A DNA stretch of 64,000 nt from Natrinema ejinorense (GTDB lineage: Archaea; Halobacteriota; Halobacteria; Halobacteriales; Natrialbaceae): assembly GCF_002494345.1 (NCBI RefSeq), contig NZ_NXNI01000001.1:3472001-3536000 (forward strand), read 5' to 3'. This document shows, one piece after another, positions 1 through 64,000 of this stretch (its first letter is position 1; every line of letters begins with the position of its first letter). Both the position numbers and the translations under genes were made by a program. The notes below the pieces were generated by a model that saw only the letters and a list, made by a program, of their open reading frames with translations, ran no database searches and was not told the DNA's origin.

Positions 1-806
1 TACCGCGCGAACAGCCACGCGACAGCGTTGAACAGGTGGAGGACGACGAGCCCGACCAGCACGCCGATCGCCGAGAGGGCCAACGCCCCCTCGAGCGAAT
101 CGATGTAGAACGAGATCAGCTCCCCCTCGGCGAGTGAGAGGGGGACCGGAGAGACGACGTCAATGACCCAGCCGGCGTGTTGGTACGTGAGTTCGGGGAC
201 GAACTCGACCGGACCGCTGAGGTGAATACCGACCAGTTGATTCCGGTAGTGCAGCGGCGCGGCGACCAGCACGAACGTGAACGTGACCCCGAACGCGAGG
301 AGGAAAAACGTGGCCAACCCGAGCACGAACTTGCTCCCCAGGTAGCCGACGCCTTTCCACGTCCCCCGATCGAAGACGAGCCGTCGTGCCCGCTCTCGGA
401 GCGTCGGAGCCGGGTCGGCCGTCGGGATCTCGGTGTCGAGCAACCGATCGGCGAGGACTCGCTCGAGGGCGGTCAACTCGATCGAGGCGAACAGGACGAC
501 CAGGACGGTCGGAACGCCGATACACAACAGCACCAGTAGGAGGGGGATGCCGGCGATCAGCAAGGCGACGGGTTCCGTCCTCGCCATGTCGACGAGCCCG
601 AACGTGAGACCCGCCGGGATCGCGATGCCGGTCACGAGGACGGTGAAGTAGCCGATCCCGAGGGGAAACGCGAGCAGGAGGTACGCGACGTTGGCGTAGG
701 TCCGTTTGCGAACGGCAACGCCGACGAACCAGCGAAGCCAGCCTCTGAGGCGGTCGAGAGCGGTTCTCCCTGCGTCGAGCGGTGATGACGTCCGTGTGGA
801 TTTCAT
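1..806 (-). CDS. Sensor-domain (PF13796-like) integral membrane protein, C-terminus cut by window
   Basis: The frame is open from the ATG at 806 to the window edge, giving at least 268 residues, so the C-terminus is missing. It begins MKSTRTSSPLDAGRTALDRL, then shows paired hydrophobic segments at about residues 35-60 (YLLLAFPLGIGYFTVLVTG) and 75-105, a cytoplasmic stretch with LRERARRLVFDRGTWKG, and two further membrane spans. This matches the four-helix 'putative sensor' domain found alone or before histidine kinases. The start overlaps the stop of the upstream gene as ATGA, so it is the fourth gene of a translationally coupled operon. Whether a kinase domain follows cannot be seen. The domain name is from recall of the family pattern. 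Confidence 0.7.
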   Translation of the reverse strand, partial: MKSTRTSSPLDAGRTALDRLRGWLRWFVGVAVRKRTYANVAYLLLAFPLGIGYFTVLVTGIAIPAGLTFGLVDMARTEPVALLIAGIPLLLVLLCIGVPTVLVVLFASIELTALERVLADRLLDTEIPTADPAPTLRERARRLVFDRGTWKGVGYLGSKFVLGLATFFLLAFGVTFTFVLVAAPLHYRNQLVGIHLSGPVEFVPELTYQHAGWVIDVVSPVPLSLAEGELISFYIDSLEGALALSAIGVLVGLVVLHLFNAVAWLFAR

Positions 807-1168
807 GTTGAATTAGGCCTCCTGAACGAGCGAACGATCGCGACGAGCCCGACCAGATGGCAGGCAGTGACGACGAGCAGGACGGTCGCGTCCGTTGCGT
901 CCGCTACCCGATCGACCGCGTACGAAAGCACGAACGGGACGGCCGTCAGGAACGCGACGCCGAGAGCCAGGAACAGCATCGGCCGACTGTCGTTGCGAGC
1001 GTAGCCTCGATAGGCCGTCCACGCCACGATCGTGCCGAGAGTGGCGCTGGTCAGTCCGGCGAAGAAGATCGTCGTCTCCTCGTCGAGCCCGAAAGCCGTC
1101 GTTGCGGCCTCGAGGACGGGGAGCGAACCGACGCCGAGGGCACCGACACCGACGGTCACTCCTCCCAC
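803..1168 (-). CDS. Small membrane protein, DUF7521-like
   Basis: A 121-aa protein with a GTG start and three or four hydrophobic helices: residues 3-25 with a small-residue N-terminus, TTIFFAGLTSATLGTIVAWTAY, MLFLALGVAFLTAVPFVLSY and TVLLVVTACHLVGLVAIVRSF. It resembles its neighbour at 1203-1535 in length, helix order and the RxYxGY/D and PxLxLALG motifs, which suggests a tandem duplication. The stop overlaps the next start as ATGA. Such small proteins commonly sit beside winged-helix regulators in haloarchaea. The function is unknown; a membrane partner of the sensor protein is an inference from the operon. Confidence 0.7.
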   Translation of the reverse strand: MGGVTVGVGALGVGSLPVLEAATTAFGLDEETTIFFAGLTSATLGTIVAWTAYRGYARNDSRPMLFLALGVAFLTAVPFVLSYAVDRVADATDATVLLVVTACHLVGLVAIVRSFRRPNST

Positions 1169-1202
1169 CTCCGTGGGTCGGGCCGAACGGCGGCGATTCC
1201 GT

Positions 1203-1535
1203 TCACGGACGGCCGTAGACGGTATAGAGGATCGCCGTGAGGCCGGCGACCTCGCTGATGCTCGCGAAGACGGTCGTCGTCACCGACGACGCACCGACCA
1301 GCGTCGGCAACAGGAACCGAAGGATCGTCGGCACCGCGGCCAGCAGGGTGATCCCGAGCGCGAGCCACAGCAGGGGCGTCCTGCGAACGTCCCGGTAGCC
1401 GTCGTAGGTCCGCTTTGCGATCCAACACGCGATCACGAACGCGGTCGCCTGTCCGAGGAAGACGGCGACCGCGACCGTCGTCGTTCCGCCCTCGCTTTCG
1501 ACCGTTTGCAGTAGTGGTCCGAGCATGACGATCAC
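1203..1535 (-). CDS. Small membrane protein, DUF7521-like, paralogue of the next gene
   Basis: A 110-aa protein with hydrophobic helices at about residues 22-40 (AVAVFLGQATAFVIACWIA), 53-75 (PLLWLALGITLLAAVPTIL) and 82-108. The motif RTYDGYRDVRRTPLLWLALG parallels TAYRGYARNDSRPMLFLALG in the downstream gene. The GTG start overlaps the stop of the winged-helix gene by four bases, which indicates translational coupling; an internal ATG at 1526 is an alternative start. Only 34 bases separate it from the next gene. The function is unknown. Confidence 0.68.
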   Translation of the reverse strand: MIVMLGPLLQTVESEGGTTTVAVAVFLGQATAFVIACWIAKRTYDGYRDVRRTPLLWLALGITLLAAVPTILRFLLPTLVGASSVTTTVFASISEVAGLTAILYTVYGRP

Positions 1536-1873
1536 AGGTCCTCGAACAGTCTGGTGAACCGATCGGCGGGATCCTCGTCGCGGCGGTGCACGTCCATCTC
1601 CATCGAGCCCTCGGCGATCTCGATCGCCACGCGCTCGAGTCGCGTGCTGTAGGTCTTGTAGTGGTGTCCATCGGGATCGAGCTCCTGGTATTCGTCGAGG
1701 AACCCCTGGTCCGCGAGCCGGTCGATCCGCCGGTAGATCGTCGGTGGCGAGGCGTCACAGCACTCGGTGAGTCGCTCGACGGACATGGGTTCCTCACTGG
1801 CCGCGATGAGGATACGGCGTGCATACTCGTCGTCGAGTAGGGCGAGCACTTCTCGGTCCTCATCGTCGGGCAT
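1532..1873 (-). CDS. Winged helix-turn-helix transcriptional regulator (ArsR-like)
   Basis: A 113-aa protein starting MPDDEDREVLALLDDEYAR. The region EEPMSVERLTECCDASPPTIYRRIDRLADQGFLDEY reads as a winged helix, with the recognition helix around PPTIYRRIDRL. A longer GTG start at 1912 is possible, but the ATG at 1873 lies 24-31 nt after a TATA-like box at 1897-1904, the usual geometry for leaderless haloarchaeal messages, so it was chosen. It heads an operon with two small membrane proteins and a sensor protein, so it probably controls that operon and perhaps the divergent ABC genes. There is no cysteine metal site of the ArsR type. Confidence 0.82.
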   Translation of the reverse strand: MPDDEDREVLALLDDEYARRILIAASEEPMSVERLTECCDASPPTIYRRIDRLADQGFLDEYQELDPDGHHYKTYSTRLERVAIEIAEGSMEMDVHRRDEDPADRFTRLFEDL

Positions 1874-1896
1874 TCGGTCGTTCGTATGACAGGAGG

Positions 1897-1904
1897 ATAT
1901 AAAA
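1897..1904 (-). promoter_or_regulatory. TATA-like box of the winged-helix operon
   Basis: The plus-strand bases atataaaa read TTTTATAT on the minus strand, about 27 nt before the ATG at 1873. This implies a leaderless transcript. Confidence 0.6.
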
Positions 1905-1974
1905 GAACCCACAGTTTCGCTGCGTGAAACCGTGGCTGGTGGGTTATCCTTCCCGCTGTGGTAGCGTCGTCGAG

Positions 1975-2967
1975 ATGACCGCGATCGAGATGAGCGGCTT
2001 GACCAAGGAGTACGGCTCCCTCACGGCCGTCGACGACCTCGATCTGACCGTCGATGACGGCGAGGTGTTTGGCTTCCTGGGTCCCAACGGGGCCGGGAAG
2101 TCGACGACGATCAACATGCTACTCGATCTCACCCGCCCGACGGCTGGATCGGCGACGGTACTGGGCTACGACGCTCAGGCGGACGCCGACGCGATCGGTC
2201 CCCGCGTCGGCGTCCTCCCGGAGGGGTTCGACGTCTACCCGCGCCTGTCGGGCCGACGGCACATCGAGTTCGCCAGCAAGACGAAAGACGCCGACGACGA
2301 TCCCGAGGAGATCCTGCGACGCGTCGGGCTCTCGGCCGAGGACGGCGCGCGGCCGGCTGGTGACTACTCCAAGGGAATGCGCCAGCGGCTCGCGACCGGG
2401 GTGGCGCTGGTCGGCGATCCCGAACTCCTGATCATGGACGAGCCCTCGACCGGACTCGATCCCCACGGGATCCGCGAGATGCAGGATCTCGTTCGCAGCG
2501 AGGCCGAACGCGGCACGACCGTCTTCTTCTCGAGTCACATCTTGGAACACGTCGAGGCGGTCTGTGATCGGATCGGCGTGTTGGACGACGGCGAACTCGT
2601 CGCCGTCGATACGATCGACGGGCTCCGCGAGGAGCTGGGCGGCGGCGCGACGATGACGCTCACCCTCGCGGACCCCGCCGAGTGGGCTCGTAATCTCGTC
2701 ACCGAACTCGAGGGGGTCGTCGACACCGCGGCGTCCGGGCGAACCCTCGAACTATCGGTCGCCGATCCGGCGGCGAAAGCGAGCGTCGTCACCCAACTCG
2801 ACGACAGTGGCGCGACGATTCGCGACGTGCGGATCGAGGAGGTCTCGCTCGAGTCGCTGTTTACCGCGCTGACGAACGGGGACGAAAACGAGCGAACGGA
2901 CGGGGCGGCGACCGCCGGAGCGGACGGTGGGTCCCCGACGGAGACGGGAACGGGGGCGGTGCGATGA
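1975..2967 (+). CDS. ABC transporter ATP-binding protein (ABC-2 type)
   Basis: A 330-aa ATPase. From the chosen ATG it shows Walker A GPNGAGKST (residues 36-44), the signature YSKGMRQRL, Walker B LLIMDEPSTGLDP and the switch histidine in SSHILEHVE. A C-terminal extension of about 100 residues (ATMTLTLADPAEWARNLV and onward) is typical of the drug/copper ABC-2 ATPases. The upstream in-frame start at 1924 would add 17 uncharged residues unlike the family, so MTAIEMSG was preferred. The last four bases overlap the permease start (ATGA), so the two form an exporter. The substrate is not evident. Confidence 0.9.
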   Translation: MTAIEMSGLTKEYGSLTAVDDLDLTVDDGEVFGFLGPNGAGKSTTINMLLDLTRPTAGSATVLGYDAQADADAIGPRVGVLPEGFDVYPRLSGRRHIEFASKTKDADDDPEEILRRVGLSAEDGARPAGDYSKGMRQRLATGVALVGDPELLIMDEPSTGLDPHGIREMQDLVRSEAERGTTVFFSSHILEHVEAVCDRIGVLDDGELVAVDTIDGLREELGGGATMTLTLADPAEWARNLVTELEGVVDTAASGRTLELSVADPAAKASVVTQLDDSGATIRDVRIEEVSLESLFTALTNGDENERTDGAATAGADGGSPTETGTGAVR

Positions 2968-3839
2968 CCGGCCACGTTGCCACCGTCGCGCGAAAGGAGT
3001 TCGACGACGCCGGCCGCTCGAAACTCCTCTGGTCGCTGATCGGGCTGCTCGTCGGGCTCGTCGTGGTCGGCTACGTCGGGATCTGGTACACGGTCGACGA
3101 CGTGACTGCGGCCGAGGCACTGAGCTTCCTCGGAACGCCGTTGCAGGTAATCATCCCGATCGCGGCACTGATCGCCGGCTACATGGCCGTCGTCGGCGAG
3201 CGTCGCTCGGGAAGTATCAAACTCCTGTTGGGGCTCCCGCCCAATCGGACGGACGTCGTCTTCGGCAAGCTGGTCGGTCGCATGGGCGTCGTCGGACTCG
3301 CCATCGGGCTCGCCTTCGTCGTCTCGCTAGTCCTCGGAGCCGTTCTCTTCGGCGCGGTGCCGTTCGTCGACTGGCTGGGCTTTGGGGCCGTATCGCTGCT
3401 CTTCGGGACCACGTTCGTCGGCCTGGCCGTCGGCGTTTCCGCCGCCGTCTCTACCCGCGGCAAGTCGATGGCCATCGTCGTCGGCTTCTATATGGTGTTC
3501 GTCGCGCTGTGGGAACTGCTCACCGCCGGCCCCTACTACCTCCTCTATGACCAGGGGCCGCCGGTCGAGGCCGAGACGTGGTACCTGGTCCTCGACCAGT
3601 TCAACCCCATCTTCGCCTACACGAACCTGGCCAGTAGCCTCGTCGAGGGGTCGCTGTATCCGTTCCAGTTCCAGTACGGCCTCCAGTCGATGGAGGCATA
3701 CGGGATGACCCCCGCCGAGCGCTATCCGGGCGACGCGCCGTTCTACCTCCAGGACTGGTTCGGCATCGTCGTCTTGTCGTTCTGGTTGGTCGTCCCCGTC
3801 GCGATCGGCTACGTCCGGTTTCGGCGGACGGACCTCTGA
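2964..3839 (+). CDS. ABC-2 family permease
   Basis: A 291-aa protein beginning MTGHVATVARKEFDDAGRS, the usual cytoplasmic start of NosY-like permeases, followed by six predicted helices: residues about 22-44, 62-80, 108-135, 140-160, 170-190 and a last one near 265-285. The motif ERRSGSIKLLLGLPPNRTDVVFGK is the conserved cytoplasmic loop of these permeases. A loop of about 70 residues before the last helix (YDQGPPVEAETWY ... YLQDWFG) is probably extracellular. It is coupled to the ATPase gene. The partner substrate is unknown. Confidence 0.88.
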   Translation: MTGHVATVARKEFDDAGRSKLLWSLIGLLVGLVVVGYVGIWYTVDDVTAAEALSFLGTPLQVIIPIAALIAGYMAVVGERRSGSIKLLLGLPPNRTDVVFGKLVGRMGVVGLAIGLAFVVSLVLGAVLFGAVPFVDWLGFGAVSLLFGTTFVGLAVGVSAAVSTRGKSMAIVVGFYMVFVALWELLTAGPYYLLYDQGPPVEAETWYLVLDQFNPIFAYTNLASSLVEGSLYPFQFQYGLQSMEAYGMTPAERYPGDAPFYLQDWFGIVVLSFWLVVPVAIGYVRFRRTDL

Positions 3840-4057
3840 GAGGGGTGCTGTCATTGGATCGCAGCTCACACGGCGAATCGGCAGCGGAGATCGCGCTCGC
3901 CGCGGTCGATCGGACGTCGTTCGGGAACCGCTCGTCCGCCGAGCGCCGCTACCCCACGCTCCGACCGTAACTCGAGCGATCGAAACGCCCGCGGAGTCGG
4001 CGAGCAATGCTCCGAAAGCGATCTCGATAGTCCGATATCGTGAATGTCAGACCCAAA

Positions 4058-4066
4058 TGAATAAGC
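4058..4066 (+). promoter_or_regulatory. TATA-like box of the first aldehyde dehydrogenase
   Basis: The bases atgaataag lie 26-34 nt before the ATG at 4092, consistent with a leaderless or very short-leader message. Confidence 0.4.
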
Positions 4067-4091
4067 CGAGCCCACCGATAGACAGATACAC

Positions 4092-5603
4092 ATGACGAAT
4101 ACGAGTGAGGAACCCGCCGACGAGATCGCCGTCGACGAACTCGGGATCGCGCCGGAAACCGGATGGAACGCGCTGTATCTCGACGGGGAGTGGGTTCCCG
4201 CGGGCGACCGGGACTTGATCGACGTCGAAAACCCCGCGACGCGGACGCCCCTGGCGACGGTCCCCTCGGGAACCGAGGACGACGTCGACGAGGCGTACGC
4301 GATCGCGGATGAGGCACAGGCGGAGTGGGCGGAGCGGCCGCCCCAGGAGCGCGCCGGCATCGTGTCCGAGGCCTGTCGGTTGCTGGGCGAGTACGCCGAC
4401 GACCTCGCGATGTTGTTCGCGGTCGAGTGCGGCGGCGTCGAGCTGAAAGCGGATTTCGAGACCCAGCTCGCACAGGGAACGATGGAGGTCGGTGCCGGGC
4501 TGGCGATGCGCGACGGCGGTCGCCGCAAGGACTCGGTCACCCCCGGGAAGGAGAATCTGCTCGTGCGCGAACCGGCCGGCGTCGTCGGCGTCATCACGCC
4601 GTGGAATTTCCCGCTGTATCTCTCCAGCCGAGTCGTCGCACCCGCCATCGCGCTCGGCAACAGCGTGGTGTTAAAACCGGACGAACACACCCCGATAACG
4701 GGCGGCCTCGTCCTCGCGAAGGTCTTCGAGGAGGCCGGTCTCCCGGCGGGCGTCCTGAACGTCGTCCCCGGCTACGGTCACGAGATCGGCGATCACTTCT
4801 CGGGTCACTCGGTTCCGTCGGTGATGTCGTTTACCGGCTCTTCGGAAGTCGGACGCGGCGTCGGCCAGCGTGCCGTCGGCGCGTACACGGAACCCGCACT
4901 CGAACTGGGCGGAAACAACGCCCACATCGTCCTCGAAGACGCCGACCTCGAGCGGGCAATCGACGCTGGCGCGTTCGGCTCGTTCACCCATCAGGGACAG
5001 GAGTGTATTTCGATCAACCGCCATCTGGTCCACGAATCGCTGTACGACGAGTACGTGGCGGGACTGGCCGACCGCGCCGAGCAACTCCCCATCGGCGATC
5101 CCCTCGAGGAGGGAACCCTCGTCGGACCGGTCATCAACGAGAGTCAGCGCGACAAGATCGCCGGTTTCCTCGAGAAGTCGGTCGAACGCGGTGCAACGAT
5201 CGAGGCCGGCGGCGACTACGAGGGACTGTTCGTCGAGCCTACGGTGCTGTCGGACGTCACCAGCGACATGCCGGTCGCTTGCAACGAACACTTCGGCCCG
5301 GTCGCGCCGGTCGTTCCATTCGAAACCGACGAGGAGGCGATTCGGATCGCCAACGACACCGAATACGGGCTGTCGGGATCGGTCCACTCGGCGGATGTCG
5401 CCCGGGCGCGTGACGTGGCCGACGCGATGGAGACGGGCATGGTCCACATCAACGACCAGCCGTTGAACGACGAACCGCACGTTGCGTTCGGCGGTGTCGG
5501 CGCATCGGGAATGGGTCGGTACAACGACGAGTGGATCCTCGAGACGCTGACGACGGTGAAGTGGATCTCGGTTCAGCGCGAACCGAGAGAGTATCCGTAC
5601 TGA
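4092..5603 (+). CDS. Aldehyde dehydrogenase family protein (NAD(P)-dependent)
   Basis: A 503-aa protein with the full aldehyde dehydrogenase fold signature: GVVGVITPWNFPLYLS for cofactor binding, SFTGSSEVGR, the general base Glu271 in LELGGNN and the nucleophile Cys305 in QGQECISINRH. The C-terminal PREYPY ending is shared with the protein at 37100-38572. An N-terminal extension of about 15 acidic residues precedes the family core. It probably oxidises an aldehyde to its acid in the cytoplasm; the sequence does not define the substrate. It stands alone, convergent with the V4R-like gene. The annotation as a benzaldehyde or succinate-semialdehyde enzyme would be a guess. Confidence 0.92.
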   Translation: MTNTSEEPADEIAVDELGIAPETGWNALYLDGEWVPAGDRDLIDVENPATRTPLATVPSGTEDDVDEAYAIADEAQAEWAERPPQERAGIVSEACRLLGEYADDLAMLFAVECGGVELKADFETQLAQGTMEVGAGLAMRDGGRRKDSVTPGKENLLVREPAGVVGVITPWNFPLYLSSRVVAPAIALGNSVVLKPDEHTPITGGLVLAKVFEEAGLPAGVLNVVPGYGHEIGDHFSGHSVPSVMSFTGSSEVGRGVGQRAVGAYTEPALELGGNNAHIVLEDADLERAIDAGAFGSFTHQGQECISINRHLVHESLYDEYVAGLADRAEQLPIGDPLEEGTLVGPVINESQRDKIAGFLEKSVERGATIEAGGDYEGLFVEPTVLSDVTSDMPVACNEHFGPVAPVVPFETDEEAIRIANDTEYGLSGSVHSADVARARDVADAMETGMVHINDQPLNDEPHVAFGGVGASGMGRYNDEWILETLTTVKWISVQREPREYPY

Positions 5604-5677
5604 GACGGTCACTCCCCGTTCCGGAACCGGTGCGATCGGTTCGAACGGCTCCGTCGTCGGTTACGATACGAGACCGC

Positions 5678-6313
5678 TCAGAGCCATTCGACGCGATACT
5701 CACAGCGGTGATCGCCGTCCGACCGACACTGGTCGCCGACTTCCTCGACCTGTACGGGGCTGTTGGCGAACTTCTTCGCGACGCCCTTGATGAGTCCCTT
5801 GTCGAACTCACACGGATAGGGGTTCTCACAGATCATCACTCCCTCGTTCGCTCCTTCTTTCCGGAACTCGTAGGAGCCGATCTCGCTGCCGCGGTGATTC
5901 TGGTGGTAGGCCGTATCGATCGCCCGTAACGCGTTATCCACTTCGGAGAGATCCGGCGGAAATTCGACGTGCTCGGGGACGTTCTGGCCCATGTTCCGCA
6001 TTCTGACGCCGCCGTACTCGTCGCGCATATCGTACAGCATGGCGAGCGGGATCTGGAGCGGATACCACTCGTCGGGTTCGATGTCTTCGAGTCCGTATTC
6101 GGCGAGTTTCGAAGAGACCTGTTTTCCCACGAACGACGAGACCGACTCGCCAGCAGCGACGTACGACAGGGGACTCCGACCGATCACTTCCGCGTCATCG
6201 AGTGACGCTTCGAATCCGATTCGATCATCTACTGCCTGCAGTTCATCGCTGGACTGGGACTCCTCGTCGGCGCTGCCGATGAGTCGCTTGATCCAACTGT
6301 TCAGTGTAGCCAT
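5678..6313 (-). CDS. V4R-like haloarchaeal protein
   Basis: A 211-aa acidic soluble protein. The C-terminal 50 residues (NPYPCEFDKGLIKGVAKKF, then VEEVGDQCRSDGDHRCEYRVEW) resemble the end of V4R (4-vinyl reductase) domains, where a cysteine-bearing GD..C motif closes a small-molecule binding pocket. The middle part, with YPLQIPLAMLYDMRDEYGG, may be the helical half seen in heme-NO-binding relatives. No DNA-binding or enzymatic motif is evident. It stands alone, convergent with the aldehyde dehydrogenase; a ligand-sensing role is an inference. The ATG at 6313 is preceded about 30 nt upstream by an AT-rich element. Confidence 0.6.
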   Translation of the reverse strand: MATLNSWIKRLIGSADEESQSSDELQAVDDRIGFEASLDDAEVIGRSPLSYVAAGESVSSFVGKQVSSKLAEYGLEDIEPDEWYPLQIPLAMLYDMRDEYGGVRMRNMGQNVPEHVEFPPDLSEVDNALRAIDTAYHQNHRGSEIGSYEFRKEGANEGVMICENPYPCEFDKGLIKGVAKKFANSPVQVEEVGDQCRSDGDHRCEYRVEWL

Positions 6314-6674
6314 AACGAGTACACGACATGTCCGATCTAACTAATAACTTTAGCTGCTGATCCGGTAAGATTATATATCTGGTTCGATCGATCCGTCCTT
6401 CGAGACAGGACTCGGGTCGCGACTCGGCGGGCAGCGAGTCGAACGGGGTGCCGACTGCCGGATCTGTCCGTCCGACGATACGATCGCATCGGAATCGAAC
6501 GGTCCTCGCGAACGGAAGCGCTCCCGATCCGAGCGCGACCGGTTCCGACGCCAGCGGACGTCTCCGGCGACGAAACGCGCTGAAATCGCTTCGTTCCCCC
6601 TCGTCGCCGATTCTCGAGCCGTCACGGCGATTCGAAACGGGTCGCTTAAGTGCCTCCGTCGGATAGCGACGCCC
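6314..6674. other. Gene-free stretch upstream of rpsL
   Basis: These 361 bases carry the divergent promoters of the V4R-like gene and of rpsL and no convincing gene. Short open frames here lack start context and family features. The nusA gene usually found directly upstream of rpsL in haloarchaea is absent. Confidence 0.6.
6644..6651 (+). promoter_or_regulatory. TATA-like box of rpsL-rpsG
   Basis: The bases gcttaagt lie 24-31 nt before the rpsL ATG at 6675, giving a leaderless promoter geometry. The same octamer occurs at the same distance before the acyl-CoA dehydrogenase gene at 61466. Confidence 0.55.
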
Positions 6675-7103
6675 ATGGCAAACGGCAAATACGCCGCGCG
6701 CAAGCTCAAGAAGGACCGCCAGAATCAGCGGTGGTCCGACTCTGACTACGCGCGCCGCGCCCGCGGACTTCGCGAGAAGTCCGACCCGCTCGAGGGTGCA
6801 CCCCAGGCTCGCGGTATCGTACTCGAAAAGGTCGGCATCGAAGCCAAACAGCCCAACTCGGCGATCCGGAAGTGCGTCCGAGTGCAGCTGATCAAGAACG
6901 GCAAGCAGGTCACCGCCTTCTGTCCCGGTGACGGCGCTATTTCGTTCATCGACGAACACGACGAAGTCACCATCGCCGGGATCGGTGGGGCGAAGGGTCG
7001 TGCGATGGGCGACCTCTCCGGTGTCAACTACAAGGTCGACAAGGTCAACGGCGTCGCACTGAAAGAACTCGTTCGCGGGAACGCGGAAAAACCGGTGCGA
7101 TAA
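6675..7103 (+). CDS. rpsL: 30S ribosomal protein uS12
   Basis: A 142-aa archaeal uS12. The conserved loop [15 protein letters not shown] and the segment [16 protein letters not shown] are unmistakable; they surround the decoding centre of the small subunit. The length matches archaeal family members. The stop is followed after two bases by the rpsG start, so the two are co-transcribed. A TATA-like box at 6644-6651 shows that the pair has its own promoter rather than reading in from an upstream RNA polymerase/nusA operon. Confidence 0.98.
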
Positions 7104-7105
7104 CC

Positions 7106-7714
7106 ATGGCGGCAGAAGATCAACCGGATCCGGACGCCCCGGCCGGTGGCGCAGACGTGTCGGCGAAGCTGTTCGGGACGTGGGAACTCGGCGAACTCGA
7201 GTACACCGACCCCTCGACCGAGCGCTACATCACGGTGACCCCCGTCGCCCACACCGCGGGTCGTCACGCCGGCAAGCAGTTCAAGAAGTCCCAGATCTCC
7301 ATCGTCGAGCGGTTCATCAACCGCCTGATGCAGACCGAGGAGAACACGGGCAAGAAACAGCAGTCGCTCAACCACGTCCGTGACGCGTTCGAGATCATCC
7401 ACGAGCGCACCGAGGAGAACCCGATTCAGGTGCTCGTCACGGCCGTCGAGAACGCGGCTCCCCGAGAGGAGACCGTCCGCCTGAAATACGGTGGTATCTC
7501 GGTCCCGAAGGCCGTCGACGTGGCCCCGCAGCGCCGGGTCGACCAGGCGCTGAAGTTCCTCGCCGAGGGCGTCTATAACGACTCGTTCAAGACGACGACC
7601 GACGTCGAGGAGGCCATCGCCAGCCAACTCATCGGCGCGTCCAACTACGACGTCCAGACGTACGCGGTCAGTCAGAAAGAAGAGAAAGAGCGCGTCGCGG
7701 CGGCGGCTCGCTAA
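7106..7714 (+). CDS. rpsG: 30S ribosomal protein uS7
   Basis: A 202-aa archaeal uS7. Recognisable motifs are KLFGTWELGELEYTDPS at the N-terminus, ERFINRLMQTEENTGKKQ and the decoding-site region NPIQVLVTAVENAAPREE with VDVAPQRRVDQAL. The protein organises the head of the 30S subunit. The gene starts two bases after rpsL. In many haloarchaea DUF5781 and the EF-2 gene follow directly; here about 5 kb of accessory DNA intervenes before them. Confidence 0.98.
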   Translation: MAAEDQPDPDAPAGGADVSAKLFGTWELGELEYTDPSTERYITVTPVAHTAGRHAGKQFKKSQISIVERFINRLMQTEENTGKKQQSLNHVRDAFEIIHERTEENPIQVLVTAVENAAPREETVRLKYGGISVPKAVDVAPQRRVDQALKFLAEGVYNDSFKTTTDVEEAIASQLIGASNYDVQTYAVSQKEEKERVAAAAR

Positions 7715-7754
7715 CGTTCCGACTGTCTTTCGTTTTCAGTTCTCGTACCGATAA

Positions 7755-8762
7755 TTGCCGACTGTAGCTTGGGTACTGAGCCAGATACGACTACTCAGTC
7801 TCTTTCTCTGTATATCAGCGCGTTTTCATACGTCAGTCACACTTTTAGGAGTAACGGGGGTCACAGCAGACGATAGTCTTTCCGAGAGCCAGACCGCAGG
7901 TGGGAAACAGATTCTCAACGAGATAGAACTTGATACCTCCTCATGTGCCGATCTCGAAGAGGCCTCTCTGATCTTCCTCAAACGGGGCCAACAGGAGACG
8001 ATCCGGACAAAGATACACTTGGCTCACGATATGGTGACAGTTGAACCATCGACTAACGAAGACCCAACGAAGATCAACTACTCTATTTCATTGAACCCCC
8101 ATCAGGAAAGTAGTACTCAGAGGGGGGTGAAAGCAGCTAGCGGGACGAATGTTGAATCGCTCGACAACACTGATGTAGCACTTGAGAGGGCTGAGGACAC
8201 GATATCGGCTGGGGATCACTTTAAAGATGACGCGCTTACCGATTCCGGGCGCGTGAGGACCGCTGGCTTGGATGATCCGGAGTTCAGCGACAATGGCGAT
8301 GCGGTCACGTATGTGGAAACGAAGTCTAGTGAATGTGGTCCGCTTTGCCGAACGAATCTTGTAATCGAACGATCGTATGACTCAAGCCGTGGGACATACG
8401 ATATCGACGACTCAACTGGCTTCTTTGAGACGGTCCGTGGAGATACATGTGACGGTGAGGAATTCGGTGATTGATTCCCTTGTCACGATATCCCTAATAT
8501 CTATGACTGTGATATCCCCGACTCCTTTAATACGAATTGGTTTAGTGATTCTTGGGACTACGACCTTACCTCAGCCGTAGGTTCGTATTACAACAACGAT
8601 TTCCCGGTTATTCCCGAAACGACTGCTGATCATGAGCAGGACACTTGGTACGATGGGACAACACTGCATGTTGAGGGATCTGTTTCTCATTCCGGAACTA
8701 CTGGATTCAAATCCGTGATTCGAACCTTATTAAAAAGCAATTCAGGTGCTATCATTTACTAA
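7755..8762 (+). pseudogene. Decayed Tat-type secreted protein gene with in-frame TGA
   Basis: The reading frame from 7755 stops at a TGA at 8472-8474, but the same frame then stays open for 95 more codons to a TAA at 8760-8762 and reads as sensible protein (YDCDIPDSFNTNWFSDSWDY and onward). This looks like a single nonsense change in a gene of about 330 codons. The start is also doubtful: it is a TTG, and ARFHTSVTLLGVTGVTA resembles a haloarchaeal Tat signal (RRFLKTSVTLLG) that has lost its twin arginines. Base composition is lower in GC than the ribosomal genes. The family is not recognised. It lies just upstream of an ABC-2 exporter cassette. Confidence 0.65.
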
Positions 8763-8770
8763 AATATTTA
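8763..8770 (+). promoter_or_regulatory. TATA-like box of the ABC-2 cassette
   Basis: The bases aatattta lie 25-32 nt before the ATG at 8795 and only 19-26 nt before the ATG at 8789. The usual spacing therefore favours 8795 as the start. Confidence 0.45.
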
Positions 8771-8794
8771 TGCTGTTTCTATGTAATTATGTCT

Positions 8795-9673
8795 ATGAAT
8801 AGGAATGGTAGAAATATAGCTGTTCCCTCTGTCAGCTCTCGAGTAGCAACCGTGGTGCTACTCGAGAGTCGCCTCCTCTCGCGGTCCGTAACGAATTGGG
8901 TGCTTACCGCAGGCGTGCTCTCGCTCGTCGTCGGGCCGATATGGCGCGTACTCGGTAGTGATATCGGGTCCGAACGGGTGACCCCGTTTCTCGTTCTCGA
9001 GTCGGGACAGTCAGCCACCGCCCGGTACTGGCTCGAGACGGCGGATCTCCTCGTGCTTCTCTTGCCTCTGATCGCGTTCCTCTATGGGTACGAGGCGTTC
9101 CCGAAGGAACGGGAGCGCGGGACGCTATTCATACTCGGATCAGCACCGCTAACTCGGCGAGACGTACTGATAGCTAAAGTTGCCGCCAGAGTCGCCTGGC
9201 TCGCAGCAGCTATCGGTCTCGGCGTGCTCCTTTCCGGGATCGGATTAATATTACTCGTTGGGGGGTTCGATCCGGTCGGCCATCTTCTGGCAGGACTGAT
9301 CACGATCATTTTCGCTGGCGGTCTCCTCACGGTTGGCAGTAGTCTCTCCGTGTACTGCTCGACGCGCTGGGCCTGTCTCACGGGGATTGTTTTCGGGTAT
9401 CTTGGCCTGGAATTCGCTGGTGCGCTTTTGCTCTCTCGCGTCTCTTCGCTCGTCGTCATCCACCCGTTTCAGGCGTACGTGACGCTGATTGCGGCCCCGT
9501 TTGATACCATGTACCCGTCTCTTACCGCCTCTCTGAGTGATGGGTCCGTCACCGAGTATAGTTTCGGACCGTTTTTCACACCGTCTCTCGCGCTTCCGGT
9601 CCTCGTTGGCTGGATCTGTGGACCGGTAGTGCTCGGTCACCGCCGGTTTCGCCGAGAAGTGATCGGTGCATGA
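8795..9673 (+). CDS. ABC-2 type permease, first of two
   Basis: About 292 aa with six predicted helices, beginning after the LLESRLLSRSVTNWVLTAGV segment. The cytoplasmic motif YEAFPKERERGTLFILGSAPLTRRDVLIAK is the hallmark loop of ABC-2 permeases. A second ATG at 8789 gives two more residues. A perfect 13-bp hairpin lies within codons 14-25. The final ATGA overlaps the second permease gene, so the cassette encodes two different permeases and one ATPase, a heterodimeric exporter layout. Many codons end in T or A, unlike the flanking ribosomal genes, which suggests a transferred segment. Confidence 0.85.
   Translation: MNRNGRNIAVPSVSSRVATVVLLESRLLSRSVTNWVLTAGVLSLVVGPIWRVLGSDIGSERVTPFLVLESGQSATARYWLETADLLVLLLPLIAFLYGYEAFPKERERGTLFILGSAPLTRRDVLIAKVAARVAWLAAAIGLGVLLSGIGLILLVGGFDPVGHLLAGLITIIFAGGLLTVGSSLSVYCSTRWACLTGIVFGYLGLEFAGALLLSRVSSLVVIHPFQAYVTLIAAPFDTMYPSLTASLSDGSVTEYSFGPFFTPSLALPVLVGWICGPVVLGHRRFRREVIGA
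8836..8868. repeat. Perfect 13-bp inverted repeat inside the permease gene start
   Basis: The arms CTCTCGAGTAGCA (8836-8848) and TGCTACTCGAGAG (8856-8868) are exactly complementary, with a 7-nt loop. The repeat lies about 40-75 nt into the message, where a stem could affect initiation or mark an operator. Confidence 0.7.
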
Positions 9674-10632
9674 GTCCGGATCGAACCCGACTGTTTGGTC
9701 GGTTATCGTCGCCGAATCAGCGGCATACGTGCCGCGCACTTGCGGGAGTGTTCCAAGCCGAAATTCGACGATATCGCTGGTCTCGAAAGCTGCTCCTTCT
9801 TGCAGCACTCCTTTCCGTATCGGTTTGGACCGCTGTAACGAGCGTGCAACCGATCTACGGTAGCAACGGTGTTCGGGGTGGTACGTATATTTCTCTTACC
9901 CAGCCAGAAACGTTCGACGGCGTCTATGGAGTGTTTGCACTCGTAGATTCCTGGTATTCGTTACTGGTACTGCTACCACCGGTTGGTCTCTTGTTCGGCT
10001 ATGGAACGATCGTTCAGGCCCGTGAATCCGGTCGTCTCGAGATTGTCCTGTCACTTCCGTGTACCCGTCGGACTATTCTCCTCGGAACGGTTCTCGCGCG
10101 AATGGCCGTGTTCTCGTTCGTCGTTCTTCTCTCGTTGGCCGTCGGGTGGCTCGCCATCTGGAGTCGGTTCGAAACGGTATCGGCGTGGCGGTACCTCGTG
10201 CTGTCGGTCGTGACGTTAGCCTACGGTCTCGTCTGGATAAGCATCGGTGTCGCGATCTCGACGTCGTTCTCGACGGCACGACGGGCGGCGGCAACCGTCT
10301 TCATCACCGTTGTCGGATTCACGTTCAACTGGCACGAGGGGGTGGTTACCGGTCTCGGTTTCCATCCCACTGGCCACGCAATCAACCCACAGCAGGCGTA
10401 CTTCGTACTTGTCTCGACGCCGTATTCGGACCTCTTCCCAAGGGTCCATATCGATAGCGCGATGGGTATCGATCGGTTTAGCGTTTCCTTCTTTAGTACC
10501 GACCTTGCGGATATCACCGCAAACACTCCGATACACTTCTCGTGGCCAGTTGCGACGGTCGTGCTCGTTCTGTGGATCGTCGTCCCATTGTCCTATGCAT
10601 GCTGGCGTTTCGAACGAATGGAACTCACCTGA
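9670..10632 (+). CDS. ABC-2 type permease, second of two
   Basis: A 320-aa membrane protein translationally coupled to the preceding permease. After a cytoplasmic N-terminus ending AGVFQAEIRRYRWSRK there are six hydrophobic segments; QARESGRLEIVLSLPCTRRTILLGTVLAR is the conserved loop of the family and matches the first permease in position. Two large outside loops (PIYGSNGVRGGTYISLTQP and the stretch near FPRVHIDSAMGIDRF) could contact the substrate. The ATPase gene follows after 13 bases. The substrate is unknown; the decayed secreted-protein gene upstream is one possible former client. Confidence 0.85.
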   Translation: MSPDRTRLFGRLSSPNQRHTCRALAGVFQAEIRRYRWSRKLLLLAALLSVSVWTAVTSVQPIYGSNGVRGGTYISLTQPETFDGVYGVFALVDSWYSLLVLLPPVGLLFGYGTIVQARESGRLEIVLSLPCTRRTILLGTVLARMAVFSFVVLLSLAVGWLAIWSRFETVSAWRYLVLSVVTLAYGLVWISIGVAISTSFSTARRAAATVFITVVGFTFNWHEGVVTGLGFHPTGHAINPQQAYFVLVSTPYSDLFPRVHIDSAMGIDRFSVSFFSTDLADITANTPIHFSWPVATVVLVLWIVVPLSYACWRFERMELT

Positions 10633-10645
10633 GATCCCTCAACCA

Positions 10646-11587
10646 ATGACCCACCAACCGCCTAACCCCCACGCGATCGACCTCGACGCCGTTACACGAA
10701 CGTTCGGTGATGTCACCGCCGTCGCGGACCTCGACCTCACCGTCCGTCGCGGCGAGTTGTATGGCTTCCTCGGTCCCAACGGTGCGGGAAAGACGACGAC
10801 GATCGGGCTCCTGTTAAACTTTCTACAGCCGACTCGCGGGAACGTCCGTCTATTCGGCCACGACCCTCGAGACGAAGAAGTCGCGGTCAAGACTCGTACT
10901 GGAGCGCTCCCACAGGGGTTTACACCGTACTCCAGACTCACCGGGCGTGAACATCTCGAATTCGTTCGTTCGGTATACGGCGTCGACGCCGACCTCGACC
11001 GGTTCTTGAAACGCGTTGGTCTGCTCGAGGCGGCCGATCGGAACGCGGGAGCGTACTCTCACGGAATGACCCGCCGCCTCGGACTGGCGATGGCGCTCGT
11101 CGGGAGCCCGGATCTCCTGATCCTCGACGAACCGATTGCCGGACTCGATCCGGAGGGTGCCAGACGAGTTCGCGAAATCATTCGCGAGGAGAACGAACGC
11201 GGGGTGACCGTGTTCGTCTCTTCACATCAACTCACCCACGTTGAAGCGCTCTGTGACCGTGTCGGGATACTCAAAGATGGTCGACTACTGATGCAGTCGT
11301 CTATCGCGGATCTCAGAGCCGAACTCGACAGTGCGTCATCCCTTATCGTCACGGTCGAAACGAAGCCAGTCCCGTCTTCAGTCCGAGCGCGCGTGCGGGC
11401 AGTAGATGGTGTTCAAGATGCCCGGACCACAGGCGAGAAACTGATCGTCGACTATTCCGGCCCGGATACACACGCCGAGATTATCTCGGAACTCGCCGAG
11501 TCCGAATGCGGTATCGCGGACTTCGAAATCGAACGGGCATCACTCGAAGACGCGTTCGCAGCCGCTATTGACAGCAACGGAAATTGA
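10646..11587 (+). CDS. ABC transporter ATP-binding protein
   Basis: A 313-aa ATPase with Walker A GPNGAGKTT (residues 43-51), signature YSHGMTRRL, Walker B LLILDEPIAGLDP and switch histidine in SSHQLTHVE. The open frame extends much further upstream, but that part lies antisense or out of frame within the permease gene; the ATG at 10646, 13 bases after the permease stop, fits the family start. The C-terminal 90 residues form the accessory domain usual in ABC-2 ATPases. Together with the two upstream permeases it makes a complete exporter. Confidence 0.9.
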   Translation: MTHQPPNPHAIDLDAVTRTFGDVTAVADLDLTVRRGELYGFLGPNGAGKTTTIGLLLNFLQPTRGNVRLFGHDPRDEEVAVKTRTGALPQGFTPYSRLTGREHLEFVRSVYGVDADLDRFLKRVGLLEAADRNAGAYSHGMTRRLGLAMALVGSPDLLILDEPIAGLDPEGARRVREIIREENERGVTVFVSSHQLTHVEALCDRVGILKDGRLLMQSSIADLRAELDSASSLIVTVETKPVPSSVRARVRAVDGVQDARTTGEKLIVDYSGPDTHAEIISELAESECGIADFEIERASLEDAFAAAIDSNGN

Positions 11588-11626
11588 ACACGGAAATAGT
11601 TCTACCAGGAGGCGTGGGGGTATTGT

Positions 11627-12106
11627 TCAGATTAGCTGGTTCCAGCAGTATGCGTAGCTCTGCAGCCATGTTTCACCGGTTGCTGGATCGGCGTTTCTAA
11701 AGCAGTTTCCAAACCGGGAGGTACGTCGTTGTATCTCTTGAAAGAGACGTTCGACAGTGCTCCGATTTCCATGTGTTTCGTATCGAAATCGAAGCCCGAG
11801 GTGATGGAGTGTAGCGTTGAGCCATGGAACGGAATCGACGAGAAACACGGCATCTTCGATGTCGTGTTTCTCGCTGAGTTCGTGGGGAAACATCTCAGGA
11901 AGTGCGGTTGTACGCGTTGGATAGTGCTTGAAATGGAGAAATTCGTTGGTTTCGGGGTCGACAGCAGCATACAGCCAGTAGTGCCGATCGTCGAGTTGGA
12001 TCATGATTTCGTCGAGCGCAACGTGATCCGGCTGGCTTCCCGTTGTCGGCTGTAGATCGGCTTTCTGTACCCAATTATGGATCGTCGATCTCGCCCGTTC
12101 GACCTG
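11627..12106 (-). mobile_element. 5'-truncated IS6-like (ISH14-type) transposase
   Basis: The last about 160 codons of the 11627-12514 frame are a haloarchaeal IS6-family transposase: VERARSTIHNWVQKADLQP, then a DDE triad read as Asp in VALDEIM, Asp in VFLVDSVP and Glu in RLFQEIQRR, and the ending SYAYCWNQLI. Intact relatives have about 50 more residues before VERARST, including the helix-turn-helix. Here these are replaced by sequence from another gene, so the element is inactive unless complemented. Terminal inverted repeats could not be identified. The family assignment comes from recalled motif patterns. Confidence 0.8.
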
Positions 12107-12574
12107 CAGGTAATAGTGTGCCATTCCGTCAACGTCTCTCATTCGCCCGTTGATAGAATGGAGAAACTTGAACACCCGCTGTCTGCCGTACTCCTCGAGC
12201 GGCGGAAGCAGCGAGTCCATTCTCACCCTGATCTCGGTCGGCTCGAGTCCGTCGGCGTCCGTCTCGTAGGATTCGATGGCGTTCGAGATAGCGATGCCGA
12301 GTTCGGCGAGAGTTTTGGTCTCGGTCGAGACCGGTTCGATCGACGGTGGTGCCGTCACCCCGGCCGCCGCGGTACTCCTGGCCTGCGTGTCGTAGGTGAC
12401 GACCGAACGCGTCTTCAACCCGCCGTCCTCGACGAACCACGAGACGCGGTGGGGGCCGCCGGTCATCGAGACGAGGGCGCGTCGCCGGTCCCGCTCGACC
12501 CCACAGCCCATCAACTACTGACAGGCGTTCCGACGTTGGTCGGGACGAACGGAACCGACGACGAGAACGCTCAC
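12107..12574 (-). pseudogene. Disrupted DUF7504-like gene (in-frame TAG, 3' end lost)
   Basis: From a GTG at 12574 the frame reads VSVLVVGSVRPDQRRNACQ, meets a TAG at 12515-12517, and continues LMGCGVERDRRRALVSMTGG ... TLAELGIAISNAIESYE ... RVFKFLHSINGRMRDVDGMA. This succession resembles haloarchaeal DUF7504 (KaiC/RecA-like) proteins: an N-terminal strand, an ELGI..S segment and an FLH...R core. At about residue 136 of the 11627-12514 frame it runs without a break into the transposase, so its 3' end was replaced by the insertion sequence. A TATA-like element lies at 12593-12600. The family name is tentative. Confidence 0.6.
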
Positions 12575-12806
12575 CTTCCGATGCTTCGGTCGCAATAATA
12601 CGTCGGAGAATCCCTCCCTGTTCCCTGAGCAGTCCGTTCCAGAGAGCATTACTGATATGTTTCGCTATCCTATACCATAATGTAGTGGATATTTGGGTCA
12701 AAATGTGTGGCCTCAGGCATCGTGCAGCCGCGAGAACGATTCTGAGGTCGTCGGGTGGTTCCGTCGGTCGTATCACCTGCCGGACGAGCCGTTCGGGTGC
12801 GGTGAC

Positions 12807-13562
12807 TCAGTCGGCGGCGCGTTGCCCGTTACCGACGTACGAGCGGGTCGCGTCGACGAGGACCTGGCGGTAGGTGCTCGTATCGGGTTCCCGCACGAGT
12901 TCCCGGAATCGGCGTTTGAACCCCTCGAAGTCGATTTCGGGGGCGTCCATCGCGGCCGCGTGTGCGAGGTCGTACAAGCGGTGGTCCTCGTCGACGAGGT
13001 CGTGTCGTTCCGCGAGCGCCAACGCGAACGCCGCGTTGACGGCCGTAATCTCCGGATCGGCGCTCGCGGAGAGCCGCTCGAAGCCCGGTCGCGGCGGCGT
13101 CCCCGGGCGGTCGGCGACTGCCGTCGCGAGACTCGACTCGAGGAAGGCGAGCAGTTTCTCGCCGGGGCCGACCGAGAGCGTGATGTCGTCGGCGTAGATG
13201 TCTTTCATGTGGTTTGCGATCTGGTAACAGTGTGAGAGCTTGCGCCGCTCGACGCTCTTGCCGGCCAGGGCGAGATAGAGGACCTCTTCGGTCGACTGGG
13301 TGTGGGAGGGGTGTTGCTGTTCGTGGCGGGCCATGTGGGCGAACTCGTGGAGGGCGAGTTCGCGCGCCATCGCCGAGGAGGCGGCCTGTCTCGAGATGTT
13401 GAGGACGTGACGGTCGTCGTAGTGGGCGGCCCAGGTCCGTTCGTCGGGGTCGTCCCGGAGCTGGACGTGGACCGGCAAGGAGAGCTCCTGTTCGGTTTCG
13501 AAGAGGTCGCGGGCACTGAGGAACGGTGCGGTCGGGCCCGATCCCTGGACGCGTATATCCAT
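12807..13562 (-). CDS. DUF5781 family protein with HEXXH metalloprotease-like motif
   Basis: A 251-aa protein from the ATG at 13562 (MDIRVQGSGPTAPFLSARD); an upstream in-frame extension of 45 residues has the composition of non-coding DNA and was left out. Residues 72-76 are HEFAH followed by MARHEQQHPSH, a zinc metallopeptidase motif with extra histidines. The family is restricted to haloarchaea as far as I recall and lies next to the EF-2 gene, as here (divergent, 254 bases apart). The function is not established; a zinc-dependent peptidase is suggested by the motif alone. Confidence 0.82.
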   Translation of the reverse strand: MDIRVQGSGPTAPFLSARDLFETEQELSLPVHVQLRDDPDERTWAAHYDDRHVLNISRQAASSAMARELALHEFAHMARHEQQHPSHTQSTEEVLYLALAGKSVERRKLSHCYQIANHMKDIYADDITLSVGPGEKLLAFLESSLATAVADRPGTPPRPGFERLSASADPEITAVNAAFALALAERHDLVDEDHRLYDLAHAAAMDAPEIDFEGFKRRFRELVREPDTSTYRQVLVDATRSYVGNGQRAAD

Positions 13563-13785
13563 GTGTGCTCTTAGCAAGGGGCCGACGGAATTTGACTCTT
13601 TTGTGCGGTCGTCCGGGGCAGGTTCGCGTGTCTCCGTCGATACCGGTTCCGTCGAACGCCGCTCGAGGGCCGTCGATCGGAGCGGACGGCCCTCCATTAT
13701 GAGACGGATTCACTCACTCAAATTGGATATTTCACCGCTCGCGACGGGAAACGCGACGAAATCCGGCGGCGACGAAACACTACCC

Positions 13786-13791
13786 TTTTGA
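13786..13791 (+). promoter_or_regulatory. Promoter element of the EF-2 gene
   Basis: The bases ttttga lie 26-31 nt before the EF-2 ATG at 13817, in the expected TATA-box position. The match to the consensus is weak. Confidence 0.35.
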
Positions 13792-13816
13792 CCCCGCTGG
13801 CGGTATTGGGGGATAT

Positions 13817-16003
13817 ATGGGCCGACGCAAGAAGATCGTCCAGGAGTGTGAACGGCTGATGGACGACCCGGAGAACATCCGGAACATCGCCATCGCCGCT
13901 CACGTTGACCACGGGAAAACGACGCTGACAGACAATCTGCTGGCAGGTGCCGGCATGATCTCCGACGAGACTGCCGGCGAGCAGCTCGCGATGGACACCG
14001 AGGAAGACGAGCAGGAACGCGGGATCACCATCGACGCGGCGAACGTTTCGATGACCCACGAGTATGAGGATCAGAACCACCTGATCAACCTCATCGACAC
14101 GCCGGGCCACGTCGACTTCGGTGGCGACGTGACCCGAGCGATGCGCGCCGTCGACGGTGCGCTCGTCGTCGTCGACGCCGTCGAAGGGGCGATGCCCCAG
14201 ACCGAGACGGTGCTTCGGCAGGCGCTCCGAGAGGGCGTCAAGCCGACCCTGTTCATCAACAAGGTCGACCGCCTCATCTCCGAGCTCCAGGAGGGGCCCG
14301 AGGAGATGCAGGAGCGACTCCTCGCGGTCATCCGCGACGTCAACGAACTCATCCGCGGGATGACCGAGGACATGGACGACATCGACGACTGGACAGTCTC
14401 CGTCGAAGAGGGGACCGTCGGTTTCGGCTCCGCACTGTACAAGTGGGGCGTCTCCATGCCGTCGATGCAGCGCACCGGGATGGACTTCGCCGAGATCATG
14501 GAACTCGAGCGCGCCGACAAGCGTCAAGAGCTCCACGAGCGGACGCCGCTGTCGGACGTCGTGCTCGACATGGTCTGTGAGCACTTCCCGAACCCGGTCA
14601 ACGCACAGCCCCGTCGTATTCCGCGTATCTGGCGCGGCGACGCCGAGTCGGATCTCGCCGACTCGATGCGCCTCGTCGACGAGGACGGCGAGGTCGTCCT
14701 GATGGTCACCGACATCGCGATGGACCCCCACGCGGGCGAAGTCGCCAGTGGCCGCGTCTTCTCGGGCACCCTCGAGAAGGGGCAGGAACTGTACGTCTCC
14801 GGGACGGCGGGCAAGAACCGCGTCCAGTCCGTGGGCGTCTACATGGGTGGCGAGCGCGAGGAAGTCGAGGAAGTTCCAGCCGGAAACATCGCCGCCGTCA
14901 CCGGTCTCAAGGACGCGATCGCCGGCTCGACCGTCTCCAGCGTCGAGATGACGCCGTTCGAGACGATCGAGCACATCTCCGAGCCGGTCATTACGAAGTC
15001 CGTCGAGGCGAAGAACATGGACGACCTGCCGAAGCTGATCGAGACGCTCCGACAGGTCTCCAAGGAGGACCCGACGATCCAGATCGAGATCAACGAGGAG
15101 ACGGGCGAACACCTGATCTCCGGGCAGGGTGAGCTCCACCTCGAGGTCATCACCCAGCGTATCGAGAAGAACCAGGGCATCCCGGTCAACACCGGCGAAC
15201 CGATCGTCGTCTACCGCGAGCAGCCCCAGGAGGCCAGCGACCAGGTCGAGGGGATCTCGCCGAACCGACACAACCGCTTCTACATCTCCATCGAACCGAT
15301 GACGGACGACCTCGTCGAGACGATCCAGCTCGGCGAGGCCTCGATGGACATGCCCGAGCAGGACCGCCGCGAGGCCCTGCAGGAGGCCGGCATGGACAAG
15401 GATACGTCCCAGAACGTCGAGCACATGCACGGGACGAACATCCTCATCGACGACACGAAGGGGATCCAGCACCTGAACGAGACGATGGAACTCGTGATCG
15501 AGGGGCTCGAGGAAGCCCTCGACAACGGTCCGCTGGCGAACGAGCCGGTGCAGGGGACGCTCATCCGTCTCCACGACGCGCGACTCCACGAGGACACCAT
15601 CCACCGCGGTCCGGCACAGGTCATCCCCGCGACCCGAAACGCGCTCCACAAGGCGCTCATCGACGGTCGGATCAAGATGCTCGAGCCGATGCAGGACGTC
15701 CGCATCGACGTGCCCAACGACCACATGGGCGCAGCCTCGGGCGAGATTCAGGGCCGCCGTGGCCGCGTCGACGACATGTACCAGGAAGGCGATCTGATGG
15801 TCGTCGAGGGCATCGCGCCCGTCGGCGAGATGATCGGCTTCGCGAGCGACATTCGCTCCGCAACCGAGGGCCGCGCCTCCTGGAACACCGAGAACGCCGG
15901 CTTCGAGGTCATGTCCGACTCGCTCCAGCGCGACAAGATCATGGAGATCCGCGAGCGCAAGGGCATGAAGCTCGAGTTGCCGCCGAGCATCGACTACATA
16001 TAA
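13817..16003 (+). CDS. fusA: Translation elongation factor EF-2
   Basis: A 728-aa archaeal EF-2, full length. The GTPase domain shows AHVDHGKTT (residues 28-36), RGITIDAA (switch I region), DTPGHVDF and NKVD. The diphthamide site is His596 in [15 protein letters not shown]. Domains II-V follow in the usual order, and the end [14 protein letters not shown] is typical. It drives ribosome translocation. The gene normally belongs to the rpsL-rpsG-EF-2 group; here it is separated from rpsG by the accessory segment and has its own upstream element. The long open frame on the opposite strand is an artefact of GC-rich codon use. Confidence 0.99.
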
Positions 16004-16149
16004 CTCGCTGCCGACTCGCTTTCGGATCGCTCTCCGTTCGTTCGAATCGGGCTCTCGAGGGCCCCAACTCTCGGGTGCCCTCTCTCCGAACTGAGCCGTT
16101 TCCTCCCGCCGGTGGCTCATTCGGCCCGAAGCGACGACACCCCGTGTCG

Positions 16150-16293
16150 TTACGCTGTCAAGATCTTTACGTAGAGAGGAATCATCACCAGTGCAGTCAG
16201 CAGCGCGAGTAACCACGAGAACAGGAGCATCCCGAGGATCATCAGTATTCCGACGACGGATGCGATTACTTTCTGATGGATACTGACGTGCAT
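16150..16293 (-). CDS. Small two-helix membrane protein (47 aa)
   Basis: An ATG at 16293 opens a 47-codon frame ending in TAA at 16150. After MHVSIHQK the protein is hydrophobic throughout: VIASVVGILMILGMLLF, SWLLALLTALVMIPLYV, then KILTA. It should form one long or two short membrane helices. A minus-strand AAACTATACTC element at 16315-16324 sits 22-31 nt before the ATG, the usual leaderless geometry, which supports a real gene. It is convergent with EF-2 and oriented like serS. No family was recognised. Confidence 0.65.
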   Translation of the reverse strand: MHVSIHQKVIASVVGILMILGMLLFSWLLALLTALVMIPLYVKILTA

Positions 16294-16425
16294 ACATATC
16301 AGTGTCGTTTCCAGAGTATAGTTTTTCCGCTGTCAGAACGGCGACCGTCGATCACGGCACTCGAGCGGGGTCCGCGCTCGACGTGACATCGCGTTACGCG
16401 TCAGTGCCGGACGACCGAACGGCGC

Positions 16426-17805
16426 TCACTCTCGCTCGCCTGCACCCACCGCGGATTCGCCGACCTTCTCGTGGCCCTCGATGCGTTCCTTGCCGCCCAT
16501 GTACGGCCGCAGGGGCTCGGGGATCGTCACCGTGCCGTCCTCGTTCTGGTAGTACTCGAGGATGGCGACCATGACCCGGGGGATCGCGAGCCCGGAGGCG
16601 TTCAGGGTGTGCAGATACTCGGCCGATTCGTGGCGCTCGGGCCGGTAACGCAGGCCGGCGCGGCGGGCCTGGAAGTCCTCGAAGTTCGAGGCCGAGGAGA
16701 CCTCGAGCCAGCGGCCGCCCTCGTCGGGGCCGTCGTCCATGTCGTCGCCGGGAGCCCAGACCTCGATGTCGTAGGTCTTGGCGCTGGCGAAGGTCAGGTC
16801 GCCGGTACAGAGATCGAGGATGCGGTAGGGGAGCTCGAGCCGTTTGAGAACTTCTTCGGCTTCCCCGAGGAGTTCCTCGAGGCGGTCGTAGCTCTCCTCG
16901 GGCTCGACGAAGTTGACGAGTTCGACCTTGTTGAACTGGTGGACGCGGACGATGCCTCGCGTTTCGGTGCCGTGCTCGCCGGCCTCACGGCGGAAGTTCG
17001 GCGTGTAGGCCTGGTGTTTCAGCGGGAGGTCGTCGTCCAGCAGGATCTCGCCGGCGTACATGTTGGTGACGGGGACCTCCGCGGTGGGACAGAGCCAGAG
17101 GTCGTCGTCCTCGTACGCTTCCTCGTTGCTCCCGCCCAGCCGGTAGGCGTCGTCGGCGAACTTCGGGAGCTGGCCGGTACCCCGCATGGACGTGCTCTTG
17201 ACTGGAACCGGCGGGAAGACGTCGACGTACCCCTGCTCGCGGTGGACGTCCATCATGAACTGGATCAGGGCGTGTTCGAGCTGTGCGCCCTCTCCTTTGA
17301 GGAAGTAAAAGCCCGCGCCGGTGGTCTTGGCGGCGCGTTCCTCGTCGATGATGTCCAGTTCCTCGCCGAGTTCGTAGTGGGGGGTGACCTCGTCGGGGAG
17401 GTCGTGGGGTTCGTCGAAGCCCCACCGTCGGTCCTCGACGTTGTGGCGTTCGTCGACGCCCAGCGGAACGCTCTCGTGGGGGATCTGTGGGATCTCGAAC
17501 AGCCGTTCCCGGAGTTCGTCCTCGAGGGCTGCGCCCTCGTCCTCGATTTCCTCGATCTCGGCTTTGAGTTCCCGCGAGCGCTCGAGGGCTTCCTCGCGCT
17601 CTTCGTCTTTCCCTTCGGCGACGAGTTCGCCGATCTTCTTCGAGACCTGATTGCGGTCGTGGCGCAGGTCGTCGCCGCGGGCTTTCAGCTCCCGCCAGCG
17701 TTCGTCGAGTTCGAGGAACTCGTCGACATCGACGTCAGCCCCACGGTCGTCGAGGGCCTCGCGTACCTCGTCGGGGTTCTCGCGCAGATAGGTCCGGTCG
17801 AGCAT
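16426..17805 (-). CDS. serS: Serine--tRNA ligase
   Basis: A 459-aa class II synthetase. It starts MLDRTYLRENPDEVREAL, and the first 110 residues are the long coiled-coil arm that holds tRNA-Ser (RWRELKARGDDLRHDRNQV ... LEDELRERLFEIPQIPH). Motif 2 is FRREAGEHGTETRGIVRVHQF and motif 3 is GLAIPRVMVAILE; SSASNFEDFQARRAGLRYR is the serine-site signature. This is the common bacterial-like form, not the methanogen type. The open frame continues 46 codons upstream, but those residues are unlike the family. It is divergent from the PhoU/TrkA-C gene. Confidence 0.97.
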   Translation of the reverse strand: MLDRTYLRENPDEVREALDDRGADVDVDEFLELDERWRELKARGDDLRHDRNQVSKKIGELVAEGKDEEREEALERSRELKAEIEEIEDEGAALEDELRERLFEIPQIPHESVPLGVDERHNVEDRRWGFDEPHDLPDEVTPHYELGEELDIIDEERAAKTTGAGFYFLKGEGAQLEHALIQFMMDVHREQGYVDVFPPVPVKSTSMRGTGQLPKFADDAYRLGGSNEEAYEDDDLWLCPTAEVPVTNMYAGEILLDDDLPLKHQAYTPNFRREAGEHGTETRGIVRVHQFNKVELVNFVEPEESYDRLEELLGEAEEVLKRLELPYRILDLCTGDLTFASAKTYDIEVWAPGDDMDDGPDEGGRWLEVSSASNFEDFQARRAGLRYRPERHESAEYLHTLNASGLAIPRVMVAILEYYQNEDGTVTIPEPLRPYMGGKERIEGHEKVGESAVGAGERE

Positions 17806-17918
17806 TGATCGTGCGTTCTTCGCGCCCGGGCAAAACCGTGTCGGAAGGGCGTCCGCCGGGCGCACCGCAACCGGCCGGCGGGAAACGCTTTTTTGGTCGG
17901 CGGGTCGACTCTCGAGGT

Positions 17919-19127
17919 ATGGACCCGCTCGAGGGCGAGGCATCGTCGGCCCCGATCGAGTACGAGCCCGTCAGCGTCAAAGACGTGCTCGTCGAGATGA
18001 AAGACACCGCCGAGCTGTTGATCGACCTCTCGTACTCGGCCGTGCTCCACCGGAGCGAGCCGCTGGCAACGGAGGTGCTCCGACTCGAAGAGCGGATGAA
18101 CGTCCTCGAGCTTCGCGCGCGGATGAGCCTCCTGATGGCCGCCCGGAAGCCGGCCGACGCGGAACAGCTCGCGCCCGTCCTGGGGATCGTCGGGGCCGCG
18201 GACGCGATCAGCGACGCCGCGGGCGACATCGCGAAGATCGTCCTCGAGGATATGGGCCTGCCGGAGGCGATGCGGGCCGCACTCCCCGACGCCGCCGAAG
18301 CGCTCCTGCGGGGCGTCGTCGCGGCGGACTCCCCCTACGCCGGGCGAACGCTCGAGGACATCGATCTCGAGTCCGAGACCGGCGTGCGCGTGATCGCGCT
18401 TCGGCGGGGCAGCGACTGGCTGCTCAATCCCGGCCCGACGACCCGCGTCGAGGCCGACGACGTCGCACTCCTCCGGGGCCCCGACATGGCGATCGGTGAC
18501 GTCTGCGAGACGATGACCGGCAAGGTCTACGAGGCACCGACCGCCGAGACGCCCGACATCGACGACCTCGAGCGGGCCGTGGACACGATCATCCACATGA
18601 AGGATTTCTCCGAACTGGCGGTCGATCTGGCCTACAGCAGCGTCCTCTTCGACAGCGAGGAACTCGCCGAAGAGGTCCGCAACCTTGAGGTCGAGGTCGA
18701 CGCGATGCAGTCGCGCTTCGAGGCCTGGACGCTCCGGGCGGCCGCCGACGCGCCGGATCCGGTCTCCCTGCGTGGACTGATCCAACTGGGGAGCTGTACG
18801 GAGCGGATCAGCGACGCCGCGATCGAGATCAGCGAGGGCGTCCTCCGGGATATCGATGTCCACCCGGTCGTACAGGTCGCCGTTCAGGAGAGCGACGAGA
18901 TCATCACCCGTGTCGAGGTCACCGAGGGGAGCGACCTCGACGGCACCGACGTGACTGCGGGGGTTCCCGACGCCGAGTCGACGATGTCGGTGATCGCCAT
19001 CCGCCGGCCGGGCGAGGGATGGCTGCTGGTCGCCGACGCCGACGCCGAACTGCGCGGCGGCGACGTACTCATCTCGAAGGGGACCAGAACGGCCGCGGCG
19101 GCGTTCCGCGAGCTCGCGTCGGCGTAA
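17919..19127 (+). CDS. PhoU-domain and TrkA-C-domain regulator (duplicated)
   Basis: A 402-aa cytoplasmic protein built of two similar halves. Each has a helical PhoU-like part (VLVEMKDTAELLIDLSYSAVL near residue 25 and IIHMKDFSELAVDLAYSSVL near 225) followed by a TrkA-C/RCK-C part (TGVRVIALRRGSDWLLNPG near 155 and STMSVIAIRRPGEGWLLVA near 355). Such proteins are annotated as potassium-channel or transporter regulators. Two MgtE-type half-transporters lie just downstream in convergent orientation, so regulation of magnesium or cation transport is a plausible inference. The start MDPLEGEASS was preferred to the TTG/GTG-type extension into serS. Confidence 0.85.
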   Translation: MDPLEGEASSAPIEYEPVSVKDVLVEMKDTAELLIDLSYSAVLHRSEPLATEVLRLEERMNVLELRARMSLLMAARKPADAEQLAPVLGIVGAADAISDAAGDIAKIVLEDMGLPEAMRAALPDAAEALLRGVVAADSPYAGRTLEDIDLESETGVRVIALRRGSDWLLNPGPTTRVEADDVALLRGPDMAIGDVCETMTGKVYEAPTAETPDIDDLERAVDTIIHMKDFSELAVDLAYSSVLFDSEELAEEVRNLEVEVDAMQSRFEAWTLRAAADAPDPVSLRGLIQLGSCTERISDAAIEISEGVLRDIDVHPVVQVAVQESDEIITRVEVTEGSDLDGTDVTAGVPDAESTMSVIAIRRPGEGWLLVADADAELRGGDVLISKGTRTAAAAFRELASA

Positions 19128-19293
19128 CCAACGTGGGCCGTCGACGACTGCCCGCTGTGGCTCCGCTTTAAGTGGTTCTGGTCACAAGGTGAAGATACGA
19201 CGGGAGAACGTCCCTTCTGGAGCCATCTACTGCCCGTGAGACGCGAGTCATTTCGCTTGGACCGTCGCCTCGGACGTGTCCCGGCAGTCCGTC

Positions 19294-19875
19294 TCAGTTC
19301 AGGACGACGATCGCGACCCCAGAGAGGACGATCACGCCGAGGATGTCACAGAGGTTCGTGACGACCGGAATCGTCGTGTCGTCGGGATCGAGCCCCTGCG
19401 TGTAGGAGACGTAGGTCGCGGCGATACTGAGGACGATCGCGATCACGGCGAGCGACATGCCGCTGACGACCGAGATGAGCAGGAGGTCGGCAAGCGCCAT
19501 CGGTGTCGCGATGAGGTGGCCGACCAGCCAGGCGGTGATGCCAAGCGCCGTGAAGATCGTCGCTGCCAGTCCCAGGATCGCCAGAACGTTCGTCCAGAGA
19601 ACGTCGTCTCGAGGATCGAACTCGAGGAGCCCCAGGTGGAGTCGCGTCGAGAGCCGCGAGGAGAGGATCGCGCCGAGGTTGCCGCCCATCCCGATCATCA
19701 CCGGGACGAGCACCAGCAACGTAGGGTTCGCGATGTAGGTCTCCTCGAGTTCCTCGAGGACGTACCCGGATCCCATCTCGAGCATCGAGAGGACGAGCAG
19801 GATGGGAAACATCGTGGCGACGATGCTGCGAATCGACCAGGTGTCGGTCGGTTCGTCGGGGCCGGTGGCTGCCAT
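19294..19875 (-). CDS. MgtE/SLC41-type magnesium transporter domain protein, half 2
   Basis: A 193-aa membrane protein with five hydrophobic helices. The motif PVMIGMGGNLGAILSSRLST is the pore-lining MgtE segment (GxxGN...S.R), and GLDPDDTTIPVVTNLCDILGV is the second conserved part with the ion-binding aspartate. It lacks the cytoplasmic N and CBS domains of bacterial MgtE. The start overlaps the stop of the other half (TAATG), so the two are made together and probably form a heterodimer across the membrane. The substrate, Mg2+ or another divalent ion, is inferred from the family. Confidence 0.88.
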   Translation of the reverse strand: MAATGPDEPTDTWSIRSIVATMFPILLVLSMLEMGSGYVLEELEETYIANPTLLVLVPVMIGMGGNLGAILSSRLSTRLHLGLLEFDPRDDVLWTNVLAILGLAATIFTALGITAWLVGHLIATPMALADLLLISVVSGMSLAVIAIVLSIAATYVSYTQGLDPDDTTIPVVTNLCDILGVIVLSGVAIVVLN

Positions 19876-20450
19876 TAGAACGCCACCCCGACGACGGTGA
19901 TCGCGACGAACAGGAAGACGACGCCGAAGACGTCGCCGAGCGTGGTAACGATCGGCCCGATCAGGTTATCGGGGTCGAGCCCGCGCTCGTAGCTCGCAAA
20001 GACCAGCGCCAGCAAGCCGAAGATCAGCGTCGTCGAGGTCAGGACGCCCGAGATCAGCATGATGCCGACGAGTTCGATCAACCCAGCGGAGTCTCGTCCC
20101 AGTACCCACAGGATGACCCACGAGAGGACGGCGATGAACACCGAGATGCCGATCCCGTTGATAAAGGAGGCGGCGACGGCGTTGACCAGCCGCCGATTCC
20201 ACGAGAACGACGGATCGATCATCCCCTGGTGGAGCCCACTCGAGATCCGCGCCCCCATCGCGCCGTAGACGTTCCCGCGGGTCGCGAGGAAGGCCGGGAG
20301 TAACAACAACAGGCCCGGAAACCGTTCGAACCCTTCGGTCATTCCCTCGGAGCCGAGTACTGACCCTGCGAAAATCCCGCCAGCGAGGCTGACGATGAGA
20401 ATCGGGAGTGACTCGCGGTAGATGCGCCACGCGTCTCGGCGAGCCTCCAT
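19875..20450 (-). CDS. MgtE/SLC41-type magnesium transporter domain protein, half 1
   Basis: A 191-aa membrane protein paralogous to the adjacent half. It carries PAFLATRGNVYGAMGARISS (equivalent of the MgtE GGN segment) and GLDPDNLIGPIVTTLGDVFGV. Five helices are predicted. The two halves differ mainly in the first motif (ATRGN here against GMGGN in the partner), which may give an asymmetric pore. It is first in a two-gene operon that converges with the PhoU/TrkA-C gene; the intergenic space is about 170 bases. There are no soluble regulatory domains. Confidence 0.88.
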   Translation of the reverse strand: MEARRDAWRIYRESLPILIVSLAGGIFAGSVLGSEGMTEGFERFPGLLLLLPAFLATRGNVYGAMGARISSGLHQGMIDPSFSWNRRLVNAVAASFINGIGISVFIAVLSWVILWVLGRDSAGLIELVGIMLISGVLTSTTLIFGLLALVFASYERGLDPDNLIGPIVTTLGDVFGVVFLFVAITVVGVAF

Positions 20451-20661
20451 AGCGGCGAATGACGGAGTCCAACCATAAACCTACCGTGGATCGAACGCGA
20501 CCGAATCGCTCGAAACCGTGTGGATCGGTACCGTTTCTGAACGATCGCTAACGGAGGCGCTCCCGTGCGGCGGTCGGTTTTCAGCCGGGCTGCTGTCGCC
20601 GGGTCCCGGCACACCGTGGGCGGGTCGCGGCTGGACCGGCGCTGACCGACAGGAGTCCGTC

Positions 20662-21075
20662 TCAGACGGGGGCGACGGCGACGGCTCCCCAGGCAAGGGT
20701 TATCGCCGCGAGCGACCCGGCGAGATTGGCCGTGGCGTTGCCGATCGCACGGACGCGGTCGCCGCGTTCGTACAGCCGAACCGTTTCGACGGAGAACGAG
20801 GAGAACGTGGTGAACGACCCACAGATACCGGTTCCGACGAGCCGGAGCGTCGATTCACTCACACCGGTAAAGACGGCGATGCCAAAGAGAAAGCTGCCGA
20901 CGACGTTGACCACGAACGTCGAGAGGGGCAGGCGGTCGTTCGGGACCCGTCCGGCGATTCGCTGGCCGACCCAGTACCGGAGGATCGCGCCGATCGCGCC
21001 GCCGGTACCGACGACGTGGGCCGGGTCGGGATCGAGGGCGACGAGCGCCGAGAGGCCCGTTCCGATCGAACTCAT
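20662..21075 (-). CDS. crcB: Fluoride channel subunit CrcB/Fluc
   Basis: A 137-aa four-helix protein. Family marks are GTGGAIGAILRYWVG in helix 1, the pore asparagine in FVVNVVGSFLFG and the phenylalanine-rich GICGSFTTFSSFS. It exports fluoride as part of a dual-topology dimer. The start overlaps the stop of a second crcB gene as ATGA, so both subunits are coupled and likely heterodimerise. No fluoride riboswitch was recognised upstream of the pair. Confidence 0.93.
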   Translation of the reverse strand: MSSIGTGLSALVALDPDPAHVVGTGGAIGAILRYWVGQRIAGRVPNDRLPLSTFVVNVVGSFLFGIAVFTGVSESTLRLVGTGICGSFTTFSSFSVETVRLYERGDRVRAIGNATANLAGSLAAITLAWGAVAVAPV

Positions 21076-21479
21076 ACTGGCTCACCGCCTGCCGAGCGCG
21101 GGCCCGCGATTCGGCGCGCGATCCCCCGTCCCACGAGCACGCCGGTGACTCCGAGTCCGTAGTTCGCGGCGACGATGCCCACCACCGCGAGGGGACTCGA
21201 GGCGAGCGCGGCCTGGAGCGCGAACGTGCTGTAGGTCGTCAGCGAGGAGAGAAACCCCGTCGTGAAGACGAGCCGGGTTCGGGACGTGAGATGGCCCGTG
21301 TACTCGGCCTCGTACACCACCACGGCGAGGACGGCGCTCCCCACGGCGTTGACGAGGACGACCGACGGCACGTCCGGGAACAGCCCCATCACGAAGAACC
21401 GGAGGTTCGAGCCGGCGAAGCCGCCGACGGCGATCAATGCGAGCGTCTCGAGTCGAACGATGGGATGAGCGTCTGTCAT
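21072..21479 (-). CDS. crcB: Fluoride channel subunit CrcB/Fluc, second copy
   Basis: A 135-aa protein starting MTDAHPIVRLETLALIAVGG. It has GGFAGSNLRFFVMG in helix 1, the asparagine in VLVNAVGSAVLA, and TTGFLSSLTTYSTF. The helix-3 motif differs from the partner (TGFLSSLTTYSTF against GICGSFTTFSSFS), as expected for subunits of opposite orientation. A GTG-type start 17 codons upstream is possible but unlikely. It is the first gene of the pair and is divergent from the CDF exporter gene, sharing a 222-base promoter region. Confidence 0.92.
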   Translation of the reverse strand: MTDAHPIVRLETLALIAVGGFAGSNLRFFVMGLFPDVPSVVLVNAVGSAVLAVVVYEAEYTGHLTSRTRLVFTTGFLSSLTTYSTFALQAALASSPLAVVGIVAANYGLGVTGVLVGRGIARRIAGPRSAGGEPV

Positions 21480-21701
21480 GGCGGTGTTCGGCGGGACCGT
21501 CAGCCGATCGACGCGTGGTACGTGTTGCATCGACCAGGGATGCGAGCCGGCACGACCCGTTCGGCGGTTGTATCGGACGACCCCCAGCGCCCAGTCGTCT
21601 GCTCCCTCTCAGTGGCTCGTCTTGATCGTTGCGATGGGGCTGCCATCGACTCGAGGACCGGAACGAAAAGACCCAAGGTTAGACTGGCTCTAGGGGCAGC
21701 C

Positions 21702-22631
21702 ATGTCCGAAGCCGGTGGCGCGGACGGCGGCCGGAGTGCGTTCGCGCGGGCGTCGTGGGCGAACGTCCTCGGCAACGTCGTGAAAATCGTCGTCGAGGGA
21801 GCGGCGGGGTACGCCTTCGGGAGCGTCGCACTGCTCGCCGACGCGGCCCACTCCGTCGCGGATCTCGTCGCGAGCGTCGTCGTCCTCGTCTGGGGGCGAA
21901 GCGCGTTCGACGAACCCGACGATACCCACCCACACGGCCACACTCGAATCGAGCCCCTGACGGCGCTGTTCGTCGGCGCGGTGATCGCACTGCTCGGACT
22001 GAACCTGCTCTACCGGTCCGTCGAGGGGCTCGTCGCCGGCCCCGATATCGAGTTCAGCGTCCTGTTGCTCGTGGCGCTCGCGTTCTCGATCGCCGATATG
22101 TATCTGGTCTATCGCTACACGATCGGCATCAACGAGTCCCTGCAGTCGACCGCGCTCGCGGCGCTCGCGAAAGACTGTCTGAACGACATCTATACCTCGG
22201 TCGCTGCGATCGTCGGCGTCCTCGGCGTACTGGTCGATCTCCCGATGCTCGACCCCATCGCGGGCGGGCTCGTCAGCCTGCTGGTCGTCTATCAGGGGGT
22301 CGAGATCGGCAGGGAAAACGTCGATTACCTCATCGGTGCCGCACCCGGCCCGCAGAAACGCGCCGAGATCACCGACTGCCTGGGGGGCCACCCCGCCGTC
22401 GAGGGCGTCCACGACCTGACCGTCTTCTACGACGGGACCGTCCTCGAGGTGGAGGTCCACGTCGAGGTCGACGGCGACATGCCGTTCCGGGAGGCCCACG
22501 ACATCGAATCGGCGCTGGTCGACCGTCTGCGGGGGCTCGAGGACGTCGGAGACGCACACGTCCACCTCGATCCCTCCGGCATCGGCGAATGGAAGCAGTC
22601 GGCCGAGGACTCGAGCTGTCGCAACCACTGA
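21702..22631 (+). CDS. Cation diffusion facilitator (CDF) metal exporter
   Basis: A 309-aa protein. Helix 2 contains LLADAAHSVADLVAS and helix 5 contains KDCLNDIYTSVAA, giving metal-site residues His/Asp in the first and Asp/Asp in the second. The linker DDTHPHGHTRIEPLTAL is histidine-rich as in the family. Six helices are followed by a cytoplasmic domain (residues about 215-309) ending HVHLDP, the ferredoxin-like CDF tail. The ion is probably Zn2+, Mn2+ or Fe2+, exported against protons. The ATG at 21702 was chosen because the upstream in-frame sequence is antisense to crcB. A large palindrome follows the stop. Confidence 0.92.
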   Translation: MSEAGGADGGRSAFARASWANVLGNVVKIVVEGAAGYAFGSVALLADAAHSVADLVASVVVLVWGRSAFDEPDDTHPHGHTRIEPLTALFVGAVIALLGLNLLYRSVEGLVAGPDIEFSVLLLVALAFSIADMYLVYRYTIGINESLQSTALAALAKDCLNDIYTSVAAIVGVLGVLVDLPMLDPIAGGLVSLLVVYQGVEIGRENVDYLIGAAPGPQKRAEITDCLGGHPAVEGVHDLTVFYDGTVLEVEVHVEVDGDMPFREAHDIESALVDRLRGLEDVGDAHVHLDPSGIGEWKQSAEDSSCRNH

Positions 22632-22712
22632 TACGGTTTACTGGAAGTCGTTTCCGGCGCAACCGCGTCTCGTTCTGCGGTTGCGCCGGTAACCCGTTAC
22701 AGTAATCCGTAT
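22631..22712. repeat. 82-base nested palindrome after the CDF gene
   Basis: The inner arms CCGGCGCAACCGC (22654-22666) and GCGGTTGCGCCGG (22677-22689) are perfectly complementary around a 10-nt loop. The outer arms ATACGGTTTACTG (22631-22643) and CAGTAATCCGTAT (22700-22712) match at 12 of 13 positions. It begins at the last base of the CDF stop codon. It may be a terminator or a small mobile palindrome. Confidence 0.75.
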
Positions 22713-22769
22713 GAAACGAGGTCCGGACCGATCTCAGAGCCCTCGTGCGGAAGGGTGTGTATCGAGGTC

Positions 22770-22832
22770 GTGCGACCGGGTATTGCTGTTGTGCCATCGG
22801 GTATTGACGTTGTGGGACCGGGTGTACAGTGA
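22770..22832. repeat. Three 21-bp tandem repeats
   Basis: Three consecutive units start gtgcgaccgggtatt (22770), gtgccatcgggtatt (22791) and gtgggaccgggtgta (22812). The first two differ at only three or four positions and the third is more degenerate. They lie in the gene-free 22632-23000 interval, about 170 bases before the MBL gene; a short open frame across them has no recognisable features. Confidence 0.6.
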
Positions 22833-22970
22833 CGTGCAGTCGCTGCGATCGGCGGCGGCGGTGCCGTCCACCGTGGCGCGTGGCAACGTCGCCACGAAGA
22901 CGCGGCCTCGGTGAAATCGGCGGTCGCGGACGACGTCGTCGTTCTCAGGGGAGGTCGCCGCGACGCGAGC

Positions 22971-22977
22971 TTTTATG
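22971..22977 (+). promoter_or_regulatory. TATA-like box of the first MBL hydrolase
   Basis: The bases ttttatg lie 24-30 nt before the ATG at 23001, consistent with a leaderless message. Confidence 0.55.
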
Positions 22978-23000
22978 CCGTCCGATGACAGGCTACCGAT

Positions 23001-23921
23001 ATGGCAATCGGAGACGTTCGCGAAGTCACGGCCGGTGACTGTTCGGACCTCTACTATCTCGATACCGGAATGTACGACACGAGCGAATACGGGGCCGTCT
23101 ACGTCCTCGACGACGACCGTCCCGCCGTCGTCGACACCGGCATCGGCACCAACTACGATTTGCTTCGGGAGGCACTCGACGACGTCGGGATCGCACAGGA
23201 CGACCTCGAGGTCATCGCACTGACACACGTTCATCTCGACCACGCGGGCGGTGCGGGCTTTCTCGCCGCGGATTGCCCGAACGCCGACGTCTACGTGCCC
23301 GCCCTCGGGGCCGACCACATGGCCGATCCCTCGCGGCTGGTCGCGGGGACGAAAAACGCCGTCGGCGAACAGTGGGAGTACTACGTGGAACCGGAGCCGA
23401 TCCCGGAAGAGCGGATCGTCGAAATCGAAGACGGCGACACGATCGACCTCGGCACCCACGAGCTGTGCGTCCACGAGGCCCCCGGTCACGCGCCCCACCA
23501 GGTCGTCTTCGAGGACCCCGCCAACGACGCCGTCTTCGTCGCCGACGCCGCCGGTATCTGGGTGCCCGAAACCGAGCAGATCAGGGAAACGTCACCGCCG
23601 TCGAACTTCGACCTCGAGCAGTGTCTCGCGGACGTCGACACGCTGGCCGAACTCGACCCGGACGTGTTCTGCTACCCTCACTTCGGCCCACGTGCGGTTG
23701 GCGACGACGTCGATCGAGCCCTCGAGGAGTACGCGGCCGTCCTCGAGGAGTGGGTCGACGCGGTCGCCGCCAAGCGCCGAGAGCTCGCGGACGACGAGGC
23801 GGTCGTCGACTACTTCGCCGAGGCGGCCGAGATGGACGACGTCTGGGGCGAGGAGAAGTCGAGCGCCGAGGCGAGGCTGAACACCCGCGGTGTCCTCGGC
23901 TATCTCGACCACCGGGAGTGA
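23001..23921 (+). CDS. MBL-fold metallo-hydrolase
   Basis: A 306-aa soluble protein with the metallo-beta-lactamase metal motif THVHLDHAGG (His76, His78, Asp80, His81), a further histidine in APGHAPHQVVF, the bridging aspartate in VFVADAAG and a last histidine in CYPHFGPRAVG. The N-terminal strand AVVDTGIGTNYDLLREAL is typical. It should bind two zinc or iron ions and hydrolyse a thioester, lactone or phosphoester; the substrate is not defined. It is followed by the acyl-CoA synthetase gene on the same strand, but that gene has its own promoter. Confidence 0.9.
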   Translation: MAIGDVREVTAGDCSDLYYLDTGMYDTSEYGAVYVLDDDRPAVVDTGIGTNYDLLREALDDVGIAQDDLEVIALTHVHLDHAGGAGFLAADCPNADVYVPALGADHMADPSRLVAGTKNAVGEQWEYYVEPEPIPEERIVEIEDGDTIDLGTHELCVHEAPGHAPHQVVFEDPANDAVFVADAAGIWVPETEQIRETSPPSNFDLEQCLADVDTLAELDPDVFCYPHFGPRAVGDDVDRALEEYAAVLEEWVDAVAAKRRELADDEAVVDYFAEAAEMDDVWGEEKSSAEARLNTRGVLGYLDHRE

Positions 23922-24095
23922 CCCGTTCCCGCTCGTCGCGACCAACCACCGTCGGTCGGGTTCCGTCGACCGTCTGTCGGTTCAGTGGCCGTCGGTCCGT
24001 TTCCATCACGTGGCCGAAACCGGCTATGGCCGGCGTTTTTCGACGATTCGCGTAAGAGTTATAAACGATATCAACGATGTAACCAGTTTCATCAC

Positions 24096-24103
24096 GTTTT
24101 ATC
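24096..24103 (+). promoter_or_regulatory. TATA-like box of the acyl-CoA synthetase gene
   Basis: The bases gttttatc lie 26-33 nt before the ATG at 24129, which supports that start over the longer open frame. Confidence 0.5.
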
Positions 24104-24128
24104 GCACGGGAACCACTCGCACGCATAT

Positions 24129-26120
24129 ATGGACTGGCGGGATGCCGAACGAGAGTACGAAGACGAGGTCATCGGGACGACGACGCTCGCACGGATGTTC
24201 GAGGATTCGGCCGAGCGTAATGCGAATCGGCCGGCACAGAAGTACAAAGGCGGCGTCTACGACCGGTCGCTCACCGGGTCGGTGCTTCCCGCTGCGACGT
24301 CCGGCGAGTTCGGAACGATCTCCTACGCCGAGATGCGCGACGTCGTTCGCATGCTCTCGGCAGGGTTTCGTGACCTGGGGGTCGATGCGGGGGATCGGAT
24401 CGGCCTCTTCTCGAACACCCGAATGGAGTGGGCCCAGTCGGACTTCGCCCTGCTGGGAGCCGGCGCAGTCGTCACGACCGTCTACACGAGTTCCTCGCCG
24501 AATCAAGTCCGATACCTGCTCGACGACCCCGACGCCGACGGCGTCGTCGTCGAGAACGAGACCCTCCTCGAGAACGTCCTCGACGTCGAGGACGAGCTGG
24601 ACCTCGAGTTCATCGTCTCGATCGACGACCTCGACGGCTACGACGACCGCGACGATATCCTGACGCTCGGTGAGGTCTACGCTCGCGGCGAGGAAACGTT
24701 CGACCTCGAGGCCTACGAGCAGCGGATCGAGGAGACCGAATTCGACGATCTGGCGAGTCTGATCTACACGAGCGGAACGACGGGTCAGCCCAAGGGGGTA
24801 CAGTTGACCCACAAGAACTTCCGGTCGAACGTCAACGGGATCCGAAAGCGGATCGGGCCGCGGCCGGACAAGGGCGACGACGTGCCGGTGTTGGACGACG
24901 AGTCGCTGGCGATGTCGTACCTGCCGCTGGCACACGTCTTCGAGCGGACAGCCGGCCACTTCGTGCTCTTTGCGAGCGGTGCCTGCGTCGCCTACGCGGA
25001 GAGTCCGGACACGCTCCAGGAGGATTTCAGCACGGTCAGCCCGACGGCGGCCACGAGCGTCCCCCGCGTCTACGAGAAGATCTACGACGGCATCCGCGAG
25101 GAGGCCAGCGGGTCGGCGGTCTCCGAACGGATCTTCGAGTGGGCCACGGATGTCGGCGTCGAGTATCAGCGGACCGACTCGCCGGGAGCGATTCTGAACG
25201 CCAAGCAGGCACTGGCCGACAAACTCGTCTTCTCGTCGGTTCGGGAGGCGCTGGGCGGCGAGATCGAGATCCTCATCAGCGGCGGCGGAAGCCTCTCGCC
25301 GGAACTCTGTCGGCTCTATCACGCGATGGGGCTCCCGATCTACGAGGGGTACGGGCTGACCGAGACGTCACCGGTCGTCACGAGCACCCCGCCCGAGGAG
25401 GTGAAGATCGGGACGATCGGTCCGGCGCTCGTCAACGTCGACCTGCGGGTCGACGAGACCGTCGCCGACCAGGAGGCGTTCGAAGACGACCCCGGCGAGG
25501 TCGGCGAACTCCTCGTCAAGGGACCGAACGTCACGCAGGGCTACTGGAACAAACCCGGGGCGACCGAGGGTGCGTTCACGCAGGACGTCCCCGGGAGCGA
25601 AGCGACCGGGGAGTCGGAGGACTCGTCTTCCGGAAGGTGGTTCCGGACCGGCGACATCGTCCACCTGCGACCTGACGGCTACCTCGAGTTCCGCGATCGG
25701 GTCAAACAGATCATCGTCCTCTCGACGGGGAAAAACGTCGCGCCCGGCCCGATCGAGGACGCCTTCGCCGCCAGCGAGATCGTCGAGCAGGCGATGGTCG
25801 TCGGCGACGGCGAGAAATTCATCGGCGCGTTGCTGGTCCCCAACACGCCCCACATCCGCGACTGGGCCGACGCGGAGGGGATCGATCTGCCCGACGATCC
25901 CGAGGCGATCTGTGACGACGACCGGGTCCGCGAATACGTCCAGCAGGAGGTCGACAGAGTCAACGAGAACTTCGAGAAACACGAGACGATCAAGCAGTTC
26001 GAACTCGTGCCCCTGGAGTTCACCGAGGAAAACGACATGCTCACCCCGACGATGAAGAAGAAACGACGCGTCATCCTCGAGCGATTCGAGGATCGCATCG
26101 AGCGGATCTACGGGGACTGA
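24129..26120 (+). CDS. Long-chain acyl-CoA synthetase (AMP-forming)
   Basis: A 663-aa adenylate-forming enzyme. Motifs in order are LIYTSGTTGQPKG (phosphate loop), the aromatic region YLPLAHVFERTAGH, YEGYGLTETSPV (adenine site), GRWFRTGDIVHLRPDGYLEF and DRVKQIIVLSTGKNVAPGPIE (hinge and A10 lysine region). The order and length fit the FAA/FadD15-type long-chain group with an N-terminal extension. It activates a fatty acid to acyl-CoA. Start MDWRDAEREYEDEVIG was selected because a TATA-like box sits at the right distance and the preceding codons are non-family. It may feed the thiolase and acyl-CoA dehydrogenase encoded elsewhere in the window. Confidence 0.93.
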   Translation: MDWRDAEREYEDEVIGTTTLARMFEDSAERNANRPAQKYKGGVYDRSLTGSVLPAATSGEFGTISYAEMRDVVRMLSAGFRDLGVDAGDRIGLFSNTRMEWAQSDFALLGAGAVVTTVYTSSSPNQVRYLLDDPDADGVVVENETLLENVLDVEDELDLEFIVSIDDLDGYDDRDDILTLGEVYARGEETFDLEAYEQRIEETEFDDLASLIYTSGTTGQPKGVQLTHKNFRSNVNGIRKRIGPRPDKGDDVPVLDDESLAMSYLPLAHVFERTAGHFVLFASGACVAYAESPDTLQEDFSTVSPTAATSVPRVYEKIYDGIREEASGSAVSERIFEWATDVGVEYQRTDSPGAILNAKQALADKLVFSSVREALGGEIEILISGGGSLSPELCRLYHAMGLPIYEGYGLTETSPVVTSTPPEEVKIGTIGPALVNVDLRVDETVADQEAFEDDPGEVGELLVKGPNVTQGYWNKPGATEGAFTQDVPGSEATGESEDSSSGRWFRTGDIVHLRPDGYLEFRDRVKQIIVLSTGKNVAPGPIEDAFAASEIVEQAMVVGDGEKFIGALLVPNTPHIRDWADAEGIDLPDDPEAICDDDRVREYVQQEVDRVNENFEKHETIKQFELVPLEFTEENDMLTPTMKKKRRVILERFEDRIERIYGD

Positions 26121-26271
26121 TCGTTCCCGGCGGGGTACGGTCGCGTTCGGTCTCTCGCGAGGTTCGATCGGCTCGATACTGGGTTGCCCACGACAGCGCG
26201 GTCGGTTCTCACAGGAGTTAACCGGTTGGACTGACTCTGTCGAGACGAATGGACGGACCAGCAGCGTCAGT

Positions 26272-28203
26272 ATGTCGACCGATCACAGGGCGGCAGCGAC
26301 GACTATGACCGGGGCAGAAGGCGGTGCCGATCTGCTCCTTCTGGTCGCCTCGATCGTCGGTCTCGGCGTCGTCTCACAACTTCTCTCGGCCCGATTCCGC
26401 GTTCCGAGCGTGCTCTTTCTCATCGTCTCCGGTGTCGCGATCGGACCGGAAGGACTCGGCGTGTTGACCATCGACTCCTTCGGCGAAAGCGGACTCTCGA
26501 CGATCGTCGGGCTCTCGGTTGCCATCATCGTGTTCGAGGGGGCGTTCCATCTCAAGATCGACAAGATCAAAAAGGCACCAACGGCCGTGTTACGGTTGAC
26601 CACGATCGGCGCGGCCATCGCGTTTCTCGGGACCGCCGGCGCGGTCCGGTTCTTTCTCGGTGCCAACTGGGACATCGCGCTGTTGATCGGTGCGCTCTTG
26701 ATCGCGACGGGACCGACAGTCGTCACGCCGATTCTGAAGGTCGTCCCCGTCCGGGATCGGGTCGCAGCAACGCTCGAGACGGAGGGGATCGTCAACGACG
26801 TGACGGCGGCGATCCTCGCGGTCGTCCTGTTCAAAGCGATGACCGTTCAGGAGACCCACGCCGATATCTACCTGCAACTGTTCGCGGAGCGGCTCGGGAC
26901 GGGGCTCCTCGTCGGCGTCGTCGTCGCCGCGGTCGTCTGGTCGGTGCTCCAGTACGTCGATCTCTCGCCGGACAACGCACCGCAAAACGCCCGGTTGCTC
27001 ACGCTCGCGGGAGCGATCGTCGCCTTTGGGTCGGCCGATTACGTCTTCTCGGAGGCGGGCGTGGCGGCCGCGGCCACGGCCGGACTGATCCTCGGCAACG
27101 CCGGGCTCCCCTACGAGGAGGAGATCGAGGCGTTCAAAGGCGACATTACGCTGATCGTCCTCTCGTTCGTCTTCATCACGCTCGCGGCACTGCTCGAGTT
27201 CGAGCAGTTGTTCGCGCTCGGACTCGGCGGCGTGGCCGTCGTCGTGGCCGTGATGTTCGTCTTGCGACCGCTCTTGGTTTTTCTGACGACTCGAGGAGGC
27301 CGGTTTACGTTCCGAGAGACGCTGTTCATGAGCTTCGTCGGCCCGCGAGGCATCATCCCCGCGTCGGTCGCGACCCTGTTCGCGATCCGGCTGCAGACCG
27401 GGGTCGCGGAGGGCGGCGCTCCGCCGACGAACCCGGCCGGCGCGGACCTGCTCGTCGGAACGGTCTTCCTCGTCATCCTCGTGTCGGTCGTCCTCGAGGG
27501 CGGCCTGGCCCGGCAGATCGCGGAGAAACTCGACGTGATACCCATGCGTGTACTCATCATCGGCGGCGGCCGCGTCGGTCGCTCGCTGGCAGAACGGCTC
27601 GAAGCGCGCGGTGAAAACGTAGTGCTGATCGAGGAGAATCGGACCGTCCTCGAGGAACTACGAAACGACGGGTTCACTGCCCGTGAGGGTGACGGGACCG
27701 ACGTCGAGGTGTTACGTGAGTCGGGCGTTGAGAACGCCAAGACCGTCGTCGCGGCGACCGGCGACGACGACGTGAACTTGCTCGTGGCACAGCTCGCGAA
27801 GTCGAACTTCGACGTCGAGAACGTGATCGCTCGGGCGAACAATCCATCGAACGCGTCGGCGTTCGAGGACCTCGGCGTCCAGACCATCTCGGCGGCCGAG
27901 TCGACCGCGTGGGCGATCGACAACCAGATCGAACGCCCCGCGCTCTCGAACTGGATGTCCGAACTCGGTCGTTCCGGTGACGTACAGGAGATCGAGGTCA
28001 CCAACGAGGCTCTCGTCGGACAGCAGATCGTCGATCTCGGCGGGGAGCTCCCGAACGGCGTCCTCATCGCGCTCGTGAGCCGCAACGGGACGAGCGAAGT
28101 GCCGAACCCCGACGTCGAACTCCAGTACGGCGATCACATTACGCTCATCGGCCGGACCGAGGCGGTTCGCGAGGCCATCGAGCAGTGTGGAAAACCGGTA
28201 TAA
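26272..28203 (+). CDS. CPA1-type Na+/H+ antiporter with RCK (TrkA-N/C) domains
   Basis: A 643-aa protein. Residues 20-420 contain about 12 helices of the sodium/proton exchanger fold, including ATGPTVVTPILKVVPVRDR and the ion-site pair in TEGIVNDVTAAI. A nucleotide-binding domain follows, starting MRVLIIGGGRVGRSLAERL at residue 424, then a TrkA-C part ending YGDHITLIGRTEAVREAI. The RCK part would let NAD(H), ATP or another nucleotide gate transport, as in relatives of NhaP2/KefC-like exchangers. It probably contributes to ion or pH balance in a salt-in cell. It converges with the DUF2391 gene. Confidence 0.9.
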   Translation: MSTDHRAAATTMTGAEGGADLLLLVASIVGLGVVSQLLSARFRVPSVLFLIVSGVAIGPEGLGVLTIDSFGESGLSTIVGLSVAIIVFEGAFHLKIDKIKKAPTAVLRLTTIGAAIAFLGTAGAVRFFLGANWDIALLIGALLIATGPTVVTPILKVVPVRDRVAATLETEGIVNDVTAAILAVVLFKAMTVQETHADIYLQLFAERLGTGLLVGVVVAAVVWSVLQYVDLSPDNAPQNARLLTLAGAIVAFGSADYVFSEAGVAAAATAGLILGNAGLPYEEEIEAFKGDITLIVLSFVFITLAALLEFEQLFALGLGGVAVVVAVMFVLRPLLVFLTTRGGRFTFRETLFMSFVGPRGIIPASVATLFAIRLQTGVAEGGAPPTNPAGADLLVGTVFLVILVSVVLEGGLARQIAEKLDVIPMRVLIIGGGRVGRSLAERLEARGENVVLIEENRTVLEELRNDGFTAREGDGTDVEVLRESGVENAKTVVAATGDDDVNLLVAQLAKSNFDVENVIARANNPSNASAFEDLGVQTISAAESTAWAIDNQIERPALSNWMSELGRSGDVQEIEVTNEALVGQQIVDLGGELPNGVLIALVSRNGTSEVPNPDVELQYGDHITLIGRTEAVREAIEQCGKPV

Positions 28204-28240
28204 GGCCATCTCGGACTGAGCGCGTCGGCGCGAACGCCGC

Positions 28241-28834
28241 TCAGGATTCGTCTACGGGCAGGTGCTCGGCTTCGCCGGGCAGGATATCTCCCAGCGAGCC
28301 GCCAAGCGCCATCGCGGTAAAGACGACCGAGACCTGACAGAGATTGAGCCACGGCTCGTCCCAGGTTATCCGGCCCCACAGCGTCAGCAGGCCCGCAGCG
28401 GTCGCGAACGCGATGAACAACACCCAGACCGGGCGACGCGGAACCAGACCGAAGTAGGGATTGTGGATCTGCACCTCCCGGAAGTCGGCGACGTAGAGGA
28501 TGCCGATGACGAGCGCGACCGTAAACGCGAGGTTCACGACCAACAGGGCCGGGTGGGTCGCGAGGAACGCGCCGATGCTCATGATGCCGTCCTCGACCAG
28601 CATCGGGAGGCCGATGACGACGCTGCCCACGAACGCCTCTGCTTTGTCCTTCCGGGTGAAGCCGGTGATGACCTTTCCGACCGTCGGGCTGTGTGAGAGC
28701 CGACTGACCAGCCGCATCGTCCGACGTACCTCCGTCCGTTCGTCCGGCGTATCGACCGTCTCCTCGAGGGTCTCGAGTTGCTCGTAGACGTCGTCGATGG
28801 TCGTCTTCTCGGTCGACTCGTCCGGCTGGGACAT
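28241..28834 (-). CDS. DUF2391-like integral membrane protein
   Basis: A 197-aa protein. The first 75 residues are soluble and helical (VYEQLETLEETVDTPDERTEVRR). Four membrane helices follow: AFVGSVVIGLPMLVEDGIMSIG, ALLVVNLAFTVALVIGILYV, PVWVLFIAFATAAGLLTLWG and VSVVFTAMALGGSLGDIL. The composition and the GLPMLVEDG motif match the DUF2391 family as I recall it; no activity is known. A minus-strand TATA-like box lies at 28859-28865, 25-31 nt before the ATG, so the transcript is leaderless. It converges with the antiporter gene after 37 bases. Confidence 0.78.
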   Translation of the reverse strand: MSQPDESTEKTTIDDVYEQLETLEETVDTPDERTEVRRTMRLVSRLSHSPTVGKVITGFTRKDKAEAFVGSVVIGLPMLVEDGIMSIGAFLATHPALLVVNLAFTVALVIGILYVADFREVQIHNPYFGLVPRRPVWVLFIAFATAAGLLTLWGRITWDEPWLNLCQVSVVFTAMALGGSLGDILPGEAEHLPVDES

Positions 28835-28858
28835 GCGCGGGACCAGACACCACGGGTA

Positions 28859-28865
28859 GATAAAG
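28859..28865 (-). promoter_or_regulatory. TATA-like box of the DUF2391 gene
   Basis: The minus strand reads CTTTATC 25-31 nt before the ATG at 28834. Confidence 0.5.
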
Positions 28866-28989
28866 ACGCCTACATATCACCGATACCCGTGGTCCCCCGC
28901 TCTCAGAAAACATCATATATTTGTCGTGTTGAGGGGACACGCCCGAAAAACCGATACCGTTTTGCAGCCGTGTCGATCACTATGGTACT

Positions 28990-30678
28990 ATGAAACACGT
29001 ACGGGGGCCGCTGTGTTCGATCGACGTCGGCGAGCGAACTGCGGAGACCGAGGACATCGACGACCTCCTCGAGTCGTATATCGGGGGGCGGGCGCTCGGG
29101 ACGAAACTCGCACACGATCGGATCCCGTTCGACGCCGATCCGCTGGGGAGCGACAACCGGCTGTACTTCGCGACGGGGCCGATGCAATACTCGACGATGA
29201 GCTTCACCGGTCGGATGTCGGCGACGGGCCTCTCGCCGCTGACCGACGGGTTGCTCTCCTCGAACGCCGGCGGGTTCCTCTCGCGGAACTTCACCGGTAC
29301 GGGATACAGCGCCGTCGAGATCACCGGCGCGAGCGACGAACTCGTGATCGTCCACGTTACCGACGAGGGCGTCGAGTTCGAGGCGGTCCCGGAACTCGAA
29401 GAAGCGACCGTTCCCGAGACCTGCGAGTACCTCGAAGACGAACACGACCTCGGCTCGGAGCACACGACGGTCATCGGCCCGGCGGGTGAGAACGACGTTC
29501 GCTTCGCCTCGATCATGACCTCCGAAGAGCGAGCCTTCGGCCGCGGCGGGCTCGGTGCCGTTCTGGGTTCGAAAAACGTCAAGGCGATCACCTTCGACGG
29601 CGACTCGACCACCGAGATCGAGATCCCGCCGCTCCAGATGGAGATCCACGGCGAGGCCGCCAACTCCGACAGCCCGATGCGAGATCAGGGGACGACCTCC
29701 GTCGCCGAGTACGCGAACATGGTCGAGGCCCTGCCGAGTTATTACTTCTCGGAACTCTCCTTCGAGGGCATTGAGGGCGTCAGCGGCGACCGCGTCGAGG
29801 AGAAGAAGTACAAGAAAGGCACCTGCTCGTCGTGTGCCTTCGCCTGCAAACTCCCGACGCGAGACGAGGAGTCGGGCCTCGAGACCGAGGGCCCCGAGTT
29901 CGAGACGCTGATGGCGTTCGGACCGAACTCGGGCGTCGACGACATCGTCGACGTGATGAAGTCGAACAAGCTCTGTGACGTGTACGGACTGGACGCGATC
30001 TCCTGTGGGGACACCGTCGCGGCCTACCTCGCCAGCGAGGACGAGTTCGGCAACGTCGACCTCATTCACGACCTCGTCGAGAAGATCGCCTACCGCGAGG
30101 ACGTCGGCGACACGCTCGCGGAGGGCGTCGACCGCGTCCACGAGGAACTCGGCGTCGAGAACTGGTCGGTCAAAGGCATGGAGTTCGCCGCCCACGACGG
30201 CCGCACGTTGAACGGCCAGGGACTGGCCTTCGCCACCTCGAATCGCGGTGCCGACCACATGTACGCCGAGTTCTACCCCTACGAGTACCCGCTCGTCGAC
30301 GCCGACGACGCCTTCGACAAGTCCGGCCTCGAGGGCAAGCCACCGAAAGTCGTCGAACTCGAGAACATCAACGCGATCAAGGACAGCGCCGTCTTCTGTA
30401 AGTTCTCGCGGGACTTCCTGAGCGAGGAGCGCATGGAGACGCTGCTGGACGCCGACTACGACGAGTTGCTCGCACTCGGCGGCGAGGTCGTCGCGATGGA
30501 ACGACACTTCAACAACCAGCGCGGGTTCGACCGGAGCGACGACCGGCTCCCATACGAGCTTCCGGAGTTCGAACAGGGGCTCGACGAGTACTACGCCGAA
30601 CGCGGCTGGAACGACGACGGGACGGTCCCCGAGGCACGGTTCGAGAGCGGAAGCGGCGCTGCACCGGCCGACGACTGA
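28990..30678 (+). CDS. Aldehyde:ferredoxin oxidoreductase family protein (tungsten/molybdenum)
   Basis: A 562-aa protein of the AOR family. The N-terminal pterin-binding part contains GGRALGTKLAH, SFTGRMSATGLSP and GRGGLGAVLGSKNVKA. The [4Fe-4S] ligands are Cys279, Cys282 and Cys286 (CSSCAFAC) with the fourth at Cys470 in AVFCKFSRDF. It oxidises an aldehyde and passes electrons to ferredoxin, using a bis-pterin tungsten cofactor. The acidic tail of about 15 residues is haloarchaeal. It stands alone between divergent and convergent neighbours; no cofactor biosynthesis genes are nearby. Which of the haloarchaeal AOR paralogues it is cannot be told. Confidence 0.93.
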   Translation: MKHVRGPLCSIDVGERTAETEDIDDLLESYIGGRALGTKLAHDRIPFDADPLGSDNRLYFATGPMQYSTMSFTGRMSATGLSPLTDGLLSSNAGGFLSRNFTGTGYSAVEITGASDELVIVHVTDEGVEFEAVPELEEATVPETCEYLEDEHDLGSEHTTVIGPAGENDVRFASIMTSEERAFGRGGLGAVLGSKNVKAITFDGDSTTEIEIPPLQMEIHGEAANSDSPMRDQGTTSVAEYANMVEALPSYYFSELSFEGIEGVSGDRVEEKKYKKGTCSSCAFACKLPTRDEESGLETEGPEFETLMAFGPNSGVDDIVDVMKSNKLCDVYGLDAISCGDTVAAYLASEDEFGNVDLIHDLVEKIAYREDVGDTLAEGVDRVHEELGVENWSVKGMEFAAHDGRTLNGQGLAFATSNRGADHMYAEFYPYEYPLVDADDAFDKSGLEGKPPKVVELENINAIKDSAVFCKFSRDFLSEERMETLLDADYDELLALGGEVVAMERHFNNQRGFDRSDDRLPYELPEFEQGLDEYYAERGWNDDGTVPEARFESGSGAAPADD

Positions 30679-30756
30679 TTGCGACGGCGATCCTTTTCCC
30701 GACGAACGGCCGACCGCTGCTCGCGGGTGCGTCGAGTCCCCGTGACACAGCCCGTC

Positions 30757-31509
30757 TCAGTCGATCGGAATTCGAGTCACCGTCCGATCGGGCGATCTGA
30801 TCGGCACGGCTGGCCGCGGCTCGTCGTCGTGGACCGCCAGTTCCTCGAGCCGTCGCTGGATGCCGTTGTGATGGCCCGCACCGATAACTGCGACCACGTC
30901 CGCGCCCTGGCGGCGGAGGGCGTGGAGTCGCCGTGCCATCGCTCGGTCGCGGCGGTCGATCATGACCGCCGCGATCTCGGGGAACAGCCGCCGCAGGTGG
31001 TCGATCGCCGGCTGTACGTCGTCGCCGCTCGTGATCTCTTCGAACGGGAGCGCCAGCAGTTCGAACTGATCGGCGTACTCCTTCGGTCCCATCGACTGCA
31101 TTCGGACCATCGTTTTCGGGATCGTCAGCAGTCCGAGGCGACGCGAGAGGGCCGACACGATCTCGTCGATCGGTTCGTCGACGAGCGCGACGTCGAGACC
31201 CTGTTCGGCGGCAGTCTCGATGGCCGCCTCCATGTCGGTCTGCTCGGGATCGAGGCCGCACGACCGGACGACCGTGCGCTGGAGTGCCCGTAGCACGCTG
31301 TACGCGGCCGCGGTCGGTGGCGGCAACTGACGGGACAGGTCGTCGAGGGCCGGGTCGGCGGCGCGCTCGAGGCGCTCGAACCGGGACTCGTCGAGTTCGA
31401 CGGCGACGAGATCGGGCTCCGCCTCGCGGATCGCCTCCCGAACGCGACGGCGATGCGTCGGCGAGAAGTGAACGCTGGGGACGAGGGTGATCGTTCCGTG
31501 GGTGGACAT
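30757..31509 (-). CDS. TraB/PrgY domain protein
   Basis: A 250-aa protein starting MSTHGTITLVPSVHFSP. Family marks are LVPSVHF (the GTxH-like first motif), PDLVAVELDESRFERL, and AVIGAGHHNGIQRRLEEL near the end, a GxGH motif. These hydrophilic motifs form the presumed active site of the TraB/TIKI superfamily, proposed to be metalloproteases or pheromone-shutdown proteins. Some archaeal homologues have a membrane domain after this part; this one ends with the soluble domain. A GTG one codon upstream is an alternative start. The cellular role is unknown. Confidence 0.82.
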   Translation of the reverse strand: MSTHGTITLVPSVHFSPTHRRRVREAIREAEPDLVAVELDESRFERLERAADPALDDLSRQLPPPTAAAYSVLRALQRTVVRSCGLDPEQTDMEAAIETAAEQGLDVALVDEPIDEIVSALSRRLGLLTIPKTMVRMQSMGPKEYADQFELLALPFEEITSGDDVQPAIDHLRRLFPEIAAVMIDRRDRAMARRLHALRRQGADVVAVIGAGHHNGIQRRLEELAVHDDEPRPAVPIRSPDRTVTRIPID

Positions 31510-31592
31510 CACGGTGTTCGTTCGTTCGCCAGCGGCTTGAATCTCCGACCCCCTACCGGCGCTCGAGCCCGGCCGCCGTCCCCCCTCGAGGG

Positions 31593-31907
31593 TTACTCGT
31601 CGTCCCCTTCCTCGGCCGGCGAGAGCCGGTCGTCACCGCGTGAGGGCAGTGACGTGTCGTCGGCCCGCGAGGGATGAATATTGACGTTGTTCCCTCGGTA
31701 CGGATCGCTCTCCGGATCGTACGACAGCTCGCTGCGCTCGAACAGGTAGATGAAAAAACCGATCAGCGGGATGCAGAAGGTGATCGCCGCCCACTTTTTC
31801 GGCGGCTCGAGGCCGACCCGCCCGGCGTCGTAGTAGGCTACGGCGGTCAACCCGAGATGCCAGGCGAGCGGGATCCCGACGAGGATCGCGAGGAGACCCG
31901 TGTTCAT
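31593..31907 (-). CDS. Small membrane protein with acidic tail
   Basis: A 104-aa protein with two helices (TGLLAILVGIPLAWHLGLTAVAY and WAAITFCIPLIGFFIYLFE) and a hydrophilic, acidic C-terminal half (SELSYDPESDPYRGNNV ... EEGDDE). The helix-turn-helix layout resembles the small 'PLDc_N-like' membrane proteins, but no motif settles this. The minus strand has ATTTTATA at 31930-31937, 23-30 nt before the ATG at 31907, which supports a leaderless gene. It is followed on the same strand after about 80 bases by the TraB gene. The function is unknown. Confidence 0.7.
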   Translation of the reverse strand: MNTGLLAILVGIPLAWHLGLTAVAYYDAGRVGLEPPKKWAAITFCIPLIGFFIYLFERSELSYDPESDPYRGNNVNIHPSRADDTSLPSRGDDRLSPAEEGDDE

Positions 31908-32409
31908 ACGCGGGCGTAGGACTCGAGCGTATAAAATGACCGGCCATGACGTGCGTTCCGCCCTCGAAGCCGGGGAGCATCGCCTTCGAGTCGACGACGT
32001 GAACGCCCGTGTCGCATCGAGCGTTGGGACGGACTGGCTGTCGTCGCGGCCGTGAGGGCCGCCGGTTCAGTGCAGTCGTCCGTCGATGGGTGTGGGTTGC
32101 CACACCCTCCCCAACCGATTCGCTCGCTCCGGAGTCGCTCGCTCATCCCTCGCGCGGCTTTTTCGGCCGCCCTCGGTATCACTCGGGCGGCCGACAGCGC
32201 ACGCCACCACGTGCTTTCGTCTCGCTCGTCACACCGCTCACGGGTCACTTCGTTCCCCGTCTGCTCGCGGGCCGACGGCCCGCTCGCATGGTCCGAGGGA
32301 CGCAGTGCGTCCCTCGCTATTCGCGTTCCGCGGTTCTCACTCGCCTCGCTCGTTCCGAACCGCACTCCTCGCTCGCAAAAGCTGGACCAAAAAGCCCAGC
32401 TCAATCGTC
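31908..32409. other. Gene-free stretch rich in short palindromes
   Basis: These 502 bases hold the promoter of the small membrane protein at one end and no supportable gene. The part from 32090 to 32380 is full of short inverted repeats and CGCTCG-type runs, listed separately. This composition recurs around the tRNA-Leu array at 39932-40121. Confidence 0.6.
32240..32363. repeat. Cluster of short hairpins with related loops
   Basis: ACGGG/CCCGT at 32240-32260 encloses TCACTTCGTTC. GCGGTTC/GAACCGC at 32330-32363 encloses a 20-nt loop that begins TCACTCG and ends CTCGTTCC. Between them GAGGGACGCA and TGCGTCCCTC (32295-32315) form a perfect 10-bp arm pair around one base. Stem sequences differ while the loops stay similar. 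Confidence 0.6.
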
Positions 32410-33546
32410 TCAGTTGACGTCGAACTCGATCGCTGCACCCTGGCCGAAGCCGACACACAGCGTCGCCAGTCCGAGCCCGCCGCCGCGCTTCTGGAGTTCG
32501 TGGATCAGGGTGACGGGGAGGCGAGCGCCCGAGGCACCGAGCGGGTGGCCGAGCGCGATTGCGCCGCCGTTGACGTTGAAGATCTCGGGATCGATGCCGA
32601 GTTCGTCGCGGGAGTAGATCGACTGGCTCGCGAAGGCCTCGTTGAGTTCGACGAGATCGTACTCGTCGATGTCGCGACCGTTGCGCTCGAGGAGGCCTTT
32701 CGTCGCCGGGACCGGGCCGATTCCCATGACGGTTGGGTCGACGCCGGCGACGTTGTTTCGGCCGATCTCGGCCATGATCTCGAGGTCGTGTTCCTCGGCG
32801 AAGGCCTCGCTGGTGACGAGGAGCGCGGACGCGCCGTCGGAGATCTGGGAGGCGTTGCCGGGCGTGACGGTGCCGTCCTCCTTGAAGACGGTGGGGAGTT
32901 CGGCGAGCGTCTCCGGGGTCGTTCCCGGTCGGATGCCCTCGTCTTCCTCGACGATGCCGTCCTCGGTTTCGATCGGGACGATTTCGTCGTCGAACCGGCC
33001 GTCCTCGGTCGCCTCGGTGGCGCGCTGCTGGCTGCGGGCGGCGTACTCGTCCTGTTCCTCGCGGCTGACGCCGTACTCCTCGGCGACTTTCTCGGCGGTC
33101 ATCCCCATCTGGAGATCACCGAGGTCGTACAGGTCGGCGATCTTCGGGTGGATGTGACCGTAGCTCTCGCCCATCGCGACGCGGCTCATGCTCTCGACGC
33201 CGCCGGCGATGATTGCGTCTCGGTTGCCGGCCGCGATGGCGTCGGAGGCGGAGATGACCGACTGCATCGAGGAGGCACACCAGCGGTTGATCGTCGTCGC
33301 CGGAACCGACTCGCCCAGCTCGGAGAGCAGGGCGATGACGCGGGCGAGGTTGTTGTCTTGCTCCTCGCGTTGCTGGGCACAGCCCCACATCAGGTCGTCG
33401 ATCTCGTCGCCGGAGAGGCCGGTTTCGGCCAGGATCTCGTCGATCAGCGGCACCGAGAGGTCTTCACTGCGAACGTCGGCGTACACGCCGTCTTCTTTCC
33501 CCTGTGGCGTCCGTACTGCCTTGACTACGACTGGCGTCTGTGACAT
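32410..33546 (-). CDS. Thiolase (acetyl-CoA C-acyltransferase)
   Basis: A 378-aa thiolase. The acylated cysteine is Cys90 in [10 protein letters not shown]. The C-terminal catalytic histidine and second cysteine are in [16 protein letters not shown] and [11 protein letters not shown]. Length and motifs fit the beta-oxidation/acetoacetyl-CoA group. Together with the acyl-CoA synthetase at 24129 and acyl-CoA dehydrogenase at 61466 it could support fatty-acid breakdown, although the genes are not clustered. The minus strand carries GATTTAAG at 33571-33578, 25-32 nt before the ATG. The DUF35 zinc-ribbon partner often found beside archaeal thiolases is absent here. Confidence 0.95.
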
Positions 33547-33570
33547 ATACTACCGCATGCCCCTCACGAA

Positions 33571-33578
33571 CTTAAATC
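33571..33578 (-). promoter_or_regulatory. TATA-like box of the thiolase gene
   Basis: The minus strand reads GATTTAAG 25-32 nt before the start at 33546. Confidence 0.5.
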
Positions 33579-33722
33579 CGGTCGAACTCTCGAGGGCGGG
33601 AAAAGCGTTTATCGGTCTGAACGGCGACGAATGGCCGGCTTTCGCGGTGCGTCCGTCGCCTCGGTGAAAGTGCCCTTTCACCTAGCGGTGGCCCCTTAGT
33701 ACGGGACCCGGTGTACGGGAAC

Positions 33723-35681
33723 ATGGACAGTCAACGACGGCTGATCGCGGTCGCCCTCGCGGCGCTGCTCGTGGGATCGGTCCTCGGGGCCGGTCTGACG
33801 GCGCTGACGGACGAGGGCACTGCGGGAACCGACGACGAGCGAGCCGGCAGTCCGCTCGACGGTGCCGGCGAGCCCGAACTGACGACCTTCGCCTCCGACG
33901 AGGCCTTTGCAGCGTACTTCGACGACCAGTCGCGAGCGGATCGAGTGAGCGAGCCCTCGCCGATCACTCGCGGGGGTGGGCCCGACGTGACGGTCGAGAC
34001 TGAACAGGACGTGGCGATGGAGGCCGACGGCGCGGCCGACGGCGGGTCGGGCGTCACTACCGCACCCTCGGGCGACGGTGGCGGCGGGGAGCCGCGATAC
34101 TCCGAGACGAACGTCCAGGAGGCCGCGCTGGACGAACCGGACGTCCTGAAAACCGACGGCGAATCGGTCTACTACGCGGGGTATCGGTACGCCTCGAGCT
34201 GGGACGAGACGAGCGTCGTCGACGTGAGCGATCCCGCCGACCCCGAAGCCGTGGGCTCGATCCCGCTATCCGGGGAGTTGCTCCTGACGGGCGAGACGCT
34301 CGTCGTCCTCGGCGACGAGGCGGCCGCCGGGTACGACGTGAGCGACCCGGCCGATCCCGAGCGGGAGTGGCGGACCGACCTCGAGGCGTCCGTCGAGACC
34401 GCCCGCCTGTTCGACGGCGACCTCTATCTCGTCCTGGTCGACCGGCCGGGCAGTGACCCCTGTCCGATCGAGCCCTACGGCGACCGGGCCATCGAGTGTA
34501 CCGATGTCGTTCGTCCGGCCGCCGACGCGGACGCCGACGCCGTCTACACTGCCGCCCGCGTCGACCCCGAGACGGGGACCCTCGAGAACGAGGAGAGCGT
34601 CGTCGGCTCGCGATCGCTGTCGGCCACCTACGTCTCCGAGAACGGGATCTACCTCTCCTACACTCGCTCGACGGGACAGTACGAACTGCGACGCTCCTAC
34701 GTGACGAGCGAGAACGGCACTGCGCTGGTCGACGCCGAGACGCGAGAGCGTGTGGCCGCCCTCGAGTCGCTCGACATCTCCGACCGAGCGAAAGCGGTCG
34801 AACTCCGGGCGATCCTCGACGACTGGTACGCGGGGATGGACGACGAGGAGCGCCACGCGGCCCGCCGCGCGTTCGAGGAGGGACTGGCGGCCCACGCCGA
34901 AGCGAACCAGCGCGACCTGACAACGACCGGGATCGTCCGCATCGACATCGACGGCGAGTTGACCGCCGACGCGAGCGGCGAGGTCCCCGGAACCCCGCTC
35001 AACCAGTTCTCGATGGACGAACACGACGATCACCTGCGGATCGCGACGACGATCCCACGGACCCACGGGACTGACTCGGAGAACGACGTCTACGTCCTCG
35101 ACTCGGACCTCGAGACGGTCGGGTCGGTGACCGGGCTCGGGATCGACGAGCGGGTGTATTCCGTCCGCTTCGACGGTGACGAGGGCCACGTCGTCACCTA
35201 CCGCGAGATCGACCCGTTCTATACGCTCGATCTCTCGGATCCGACGGACCCCGTCGTCGAGGGCGAACTCAAACTGCCCGGGTTCTCGGAGTACCTCCAC
35301 CCGCTCGAGGACGATCTCGTCCTCGGGGTCGGCCAGGAGGATGGCCGACCCAAGGTCACGCTCTTCGACGTGAGCGATCGCGAGGACCCCGTCGAACTCG
35401 ACTCGAAGGTCCTCGACGACGAGCGCTACAGCGACGTCAGTCGAACCCACACCGCCTTCCTGCAGGACGAGGACCACGGCGTGTTCTTCGTTCCGGGCAG
35501 CGACGACAGTTACGTCTTCGACTACCGGGGCGGCGACCTCGAGGAGGTCGCCCGCGTCGACGTCGGCGGTCGCGGCACTCGCGCGATGTACGTCGACGAC
35601 TACCTCTCCGTCTTCGGCGGCGACGAGGTCGTCGTTCTCGACGAGCGGACCTGGGAGGTGGCGTCGCGGCTCGACCTGTAA
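33723..35681 (+). CDS. Secreted or membrane-anchored beta-propeller protein (PF09826-like)
   Basis: A 652-aa protein. MDSQRRLIAVALAALLVGSVLGAGLTAL is a signal anchor. A low-complexity acidic linker runs to about residue 120, and then the characteristic YSETNVQEAALDEPDVLKTDG starts the propeller domain. Repeated blade edges of the form VVDVSDPADPEAVGSI, YDVSDPADPEREW, TLDLSDPTDPVVEG and LFDVSDREDPVEL are visible. The domain is common on haloarchaeal cell surfaces, where its role is unknown; binding or structural work is likely. The GTG four codons upstream is an alternative start. It is divergent from the thiolase gene. Confidence 0.87.
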   Translation: MDSQRRLIAVALAALLVGSVLGAGLTALTDEGTAGTDDERAGSPLDGAGEPELTTFASDEAFAAYFDDQSRADRVSEPSPITRGGGPDVTVETEQDVAMEADGAADGGSGVTTAPSGDGGGGEPRYSETNVQEAALDEPDVLKTDGESVYYAGYRYASSWDETSVVDVSDPADPEAVGSIPLSGELLLTGETLVVLGDEAAAGYDVSDPADPEREWRTDLEASVETARLFDGDLYLVLVDRPGSDPCPIEPYGDRAIECTDVVRPAADADADAVYTAARVDPETGTLENEESVVGSRSLSATYVSENGIYLSYTRSTGQYELRRSYVTSENGTALVDAETRERVAALESLDISDRAKAVELRAILDDWYAGMDDEERHAARRAFEEGLAAHAEANQRDLTTTGIVRIDIDGELTADASGEVPGTPLNQFSMDEHDDHLRIATTIPRTHGTDSENDVYVLDSDLETVGSVTGLGIDERVYSVRFDGDEGHVVTYREIDPFYTLDLSDPTDPVVEGELKLPGFSEYLHPLEDDLVLGVGQEDGRPKVTLFDVSDREDPVELDSKVLDDERYSDVSRTHTAFLQDEDHGVFFVPGSDDSYVFDYRGGDLEEVARVDVGGRGTRAMYVDDYLSVFGGDEVVVLDERTWEVASRLDL

Positions 35682-35776
35682 CCTGATCGTCCCGGTCGCG
35701 GACTGTCTCCGGTCGACCGGCGGACCGCTCACGGGGGAGGGGAACGCTTTTGGCCGCCGTTTGGCAAGTCAATCCC

Positions 35777-36463
35777 ATGGATGGCAACGAGGCGGTCGAC
35801 CGTTCCGACGCCGACCGTCGGGAACGGACCGACCAGTCGGCCGGAACGGACGACGACTCGAGCGGTGACGCGGCCGCTTCGACGGCCGGTGACGAGCGAG
35901 CCGACGACAGTGACGGATCGATGCCGGGCGTTCCGGATCCCGAGCCGGCGGAGAACGACGTCCCCGAGGACGTGCAGAAGTACGCTCGATTTACGAAGAT
36001 GGACGGCGCACAGTACGACCGGGTCAACGAGTTCCTGCGGGATCGGACCTACATCACCGCCCGCGAGTGGGCCATCGCCCGCCTCTGTTCTGATTTCCGG
36101 ACCGAGACTGGCGTCGAAATGACCAAGATCGGGGAGAACCTGCCCGAACTGGTTCCGTTCATGACCGACACCTACTCTCCGCAGGCGGTCAATCAGGCCC
36201 GATCCTCCTTCGAGGACAAGGTCCGCACGGCCGGCGCGACCTTCCTCTACGGCGCGATGTGTGACTTTTTCACCGCCGAGGAACTCGACGACGTGATGTA
36301 CGAGGCCACCGAGGTCGCCAAGTTCCTGCTCGAGGTCGAGGGCGTCGACCTCTCCGTCGAGGACGAACTCGAGGCCGAGGAACGCATCTCGAGTGTCATG
36401 CGGGAAGTTCGGGAAGCCAGCGAGGAACTCCGTGCGGAGGATCTCGCCGACGGCGATGCGTAG
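35777..36463 (+). CDS. DUF5806-like haloarchaeal protein
   Basis: A 228-aa acidic cytoplasmic protein. The first 65 residues are disordered and acidic. The folded part starts VPEDVQKYARFTKMDGAQYDRVNEFLRDRTYITAREWAIARLCSDFRTETG and continues with helical segments (LVPFMTDTYSPQAVNQAR, EELDDVMYEATEVAKFLLE). The DVQKYARF...REWAIARLC pattern matches a haloarchaea-restricted family annotated DUF5806; the REWAIARLC segment resembles a helix-turn-helix, so DNA binding is possible. Start MDGNEAVD was chosen over one nine codons upstream. It is separated by 95 bases from the propeller gene. Confidence 0.75.
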   Translation: MDGNEAVDRSDADRRERTDQSAGTDDDSSGDAAASTAGDERADDSDGSMPGVPDPEPAENDVPEDVQKYARFTKMDGAQYDRVNEFLRDRTYITAREWAIARLCSDFRTETGVEMTKIGENLPELVPFMTDTYSPQAVNQARSSFEDKVRTAGATFLYGAMCDFFTAEELDDVMYEATEVAKFLLEVEGVDLSVEDELEAEERISSVMREVREASEELRAEDLADGDA

Positions 36464-36534
36464 GCGACGGGCTCGTTCCCGCGGAGCGTGACCGCGAACT
36501 ATCTTGTGGGTGCAGCGACTCGGTCACGATATAG

Positions 36535-36966
36535 ATGTCCGATTCCCCCGATGTCCAGTTGAACTCGACCGAGAACGGACAGCGAATGGCCACGCTGATC
36601 GGTATCGGTGCCGGTATCCTCGACGTGCCGGCGTTTGCGTATCTGGGCCTCCTGTTGTTCGATGATCTCGTGTTCGGTGCGTTCGTCGGGCTCCTGGTCG
36701 GCCTCGGGACGTACCTGTTCCTTCCCGTGGCGATGGCGGACGACGGAACTCACACTTCCGAGGAGACACCGCCGATGGACACGTCCCATCCGCTCCGTCG
36801 CTTCCACCGGGCGGCGGCTGGGCTCGCGCTCATGCCGGCCGGGATCCTCCTGTTCGCCTGGGGGTTCGTCTCCCAGACGCTCCTCCTCGGCGTCCTCGCC
36901 ACGTCCGTCATCGCGGCGGTGATCTACGTGTCGCTCGCGGTCCTCCTCCCCCGACGGCTCGCCTGA
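36535..36966 (+). CDS. Hypothetical four-helix membrane protein
   Basis: A 143-aa protein with hydrophobic segments at about residues 18-40 (MATLIGIGAGILDVPAFAYLGLL), 45-68, 92-112 and 114-138 (LLLGVLATSVIAAVIYVSLAVLL). A short loop (DDGTHTSEETPPMDTSHP) separates the two helix pairs. No family signature was recognised. It lies on the same strand as the DUF5806-like gene, 71 bases after it, and before the second aldehyde dehydrogenase, but with no overlap that would prove an operon. Confidence 0.65.
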   Translation: MSDSPDVQLNSTENGQRMATLIGIGAGILDVPAFAYLGLLLFDDLVFGAFVGLLVGLGTYLFLPVAMADDGTHTSEETPPMDTSHPLRRFHRAAAGLALMPAGILLFAWGFVSQTLLLGVLATSVIAAVIYVSLAVLLPRRLA

Positions 36967-37099
36967 GGAGTGGTCGACGCCACTCGGCGGGCCGCCGATT
37001 CGAGCGGGAAAGCCCGTCGAGTGACGGGGCGTTCGGCCCGGACGCGGGTTGCGACTGCCGGTATGGTGCTTTTCCTTGCCGGTGGGATAGTGCGCCCGC

Positions 37100-38572
37100 A
37101 TGACTGATCTCCCCCTCGAACCCGAAGGCGGCTGGGAGTCGTTGTATCTCGCGGGCGAGTGGACTGACACCGGCGACCGGGACGCGATCGCCGACGAGAA
37201 TCCCTACACGCGCGAAGAGATCGCGACCGTCCCGGCGGGCACCGAGGCCGACGTCGATCGGGCCTACGAGGCCGCCGCCGAGGCACAGGACGCGTGGAGC
37301 CAGCAGCCGCCGCAGGCTCGAGCCGGTGTACTCACCGCCGCCATCGAGTTCGTCGGCGACCATCGCGAGGAGATCGCCGAACTGCTGGCCGTCGAATCCG
37401 GCAGCACGCAGGTCAAGTGCGAGGCCGAGTTGGGAACCGCGCGGGGGATGATGCAGCAGGCGGCGAGCTACCCCTTCCGGATGGACGGCCAGCACATGGA
37501 TTCGATCACCCCTGGGAAGGAGAACATCGCCGAGCGAGTACCGGTCGGCGTCGTCGGGGTCATCTCCCCGTGGAACTTCCCGCTACACCTCTCGATGCGG
37601 GCGGTCGCGCCCGCGATCGCGGCCGGGAACGCGGTCGTCCTCAAACCGGCCTCGAATACGCCGATCACGGGCGGGCTCTTACTCGCGCGGATCTTCGAGG
37701 CGGCCGGCGTTCCGGAGGGGGTCCTCAGCGTCGTTCCCGGGCGGGGCTCCGAGATCGGCGACGCGGTCGCCGGCCACGAGATCCCGCGGGTCCTCGCCTT
37801 CACCGGCTCGACCGAGATCGGCCAGCGCGTCGCCGAGAAAGCGGCGGGCAACTGCGCGCTCCCCGCGCTCGAGCTCGGCGGGAACAACGTCCACGTGGTC
37901 ACCGACGAGGCCGATCTGGATCGCGCCGTCGACGGCGGCGTCTTCGGTTCGTTCCTCCATCAGGGACAGATCTGCATTTCGACGAACCGCCACCTCGTCC
38001 ACGAGTCCATCTACGACGACTACGTCGATGCACTCGCCGACCGGGCCGCCTCGCTGCCGACCGGCGACCCGACGGACGGCGATACGGTCATCGGCCCCAT
38101 CATCGACGAGAGCCAGCGCGACCAGATCGTCGACTACGTCGAACGGTCCGTCGACGAGGGTGCGACCCTCGAGACCGGCGGCGACGCGGACGGGCTGGTC
38201 GTCGAACCCACCGTGCTATCAGATGCCGATAACGGCATGGCGGCGGCGTGCAACGAACACTTCGGTCCCGTCGCGCCGGTCATTCCGTACTCGAGCGACG
38301 AGGACGCGATCGAGCTGGCAAACGATACGATCCACGGGCTGTCGGGGTCGGTTCACAGCGAGGACGTAGAGCGGGCTCGCCGGATCGCGGACGGGATCGA
38401 GACGGGCATGATCCACGTCAACGACCAGCCGATCAACGACGAGCCCCACGTCCCCTTCGGCGGGATGAAGCAATCGGGCATGGGCCGGTACAACGGCGAG
38501 CAGATCTTGGACGAGCTAACGACGACGAAGTGGATCTCGGTCCAACACGAGCCTCGAGAGTACCCGTTCTGA
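37100..38572 (+). CDS. Aldehyde dehydrogenase family protein, paralogue of 4092-5603
   Basis: A 490-aa enzyme with Glu258 in LELGGNN and Cys292 in QGQICISTNRH as catalytic pair; cofactor motifs are GVVGVISPWNFPLHLS and FTGSTEIGQR. It shares most of its sequence with the protein at 4092-5603, including GEWTDTGDRD against GEWVPAGDRD and the end WISVQHEPREYPF. The two are recent paralogues within this window, so they may act on related aromatic or short aldehydes. It is a single gene upstream of the MFS transporter, with 147 bases between them. Confidence 0.92.
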   Translation: MTDLPLEPEGGWESLYLAGEWTDTGDRDAIADENPYTREEIATVPAGTEADVDRAYEAAAEAQDAWSQQPPQARAGVLTAAIEFVGDHREEIAELLAVESGSTQVKCEAELGTARGMMQQAASYPFRMDGQHMDSITPGKENIAERVPVGVVGVISPWNFPLHLSMRAVAPAIAAGNAVVLKPASNTPITGGLLLARIFEAAGVPEGVLSVVPGRGSEIGDAVAGHEIPRVLAFTGSTEIGQRVAEKAAGNCALPALELGGNNVHVVTDEADLDRAVDGGVFGSFLHQGQICISTNRHLVHESIYDDYVDALADRAASLPTGDPTDGDTVIGPIIDESQRDQIVDYVERSVDEGATLETGGDADGLVVEPTVLSDADNGMAAACNEHFGPVAPVIPYSSDEDAIELANDTIHGLSGSVHSEDVERARRIADGIETGMIHVNDQPINDEPHVPFGGMKQSGMGRYNGEQILDELTTTKWISVQHEPREYPF

Positions 38573-38719
38573 CGGCTGGAGGGCTTTCGGCACTCCGTCG
38601 GCGTCGGTCACGGACGGAGTGCAACTATCGTCGCTCCTGACCGTCTCCAACTCGAGCCGACGAGCAACAGAGGCGTTCGGTTTCGGAACGCTTGAGGTCC
38701 GTTATCAGAAATACCGACT

Positions 38720-39877
38720 GTGCCTCGTTCCCGACTCTTCGCGTCCCTCTGTGGCCTCGTCTTTCTCGTCAATCTCGCCAGAATCGTCTTCGCACCGCTT
38801 CTGGACGTGTTTATCACCGAGTTCGCGATCGGGGAGGCCACTGCCGGACTGATCGCGACGCTCGTCTGGGTCGGGAGCGCCTCCCTTCGACTGCCGACCG
38901 GGTGGCTCCTGACGAAGGTTCCGAGACACCGCATCGTAGTCGCGTCCGGACTCGTTCTCTCGGTTTCGTCCGGACTGGCCGCGACCGCGACGACGGTCCG
39001 ACACCTCATGGCCGGCGCCTTCCTCATGGGGATCGCCTCCGGGATATACTTCGTCGCGGCGAATCCGCTCGTGAGCGAACTGTACCCATCCCGCGTCGGT
39101 CGCGTCATGGGAATCCACGGGGCGGCCAGCCAGATCGCCGCGGTGATCGCCGCGCCGTTCGTCGCGCTGACGCTGCTCGTCGACTGGCGACTCTCGCTGT
39201 GGGCGATCGCCGTCGGCGCGGCAGTGATAACGGGCTACACGTGGCTCGCTGCGAGGGACACCGAGATGCCGGCGGCGGGTGAAGAAGACCGCGACTTCCT
39301 CGGCAGTGCGCTTTCGGAGTGGCGCATCATCGTCACGGGACTGGCGATCGTCGGCGCGGCGGTGTTCGTCTGGCAGGGCGTCTTCAATTTCTACGAACTG
39401 TACATGCAGTCGAAAGGGCTCTCCGATCGAACGGCGGGCGCAATGCTCACGGTCGTCTTCGCGTCGGGCGTTCCCGCGTTTTTCGTCGGCGGCGATCTGG
39501 CCGACAGACTCCCCCACGTGCCGTACCTGCTCGGAATCGTCGGCGCGTTCTCCGCGTGTCTGTACGCGCTGACGCTCGTCGAAGGCCTGCTCGCGATCGT
39601 CGCCATCACCGTGATCCTCGGGTTCGTCGTCCACGCCCTGTTCCCGGCCACGGACACCTACCTCCTCGATACGCTCCCCGATTCGACGCGTGGCAGCGCC
39701 TACGCCGCGTTCAGCTCCGCCTGGATGCTGACGCAGGCGCTCGGTTCCTCCGCCCTCGGGGTCTTCATCGAGCAGGACTACTCCTACGACGCGGTGTTCG
39801 CCAGCGCCGCGCTCTTCCTCGCTGCCACGATCGCCATCCTCGCCGTCCTCGAGTGGCGGGGATGGCTACCGAGTTGA
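38720..39877 (+). CDS. MFS transporter
   Basis: A 385-aa protein with 12 predicted helices in two halves. The loop between helices 2 and 3 reads GSASLRLPTGWLLTKVPRHRIV, the MFS A-motif equivalent; the matching loop in the second half is GGDLADRLPHVPYLLG. The hydrophilic link between halves contains DTEMPAAGEEDRDFLG. The start is a GTG at 38720; no ATG fits near the first helix. The substrate is unknown. The upstream aldehyde dehydrogenase may or may not be functionally related. Confidence 0.88.
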   Translation: MPRSRLFASLCGLVFLVNLARIVFAPLLDVFITEFAIGEATAGLIATLVWVGSASLRLPTGWLLTKVPRHRIVVASGLVLSVSSGLAATATTVRHLMAGAFLMGIASGIYFVAANPLVSELYPSRVGRVMGIHGAASQIAAVIAAPFVALTLLVDWRLSLWAIAVGAAVITGYTWLAARDTEMPAAGEEDRDFLGSALSEWRIIVTGLAIVGAAVFVWQGVFNFYELYMQSKGLSDRTAGAMLTVVFASGVPAFFVGGDLADRLPHVPYLLGIVGAFSACLYALTLVEGLLAIVAITVILGFVVHALFPATDTYLLDTLPDSTRGSAYAAFSSAWMLTQALGSSALGVFIEQDYSYDAVFASAALFLAATIAILAVLEWRGWLPS

Positions 39878-39931
39878 ACTGCCCGGAGTCGATCGTCCGC
39901 CGTCGCTGCTCGTGAGTTGCGCGCAGCGACA

Positions 39932-40121
39932 TGCGAGGGTTGGGATTCGAACCACGCCCGAGAACCTGCTCGCGCTGCTCGCAGAACCTCGGTCTGATTC
40001 GAATCCCGCGTCTCGTACTCGTCACTCGCGGATGCTCGTGACGAGTGCGAGGGTTGGGATTTGAACTACCGCAAGACGGTCGCTCACTCCGTTCGCCCTG
40101 CGTCTTGCGTCGTTCAAATCC
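39932..40121. repeat. Two extra copies of the tRNA-Leu 3' end, each in a hairpin
   Basis: The 3' end of the tRNA-Leu gene (minus strand; plus reads tgcgagggttgggatt) recurs at 39932-39953 and 40046-40066 in addition to the true gene at 40161. The 5' flank gagttgcgcgcagcga is also shared by the first and true copies. Each extra copy is followed by its inverse: GGGATTCGAA at 39942 pairs with TTCGAATCCC at 39998, and GGATTTGAAC at 40057 pairs with GTTCAAATCC at 40112, the latter extended by CGCAAGACG/CGTCTTGCG. A further 14-bp stem with one mismatch lies at 40012-40051. These look like integration scars or tRNA-derived palindromic elements. Confidence 0.75.
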
Positions 40122-40160
40122 AAGAACGCAGTCGCTGCTTGCGAGTTGCGCGCAGCGATA

Positions 40161-40244
40161 TGCGAGGGTTGGGATTTGAACCCAAGGACTCCTACGAGAG
40201 CGGGTCTTAAGCCCACCGCCGTTGGCCTGCTTGGCTACCCTCGC
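40161..40244 (-). tRNA. trnL: tRNA-Leu (anticodon UAA)
   Basis: The minus strand folds as a cloverleaf: acceptor GCGAGGG/CCCTCGC, a D-arm, anticodon stem GTGGG/CCCGC around the loop CTTAAGA (anticodon TAA), a long class II variable arm, and T-arm TTGGG/CCCAA around TTCAAAT. Discriminator A is at 40161. The length without CCA is 84 nt. No intron was seen. The 3' end is repeated twice downstream, as expected for a gene used as an attachment site. Confidence 0.95.
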
Positions 40245-40301
40245 ACAGAAGTGCACTCGAGGATTGGCCCGGAGTCGGGATGTGCGTTTCGATTCGTACC
40301 C

Positions 40302-40649
40302 TTACCAGTCGACGCTCAACGTCCCGTCGCCGTGGGGATCCGGCGCGATTTCCTCGTCGGTCCGGCGGTCGACGACGTGGATACAGCCGTCGTCTTTCTT
40401 CGCCGGGCAGACCTCCGCGGCGCGGACGTTGTGCTCGAGGTCCTCCTCGCCGAAGAAGTACTCGGTGGGCTGGGCCATGCCGGAGGCGATGGACATCTCC
40501 CAGTTGGCGCTGACCTCGGCGCACTTGCCCGCGCCGAAGCACTTGTTCGCCTCGAAGATGATCTTGTACGGTTTCTCCGCCACCGGCGGCGCGTCGCTCG
40601 ATCCGACATCGCTGGCGCGCTGGATGCCGTCGTCGTCGTCGTCGCTCAT
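40302..40649 (-). CDS. Ferredoxin (3Fe-4S or 4Fe-4S type)
   Basis: A 115-aa acidic protein. Cluster ligands are Cys37 and Cys43 in KCFGAGKCAEVSANW and Cys81 in EVCPAKKDDGC, with Cys89 close by. The first motif lacks the central cysteine of the CxxCxxC pattern, so a [3Fe-4S] cluster is more likely than a classic [4Fe-4S]. An N-terminal acidic extension of 25 residues is typical of salt-in organisms. It would carry electrons for a dehydrogenase or monooxygenase; no partner gene is adjacent. It lies 57 bases downstream of tRNA-Leu's 5' end, on the same strand. Confidence 0.85.
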   Translation of the reverse strand: MSDDDDDGIQRASDVGSSDAPPVAEKPYKIIFEANKCFGAGKCAEVSANWEMSIASGMAQPTEYFFGEEDLEHNVRAAEVCPAKKDDGCIHVVDRRTDEEIAPDPHGDGTLSVDW

Positions 40650-41283
40650 ATGTACCCGTTCGGGCGAGCCGTCTTTCGCGTTACGGTTGTCGCGAACGAC
40701 AGTGTGCGGCGAGGGGTGGGCGAGGAGTGGGTCTCCGTGGCGCCCCTCCCGAAACCGGCCTCGGTTCCATCGCTGGTCGACTGTACCACGTCATTTAGAA
40801 ACAACATAGATGTTTATTCTATACTTCTTCTCTCCGTCGAGCCACAAATAGTTCTGAAATATGAAATAGTGGGTATATAATAGAACGTGGCAGAGAATCG
40901 TCCGAAACGGGGTCGGTCCAGTGCCGTTCCGATCGATGAAACAGTGTTGCGGTCCATCGATGAACGACGCTGTTCGTCCGCGGTGGTCGATTCCGAACCG
41001 AGCGAGAGTACTCACCACCGGTCCAGTAGATAGAACACGTCTCCCTTTGGGGCCGCGTCCAGACCCGACGGCGACGACACTGCGGGTTCTATCGATCGCT
41101 CCGATTGACCGACAGCTCCGTGACTTCGATTCCGGGCGGGACGAGACCCCGAGCGCTGAGAGCCCATAGTATAATTGTAATTTACTATTCTTGACTGCCA
41201 CACCTATTTCTAATAACAAACTTCAAAAAAGTTTCTTCGGCCGTTCTCCGTACGGTGTTGATTACACTCATATGTGTGTAATG
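40650..41283. other. Gene-free AT-rich stretch between ferredoxin and IclR genes
   Basis: These 634 bases are gene-free. They have AT-rich parts at about 40795-40890 and 41160-41280 around a GC-rich middle. The open frames at 40791-41219 (minus) and 40921-41169 (plus) lack start context and ordinary composition. A likely terminator for the IclR gene is at 41218-41235. I recognise no RNA gene or mobile element here. Confidence 0.55.
41218..41235 (-). terminator. Likely terminator of the first IclR gene
   Basis: AAACTT (41218-41223) and AAGTTT (41229-41234) pair around caaaa; on the minus strand the region reads as a T-run followed by more T-rich sequence. It lies about 50 bases after the IclR stop at 41284. 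Confidence 0.45.
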
Positions 41284-42063
41284 CTATCGGAATAGTTCCG
41301 ACTCGAGCGACTCGATTTCGTCGAGTAACAGCTGTCCGATCTCTTCCGTGGTCGATTCGTCGACGGCCATGCGGTAGGTCGGACCGCCGATCGAGAACGC
41401 GCCGACGACCTCGCCGTCGGGGTTCGTTACGGAAGCGCCGACGGACCGATACCCGGCGATCAGTTCCTCGTCGTTGATCGCGTAGCCGCGGTCTCGGATC
41501 GCCGCGAGTTCGTCGAACAGCGCCGTTTCGTCGGTGACGGTTTGGTCGGTCGTCGACGGAAACCCCCACCGATCGATGATCTCTCGGATGCGTGGCTCGG
41601 GCATCGATGCCAGCATGGCCTTGCCCGAGGCACAGTTGTGCATATAAAACCGGTTCCCCGCCCGAAACGGCCCCCGTTCAGAGAACCCGCGTCGGCTCGA
41701 CTCACCGATCGCGTACTCGAGTGAGTACGCGCGGCCGTTCTCCTCGACGATGAAGTCGGCTTCGTGTCCGGTCTCTTCGGCGAGGGAGTAGACCCGTCTC
41801 CGGGCCGTCGCGTACAGCGGGTTTCGGTCCCGCGCGTGCTCGCCGAACGGGAGGAACTCGAGGCCGACGTGGTAGGTGTCCCCGTCGCGGACGAGAAACC
41901 CCTCGTCGACCAGCGTGTGGAGGTGATTGTGGACGGTGCTTTTCGCCAACCCGAGGCGGTTGGCCAGCTCGCTCAGCGTGGCCTCGTCGCTGTTTCGGAC
42001 CGCCCGAACGAGCGCGAGCGACGTTTTCGTCGTCTTGACCGGTCGGGGGCGTTCGTCCGTCAT
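41284..42063 (-). CDS. IclR family transcriptional regulator
   Basis: A 259-aa regulator. The N-terminal winged helix spans about residues 10-75 (DEATLSELANRLGLAKSTVHNHLHTLVDEGFLVRDGDTYHVG). The effector-binding GAF-like domain follows, with the conserved HNCASGKAMLASMPEPRI and a YAINDEELIAGYRSVGASV motif. It is 40-50% similar by eye to the IclR protein at 60498-61271. A TATA-like box (minus GCTTATGC, 42088-42095) lies 25-32 nt before the ATG, and a CGTTC-N9-GAACG dyad abuts it, so autoregulation is likely. The nearby proline genes are possible targets. Confidence 0.92.
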   Translation of the reverse strand: MTDERPRPVKTTKTSLALVRAVRNSDEATLSELANRLGLAKSTVHNHLHTLVDEGFLVRDGDTYHVGLEFLPFGEHARDRNPLYATARRRVYSLAEETGHEADFIVEENGRAYSLEYAIGESSRRGFSERGPFRAGNRFYMHNCASGKAMLASMPEPRIREIIDRWGFPSTTDQTVTDETALFDELAAIRDRGYAINDEELIAGYRSVGASVTNPDGEVVGAFSIGGPTYRMAVDESTTEEIGQLLLDEIESLESELFR

Positions 42064-42094
42064 GGTCCGAAGTCCCGTTCCGTCGACGCATAAG

Positions 42095-42113
42095 CGTTCG
42101 GAATGTGTGAACG
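42095..42113. promoter_or_regulatory. Candidate IclR operator, site 1
   Basis: CGTTC (42095-42099), nine bases, GAACG (42109-42113). It touches the TATA-like box of the IclR gene. The same arrangement occurs at the second IclR gene (61300-61320). Confidence 0.55.
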
Positions 42114-42273
42114 CCGTTTCGTTCGATCCGTCACCGATCGACTTTCTTTCTCGAAATCATGTTGGTATCGATGGGCGATCGGGGCGTGACACCCGTCTCG
42201 GTGCGCGTGCTCGGTCCGCCTACCGGCGGTCCCGCCGTCAGTACACGCCTCACCGAGCCCATCCGCGGCGTTG

Positions 42274-42292
42274 CGTTCGGAACGTGTGAACG
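42274..42292. promoter_or_regulatory. Candidate IclR operator, site 2
   Basis: CGTTC, nine bases, GAACG. It matches site 1 at 18 of 19 positions (one T/C change in the spacer) although it is 179 bases away. Confidence 0.5.
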
Positions 42293-42363
42293 GCCGATCG
42301 GACGTTCCCGTCCCCATCGGGACAGGGCTCCGGACCGGATCGCCGCCGGGACCGAGCCCGGAC

Positions 42364-42382
42364 CGTTCACGCTGTCGGAACA
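42364..42382. promoter_or_regulatory. Candidate IclR operator, site 3
   Basis: CGTTC, nine bases, GAACA. Same half-site spacing as sites 1 and 2, with an unrelated spacer. Confidence 0.4.
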
Positions 42383-42420
42383 CCGCCGCTCGAGGCGTCA
42401 TCTCGACGGGTGAAACGGTA

Positions 42421-42519
42421 CTAGTCGGCCCCGCAGCGCCCCGTCCAGCCGCACCGTCGACACCACTCCTCCGGTGCGTCGGTCGATCCTCCACAGAGAG
42501 GACAGGTCGTTTCAGTCAT
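42421..42519 (-). CDS. 32-aa zinc-ribbon microprotein
   Basis: An ATG at 42519 opens a 32-codon frame ending TAG at 42421: MTETTCPLCGGSTDAPEEW then CRRCGWTGRCGAD. Two CxxC knuckles (CPLC and CRRC) separated by 11-12 residues form a complete zinc-ribbon, and further cysteine follows. Many such 'CPxCG' small zinc proteins are known in haloarchaea. The start overlaps the end of the P5C dehydrogenase gene by eight bases, so it is translated from the same message. A role in regulating that enzyme or the island is an inference. Confidence 0.75.
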   Translation of the reverse strand: MTETTCPLCGGSTDAPEEWCRRCGWTGRCGAD

Positions 42520-44047
42520 CGTCCGTCGTGATGTCCGCGGACAGGCCCTGTGCCATCTCGATGTCGTTCGAGTTGTTCAGCGTCCACGCGGTGCGTTCGG
42601 TGACGGCCTCGATCACTTCCCGACCGCTCGGGTAGCCGTTCCCGGACTTCTTGACGCCACCGAACGGCAGGTGAACCTCCGCGCCGATACACGGGAGGTT
42701 TCCGTACGCGAGCCCGACCTCGGCGTTGTCCCGGTAGTAGTTGACCTCGCGGTAATCCTCGGAGATGATCGCGCCCGCGAGCCCGTACTCGGTGTCGTTG
42801 TGGATCTCGACGGCGTCTTCGATGTCGCCCGAGTACTCCATGAGTGCGACGTGGGGGCCGAAGACCTCTTCCTGGGTACAGCGGAGGTCCGCCTCGTGAT
42901 CGGCCTCGTAGACGAAGGGGCCGACCCAGTGGCCTTCGGCGTGGCCGTCCGGAATCTCGTCGTCGGCCAGTTCGTCGCGGTCGACGAGGACGTCGACGTC
43001 TTCGCTTCGGGCGAGTTCGTTGTACTCGAGGACCTTCTCCTTGTGCTCGCCCTCGACGAGTGGCCCCATGAAGGTGTCCTCCGCGAGCGGATCGCCGACG
43101 GCGATGTTCTCGGCGATCTCGACGAAGCGCGATTTGAACTCGTCGTAGATGTCCTCGTGGACGATCAGGCGCTCGGCCGAGACGCAGCGCTGGCCGGTGG
43201 TCTTGAACGAACTCATGACGGCCGAGTGGACGGCCGTGTCGAGGTCGGCCTCGTCGGTGACGACGACCGCGTTCTTGCCGCCCATCTCACAGGCCGCGAG
43301 CGTGCCGGGCTGTTCGGCGACGGTGCGGGCGACTTCCTGACCGACCTCGGCCGAGCCGGTAAAGAGGACGGTGTCGACGCGCGGGTCGTCGACGATGGTG
43401 GCGCCCGCGTCGCCAAAGCCTTGCACCATGTTGAAGACGCCGTCGGGGATGCCGCTTTCCTCGAACATTTCGGCGACGATATGGGCACACCACGGCGTCT
43501 GTTCGGCGGGCTTCCAGACGACGGTGTTGCCCTCGACCAGCGAGACGGCCATGTGCCAGAAGGGGATCGCGACCGGGAAGTTCCAGGGCGTGATGCAGCC
43601 GACGACGCCGCGGGGTTTCCGCCGCATGTACGCGTCTTTGCTCCCGATCTCCGAGGGCACGACGTCGCCGTGGGGATGGCGGGCGTTGCCGGCGGCCCAC
43701 TCGACCATGTGTGCGGCCTCGACGACGTCGGCTTTCCCTTCGGAAATCTCTTTGCCACACTCCTTCGTGACGATTTCCCCGAGTTCGTCCGTCCGATCGC
43801 GAAGCTCCTGGTAGATGTCCCACAGGTACTCCGCGCGATCGATGTGTGACAGTTTTTCCCACTCCTCTTGGACGCTGTCCGCGGCCTCGAGGGCCGCGTC
43901 GACGTCCGCTTCGGTTCCCCGGTGGAAGGTCCGAAGCGTCTCGCCGGTCGCCGGGTTCTCGCTCTCGAACGTGTCGTCGCCCTCTCCGTCGGTCCACTCA
44001 CCGTCGATGTAATGGCGCTCGGGACGGGCTGTCGTCTGCTGACTCAT
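42512..44047 (-). CDS. Delta-1-pyrroline-5-carboxylate dehydrogenase (aldehyde dehydrogenase family)
   Basis: A 511-aa aldehyde dehydrogenase. Glu254 in CEMGGKNAVVV and Cys288 in TGQRCVSAERL are the catalytic pair; GVVGCITPWNFPVAIPFWHM and LFTGSAEVGQEV are the cofactor motifs. It is much less like the other two aldehyde dehydrogenases of the window. Assignment to P5C dehydrogenase (glutamate-semialdehyde to glutamate, second step of proline breakdown) rests mainly on its divergent proline dehydrogenase and symporter neighbours. A TATA-like box lies at 44072-44079. It forms an operon with the zinc-ribbon microprotein. A 2-oxoglutarate-semialdehyde enzyme is the alternative. Confidence 0.85.
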   Translation of the reverse strand: MSQQTTARPERHYIDGEWTDGEGDDTFESENPATGETLRTFHRGTEADVDAALEAADSVQEEWEKLSHIDRAEYLWDIYQELRDRTDELGEIVTKECGKEISEGKADVVEAAHMVEWAAGNARHPHGDVVPSEIGSKDAYMRRKPRGVVGCITPWNFPVAIPFWHMAVSLVEGNTVVWKPAEQTPWCAHIVAEMFEESGIPDGVFNMVQGFGDAGATIVDDPRVDTVLFTGSAEVGQEVARTVAEQPGTLAACEMGGKNAVVVTDEADLDTAVHSAVMSSFKTTGQRCVSAERLIVHEDIYDEFKSRFVEIAENIAVGDPLAEDTFMGPLVEGEHKEKVLEYNELARSEDVDVLVDRDELADDEIPDGHAEGHWVGPFVYEADHEADLRCTQEEVFGPHVALMEYSGDIEDAVEIHNDTEYGLAGAIISEDYREVNYYRDNAEVGLAYGNLPCIGAEVHLPFGGVKKSGNGYPSGREVIEAVTERTAWTLNNSNDIEMAQGLSADITTDDD

Positions 44048-44071
44048 ACGCTATCGGTCGTCGATCGGGGA

Positions 44072-44079
44072 GGAATAAC
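44072..44079 (-). promoter_or_regulatory. TATA-like box of the P5C dehydrogenase gene
   Basis: The minus strand reads GTTATTCC 25-32 nt before the ATG at 44047. Confidence 0.45.
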
Positions 44080-44131
44080 AGTGGCCTCCCATGGTCGGGC
44101 CGCCACGCCGGGGCCGGACGCCGTCGACAGA

Positions 44132-44148
44132 CAGCATGTTTATAATGC
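44132..44148 (+). promoter_or_regulatory. Palindrome around the TATA box of the HTH regulator
   Basis: AGCAT (44132-44136) and ATGCT (44144-44148) flank the TATA-like TTTATAAT at 44138-44145. The predicted start of transcription is about 10 nt before the ATG at 44179. A bound repressor would block TBP. Confidence 0.45.
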
Positions 44149-44178
44149 TCACACGAGAACTGACGTTCGAGACCGATA

Positions 44179-44913
44179 ATGAGTAGCACGAGTTCCACGA
44201 CCACGACGGGGGCCGGGACGGCCGACGGGACGCGACTCACGCTCGAGATCTGGCATCCCGATTGCTGGGGATTACAGGCCACCGAGGCGGTCGACGCCGG
44301 ACTCCTCGTTCATACCGCCCACCGAACCGTCGACGGGACGGTCAAGGGGCATTTCACTGCCTACGCCGACACGGCGGGTCGACTCGACGAGTTCGTTTCG
44401 TTCACCGACGAGTCGCCGCTGACGCACTCGACGGTCGAACTCGGCCAGGGCTCGGCGGGGACGGCACCGGATCCGGGAAACGTGACCCGCGAACTGTTCG
44501 TCGAATACGAGCCGGAACACAGCATCAGCGAAACGCTCGTCTCACATGGATTCATCCACGAGGCGTCGGTCCGCGTCGAGGGCGGCGTCGAACACTGGCC
44601 GGTCTTCGTCGCCGACGGTCGGGCGGAGGTCCGGGACCGGCTCGAGGCGATCCGGGCCGAGACCGACGCCACCATTTCGATCAGCAAGATTTCCTCGCCG
44701 GCGGGCGATCCGTCGGGCATGCCCGACCGGCTCGATCGCCTGACGCCCCGCCAGCGGGAGGCGTTCGACCTCGCCTGCGAACGCGACTACTACGCGTGGC
44801 CCCGCGAGATCAGCACGCGCGAACTCGCCGAGGAACTCGGCGTCTCGAAGACGACGCTGCTCGAGCACCTCCGGAAGGCCGAGGCGAAACTGCTCAACCC
44901 TGACGACGCCTGA
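44179..44913 (+). CDS. Bat-type HTH_10 transcriptional regulator
   Basis: A 244-aa regulator. The last 60 residues hold the bacterio-opsin-activator-type helix-turn-helix: LDRLTPRQREAFDLACERDYYAWPREISTRELAEELGVSKTTLLEHLRKAEAKLL. The first 180 residues form the usual N-terminal sensing region, starting LTLEIWHPDCWGLQATEAVDAGLLVHTA with an aromatic and cysteine pair. It lies between the divergent P5C dehydrogenase gene and the proline dehydrogenase gene and very probably controls both in response to proline or its products. The palindrome on its own TATA box suggests autoregulation. Confidence 0.9.
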   Translation: MSSTSSTTTTGAGTADGTRLTLEIWHPDCWGLQATEAVDAGLLVHTAHRTVDGTVKGHFTAYADTAGRLDEFVSFTDESPLTHSTVELGQGSAGTAPDPGNVTRELFVEYEPEHSISETLVSHGFIHEASVRVEGGVEHWPVFVADGRAEVRDRLEAIRAETDATISISKISSPAGDPSGMPDRLDRLTPRQREAFDLACERDYYAWPREISTRELAEELGVSKTTLLEHLRKAEAKLLNPDDA

Positions 44914-44965
44914 CCGCACCCCAATTATTTCACGCTGCTGCGGCCAGAACCTTGTGGTCGGGTAT

Positions 44966-44974
44966 GCATTTAGG
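44966..44974 (+). promoter_or_regulatory. TATA-like box of the proline dehydrogenase gene
   Basis: The bases gcatttagg lie 25-33 nt before the ATG at 44999. Confidence 0.5.
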
Positions 44975-44998
44975 GTCGCTCGATCCCAGCGATACGGT

Positions 44999-45838
44999 AT
45001 GATTCCGCCGATCGCGAGCCGTTTCGTCGCCGACACGACCGTCTCGGGGACGTTAGATCACGTCGCAGACTGCAACGACGACGGACTGGGCGCTATCGTC
45101 AACCTCCTCGGCGAACACTACCACGAGCGCGGCCCCGCGGACGAGGACGCCGACGAGTACTGCCGGCTGGTTTCCGAACTGGCCCGCCGCGACCTCGAGG
45201 GCTGTATCTCGGTCAAACCGTCCCAGATCGGGATCGACGTCGGACCCGATGTCTTCGCGGCGAACTTCGAACGGATCGTCGAGGCCGGGGCCGACGAGGA
45301 CGTGTTCGTCTGGTGTGACATGGAGGATCACACGACGACGGATACGACCTTGGACGCCGTCGAAGCGACGGCCCGCGACCACCCCCACGGCGTCGGCGTC
45401 GCCATTCAGGCGAACCTCAAACGGACGCGGGACGACTTGCGCCGACTGTCCGACGTTCCCGCCGCCGTTCGGCTGGTGAAAGGTGCCTACGACGAACCGT
45501 CGTCGGTCGCTCACCAGTCGAAGACAGTCGTCAACGACGCCTACGAGGCCCACCTCGAGTACCTGTTCCGCGAGTTCGATCGCGGCGTCGCCGTCGGGAG
45601 CCACGACCCACAGATGCTCGAACTCGCGACCGATCTCCACGAGGAGTACGGCACGCCCTTCGAGATTCAGATGCTCATGGGCGTTCGCGAGGACGCACAG
45701 CGGGAGCTCGCCCGGCAGGGCTACGAGGTCAACCAGTACGTCCCCTACGGCGGCAAGTGGATGCAGTACTTCTACCGGCGGATCCGCGAGCGAAAGGAGA
45801 ACGCGTTGTTCGCGCTCCGGGCGGTCGTCGGCGTGTAA
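44999..45838 (+). CDS. Proline dehydrogenase
   Basis: A 279-aa FAD-dependent enzyme with the beta/alpha barrel of the PRODH/PutA catalytic domain. Motifs are SVKPSQIG (residues 71-78), VFVWCDMEDHTTTD, AVRLVKGAYDEP (Lys161) and the signature MQYFYRRIRERKEN near the C-terminus, whose arginines bind the proline carboxylate. It oxidises proline to pyrroline-5-carboxylate in the first step of proline breakdown. Length fits single-function PRODH. The ATG at 44999 was chosen over one 15 codons upstream because it lies at the right distance from a TATA-like box. Confidence 0.94.
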   Translation: MIPPIASRFVADTTVSGTLDHVADCNDDGLGAIVNLLGEHYHERGPADEDADEYCRLVSELARRDLEGCISVKPSQIGIDVGPDVFAANFERIVEAGADEDVFVWCDMEDHTTTDTTLDAVEATARDHPHGVGVAIQANLKRTRDDLRRLSDVPAAVRLVKGAYDEPSSVAHQSKTVVNDAYEAHLEYLFREFDRGVAVGSHDPQMLELATDLHEEYGTPFEIQMLMGVREDAQRELARQGYEVNQYVPYGGKWMQYFYRRIRERKENALFALRAVVGV

Positions 45839-45992
45839 CGAGTTCCCGCCGCCCCGGAGGAACGCCTCGAACTCCGTCGGAGCGCCGACCCGACCCGGAC
45901 CGAGCGTGTCGGAAAATTCACCGTTCGACCAGTACTAGCGATAGTCTCTTGTCAGACGAATAGTTTCGCGTCGAAAAGCGGGAGTTCGGTAG

Positions 45993-46000
45993 TCTTATGT
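45993..46000 (+). promoter_or_regulatory. TATA-like box of the symporter operon
   Basis: The bases tcttatgt lie 24-31 nt before the ATG of the 48-aa protein at 46024, not before the symporter start at 46160. The small gene therefore heads the message. Confidence 0.5.
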
Positions 46001-46023
46001 ATGGGTAGGGAGCACACGCCTGT

Positions 46024-46170
46024 ATGCCTGAGAGTGGTTCAGTCGAACTGTTATGGTTATTCGGGCCGTTCGCCGTGTATCTGGTACTGCTCGCCGTGTA
46101 TTACGTCTGGGAAGGAAAGAGAGAACGTCAGCTCCGACGGCGCTACGGGGGGGAGAACCATGGCAACTGA
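46024..46170 (+). CDS. 48-aa single-helix membrane protein overlapping the symporter gene
   Basis: An ATG at 46024 opens a 48-codon frame that ends at a TGA at 46168, eleven bases inside the symporter gene. The protein is MPESGSVELLW, then LFGPFAVYLVLLAVYYVW as one membrane helix, then a basic tail (EGKRERQLRRRYGG). The helix resembles the first helix of the symporter (GTFAVYLLFLLGIGLYSS), sharing FAVYL. The TATA-like box at 45993-46000 fits leaderless expression. It may be a small subunit or stability factor of the symporter, in the way DUF4212 proteins pair with other SSS transporters. Confidence 0.7.
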   Translation: MPESGSVELLWLFGPFAVYLVLLAVYYVWEGKRERQLRRRYGGENHGN

Positions 46171-47848
46171 CGGGCTCGCCGGGTCGGCGGGTGCGTGGGT
46201 CCTCGGAACGTTCGCCGTGTACCTCCTCTTTCTCCTCGGGATCGGACTGTACTCCTCCCGGCTCATGGACTCCGTCGACGATTACGTCATCGGGGGCCGG
46301 AGCGTCGGCCCCGTCGTCACGGGCTTTTCCGAACGCGCCTCCGAGATGAGCGGCTGGCTCACGCTGGGAGTTCCAAGCGACGCGTTCGGTACCGGGGTCA
46401 TGGCGTTTTATAATGCCCTCGGGATGATCCCCGCCGACCTGTTCGCGTGGGCCGGCCTCGCGAAGCGACTCCGGAAGTATACGGAAGTCGTGAAAGCGGT
46501 CACGTTGCCGACGTTCTTCGAGACGCGTCTGCAGGACGATACCGGATACGTCAAAGGCGTCTCCGCGTTCGTGCTGATGATCTTCGAGGGCGGCTACGTG
46601 GGTGCACAGATCGTTGCCGCCGGGACGCTGCTGGAGGTCCTCACCGGCGTCTCGTCGCTGGTCGGGATCCTTGCAGGCGGCGTCATCGTCGTCGGCTACA
46701 CCATGCTCGGTGGCTACTTCGCCGTCGCGTGGTCGGACTACTTCCAGGGTGCGATCATTCTGATCGCGTTCATCATACTGCCGGTGTTGGCGTTTACCAG
46801 CTACGGACTGCCGTTCGAGGACCTCGCGTCCGTCGGGAGTTCCTACACGAGCGTCACGGCCGGCATGACCGGCTGGGCGGCCATCTTCGGGATCATCAGC
46901 TACGCCGCGATCGGGCTCGGCATCCCCGGGAATCCGCACGTGATGGTCCGGTTCATGGGCATCGACGAGGTCAAAAACGTGCGCCTCGCCGCGCTCGTCG
47001 CGCAACTGTTCATGTTCATCGCGTACATCGGGGCCGGGTTCGTCGGACTGTACGCACTCGTCGTCTTCGGTCAAAGCGGGATCGAAGACCCGAACAACGT
47101 TATGCCGATGCTCACGCTCGAGTTCTTCCCCGGTGCGATCGCGGGGATCATCCTGGCGGCCGCACTGGCCGCGATGATGTCCAGCGCCGACTCGCAACTG
47201 CTCGTCGCGACGAGTGCCATCGTCGAGGACGTCTACCACGGCTACGTCAATCCGGACGCGAGCCAGGAGTCGCTGGTGCGATACTCGCAACTCGTCACGC
47301 TCGGGCTCGGCGGGGCGAGCATCGTCTTCGCGTACATCGCACAGAACACTCCCATCTACACGCTCGTCCTCGATTACGCCTGGGGCGGCCTCGGAGCGGC
47401 CATCGGCCCGACGCTCATCGCCTCGCTGTGGTGGAAGCGGGTTTCTGCCGCCGGCTCCGTCGCGAGCATGATCGTCGGCACCGCGACGATGTTCCTGTGG
47501 ACCCAGCTCTCGACCGTCCTCGAGTTCGTCGGACTCATGGGTGCAGTCGACGGATCGGCGTTCCTGTCCGGGTTCGTCGGCGTCTACGGACTGTTCCCGG
47601 CGTTTATCCTCTCGACGACGACGCTCATCGTCGTCTCCCTGCTCACGAGACCTCCGGAGGGCGTCGACGACCACTTCGACACCTTCGACAAACCGCTGTC
47701 GGCGCTCTCGAGCGACGACGATCCGACCGGCACTCCCGAGTACGTCACCGACGGCGGGCGCGACATCGAGCCGAAGGCGATCACGGAGACCGACAACATC
47801 CGCGCCCACGTCGCGGCCAGCGACTACTGGGAGACGGGTGACGAATAG
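46160..47848 (+). CDS. putP: Sodium/solute symporter (SSS family), probable proline transporter
   Basis: A 562-aa transporter with 13 predicted helices. Family marks include DDYVIGGRSVGPVVTGFSERASEMSGW in helices 1-2, GVSAFVLMIFEGGYVGAQIVAAG, GGYFAVAWSDYFQG, and AAALAAMMSSADSQLLVATSAIVEDVYHGY (the SSS signature with Na+ site serines). It imports a solute with Na+. Proline is inferred from the neighbouring proline genes and from similarity in pattern to PutP. The start MATDGLAGS overlaps the end of the 48-aa gene. The next gene starts directly after the stop. Confidence 0.92.
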   Translation: MATDGLAGSAGAWVLGTFAVYLLFLLGIGLYSSRLMDSVDDYVIGGRSVGPVVTGFSERASEMSGWLTLGVPSDAFGTGVMAFYNALGMIPADLFAWAGLAKRLRKYTEVVKAVTLPTFFETRLQDDTGYVKGVSAFVLMIFEGGYVGAQIVAAGTLLEVLTGVSSLVGILAGGVIVVGYTMLGGYFAVAWSDYFQGAIILIAFIILPVLAFTSYGLPFEDLASVGSSYTSVTAGMTGWAAIFGIISYAAIGLGIPGNPHVMVRFMGIDEVKNVRLAALVAQLFMFIAYIGAGFVGLYALVVFGQSGIEDPNNVMPMLTLEFFPGAIAGIILAAALAAMMSSADSQLLVATSAIVEDVYHGYVNPDASQESLVRYSQLVTLGLGGASIVFAYIAQNTPIYTLVLDYAWGGLGAAIGPTLIASLWWKRVSAAGSVASMIVGTATMFLWTQLSTVLEFVGLMGAVDGSAFLSGFVGVYGLFPAFILSTTTLIVVSLLTRPPEGVDDHFDTFDKPLSALSSDDDPTGTPEYVTDGGRDIEPKAITETDNIRAHVAASDYWETGDE

Positions 47849-48361
47849 ATGAGCGACGCGCGCCGAGGTGGCGTCGAGCCGGCGACGCGCGACCGGCAGC
47901 ACCGGGAACGGGCGGAGCTGACCGTCATCGAACCGACGGTGGCCCGCGCGGACGTCGTTTCGACCGGCCGCGTCGGCGCGGTCGCCTATCCTTACCGCGT
48001 CGTGGACGCCGTCGCGACGATCGAGCGGCCGCTGCTCTCGGACCGCGACATCGAATACGTCGTCAGCGTCGACCGCTCCCGTCGGCTCGCCGTCCGAGCC
48101 GACGTGTTCCCCGAGACCGTCGCGACGACCCTCGAGGACGTGCTCGTCGTTCCCGCCGCCCTCTCCGGGGATCAGGCCCTCGAGAAGGCGGAAGACGCCG
48201 TATTCAAGTGGACCCTTCGGACGGTCGCCGTCGGCTCCGCGCCGGCGGTCACCTTCGAGCAGTCGGTCGATGCCCACAAGCTGTTCTGGATCGCGTCCCG
48301 GCCCGACGGCGACGTCATCGTCGACAGCGTTCGCGGCACCGAGACGCCGCTGACGGACTGA
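47849..48361 (+). CDS. Hypothetical protein of the proline island
   Basis: A 170-aa soluble protein whose ATG follows the symporter stop with no gap, so it is almost certainly in the same message. It starts with a basic stretch (MSDARRGGVEPATRDRQHRE), then alternates strands and helices (VGAVAYPYRVVDAVATIERP, IEYVVSVDRSRRLAVRADVF). No family or catalytic motif was recognised. It contains no membrane helix. A regulatory or cytoplasmic partner role for proline uptake is conceivable from position alone. Confidence 0.7.
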   Translation: MSDARRGGVEPATRDRQHRERAELTVIEPTVARADVVSTGRVGAVAYPYRVVDAVATIERPLLSDRDIEYVVSVDRSRRLAVRADVFPETVATTLEDVLVVPAALSGDQALEKAEDAVFKWTLRTVAVGSAPAVTFEQSVDAHKLFWIASRPDGDVIVDSVRGTETPLTD

Positions 48362-48966
48362 CGGCCTCGAGCGCTCGGTTCGTTGCCGACCGTCGATCCC
48401 ACGCGTCGGATTTCGGATTCGAGATCCGCGCGGCGAAACCGCAGTTACGCGAGCGGTATCCGTGCGTGCCGTCGTGATGGTCACGCCGCCCTCGGAGCGG
48501 CGACGAATCGACGATATGTCTGACGCAGAGCTATAACTTATATTCGACACGAACCGTCCTCGACGCCGTTCGGCGGCCGACTGCTCGAGGGAAGCGCATC
48601 ATCGAGGCGGACCCGGCCTCGAGTCGTCCGGAAGTTCGGAGAACGGCGGTAGTAGGACGGAAACCGGTCGCTGTCGCGGCGGCGACGCCGTGTCGGTTGC
48701 CGCGGCGTCCGTGGGCCGCGGCGGACGAAATCAGGTCCGGCCCGATCGATGGAAGCGGAGATTTCGCGCGTATCGGGAGTTTGGGGTCCGCTGATAGCCA
48801 TTCTACTCGAACGGTGTTGTCGTCGAGTGGCCGCCGTCCTCGCCGCGCTTTCCGCTGGAAAACCGACCCCGTCCTATTATTCGAGATCTGATGTAACCGT
48901 GGAATCATATGGAAACGTACTAGAACCACGTGCTCACCGTGCGATCGTCGGCGACCGTTGACCCTC
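48362..48966. other. Gene-free stretch
   Basis: These 605 bases separate the proline island from the SDR gene. A TATA-like tataacttat occurs near 48531. The open frames across it are GC-artefact-like, and I recognise no gene, RNA or repeat. Confidence 0.5.
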
Positions 48967-49911
48967 TCAGAGCTCGGCGGTCGGCTCCGGCAGATCGTAC
49001 GTGACCCCCGTCAGTTCGCTCGAGACGTCCCAGAGCGTCCGGGCCGTCTCCTCGTCGTCGGATCGATCGGATGAGGCCTGTCGTTCGGGCGTCCCACGCA
49101 TGTTCATGAACCCGCCGGGGCCGTAGTAGGCACCGCCCTCGGCGTCGGGCGCGGTCGCGGCGTACAGGGTCGGGAGCGCGCCCATTTCGGCCGACTGTGC
49201 GACGACCGCGTTCAGCACCGTCATCGCCGTCTTTCGGAGGGTGCTGCCGCTCTGTTCAGGCCCGCGAAACTGCAATCGCGTGTTCGCATAGCCCGGATGG
49301 ACCGCCATGCTCTGGGCGTTCCGGCCGTCACTGCGAAACCGTCGTTCGAGTTCGTACGCGAAGAGCACGTTCGCCAGTTTCGACTGGGCGTAGGCGTCCC
49401 ACTTGTCGTAGGACGCCTCGCTCTGGAGGTCGTCGAAGTCGATCGCACCCCGTTCGTGGACGCCGCTCGAGACGGTGACCACCCGCGCCGGCTCCTCACC
49501 GTCGGTCGCGAGCGCGTCGAGCAACAGGCCGGTCAGCGCGAAGTGGCCCAGGTGGTTGACGCCGAACTGGGTTTCGAACCCGTCTGCGGTCTCCGATCGG
49601 GGGATCGCCATGACCCCGGCGTTGTTGATCAGGACGTCGATTTTCTCGTCTTCGAGTCCGTCTCCGACGGCCCGAACCGACTCGAGGTCGCCCAGGTCGC
49701 ACCTCGCGATGCTGAGGTCGGCGTCGGGAACCTCCGCCTGCACGTCTCGGGCCGCCGTCTTGGCGCGCTCGACGCTCCGGCATGCCATGATCACCCGCGC
49801 CCCGTTGCGCGCGAGTTCGCGGGTCGCCTCGAGACCGATACCGCTGTTCGCACCCGTAACGACGATCGTGCGTCCGTCCTGATCGGGAATATCGTCGGCA
49901 GTCCAGCCCAT
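48967..49911 (-). CDS. Short-chain dehydrogenase/reductase (SDR)
   Basis: A 314-aa oxidoreductase. The cofactor motif is TGANSGIG (residues 19-26), NNAGVM is the second nucleotide motif, and the catalytic residues are Ser in VTVSSGVHERG, Tyr174 and Lys178 (YAQSK). Arg45 after the second strand (MACRSVERAK) favours NADP(H). The length and ending resemble retinol dehydrogenase-like/WWOX-like SDRs annotated 'oxidoreductase' in haloarchaea. It is a single gene, 77 bases before the histidine kinase gene on the same strand. Confidence 0.92.
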   Translation of the reverse strand: MGWTADDIPDQDGRTIVVTGANSGIGLEATRELARNGARVIMACRSVERAKTAARDVQAEVPDADLSIARCDLGDLESVRAVGDGLEDEKIDVLINNAGVMAIPRSETADGFETQFGVNHLGHFALTGLLLDALATDGEEPARVVTVSSGVHERGAIDFDDLQSEASYDKWDAYAQSKLANVLFAYELERRFRSDGRNAQSMAVHPGYANTRLQFRGPEQSGSTLRKTAMTVLNAVVAQSAEMGALPTLYAATAPDAEGGAYYGPGGFMNMRGTPERQASSDRSDDEETARTLWDVSSELTGVTYDLPEPTAEL

Positions 49912-49988
49912 ACGTGTCCATCATCCGTACGCGGCTAAACGGATTGGGTTCCCCCTCGAATTCGCCGACTTCGGATGTATCGACGGCG

Positions 49989-52900
49989 CTACTGTGTGCG
50001 GGAGGCCGGCATGGTAAAGGAGAACGTCGACCCCTCGCCGGGTTCGGCGTCGACCCAGATCTCGCCACCGTGGCGCTCGACGATTCGTTCACTGAGCGCG
50101 AGCCCGATCCCCGTTCCATCGTACTCTTCGCGGCTGTGGAGGCGATTGAAGATGGTGAACACCCGCTCTTGGTCGTCGGGATCGATTCCGATCCCCTCGT
50201 CGGCGACCGAGATCACCCACTCCTGGCCCCGCCGTTCGGCGTCGACGTGAACCCGCGGCGGGTCGTCGCCCCTGTAGGTGATCGCGTTCGACAGTAGATT
50301 CTGGAAGACCTGCCGTAACTGGCTGGCGTCGCCCCCCACGCGGGGCAGTTCGCCGACCGTGATCTCGGCGTCGGTTTCCTCGATCCGGAACTGGAGGTCC
50401 GCGAGGACGTCGTCGACGAGGTCCTCGGGGTCCGTTGGCTCGAACGGATCACCCTCAGTCTCGACGCGGGAGTACTTGAGGAGGCCGTCGATCATCTCTC
50501 GCATGCGCTCGGCACCGTCGACCGCGAACGCGAGGAATTCCCGACCGTCCTCGTCGAAGGCGTCGCCGTAGCGGTTCTCGAGCAGGGTGAGATAGCTCGT
50601 GACCATCCGGAGGGGTTCCTGCAGATCGTGGGAAGCGGCGTAGGCGAACCGTTCGAGGCGTTCGTTCGACTCCTCGAGTTTCCGTTCGTACTCCCGGCGC
50701 TCGGTGACGTCCTGAACCATGACCATCCCGGCGAAGATCTCGTCGTCCTCGTTGCGGACGGGCACGGTATGCGCCCAGATGTCCCGGCCGCGGGCCTGAT
50801 ACTCGAACGTGTTCGACTCGCCGTCGAAGACGGCTCGGAAGTGCGGTTCGATCTCCGCGACGAGGTCGTCCGGATGCCGTTCGTCGAGGATCACACCGGT
50901 GACCTCCTCCTCCGAGACGCCGCGATCGTCGAACGCCTCGCCGCCGACGACGATGTACTCGAGGTCCTCGTCGTACAGTCCCACTGCCCCCTTGGGGAAG
51001 TTCTCGACGAGCGTTCGATACCGGCGTTCGGACTCTTCGAGCTCCCGTTCCCGCGCCTTTCGCTCGCTGATGTCCCGGGTGATGCCGACCCGATGCCACG
51101 CGCTGTCGTCGTCGGGCAACATCGCGAAATTGGCCTCGACGGGAACGAGATCACCGTCGGCCGTCCGGAGTTGGGCTTCCATCGTCGACCAGTCCGTGTC
51201 TTCCGTCGCCGTCGCCTCGAGTTCGCGAACGCGGTCGATCACGTCGTCGTCGACGACCCGGGAGACGTGTTCGCCGACGAGGTCGGCGGGCTCGTAGCCG
51301 AGCATCTCCGCGTACGTCTCGTTGACCATCGTGAACTGGCCCTGCTCGTCGACGACGTAGACGCCGTCGTTGACCACCTCGACGATAGTCTCGTAGCGCT
51401 CGAGGCGGTTCTCGCGTTCGACCTGCTCGGTGACGTCCTGTGTGAAACTCAGCCCGGCGAAGATCTCGCCGCCGGCGTCGCGCAACGGCGTCGCCCAGAC
51501 GCGCCAGTGGCGACCATCGAACGTCGTCTCCGCGCTCCCCGTTTCGCCGTCCTCGACGGCCGCACGGAACAGCGACTCGAGGTCCGCGACCGTTTGTTCG
51601 GGGAAAATCTCGGGGAGTCGGTTGCCCTCGAGTCGCTCCCCGGGTGGGAGCGTCTCGCCGAGCTCGCTGCCTTCGGCGAGGGTGTACTCGAGGTCGCGGT
51701 CGTAGACGCCGACGGCACCGTTCGGGAAGCGCTGGGTCAGCGTTCGGTAGCGCCGTTCGGACTCCTCGAGGCGGCGCTCGCGCTCGCGGAGTTCCCGCTC
51801 GTGCTCTTTGCGCTCGGTGATGTCCTGAACCATGACCATCCCGGCGAAGATCTCACCTTCTTCGTCCGTCACGGGGACGGTGTGGGCTATCCAGTCCCGA
51901 TCGTGGAGCGCGATCTCGAAGGAGGCGGTCTCGCCCTCGAGCGCGGCCTCGAATCGCGGTTTCAGCCGTTCGGCCACCTCCGGGGGGTATCGTTCCTGCA
52001 GCGTCGTCCCGACGATTTCGCCGGTCGAATCGTCGATTTCGTCGAAGGCCGAACCGCCGACGATCTGGTACCGGAGGTTCTCGTCGAACAGCCCGACTGC
52101 ACCGTTGGGGAAGTGGTCGATCAGCGTCCGGTAGCGCTGTTCTGACTCCTCGAGTTGGCGCTCGTACTCGTAGCGCTCGGTGACGTCCTGTGACATGCCA
52201 AGCGCGGCGAACACGTCGCCGTCGTCGTCGCGAACCGGCGCGACTTGGATGTCGTAGACGCGACCGTTAGACCGCATTTCGAACGCACTCGCGTTCCCCT
52301 CGAGGGCGGCCTCGTACCGCGGAACGAGTTCGTCGGCCAGCGACGACGGGACCGCCTCTCGAACCGGTTGCCCCTCGATCTCCGCGGCCGTCGCGTCGGC
52401 CACGTCCAGCGGCGTTCCGCCGACGGTCCGGTAACACAGGTCCTCGTCGACGAGCGCGACGGCCCCGTTCGGGAACTGCTCGACGAGCGTTCGATAGCGT
52501 TGCTCCGATTCCGCGAGTTCGGACTCCAGCTGTTTGCGCTCGGTAATATCGGCGACGATCCCCTCGATATCGACGAGGTTCCCCTCGTCGTCGAAGACGC
52601 CGCGGCCGTAGTCCCTGACCCACCGCCGTTCGCCGTCGGCGGTCTCGATGCGGTAGGTCTCGGAGAACGTCCGTTTCTCGTCGATCACCCGCTGGACCGT
52701 CTCCCACAGCGTCTCGCGGTCGGCCTGTACCATCACGTCCTCGCCCCAGCTGAGCTCGCCGGACTCGAGGGCGGCGGGTTCGTAGCCGGTCAGTTCCCCG
52801 CAGGCGTCGCTGACGAACGCCATCGGCCAGCCGTGTTCGTTCTCGCAGCGATAGACCATGCCGGGGACGTTGTCCATCAGCGTCGACAGTTGGCGTTCGC

Positions 52901-53807
52901 GTTCCTTGCGCTCGGTGACGTCGCGGTCGGAGACGATGACGGAGGTGACTTCGCCCGCCTCGTCCGTGACGGGCCTGAAAACGCCCTCGAGCGCGTACTG
53001 CTGGCCGTCAGGCCGCGTGAGGTCCGCCTGAAAGGTCACGTATTCGCCGGCGGCGGCCCGCTCGGTCCACCGCTGGACATCGTCTTGCACGTCGTCCTCG
53101 CTCCACCACGGCGTCTCCCAGAACGGCTCGCCGGTCACGTCGTCCGGATCGGCGTCGATGTACTCCATCGCCGTCCCGTTGATGTCGACGACCGTGCCGT
53201 CGGGCTCGAGCAGCCCCACGAGAATGTTCGGGTCCTCGAAAATCGCCTCGAATCGGCGCTCCGTCCGCTCGAGTTCGCGCCGCGCCCGGTCGGTTTCGAT
53301 CGCCGACCCGAGAACGTCCGCGACGCGCTCGAGGAAGTCGACGTCGTCGTCGGTATACACGCGCTGCTCGATGGCATAGGCGCTCAGGACGCCCCACGGC
53401 TCGTCGACGGGCCCGATCCGTGCGGCGGCGGCGCTGACGGCGTCGCGATCGCCGAGCGGCTCGGGGAGTGAGGCCCGCGATTCGCCGTCGAAATCGTCGA
53501 TGACGACCGGGTCCACGGCGCGAATCGCGGTCCCGATCTGCGAGTCGCGGTCGGCGGCCACCGTCGTCGATCCGAGCCGGTCCGGCGGCCAGCCGGCCCC
53601 CTGTTTGAGTACCGCGTCGGTTCCGTCGCCTGGTCGTTCGAGGACGGCACAGTATTCGACGTCGAGCGTTGCCGCGACGGCCGCCGCCGCGTCCTCGAGT
53701 AGTCCGTCGAGATCCCCGGTCTCGAGGGCTTGCTGGCTGAGGTCGGCGACGACCGCCTGTCGATGAAGCCGGGCGCGGTGGTCCGCGTCGGTGGACGACG
53801 ATCCCAT
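49989..53807 (-). CDS. GAF and multi-PAS sensor histidine kinase
   Basis: A 1272-aa soluble kinase. A GAF domain lies at about residues 15-180, followed by seven PAS units to about 1045, a HisKA dimerisation part with the phospho-acceptor His1060 (FAYAASHDLQEPLRMV), and an ATPase part with N box QVFQNLLSNAITY and G boxes EGIGIDPDD and GTGIGLAL. Four PAS units begin with versions of FPNGAVGLYDEDLEY, with GAVALVDEDLCY, GAVGLFDENLRY, GAVGVYDRDLEY and GAVGLYDEDLEY; they arose by recent duplication. No membrane helix is present, so it senses cytoplasmic or diffusible signals. No response regulator gene is adjacent. Confidence 0.95.
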   Translation of the reverse strand: MGSSSTDADHRARLHRQAVVADLSQQALETGDLDGLLEDAAAAVAATLDVEYCAVLERPGDGTDAVLKQGAGWPPDRLGSTTVAADRDSQIGTAIRAVDPVVIDDFDGESRASLPEPLGDRDAVSAAAARIGPVDEPWGVLSAYAIEQRVYTDDDVDFLERVADVLGSAIETDRARRELERTERRFEAIFEDPNILVGLLEPDGTVVDINGTAMEYIDADPDDVTGEPFWETPWWSEDDVQDDVQRWTERAAAGEYVTFQADLTRPDGQQYALEGVFRPVTDEAGEVTSVIVSDRDVTERKERERQLSTLMDNVPGMVYRCENEHGWPMAFVSDACGELTGYEPAALESGELSWGEDVMVQADRETLWETVQRVIDEKRTFSETYRIETADGERRWVRDYGRGVFDDEGNLVDIEGIVADITERKQLESELAESEQRYRTLVEQFPNGAVALVDEDLCYRTVGGTPLDVADATAAEIEGQPVREAVPSSLADELVPRYEAALEGNASAFEMRSNGRVYDIQVAPVRDDDGDVFAALGMSQDVTERYEYERQLEESEQRYRTLIDHFPNGAVGLFDENLRYQIVGGSAFDEIDDSTGEIVGTTLQERYPPEVAERLKPRFEAALEGETASFEIALHDRDWIAHTVPVTDEEGEIFAGMVMVQDITERKEHERELRERERRLEESERRYRTLTQRFPNGAVGVYDRDLEYTLAEGSELGETLPPGERLEGNRLPEIFPEQTVADLESLFRAAVEDGETGSAETTFDGRHWRVWATPLRDAGGEIFAGLSFTQDVTEQVERENRLERYETIVEVVNDGVYVVDEQGQFTMVNETYAEMLGYEPADLVGEHVSRVVDDDVIDRVRELEATATEDTDWSTMEAQLRTADGDLVPVEANFAMLPDDDSAWHRVGITRDISERKARERELEESERRYRTLVENFPKGAVGLYDEDLEYIVVGGEAFDDRGVSEEEVTGVILDERHPDDLVAEIEPHFRAVFDGESNTFEYQARGRDIWAHTVPVRNEDDEIFAGMVMVQDVTERREYERKLEESNERLERFAYAASHDLQEPLRMVTSYLTLLENRYGDAFDEDGREFLAFAVDGAERMREMIDGLLKYSRVETEGDPFEPTDPEDLVDDVLADLQFRIEETDAEITVGELPRVGGDASQLRQVFQNLLSNAITYRGDDPPRVHVDAERRGQEWVISVADEGIGIDPDDQERVFTIFNRLHSREEYDGTGIGLALSERIVERHGGEIWVDAEPGEGSTFSFTMPASRTQ

Positions 53808-53923
53808 TCACCCCTATACACCAGCCCAGATCGTAAAACGTCTTGGCCCGATATCGTCGAACGGAACCGTCGACGGCGGCTCGCAGCGATAGCGCTGCTG
53901 GGATCCGAAACCGTCGGGTCTCG

Positions 53924-54583
53924 TCACGCGGAATCGATCGTCACCGACTCGAGGACGACGGCGTCGGTCGGCCGGTCGTCGGCGTCGGTATCGACGCTGC
54001 CGATCTCGTGGACGACGTCCATCCCGCTGGTCACGTTCCCGAAGACGGTGTGGCGGTCGTCGAGGTGGGGCTGGGGTGCGAGCGTGATGAAGAACTGCGA
54101 GCCGTTGGTGTCGGGCCCGGAGTTAGCCATACTCAGGACGCCCGCGTCGTCGTGGCGCAGTTCGGGGTGAAACTCGTCGTCGAAGGTGTAGCCGGGGCCG
54201 CCGCGACCGGTGCCTGTCGGATCGCCGGTCTGGATCATGAACTCCTCGATGACGCGGTGAAAGGGCACGTCGTCGTACAGCGGCTCGCCCTCGATCTCCT
54301 CGCCCGTTTCGGGATCGACCCACGTGCGCTCGCCCGTCGCGAGGCCGACGAAGTTGTCGACGGTTCGGGGTGCACGTTCGTCGTACAGTTCGACCTCGAT
54401 GCTGCCCGTATTCGTCTGCAACGTCGCCCTCGTCCCCTCGCTTGCAGCCCCATCCGCGGTCGAATCGCTCGTGTCGGGGCTCTTTTCCTCCGTGTCGTCC
54501 GGATTATCGCCCGCGCAGCCGGCGAGGGGCGCGGCGAGACTCGAGGTGGCTCCAGCCAGTAGCAGTCGTCGAGAGTGCGTGAT
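53924..54583 (-). CDS. Cyclophilin-type peptidyl-prolyl isomerase, Tat lipoprotein; start codon uncertain
   Basis: About 219 residues. [22 protein letters not shown] is a twin-arginine lipoprotein signal with lipobox LAGC. A serine/threonine/acid linker follows, then a full cyclophilin domain with [36 protein letters not shown] and [16 protein letters not shown]. It would fold or bind proteins outside the membrane. The frame has no ATG, GTG or TTG in the expected region: the codon before THSRR is ATC (54581-54583) and the next upstream codons contain none for over 100 bases. It may start at ATC, or the ATG was lost. Its paralogue follows upstream. Confidence 0.8.
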
Positions 54584-54792
54584 ACCGCTTCTGTCGGCGG
54601 CGTCGAAGTAATGGTATCGGATTCTTCGTCGGTGACCGAGTCCGCTCGACGCGAGCGCACGAACCGCGGAACGCAGCGCGAACGCGGTTGCGATCGGTCT
54701 CCGACGACTGAGACGGTTTGCTGTCCCGATGTCCCGGTGGGGCCCCGCAGGGCGGTCCCGGTCCCACCGACACTGACGGACAGGTGACCGTA

Positions 54793-55311
54793 TTACTCGT
54801 AATCGACGTCGACGGACTCGAGGACGACGTCCGTTTTTGGTTGGTCGTTGGCGTCGGTGTTGACGTTGCCGATTTCGTGAACGACGTCCATTCCGTCGGT
54901 GACTTTTCCGAAGACAGCGTGGCGGTCGTCGAGGTGGGGCTGGGGCGCGAGCGTGATGAAGAACTGCGAGCCGTTGGTGTCTGGCCCGGAGTTGGCCATG
55001 CTCAGGATGCCCTCGTCGTCGTGGCGCAGCTCGTCGTGGAACTCGTCGTCGAACTGGTAGCCGGGGCCGCCGCGACCGGTCTCGGTCGGGTCGCCGCCCT
55101 GGATCATGAAGTCCTCGATGACGCGGTGGAACGCGACGTCGTCGTACAGCGGCTCGCCTTCGATCTCTTCGCCCGTCTCGGGGTCGGTCCAGGTCTTGCC
55201 GCCGGTCGCGAGCCCGACGAAGTTGTCGACGGTTCGCGGCGCGCGTTCGTCGTACAGTTCGACCTCGATGTCGCCCTTGTTGGTGTGCAGCGTCGCAGTA
55301 ACGTCTCCCAT
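54793..55311 (-). CDS. Cyclophilin-type peptidyl-prolyl isomerase, cytoplasmic
   Basis: A 172-aa cyclophilin starting [22 protein letters not shown]. The active-site arginine is in [16 protein letters not shown], and [23 protein letters not shown] completes the signature. It is closely similar to the lipoprotein paralogue 210 bases downstream, which differs mainly by a signal and linker, so one was made from the other by tandem duplication. A GTG two codons upstream is an alternative start. It catalyses proline isomerisation in the cytoplasm. Confidence 0.94.
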
Positions 55312-55468
55312 ACTCACCGGGATGGCAGGACGAGTGAAAACGGTAGTGGTCTAGAGCGACGAGCGATCGCCGGTCGTCCGTTCGTTTCCGATTCGGTTCG
55401 GAGCGTGAGGGGAGCCACCATCGACAGTCGGCCGCAGCTACATACCGCCGGCCGTGGAACGCCAGTCC

Positions 55469-56440
55469 ATGAGCGACGGGACGCACACGACGGAACAGGT
55501 GACCCTCGCCCGCCTGCCGTCGGGCGTGGCGCTGACGACGACGATCCACATCTATCGCGGCGACGAACCGGGACCGACGCTGTACGTGCAGGCGGCCCAG
55601 CACGGCCGCGAGGTCAACGGAACGGAGGTCCTCCGTCGGTTTCACGAGCGAGTGCCCCTCGAGTCGCTGTCGGGGGCCGTGATCGCCGTCCCGGTCGCGA
55701 ACCCGTTGACCTTCGATCGCGTCTCCTACACGACGCCGGAGCAACTCGACAGCGTCAATCCGAACATGAACCGCGTCTGGCCGGGCGACTGCGGCGGGAG
55801 TCTCCACCAGCGCATGGCCGCCCGCCTCTGGGAGTACGTCACGGCGGCCGACGCCGTCGTCGACCTCCACACGGGGAGCCCCGACATGCTGCCCCACGTC
55901 GTCTATCGCGAGGGCGACGAGCGAGCTCGCAGCCTCGCCGACGCGTTCGGGACGGAGCTCCTGCTGTCCGAGCGGACCGGTGAAGACGCCCCCGACGAGT
56001 GGCATCGTCGCGGCTTCGGGGGAAAGCTCCGGGTCGCCGCCGCCGAGGCGGGAATCCCGTCGATCACGCCGGAACTCGCTCACAACAAACAGATCCTCGA
56101 GGCGGTCGTGACGGACGGCGTCGACGGACTGCTCGACGTCTGCCAGGCACTCGACCTGCTCCCCGGCGATGTCCCCGAACGCGATCCAGTCGTCGCTCGA
56201 AATCATCTGGGGCAGGTCACCGCCGACGCGTCCGGCCTCTTCCGGCCGGCACCCGCCCTCGAGGTCGGGGAATCGGTCACGGAGGGGACGACGTTCGGGA
56301 CGGTCTATCATCCGACGACGTACGAGCCGCTGCAGGAGGCCCGCACCGATCGGGACGGGATCCTCTACGCGCTCACCCGCGAGGCCACCGTGACCGCGGG
56401 CGACCAGCTCGCGAGCGTCGCGCCGGTTCGCGAGGAGTGA
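55469..56440 (+). CDS. Succinylglutamate desuccinylase/aspartoacylase-like zinc hydrolase
   Basis: A 323-aa enzyme of the M14-like AstE/ASPA group. Zinc ligands are His and Glu of [12 protein letters not shown] and His of VVDLHTGSP; the catalytic glutamate is in ITPELAHN. The conserved substrate-site segment [11 protein letters not shown] is present. The C-terminal part ([26 protein letters not shown]) is the beta-barrel domain with a barrel-sandwich look. It removes an acyl group from an amino acid or similar amide; the substrate is unknown. A GTG five codons upstream is possible. Confidence 0.9.
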
Positions 56441-56450
56441 TCGGCGGCGG

Positions 56451-57110
56451 TTACGCCACGATATCCGGGAGCGCCGACAGCGACTCGATGTCGTAGGTCG
56501 GCGTGACCGAGAGCGCGCCGTCGGGACAGTGCTGGCGACGGACGAACGCCGAATCGATTCCAGCGCGACGAGCCGCGATCACGTCGTGTTCGCTGTCGCC
56601 GACGTAAAGCGCCGAACCCGCCCCGAGGTCGGCGAGTGCTCGCTCGAGAAAGTGGGGGTCCGGCTTTTTCACTCGGAGGCTCTCGATCGTTTTCGGGCGA
56701 CCGTAGTAGGTCTCGAACAGCGATTCGAGATCGAACGTTTCCAAGACGAACTCGATCGTACTGTGGTGGTTGTTGCTCACGACGCCACGGTCCTGGGGAA
56801 GGTCCGCGATCGTCGTCACGTCGTCGTATCGGTCTCGAGTGCCGGCTCTGAACGCGTCGAACTGGGATCGTTCGTCGTGGCGTTCACGGGCCTCCCAGAA
56901 GTTCTCCGGATCGAGGTCGTAGTCGGCACAGATCTCGTGTAAGTCTTCGACGGTCACGCCGCTCACGATGTCGTCGAGGTGCCGTCGGGCGACGTCGTCG
57001 ACGCCCACGTCCCGAAACGCGGCCCGCGTCGCATCGACCTGGGTTTCGGACGCCGGCGGCTCGACGAGTACCCCGTCGCTGTCGAACAGAACTGCGTCGT
57101 ATCCTGTCAC
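56451..57110 (-). CDS. HAD-family phosphatase
   Basis: A 219-aa haloacid-dehalogenase-like hydrolase. Motif I is DSDGVL (nucleophile Asp10, acid Asp12), motif II is the serine in VVSNNH, motif III is the lysine in RVKKPDP and motif IV is [15 protein letters not shown] helical cap lies between residues 18 and 80. The pattern fits phosphoglycolate phosphatase-like and beta-phosphoglucomutase-like members. The substrate cannot be told. It converges with the aspartoacylase-like gene after 10 bases and lies downstream of the SDR gene on the same strand. Confidence 0.92.
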
Positions 57111-57208
57111 GCGTTGAACTGATTAGAACAGCCGGTTGGGTGTTTCGATTCGCCGGCTCGCGGCGGTTCCGACCGACGACACGTGTTCGTCGTGATCTCC
57201 GAACGCCG

Positions 57209-57970
57209 TTAGCAGGTCGAGAACCCGCCGTCGACGACCAGCCCGTGGCCGCTGACGAACGACGACTCGTCGCTGGCGAGGAACAGGATCGCGTCGGCGA
57301 TCTCGTCGGGCTTCCCGAGTCGCTTGAGCGGGTAGTCCGCCGCCATCTCCTCTCTGGCCGCCTCCGGGTCCTCCTGCTGTGCGAGGTAGCCCTCGAGCAT
57401 CTGGGTCTCGGTGAAGCCGGGGCAGACGGCGTTGGCGCGGACGCCGTAGGGACCCGCTTCGGCGGCGACGGTCCGCGTCATGTTCAACACGGCGGCCTTG
57501 CTCGTCGAGTAGGCGGCCTGCTTGGGAAGGCCGAGGATGCTCGCCAGCGAGCCGACGTTGACGATCGCGCCCGATCCCTGCTCTTTCATGTGGGGGAGCG
57601 CCGCGTCGCAGCCGTTCCAGACGCCCTTGATGTTGATGTCGATGACGAAGTCCCGCATCTCCTCGTCGATCTCCTCGAGGCTGCCGCCGGGATGGCCCGT
57701 GCCAGCGTTGTTGACCATCACGTCCAGCCCGTAGGCGTCCGCGACCTCGTCGACGACGGCCTGAAATCGGTCGCTGTCCGTCACGTCCAGTTCGTGGAAC
57801 TCGGCCTCGCCCCCGTCTTCCTCGATCGCCTCCGCGACTGCTTGCCCGCCCTCGGTATCGATATCCGTGACGATGACGCGTGCTCCTTCCTCGGCACAGC
57901 GTTCGGCCGTCGCCTGCCCGATTCCCGACGCCGCACCCGTGATAACAACTGTCTTGTTGTCGAGTCGCAT
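57209..57970 (-). CDS. SDR-family oxidoreductase
   Basis: A 253-aa classical SDR. TGAASGIG (residues 11-18), Asp36 in VTDIDTEGG which favours NAD(H), NNAGTG, Ser in VGSLAS, Tyr154 and Lys158 (YSTSK), and the end GHGLVVDGGFSTC are all present. This is the 3-oxoacyl-ACP-reductase/glucose-1-dehydrogenase-like group. The minus strand has TTTATGTAG at 57992-58000, 22-30 nt before the ATG, and a GTTCGGTATCGAAC palindrome at 57973-57986 between that box and the start, which could be an operator. The substrate is unknown. Confidence 0.93.
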   Translation of the reverse strand: MRLDNKTVVITGAASGIGQATAERCAEEGARVIVTDIDTEGGQAVAEAIEEDGGEAEFHELDVTDSDRFQAVVDEVADAYGLDVMVNNAGTGHPGGSLEEIDEEMRDFVIDINIKGVWNGCDAALPHMKEQGSGAIVNVGSLASILGLPKQAAYSTSKAAVLNMTRTVAAEAGPYGVRANAVCPGFTETQMLEGYLAQQEDPEAAREEMAADYPLKRLGKPDEIADAILFLASDESSFVSGHGLVVDGGFSTC

Positions 57971-58574
57971 AGGTTCGGTATCGAACGGGTGCTACATAAA
58001 TTCGTTCATAATTTCCTCCCTCGGACACGAGGCTGTTTACGAAACAGTCGATACGGGCGAACACTGGTAACCATTCGTCGGCGGAGCGGTGCTTCCCCGC
58101 TTACTCGTCCGTCGACCACTGCTGGCACAGTTCGTTGCCGCTACACTCGAACGCCACTCGAGTACGTTCAGTTGATGTGTTTGACTAATTATGGTATTTA
58201 TCATAAGTCAGATCCTAGTTATCAGCTCCCGATTCGTTGTCTGTCTCGACTCTCGATTTTGGCCCTCGAACGGACTGGTCCGCGGATCGTCGACGTTCGA
58301 CTGGTCCTCTCCCAGGGCTGTCATCGGCGAAATCGGCTTGTAGATGGCTTCAAATGGTGGAATAGGCGCGTTCCGATACTTCGAACGACGAGCGGTTTCG
58401 GGTCACGGACCGCTCCTCGTCACGCACGGTCGGCGTTTCCGATCGGTAGCGGGTGGTCGATCCGGTGACGGCTTCAGCCGTCGCGAATATATTACACTTG
58501 AACTGTGTTCGCTTCCGGTAGGTAGGCCCCGGATTACCGTCGTGCCTGCCGGGATCAATACGTTGATCCGACGG
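57971..58574. other. Gene-free divergent promoter region of SDR and MATE genes
   Basis: These 604 bases hold the SDR promoter and its palindrome at 57973-57986, a TTATG/CATAA dyad around gtatttat at 58189-58206, and a TATA-like aatatatta near 58488. No coding frame was convincing. Confidence 0.5.
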
Positions 58575-59969
58575 ATGCCCGTTGCCGAACGATGTATGGC
58601 CGAGTTCGACGGCCGCGTTCGGAGCGTGTGGCGGCGGACGGTGTCGCTCTCGTGGCCGATCGCGATTCAGCAGACGTTCAATACGCTGATGCGGACGGTC
58701 GACGTCATCGTCACCGGCCTATTCTCGCCGGCAGCCGTCGCTGCGGTCGGGCTCGCGGACCTCTACGCCCAGATACCGTTGCGGGTCGGTCTGGGACTCG
58801 GGACCGGTGCGATCGCCCTCTCGAGTCAGGACACCGGCCGCGGTGCGAAAGCGACCCGTAATCGGGCGATCACACAGGCCCTCCTCATCGGGGTTCTGGC
58901 CGGAATCCCGCTGACGGTCGTGGGGCTGACGGTATCGGAGCCGCTGATCGCCCTGCTCGGTGCCGAACCGGGCGTCGCCGAAATGGGCGGGCGCTACCTC
59001 GGACTGGTCTTCGCCGTCGCGCCGATGCGCATCGTCGGCCTCGTCGGCGCGCGGTCGTTACAGGGGACGGGCGATACCCGAACGCCGATGCTGGTCAACG
59101 TGGGCGCGAACGCCGTCAACATCGGGGCGACGGTCGGGTTGGGACTCGGTCTCGGCGTCCTCCCCGAACTGGGGATCGTCGGCGTCGGACTGGGGACGGC
59201 GATCAGCCGGACGCTCGAGGGTGGCGCGATCACGGCCGCGATCGCGATCGAGCGGACGGCCCCGTCGTTCGCTCGCCCGCGGAGCCTCACGATCACGCGC
59301 CAGCTCGTTGCCGTGAGTCTCCCGAATTTCGCCGAGGGAATGAGCACGTCCCTCGCGAACTTCCCGTTCAACGCGCTCTTGCTCACCTTCGGGACGGACG
59401 TGACGGCGGCCTACCACATCGGCCGCCGCAGCTACCAGCAGTTCAGCGGTCCGCTCTACCGCTCCTACAGCGTCGCCGCGAGCGTCATCGTCGGACAGGA
59501 ACTCGGGGACGGCCGCCCCGGCGACGCACGGTTTTCCGGGCTGGCTATGACGGCGCTCAGCGTCCTGACGCTCAGTTTCGCCGGAGGCGTCCTGGTCGTC
59601 GGCGCATCCCCGATCGCGGGACTGTTCACGACCGATCCGGCGACCCTCGAGTACGCCGCGACCTTCACTCGCGTGTTCGGCGTCTCGATGTTCTTCTTCG
59701 GATTCTTCTTCCCGCTGTCGGGGAGTCTTCGCGGTGCGGGCGATACGCGGACGCCCTTCTACGCCCGCCTCACGGGAACCGTCGGCTTCCTGCTTGGCTT
59801 TTCGTACCTCGTCGGTGTCACCTTCGGCTACGGCCTCCCCGGCGTGTACGCCGGGATCGTCCTCAACTACGCGTGGTGGACACTCGTCGTGGGAGCCGGC
59901 TTCCTGTGGGGCGAGTGGGCCGACACGGCGGCGACGATGCTGTCCGAACGAGCGAACGATCCGAACTAA
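58575..59969 (+). CDS. MATE-family efflux transporter
   Basis: A 464-aa protein with 12 predicted helices in two homologous halves. Marks are SWPIAIQQTFNTLMRTVDVIVTG in helix 1, GLADLYAQIPLRVGLGLGTG, RSLQGTGDTRTPMLVNVGANAVN between halves, and SLRGAGDTRTPFYARLTG in the second half at the matching position. It exports cationic compounds against Na+ or H+. The frame is open for 77 codons upstream, but those residues are unlike the family; MPVAERCMAEFDG gives the usual short N-terminus, and an ATG seven codons later is an alternative. Confidence 0.93.
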   Translation: MPVAERCMAEFDGRVRSVWRRTVSLSWPIAIQQTFNTLMRTVDVIVTGLFSPAAVAAVGLADLYAQIPLRVGLGLGTGAIALSSQDTGRGAKATRNRAITQALLIGVLAGIPLTVVGLTVSEPLIALLGAEPGVAEMGGRYLGLVFAVAPMRIVGLVGARSLQGTGDTRTPMLVNVGANAVNIGATVGLGLGLGVLPELGIVGVGLGTAISRTLEGGAITAAIAIERTAPSFARPRSLTITRQLVAVSLPNFAEGMSTSLANFPFNALLLTFGTDVTAAYHIGRRSYQQFSGPLYRSYSVAASVIVGQELGDGRPGDARFSGLAMTALSVLTLSFAGGVLVVGASPIAGLFTTDPATLEYAATFTRVFGVSMFFFGFFFPLSGSLRGAGDTRTPFYARLTGTVGFLLGFSYLVGVTFGYGLPGVYAGIVLNYAWWTLVVGAGFLWGEWADTAATMLSERANDPN

Positions 59970-60497
59970 CTGTCGTATCGATCAGCATCGAGCGGTTGGA
60001 TATAAACGTTAGCTAGTAGCTTGCACTATTAATACAATACTAGACAAGTCTCGAGTCGTTCTCTGAGTCTCGTGGTGACCGACAGACCGACTCGGAAACC
60101 CGAGTATACGGCCGATAGCTCCGAAACGGTGCCTACTGGTCGACGATGCTTCGAACGAGCGGTTGGTATCCAGATTTACGGCTATGTGCGGTCTCGCTGG
60201 GGGCAATACGTAGATCCGCCGGAAACCGATCGTACAGAATTTATATTTATGTTGGGGTATATGGGAAACTGATATTATTCCGTCCGACGGTTCGGATCGA
60301 CACCCGAATTCGACCGCGCCGCGCTCGCGGAGCGGACCGGGCTTCCAGCTCGAGTACGGAGAGTCGCCGCTGCATTACAACCTTACGTTTGTAATACCAG
60401 TCCGGTGTCGAACGATGGACGGCTCGCTCCACTGGGCTCCGTTCGCGGCGGGGCACCGTTCGTGGCGTTCCGCGGTGCGTTCGTTCTGGTTGAACGA
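59970..60497. other. Gene-free convergent interval
   Basis: These 528 bases lie between the ends of the MATE and second IclR genes. The first 90 bases are AT-rich. Short open frames such as 60072-60272 show no family features or start context, and I see no RNA gene. Confidence 0.5.
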
Positions 60498-61271
60498 CTA
60501 CGAGAACATCATGTTCACTTCGATCGTGTTCGCCGTCGACAGCAACCGGGTACGGAGATCGTTTTGCTCCCACTCGTTCTCGAGTCGATGATGGGGTCCG
60601 GCGACGGTAACTGCTCCGTAGACGGTCCCGTCGTTGTCCAGGATCGGGGCCCCGGTGGCGCTGATCCCCGGCAGGAACTCCCCGCGGTTGTAGGCGACGC
60701 CCTCCTCGCGAATCGTCGCGAGTTCGTCGAAGAGGGCGTCCCGATCAGTGGTCGTCTCGTCCGTAAATGCGGGGAGTCCCCACTGGTCGATGATCTCGTC
60801 GACTCGCTTCTTGGGGAGGTGAGCGAGCATCGCTTTGCCGCCGGCGGAGATGTGAAGGTAGGTGTGCGTCCCGACGTCGATGTCGCTGGTAAACGAGCGG
60901 GTCCCTTCGCTGACGTTGATCACCGTTCCGAGCCCGTTCTGGTGTGTCGAACAGAGCACTCGTTCGCCGACTTGCTCCGACAGGTCGGCGATGGGTGCAT
61001 CGGAGGCCGCGTACAGCGGTTCGGCGTGTTTGACGTGCTCGCCGAACGAAAGGAATCGAAGGCTCAGCCGGTATTCGTCGTCTTCCTGGACCACGTACCC
61101 TTTCGAACGGAGCGTCGTCAGGTGGGCGTGGACCGTCCCCTTCGCGAGTCCCGTTCGCTCGGTGAGTTCCGTGACGCCGGCCCCTTCGGCCTGCCACAGC
61201 GCTTCGAGGATGTCGAGGGTCTTCACCACTGCCTCGATCCGATTTTCGTCGCCCGTGCCTGTTGTTCCCAT
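60498..61271 (-). CDS. IclR family transcriptional regulator, second
   Basis: A 257-aa regulator. The winged helix is GAGVTELTERTGLAKGTVHAHLTTLRSKGYVVQEDDEYRLS. The effector domain contains HISAGGKAMLAHLPKKRVDEII and VAYNRGEFLPGISATGAPI. It is divergent from the acyl-CoA dehydrogenase gene, 195 bases apart, and so may control it. The minus strand has TTTTATTT at 61292-61299, 21-28 nt before the ATG, abutted by a CTGTTC-N9-GAACAG dyad, the same layout as in the first IclR gene. Confidence 0.93.
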   Translation of the reverse strand: MGTTGTGDENRIEAVVKTLDILEALWQAEGAGVTELTERTGLAKGTVHAHLTTLRSKGYVVQEDDEYRLSLRFLSFGEHVKHAEPLYAASDAPIADLSEQVGERVLCSTHQNGLGTVINVSEGTRSFTSDIDVGTHTYLHISAGGKAMLAHLPKKRVDEIIDQWGLPAFTDETTTDRDALFDELATIREEGVAYNRGEFLPGISATGAPILDNDGTVYGAVTVAGPHHRLENEWEQNDLRTRLLSTANTIEVNMMFS

Positions 61272-61299
61272 ACACTATCTTCATCGAAACGAAATAAAA

Positions 61300-61320
61300 C
61301 TGTTCCGCTCTACTGAACAG
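61300..61320. promoter_or_regulatory. Candidate IclR operator at the second IclR gene
   Basis: CTGTTC (61300-61305), nine bases, GAACAG (61315-61320): a perfect six-base dyad beginning at the base next to the TATA-like box. GTTC-N9-GAAC is shared with the dyads at 42095, 42274 and 42364. Confidence 0.6.
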
Positions 61321-61435
61321 CGCCAGTCCTCGAAAAAACCGATCCGAATCGCGTCCGACCGTTTCCGTCGCTCCTGCCTCCGGTATCGGGCGATTGGCCG
61401 CTCATTCGACGATTGAAAACCTGTCACACGGTAAC

Positions 61436-61443
61436 GCTTAAGT
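61436..61443 (+). promoter_or_regulatory. TATA-like box of the acyl-CoA dehydrogenase gene
   Basis: The bases gcttaagt lie 23-30 nt before the ATG at 61466 and are identical to the rpsL element at 6644. Confidence 0.5.
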
Positions 61444-61465
61444 GGACCGTCATGTAAGACCGATT

Positions 61466-62662
61466 ATGGACTTCAGCGAACCGTCCGAAGCCGTGCAGAT
61501 CTCGAAGGCGCTGGACGATTTCATCGAGCAGGAAGTCGCTCCCCTCGAGAACGAGTACGATCAGTTCCTCGGTGCGGATTACGAGAAACACATCGTCGAC
61601 GACGAGCACCGACAGGTCCCCGAGTACCGAAACATCGTCGAGAAGATCCGTAAGAAGTCGGTCGAGGCCGGTTTCTACGGCATGACGATGCCCGAGGAGG
61701 TCGGCGGCGGCGACGTCGACATCCTCACGCGGGCCATCGTGGGCGAGCACATGTCCAACCGGCCACCAGGATTCCACAGTGCGATCTTCGGCGGTGCCGG
61801 CGGCCCGACGCCCATCCTGCTCTCCTGTGACGAGCGCCAACGCGAGGAGTACCTCGAGCCGCTGATGGACGGCGAGATCACGACCTGCTTCGCGCTGACC
61901 GAGCCGGGCCACGGCAGCGACGCTCACCACATGGATACCCGCGCGGAGAAAGACGGCGACGAGTGGGTCATCAACGGGCAGAAGGTCTACATCACGAACG
62001 GCCCCTACGCTGACTTCGCGATGGTTTTCGCCCGGACGAGCGGCGATGACGGCGACCTCGAGGGGATTACGTGTTTCCTCGTCGACGACGACACCCCCGG
62101 GTTCGAGGTCGGCAAGATCCACCGGGCGATGGGAATGACCCCCGGAACGCACGCGGAACTCCACTTCGACGACTGCCGCGTCGGCGAGGACCAGGTGCTC
62201 GGCGAGGTCGACCAGGGGTTCCAGGCCGCGATGAGCTGGATCGGCGGCGGCCGGATCAACATCGCCGCCGGCGCGGTGGGGACGGCCCAGTTCCTGCTCG
62301 ACCTGTCGGTGGACTACGCCCGCAACCGGGAGACGTTTGGGAAACCCATCGGCCACCGGCAAGGGGTCTCCTTCCAGCTGGCCGAACTCGCGACGGACAT
62401 CGAGCAGGTCCGACAGCTCTACCGCTACGCCGCCTGGAAGATGGATCAGGGCGAACGAGCCCGCAAAGAGGAGTCGATGGCGAAGCTCCGGGGCGCGAAG
62501 CTCGCCAACGACGCGGCCGACGTCGCGATGCAGGTCCACGGCGGAGCCGGCTTCATGAAGGACCTGCCCATCGAGCGTAACTATCGTGCGGCTCGCGTGT
62601 TCCGCATCTTCGAGGGAACCGACGAGATCCAGAAACGGACGATCGCCCGGGAACTCATCTGA
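61466..62662 (+). CDS. Acyl-CoA dehydrogenase
   Basis: A 398-aa flavoprotein. Conserved parts are CFALTEPGHGSDAHHMDTRAE (FAD and substrate site), the middle domain KVYITNGPYADFAMVF, GRINIAAGAVGTAQFLLD, GKPIGHRQGVSFQLAELATDI and the C-terminal VHGGAGFMKDLPIERNYRAARVFRIFEGTDEIQ. It oxidises an acyl-CoA to the enoyl-CoA. The N-terminus (SEPSEAVQISKALDDFIEQEV) and the long helix fit the acyl-CoA dehydrogenase family used in branched or long chains. A TATA-like box supports the ATG at 61466. The MBL gene follows after nine bases, so the two are co-transcribed. Confidence 0.94.
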   Translation: MDFSEPSEAVQISKALDDFIEQEVAPLENEYDQFLGADYEKHIVDDEHRQVPEYRNIVEKIRKKSVEAGFYGMTMPEEVGGGDVDILTRAIVGEHMSNRPPGFHSAIFGGAGGPTPILLSCDERQREEYLEPLMDGEITTCFALTEPGHGSDAHHMDTRAEKDGDEWVINGQKVYITNGPYADFAMVFARTSGDDGDLEGITCFLVDDDTPGFEVGKIHRAMGMTPGTHAELHFDDCRVGEDQVLGEVDQGFQAAMSWIGGGRINIAAGAVGTAQFLLDLSVDYARNRETFGKPIGHRQGVSFQLAELATDIEQVRQLYRYAAWKMDQGERARKEESMAKLRGAKLANDAADVAMQVHGGAGFMKDLPIERNYRAARVFRIFEGTDEIQKRTIARELI

Positions 62663-62671
62663 TCGGCCACG

Positions 62672-63670
62672 ATGGACGACCCGACGCAGCGAGACTCCGC
62701 CACCGCCCCCTCGCAGGTCTCGAGACTCGACTTCGATATCGAGTGGCCCCCGAAACACGCCGCGGCGTACCTGATCGAGGAGCCGGCCCCGATCCTGGTC
62801 GATACCGGCGATCCAGGGGACCGCGCCGAAGCGACGATCCGCGAGGGACTGGCCGCGACGGGGTACGAGCCGGACGACGTCGCGGCCGTCGTCGTCACCC
62901 ACCCCCACAGTGACCACATCGGACAGGTCCCGCTCCTGCGCGAGGCCGGGGCTGGGGTGTACGCCTCCCGCCCGGTGCTCGAGCAACTCGAGCGCGACCC
63001 CGACGACCTCGCCGCGGGGGTTCGCGAGATCGCCCGCTCGACTGGCTACCACGGCGAGGCGATCGACCGCGCGGTCGAACACGCCCAGTCGTCCCTCGAG
63101 CGCAATCGCGGCCTGCTCGTACCCGAGGCGGCCGTTCCCTTCGAGTTCGGCGAGCCGTTTTCCGTCGCGGGCCGCGAGTTCGAGCCGATCCACACGCCGG
63201 GTCACCAGATCCACCACGCGAGCCTGGCGACGGAACTGAACGGCGAACGCGTGCTGTTCAGCGGCGACGCACTCATCGAGCCGTTTCGGCCCGGCGCGAT
63301 CCACGTCGGCATCGATTACGGTGCCTACGACGCCGTCGAGGCGTTCCACCGCGCGATGGACCGGCTCGAGGGTCGGGACGTCGATCGCGTCTTCCCCGGC
63401 CACGGCCCGGTCTTCACCGATTATCAGGGCGTCATCGAGAGCACCCGCTCGGCACTCGAGACGCTCACGGGGGAGGTTTTCGAGGCGGTGACGGCCGCCG
63501 GTCCCGCATCGCCGACGGAGCTCACCCGCCACCGCGTCGGCGAGGCCCGCCACCCGGCGCAGTTGCTCGACACGCTGGGCGCGCTCGGCACGCTCGAGGA
63601 ACGGGGCCGAGTCGAGTACGAGGCCCGCGACGGCGTTCGGTACTACTCGGTCAGGAAGGCGTCGCCGTGA
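62672..63670 (+). CDS. MBL-fold metallo-hydrolase, second
   Basis: A 332-aa protein. The metal motif is THPHSDHIGQ (His77, His79, Asp81, His82), with a further histidine in IHTPGHQIHHASL, the aspartate in LFSGDALIEP and the last histidine in VFPGHGPVF. The C-terminal 80 residues (ATELTRHRVGEARHPAQLLDTLGALGTLEERGRVEYE) form a winged-helix-like tail as in LACTB2-type and related MBL proteins. It is in the acyl-CoA dehydrogenase operon and could hydrolyse an acyl-CoA thioester; this is an inference. The end overlaps the luciferase-like gene by 28 bases in convergent orientation. Confidence 0.9.
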   Translation: MDDPTQRDSATAPSQVSRLDFDIEWPPKHAAAYLIEEPAPILVDTGDPGDRAEATIREGLAATGYEPDDVAAVVVTHPHSDHIGQVPLLREAGAGVYASRPVLEQLERDPDDLAAGVREIARSTGYHGEAIDRAVEHAQSSLERNRGLLVPEAAVPFEFGEPFSVAGREFEPIHTPGHQIHHASLATELNGERVLFSGDALIEPFRPGAIHVGIDYGAYDAVEAFHRAMDRLEGRDVDRVFPGHGPVFTDYQGVIESTRSALETLTGEVFEAVTAAGPASPTELTRHRVGEARHPAQLLDTLGALGTLEERGRVEYEARDGVRYYSVRKASP

Positions 63671-64000
63671 TCCAGCGGGAGGACGACCCGGTCCGCAATG
63701 CCGCCGTAGCGCTCCCGGGCCGCCGCGAGCAGTTCGTCGGGCTGCGCTTCGATCGCGAACGTCGCCACCATCTCGTCCGTGATCAGTTCGGCCATGTCCT
63801 CCCATCGCTGGTTCTTCGAGAGGTCGTGTAGCTCCTCGCCGACGTCCCGCCAGCCGTGATGGTCGAGGACGTCGTGGTAGGTTCGAGTACTGCCGTAGAA
63901 GGCGATGCGCCGACGAACCTCCTCCCGAGACCGCTCGCGCTCCTCCTCGGTTTCCCCCGTCACGACGAACGGGCTCGCCGAGAGCGAGACGTCCTCGAGC
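63643..64000 (-). CDS. Luciferase-like (F420-type) oxidoreductase, C-terminal part only
   Basis: The frame is open to the right window edge, so only the last about 118 residues are seen. LEDVSLSASPFVVTGETEEERERSREEVRRRIAFYGSTRTY, then HGWRDVGEELHDLSKNQRWEDMAELITDEMVATFAI, and ARERYGGIADRVVLP at the end match the C-terminus of luciferase-like monooxygenases of the F420-dependent group. The GTG at 63963 is internal, not the start. The 3' end overlaps the MBL gene on the other strand. The substrate cannot be told from this part. Confidence 0.82.
   Translation of the reverse strand, partial: LEDVSLSASPFVVTGETEEERERSREEVRRRIAFYGSTRTYHDVLDHHGWRDVGEELHDLSKNQRWEDMAELITDEMVATFAIEAQPDELLAAARERYGGIADRVVLPLDHGDAFLTE

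Follow-up and report, generated by a model that had tools for sequence, protein, structure and literature searches.

Tandem gene-less palindromic units with copies of the tRNA T-arm downstream of a haloarchaeal tRNA-Leu(UAA) gene

The stretch of DNA analysed here (64,000 nucleotides from Natrinema ejinorense; hereafter the window) contains a single tRNA gene as detected by ARAGORN, a tRNA-Leu(UAA) gene that is followed on its own strand (minus) by two tandem units of 115 bp (40160-40046) and 114 bp (40045-39932). In the tRNA sense each unit opens with one hairpin (hp1), which is followed by the T-loop and the 3' strand of the T-stem in inverse orientation (the inverse copy, or inverse arm); after another hairpin (hp2) it closes with T54 to the discriminator base in the orientation of the tRNA (the direct copy). 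The inverse copy thus precedes its direct copy. The components of the array are as follows.

40160-40245, minus strand: intact tRNA-Leu(UAA) gene, anchor of the array (ARAGORN; Rfam RF00005 match at 40161-40244, 50.1 bits)
40132-40160, minus strand: unit 1, hp1 hairpin TATCGCTGCGCGCAACTCGCAAGCAGCGA (predicted stem fold)
40112-40123, minus strand: unit 1, T-loop and T-stem 3' strand in inverse orientation, TTGGATTTGAAC (inverted-pair detection; offset 37)
40066-40111, minus strand: unit 1, hp2 hairpin of type A, GACGCAAGACGCAG..GCGACCGTCTTGCGGTAG (folding and comparison of relatives)
40046-40065, minus strand: unit 1, T54-to-discriminator segment of the tRNA in direct orientation, TTCAAATCCCAACCCTCGCA (exact match)
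40018-40045, minus strand: unit 2, hp1 hairpin of the CTCGTC type (folding and comparison of relatives)
39998-40007, minus strand: unit 2, inverse T-arm copy GGGATTCGAA (inverted-pair detection)
39952-39997, minus strand: unit 2, hp2 hairpin of type B, CCGAGGTTCTGC..GCAGGTTCTCGG (type-B core found in 99 haloarchaeal stretches)
39932-39951, minus strand: unit 2, tRNA 3' end in direct orientation (first 14 nt with a single mismatch to the tRNA)
39902-39931, minus strand: trailing hp1-type hairpin after the last direct copy (within 56 nt that are 91% identical to the start of unit 1)

An earlier note, made from the letters of this region, had described a tRNA-Leu(UAA) 3' end recurring about every 115 bases, each extra copy paired with its inverse, and both observations were borne out: the copies lie at 40046 and 39932, with spacings of 114 and 115 bp, and two inverse pairs of 13 nt, each 92% complementary, join 39942-39954 with 39995-40007 and 40057-40069 with 40109-40121. 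The flank that it reported as a 16-base duplication is indeed duplicated, with a length of 56 nt at 91% identity (39898-39953 versus 40127-40182). Relative to shuffled sequences the array region folds with z = -7.8 (0 of 100 shuffles equally good), and for single units folded as DNA the z-scores lie between -4.5 and -5.0 for the tRNA strand, compared with roughly -3.5 for its complement. Two identities were rejected. Rfam matches beyond the tRNA were at chance level only, leaving no assignment to a known RNA family, and degenerate whole tRNA genes, which the note had named as an outcome that would count against its reading, were found neither in the window nor in relatives, where the units carry the same partial 3' ends and no cloverleafs.

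The same layout is present beside other tRNA genes of the genome, where the note had proposed to look for it. A T-arm hairpin pattern returned 27 strand matches (0 for the reversed control), and the matches found on both strands sit downstream of tRNA genes. A direct copy of the gene's own 3' end occurs downstream of 17 of the 44 tRNA genes (2% expected from shuffles) and an inverse copy downstream of 12 (3.5% expected), while hp1-type hairpins, as judged by eye, are generally absent behind the tRNA genes that lack units, apart from a few remnants. Elsewhere in this genome, two identical tandem tRNA-Asp genes are followed by units with a common hp1 and differing hp2 (L025:1353-1950). The core pattern was detected in all 61 related haloarchaea searched, with nearly no control matches, and is hardly present outside the haloarchaeal order; a stricter pattern gave 1-24 copies in nearly all sampled haloarchaea and 0-2, near the control level, elsewhere in the phylum. 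Because the layout recurs at other tRNA genes and in dozens of independent assemblies, the array is neither a product of chance nor an assembly fault.

An exact search for the type-B hp2 core in 84,980 species genomes recovered 105 copies in 99 stretches, whose titles, where shown, were all haloarchaeal. Ninety-eight of these copies lie <1.5 kb from a detected tRNA gene, every one of them downstream and on the same strand, and when intron-containing tRNAs are allowed 103 of the 105 follow a same-strand tRNA gene, for 15 amino acids in total. The 15 kinds of tRNA have little in common beyond the T-loop. The type-A hp2 core likewise occurs behind Leu-UAG, Gly, Phe and Ile tRNA genes. Units measure 114-128 bp, and a nested insert can bring them to as much as 184 bp; at four same-genus tRNA-Leu loci (L071, L079, L082 and L087) a second palindrome of ~60 bp, GGTTCGGAAGGTGC..GAGACGGC.., lies inside hp2 and would give a branched hairpin.

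The arms of each unit follow the tRNA behind which it stands. Among type-B units the mean number of mismatches between the direct copy and the tRNA of the same locus is 1.9 of 20 nt, compared with 7.25 ± 0.17 when the tRNAs are shuffled, and the copy is exact over all 20 nt in 45 of 103 units. The inverse arm differs at 2.19 of 12 positions, against 3.54 ± 0.09 for shuffled tRNAs (0 of 100 shuffles <3.30). Deviations of the direct copy at positions 57, 59, 62, 63 and 64 are matched in the inverse arm above expectation (e.g., 16 vs 6.1 and 33 vs 14.7), and pairing between the arms declines at positions 64-65, where the T-stem ends. Inverse copying does not as a rule extend over the whole acceptor stem (4.26 vs 4.33 mismatches), and it does so in some same-genus Leu-UAA units (TGCGAG..). 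With an inverse arm that tracks the T-arm of each tRNA and a family that extends across the order, the earlier suggestion of an undescribed tRNA-derived palindromic element is upheld; a limited literature search found no relevant mention of the haloarchaeal family or of such tRNA repeats.

Mobility of the units between close relatives is well supported. Comparison of the Leu-UAA locus across 28 genomes of the genus, as the note had advised, revealed zero, one or two units, some of them decayed, and between an empty (G008) and an occupied (G004) site, which have the tRNA and the downstream flank in common, the difference is one precise unit of ~115 bp. Two genomes of one species possess an identical tRNA-Ser(UGA) gene and a homologous flank with a different unit between them, and units behind Glu-UUC and Arg-UCU are present in only one of two conspecific genomes. 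The empty and occupied sites, together with the differing conspecific units, indicate a non-autonomous palindromic cassette that is exchanged within the T-loop. Modules are also reshuffled. At Leu-UAA within one genus, three hp1 types and two hp2 types are found in all six possible pairings, and the lone Leu-UAA unit of G103 is a composite whose left half is that of unit 1 and whose right half is that of unit 2, with the seam at the inverse T-loop. Eleven type-B units from several tRNA families have an extra T-loop C that their own tRNA lacks, which implies that the unit takes a portion of the T-loop with it and that the crossover lies inside the T-loop. Inversion of hp2 between cores was ruled out by the fixed orientation (98/98). 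As a point on the other side, changes in tandem number at one locus could be explained by simple homologous or slippage recombination.

The breakpoints of the units fall within the T-loop core TTCRAAT. A 7-nt core between inverted arms is the usual geometry of a tyrosine-recombinase core, and the T-loop fits this description. The reading that we favour, with a probability of roughly 0.55, is that the array represents two copies of a gene-less palindromic cassette recombined at the T-loop by a tyrosine recombinase encoded elsewhere; an enzyme of this class would most likely be what drives the haloarchaeal units in general. A recombinase of host or viral origin would recombine the 7-nt T-loop, a crossover core between the inverted T-stem arms, with its identical counterpart in the cassette, whereby the tRNA would be kept intact and the displaced 3' end would become the distal direct copy. 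The inverse arm may allow one strand to form a hairpin that exposes a second, reversed core, much like folded attC sites, and hairpin-templated correction could keep this arm matched to each tRNA. Tandem units would then result from repeated insertion or from core-to-core crossover. No benefit of the cassette to the cell is apparent from the sequences.

Attachment sites of archaeal elements are known from tRNA 3' ends, many of them with direct copies running from the T-loop to the 3' end (PMC8371274), and this likeness raises the alternative that the arrays are scars of repeated integration and excision by ordinary viruses or plasmids, with the hairpins as remnants of attP arms. A T-arm palindrome adjoining the integrase gene of bacterial proviruses is in keeping with such an origin. 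Such scars are, however, hard to reconcile with an hp1 and hp2 conserved across the order behind 15 kinds of tRNA, with the uniform unit size, with copies that have no virus or plasmid genes between them, and with the lack of the type-B core in IMG/VR, and the alternative is judged distinctly unlikely. Like integrative elements at tRNA att sites, the units have a direct repeat at the far end and leave an intact tRNA, as the exact copies and the empty and occupied sites illustrate; at their small size they carry no integrase gene of their own.

Near-perfect tRNA T-arm palindromes were found in six bacterial proviral contigs of IMG/VR (L199, L204, L207, L208, L213 and L216), and in all of these except L216 an ORF for a tyrosine integrase lies 56-63 bp downstream of the palindrome (in L208 it matches PF00589 with E = 1.5e-20). 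The position beside the integrase suggests that the palindrome probably marks a real attachment site in these proviruses, which lends some support to the recombinase reading of the haloarchaeal units. Some Bifidobacterium prophages integrate in tRNA-Met with 39-bp att sites (PMC6109161), and L208 may be such a prophage. As in the haloarchaeal units, the order in the proviral palindromes (compare bifidobacterial Bl-1, PMC6109161) is an inverse T-arm, a hairpin, and a direct T-arm that continues into the acceptor strand, though they form a site of 50-60 bp adjoining a tyrosine integrase rather than a tandem gene-less unit, and the resemblance is one of structure only. The earlier note had doubted that integration and excision could yield the inverse copies. 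That doubt was justified for the simple version of the process; setting att biology against the inverse copies was not, since the two are probably combined in the five proviruses and direct and inverse copies also occur together at E. coli tyrT. As a whole, its interpretation is partly supported.

The survey of haloarchaeal integrases, which covered general PF00589 positions in this genome, found no integrase beside the units: there are 11 matches, mostly tens of kb or more distant, and the nearest match found is about 9 kb from a tRNA-Arg unit. No haloviral contig in IMG/VR carries the type-B core, and a viral origin by sequence was rejected, with the 23 generic matches falling to bacteria, to tRNA clusters of phages or to chance. 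Excised or circular units were not seen either, and double-stranded DNA would be strained as a substrate if closed into a circle of 115 bp. All of these are points against the recombinase model.

The units could instead be functional small RNAs, an archaeal counterpart of RtT, that are released from the primary transcript of the tRNA gene by cleavage at each copied 3' end and retained for regulation. Their invariable position directly downstream and on the tRNA strand, their stable folds, and a layout as in E. coli RtT, a processed RNA with a connection to the stringent response (PMC4986893), are what this explanation would predict. The composition and the history of the units speak against it. 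A selected RNA helix is expected to tolerate G.U and to avoid A.C. The mismatches in the T-arm stem are 51 G.T against 48 A.C, both equally rare, and those in hp1 17 against 28; selection on RNA is not supported by these counts, which show no G.U excess; the GT excess in hp2 is uninformative because of a fixed internal loop. The units are moreover patchy, decaying and replaced between strains, to the extent that the set of tRNA genes bearing them differs between two conspecific genomes, and a regulatory RNA therefore seems rather unlikely.

On the tRNA-sense strand most hairpins end in a C(GNA)G triloop, accompanied by tandem G.A pairs. Such loops are unusually stable in DNA, and the pattern is an indirect, sequence-based pointer to a role as single-stranded DNA; the cassette probably acts at the DNA level, on the tRNA-sense strand. 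The same asymmetry, with G.A pairs and GNA triloops on one strand, would suit transposition of single-stranded DNA by a Y1/HUH transposase that recognises the hairpins, as for REP/BIME and RAYT, with the T-loop as target, and the pairing of the hairpins and the nested palindromes of some units would fit as well. REP elements are scattered, whereas 103 of the 105 type-B copies stand directly behind tRNA genes, and the duplicated 20 nt far exceed the length of a Y1 target, making transposition of this kind very improbable. With REP/BIME and MITEs the units nevertheless have in common that they are short, gene-less mosaics of modules with paired palindromes; they differ in their confinement to tRNA 3' ends, their fixed orientation and their tRNA-specific arms, and are not dispersed through intergenic regions.

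The tyrosine-recombinase reading finds a further parallel in integron attC sites and gene-less cassettes, which are also folded imperfect palindromes with a core near the foot and are arrayed in tandem at one locus. About a third of the type-B units have an extra base in the direct arm (31 units, e.g., L096, L108, L116 and L120; 8 in the inverse arm), recalling the extrahelical bases of attC. The comparison is an analogy only, as no integron integrase, attI or cassette ORF was seen with the haloarchaeal units and their core is the T-loop.

The closest known arrangement is the tyrT repeat of E. coli, which has been known since the 1970s and is unexplained. There too, tandem units follow a tRNA gene and each ends in a direct copy from the T-loop to the 3' end. 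The 178-bp repeats (L217:605-1163) each contain an inverse T-stem copy, GGGGAAGGAT, that pairs with ATCCTTCCCC, and within a unit this inverse copy comes first, GNA-triloop hairpins follow and the direct copy AATCCTTCCCCCACCACCA stands last; the inner hairpins have the CGAGC..GCGAG motif in common with the haloarchaeal units. The outer stem of the Rfam RtT structure is the same, being formed by the inverse T-stem copy, and the haloarchaeal inverse arms likewise match their own tRNAs. The E. coli units differ in length (178 bp vs ~115 bp), in an encoded CCA and in being bacterial, and no order-wide family on many tRNAs is known for RtT, unlike the haloarchaeal units. The tyrT transcript is the precursor of the processed RtT RNA (PMC4986893), and relatives of RtT overlap BIMEs (PMC2965389). 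The RtT model RF00391 had no match near the array even with E values up to 1 admitted, and 12 related loci and the whole genome were likewise negative, while among 14 controls E. coli alone was positive (134-138 bits); the haloarchaeal units are thus not RtT by sequence, though the layout is the same.

It is possible that the haloarchaeal units and RtT belong to one unrecognised mechanistic class. A broader and tentative proposal, which we hold to be somewhat less probable than its negation, is that the units are order-wide gene-less minimal mobile elements in which the crossover takes place at the T-loop and a reversed copy of the T-arm is rewritten to fit each new host tRNA, and that the E. 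coli tyrT/RtT repeats and the proviral T-arm palindromes fall into the same class. If true, a common mechanism would explain the origin of RtT. The haloarchaeal family turns the oddity at tyrT into a testable class. Haloarchaeal tRNA genes bear a fast-changing layer of palindromic cassettes, and the units offer a small natural substrate for studying tRNA genes as recombination sites and a means to ask how the arms of a palindrome remain matched. The tandem arrangement can extend beyond two copies, as behind the tRNA-Lys(UUU) gene of Haladaptatus sp. DYF46 (L160:2764-3150), where three consecutive 111-bp units are nearly identical, apparently through a very recent amplification.
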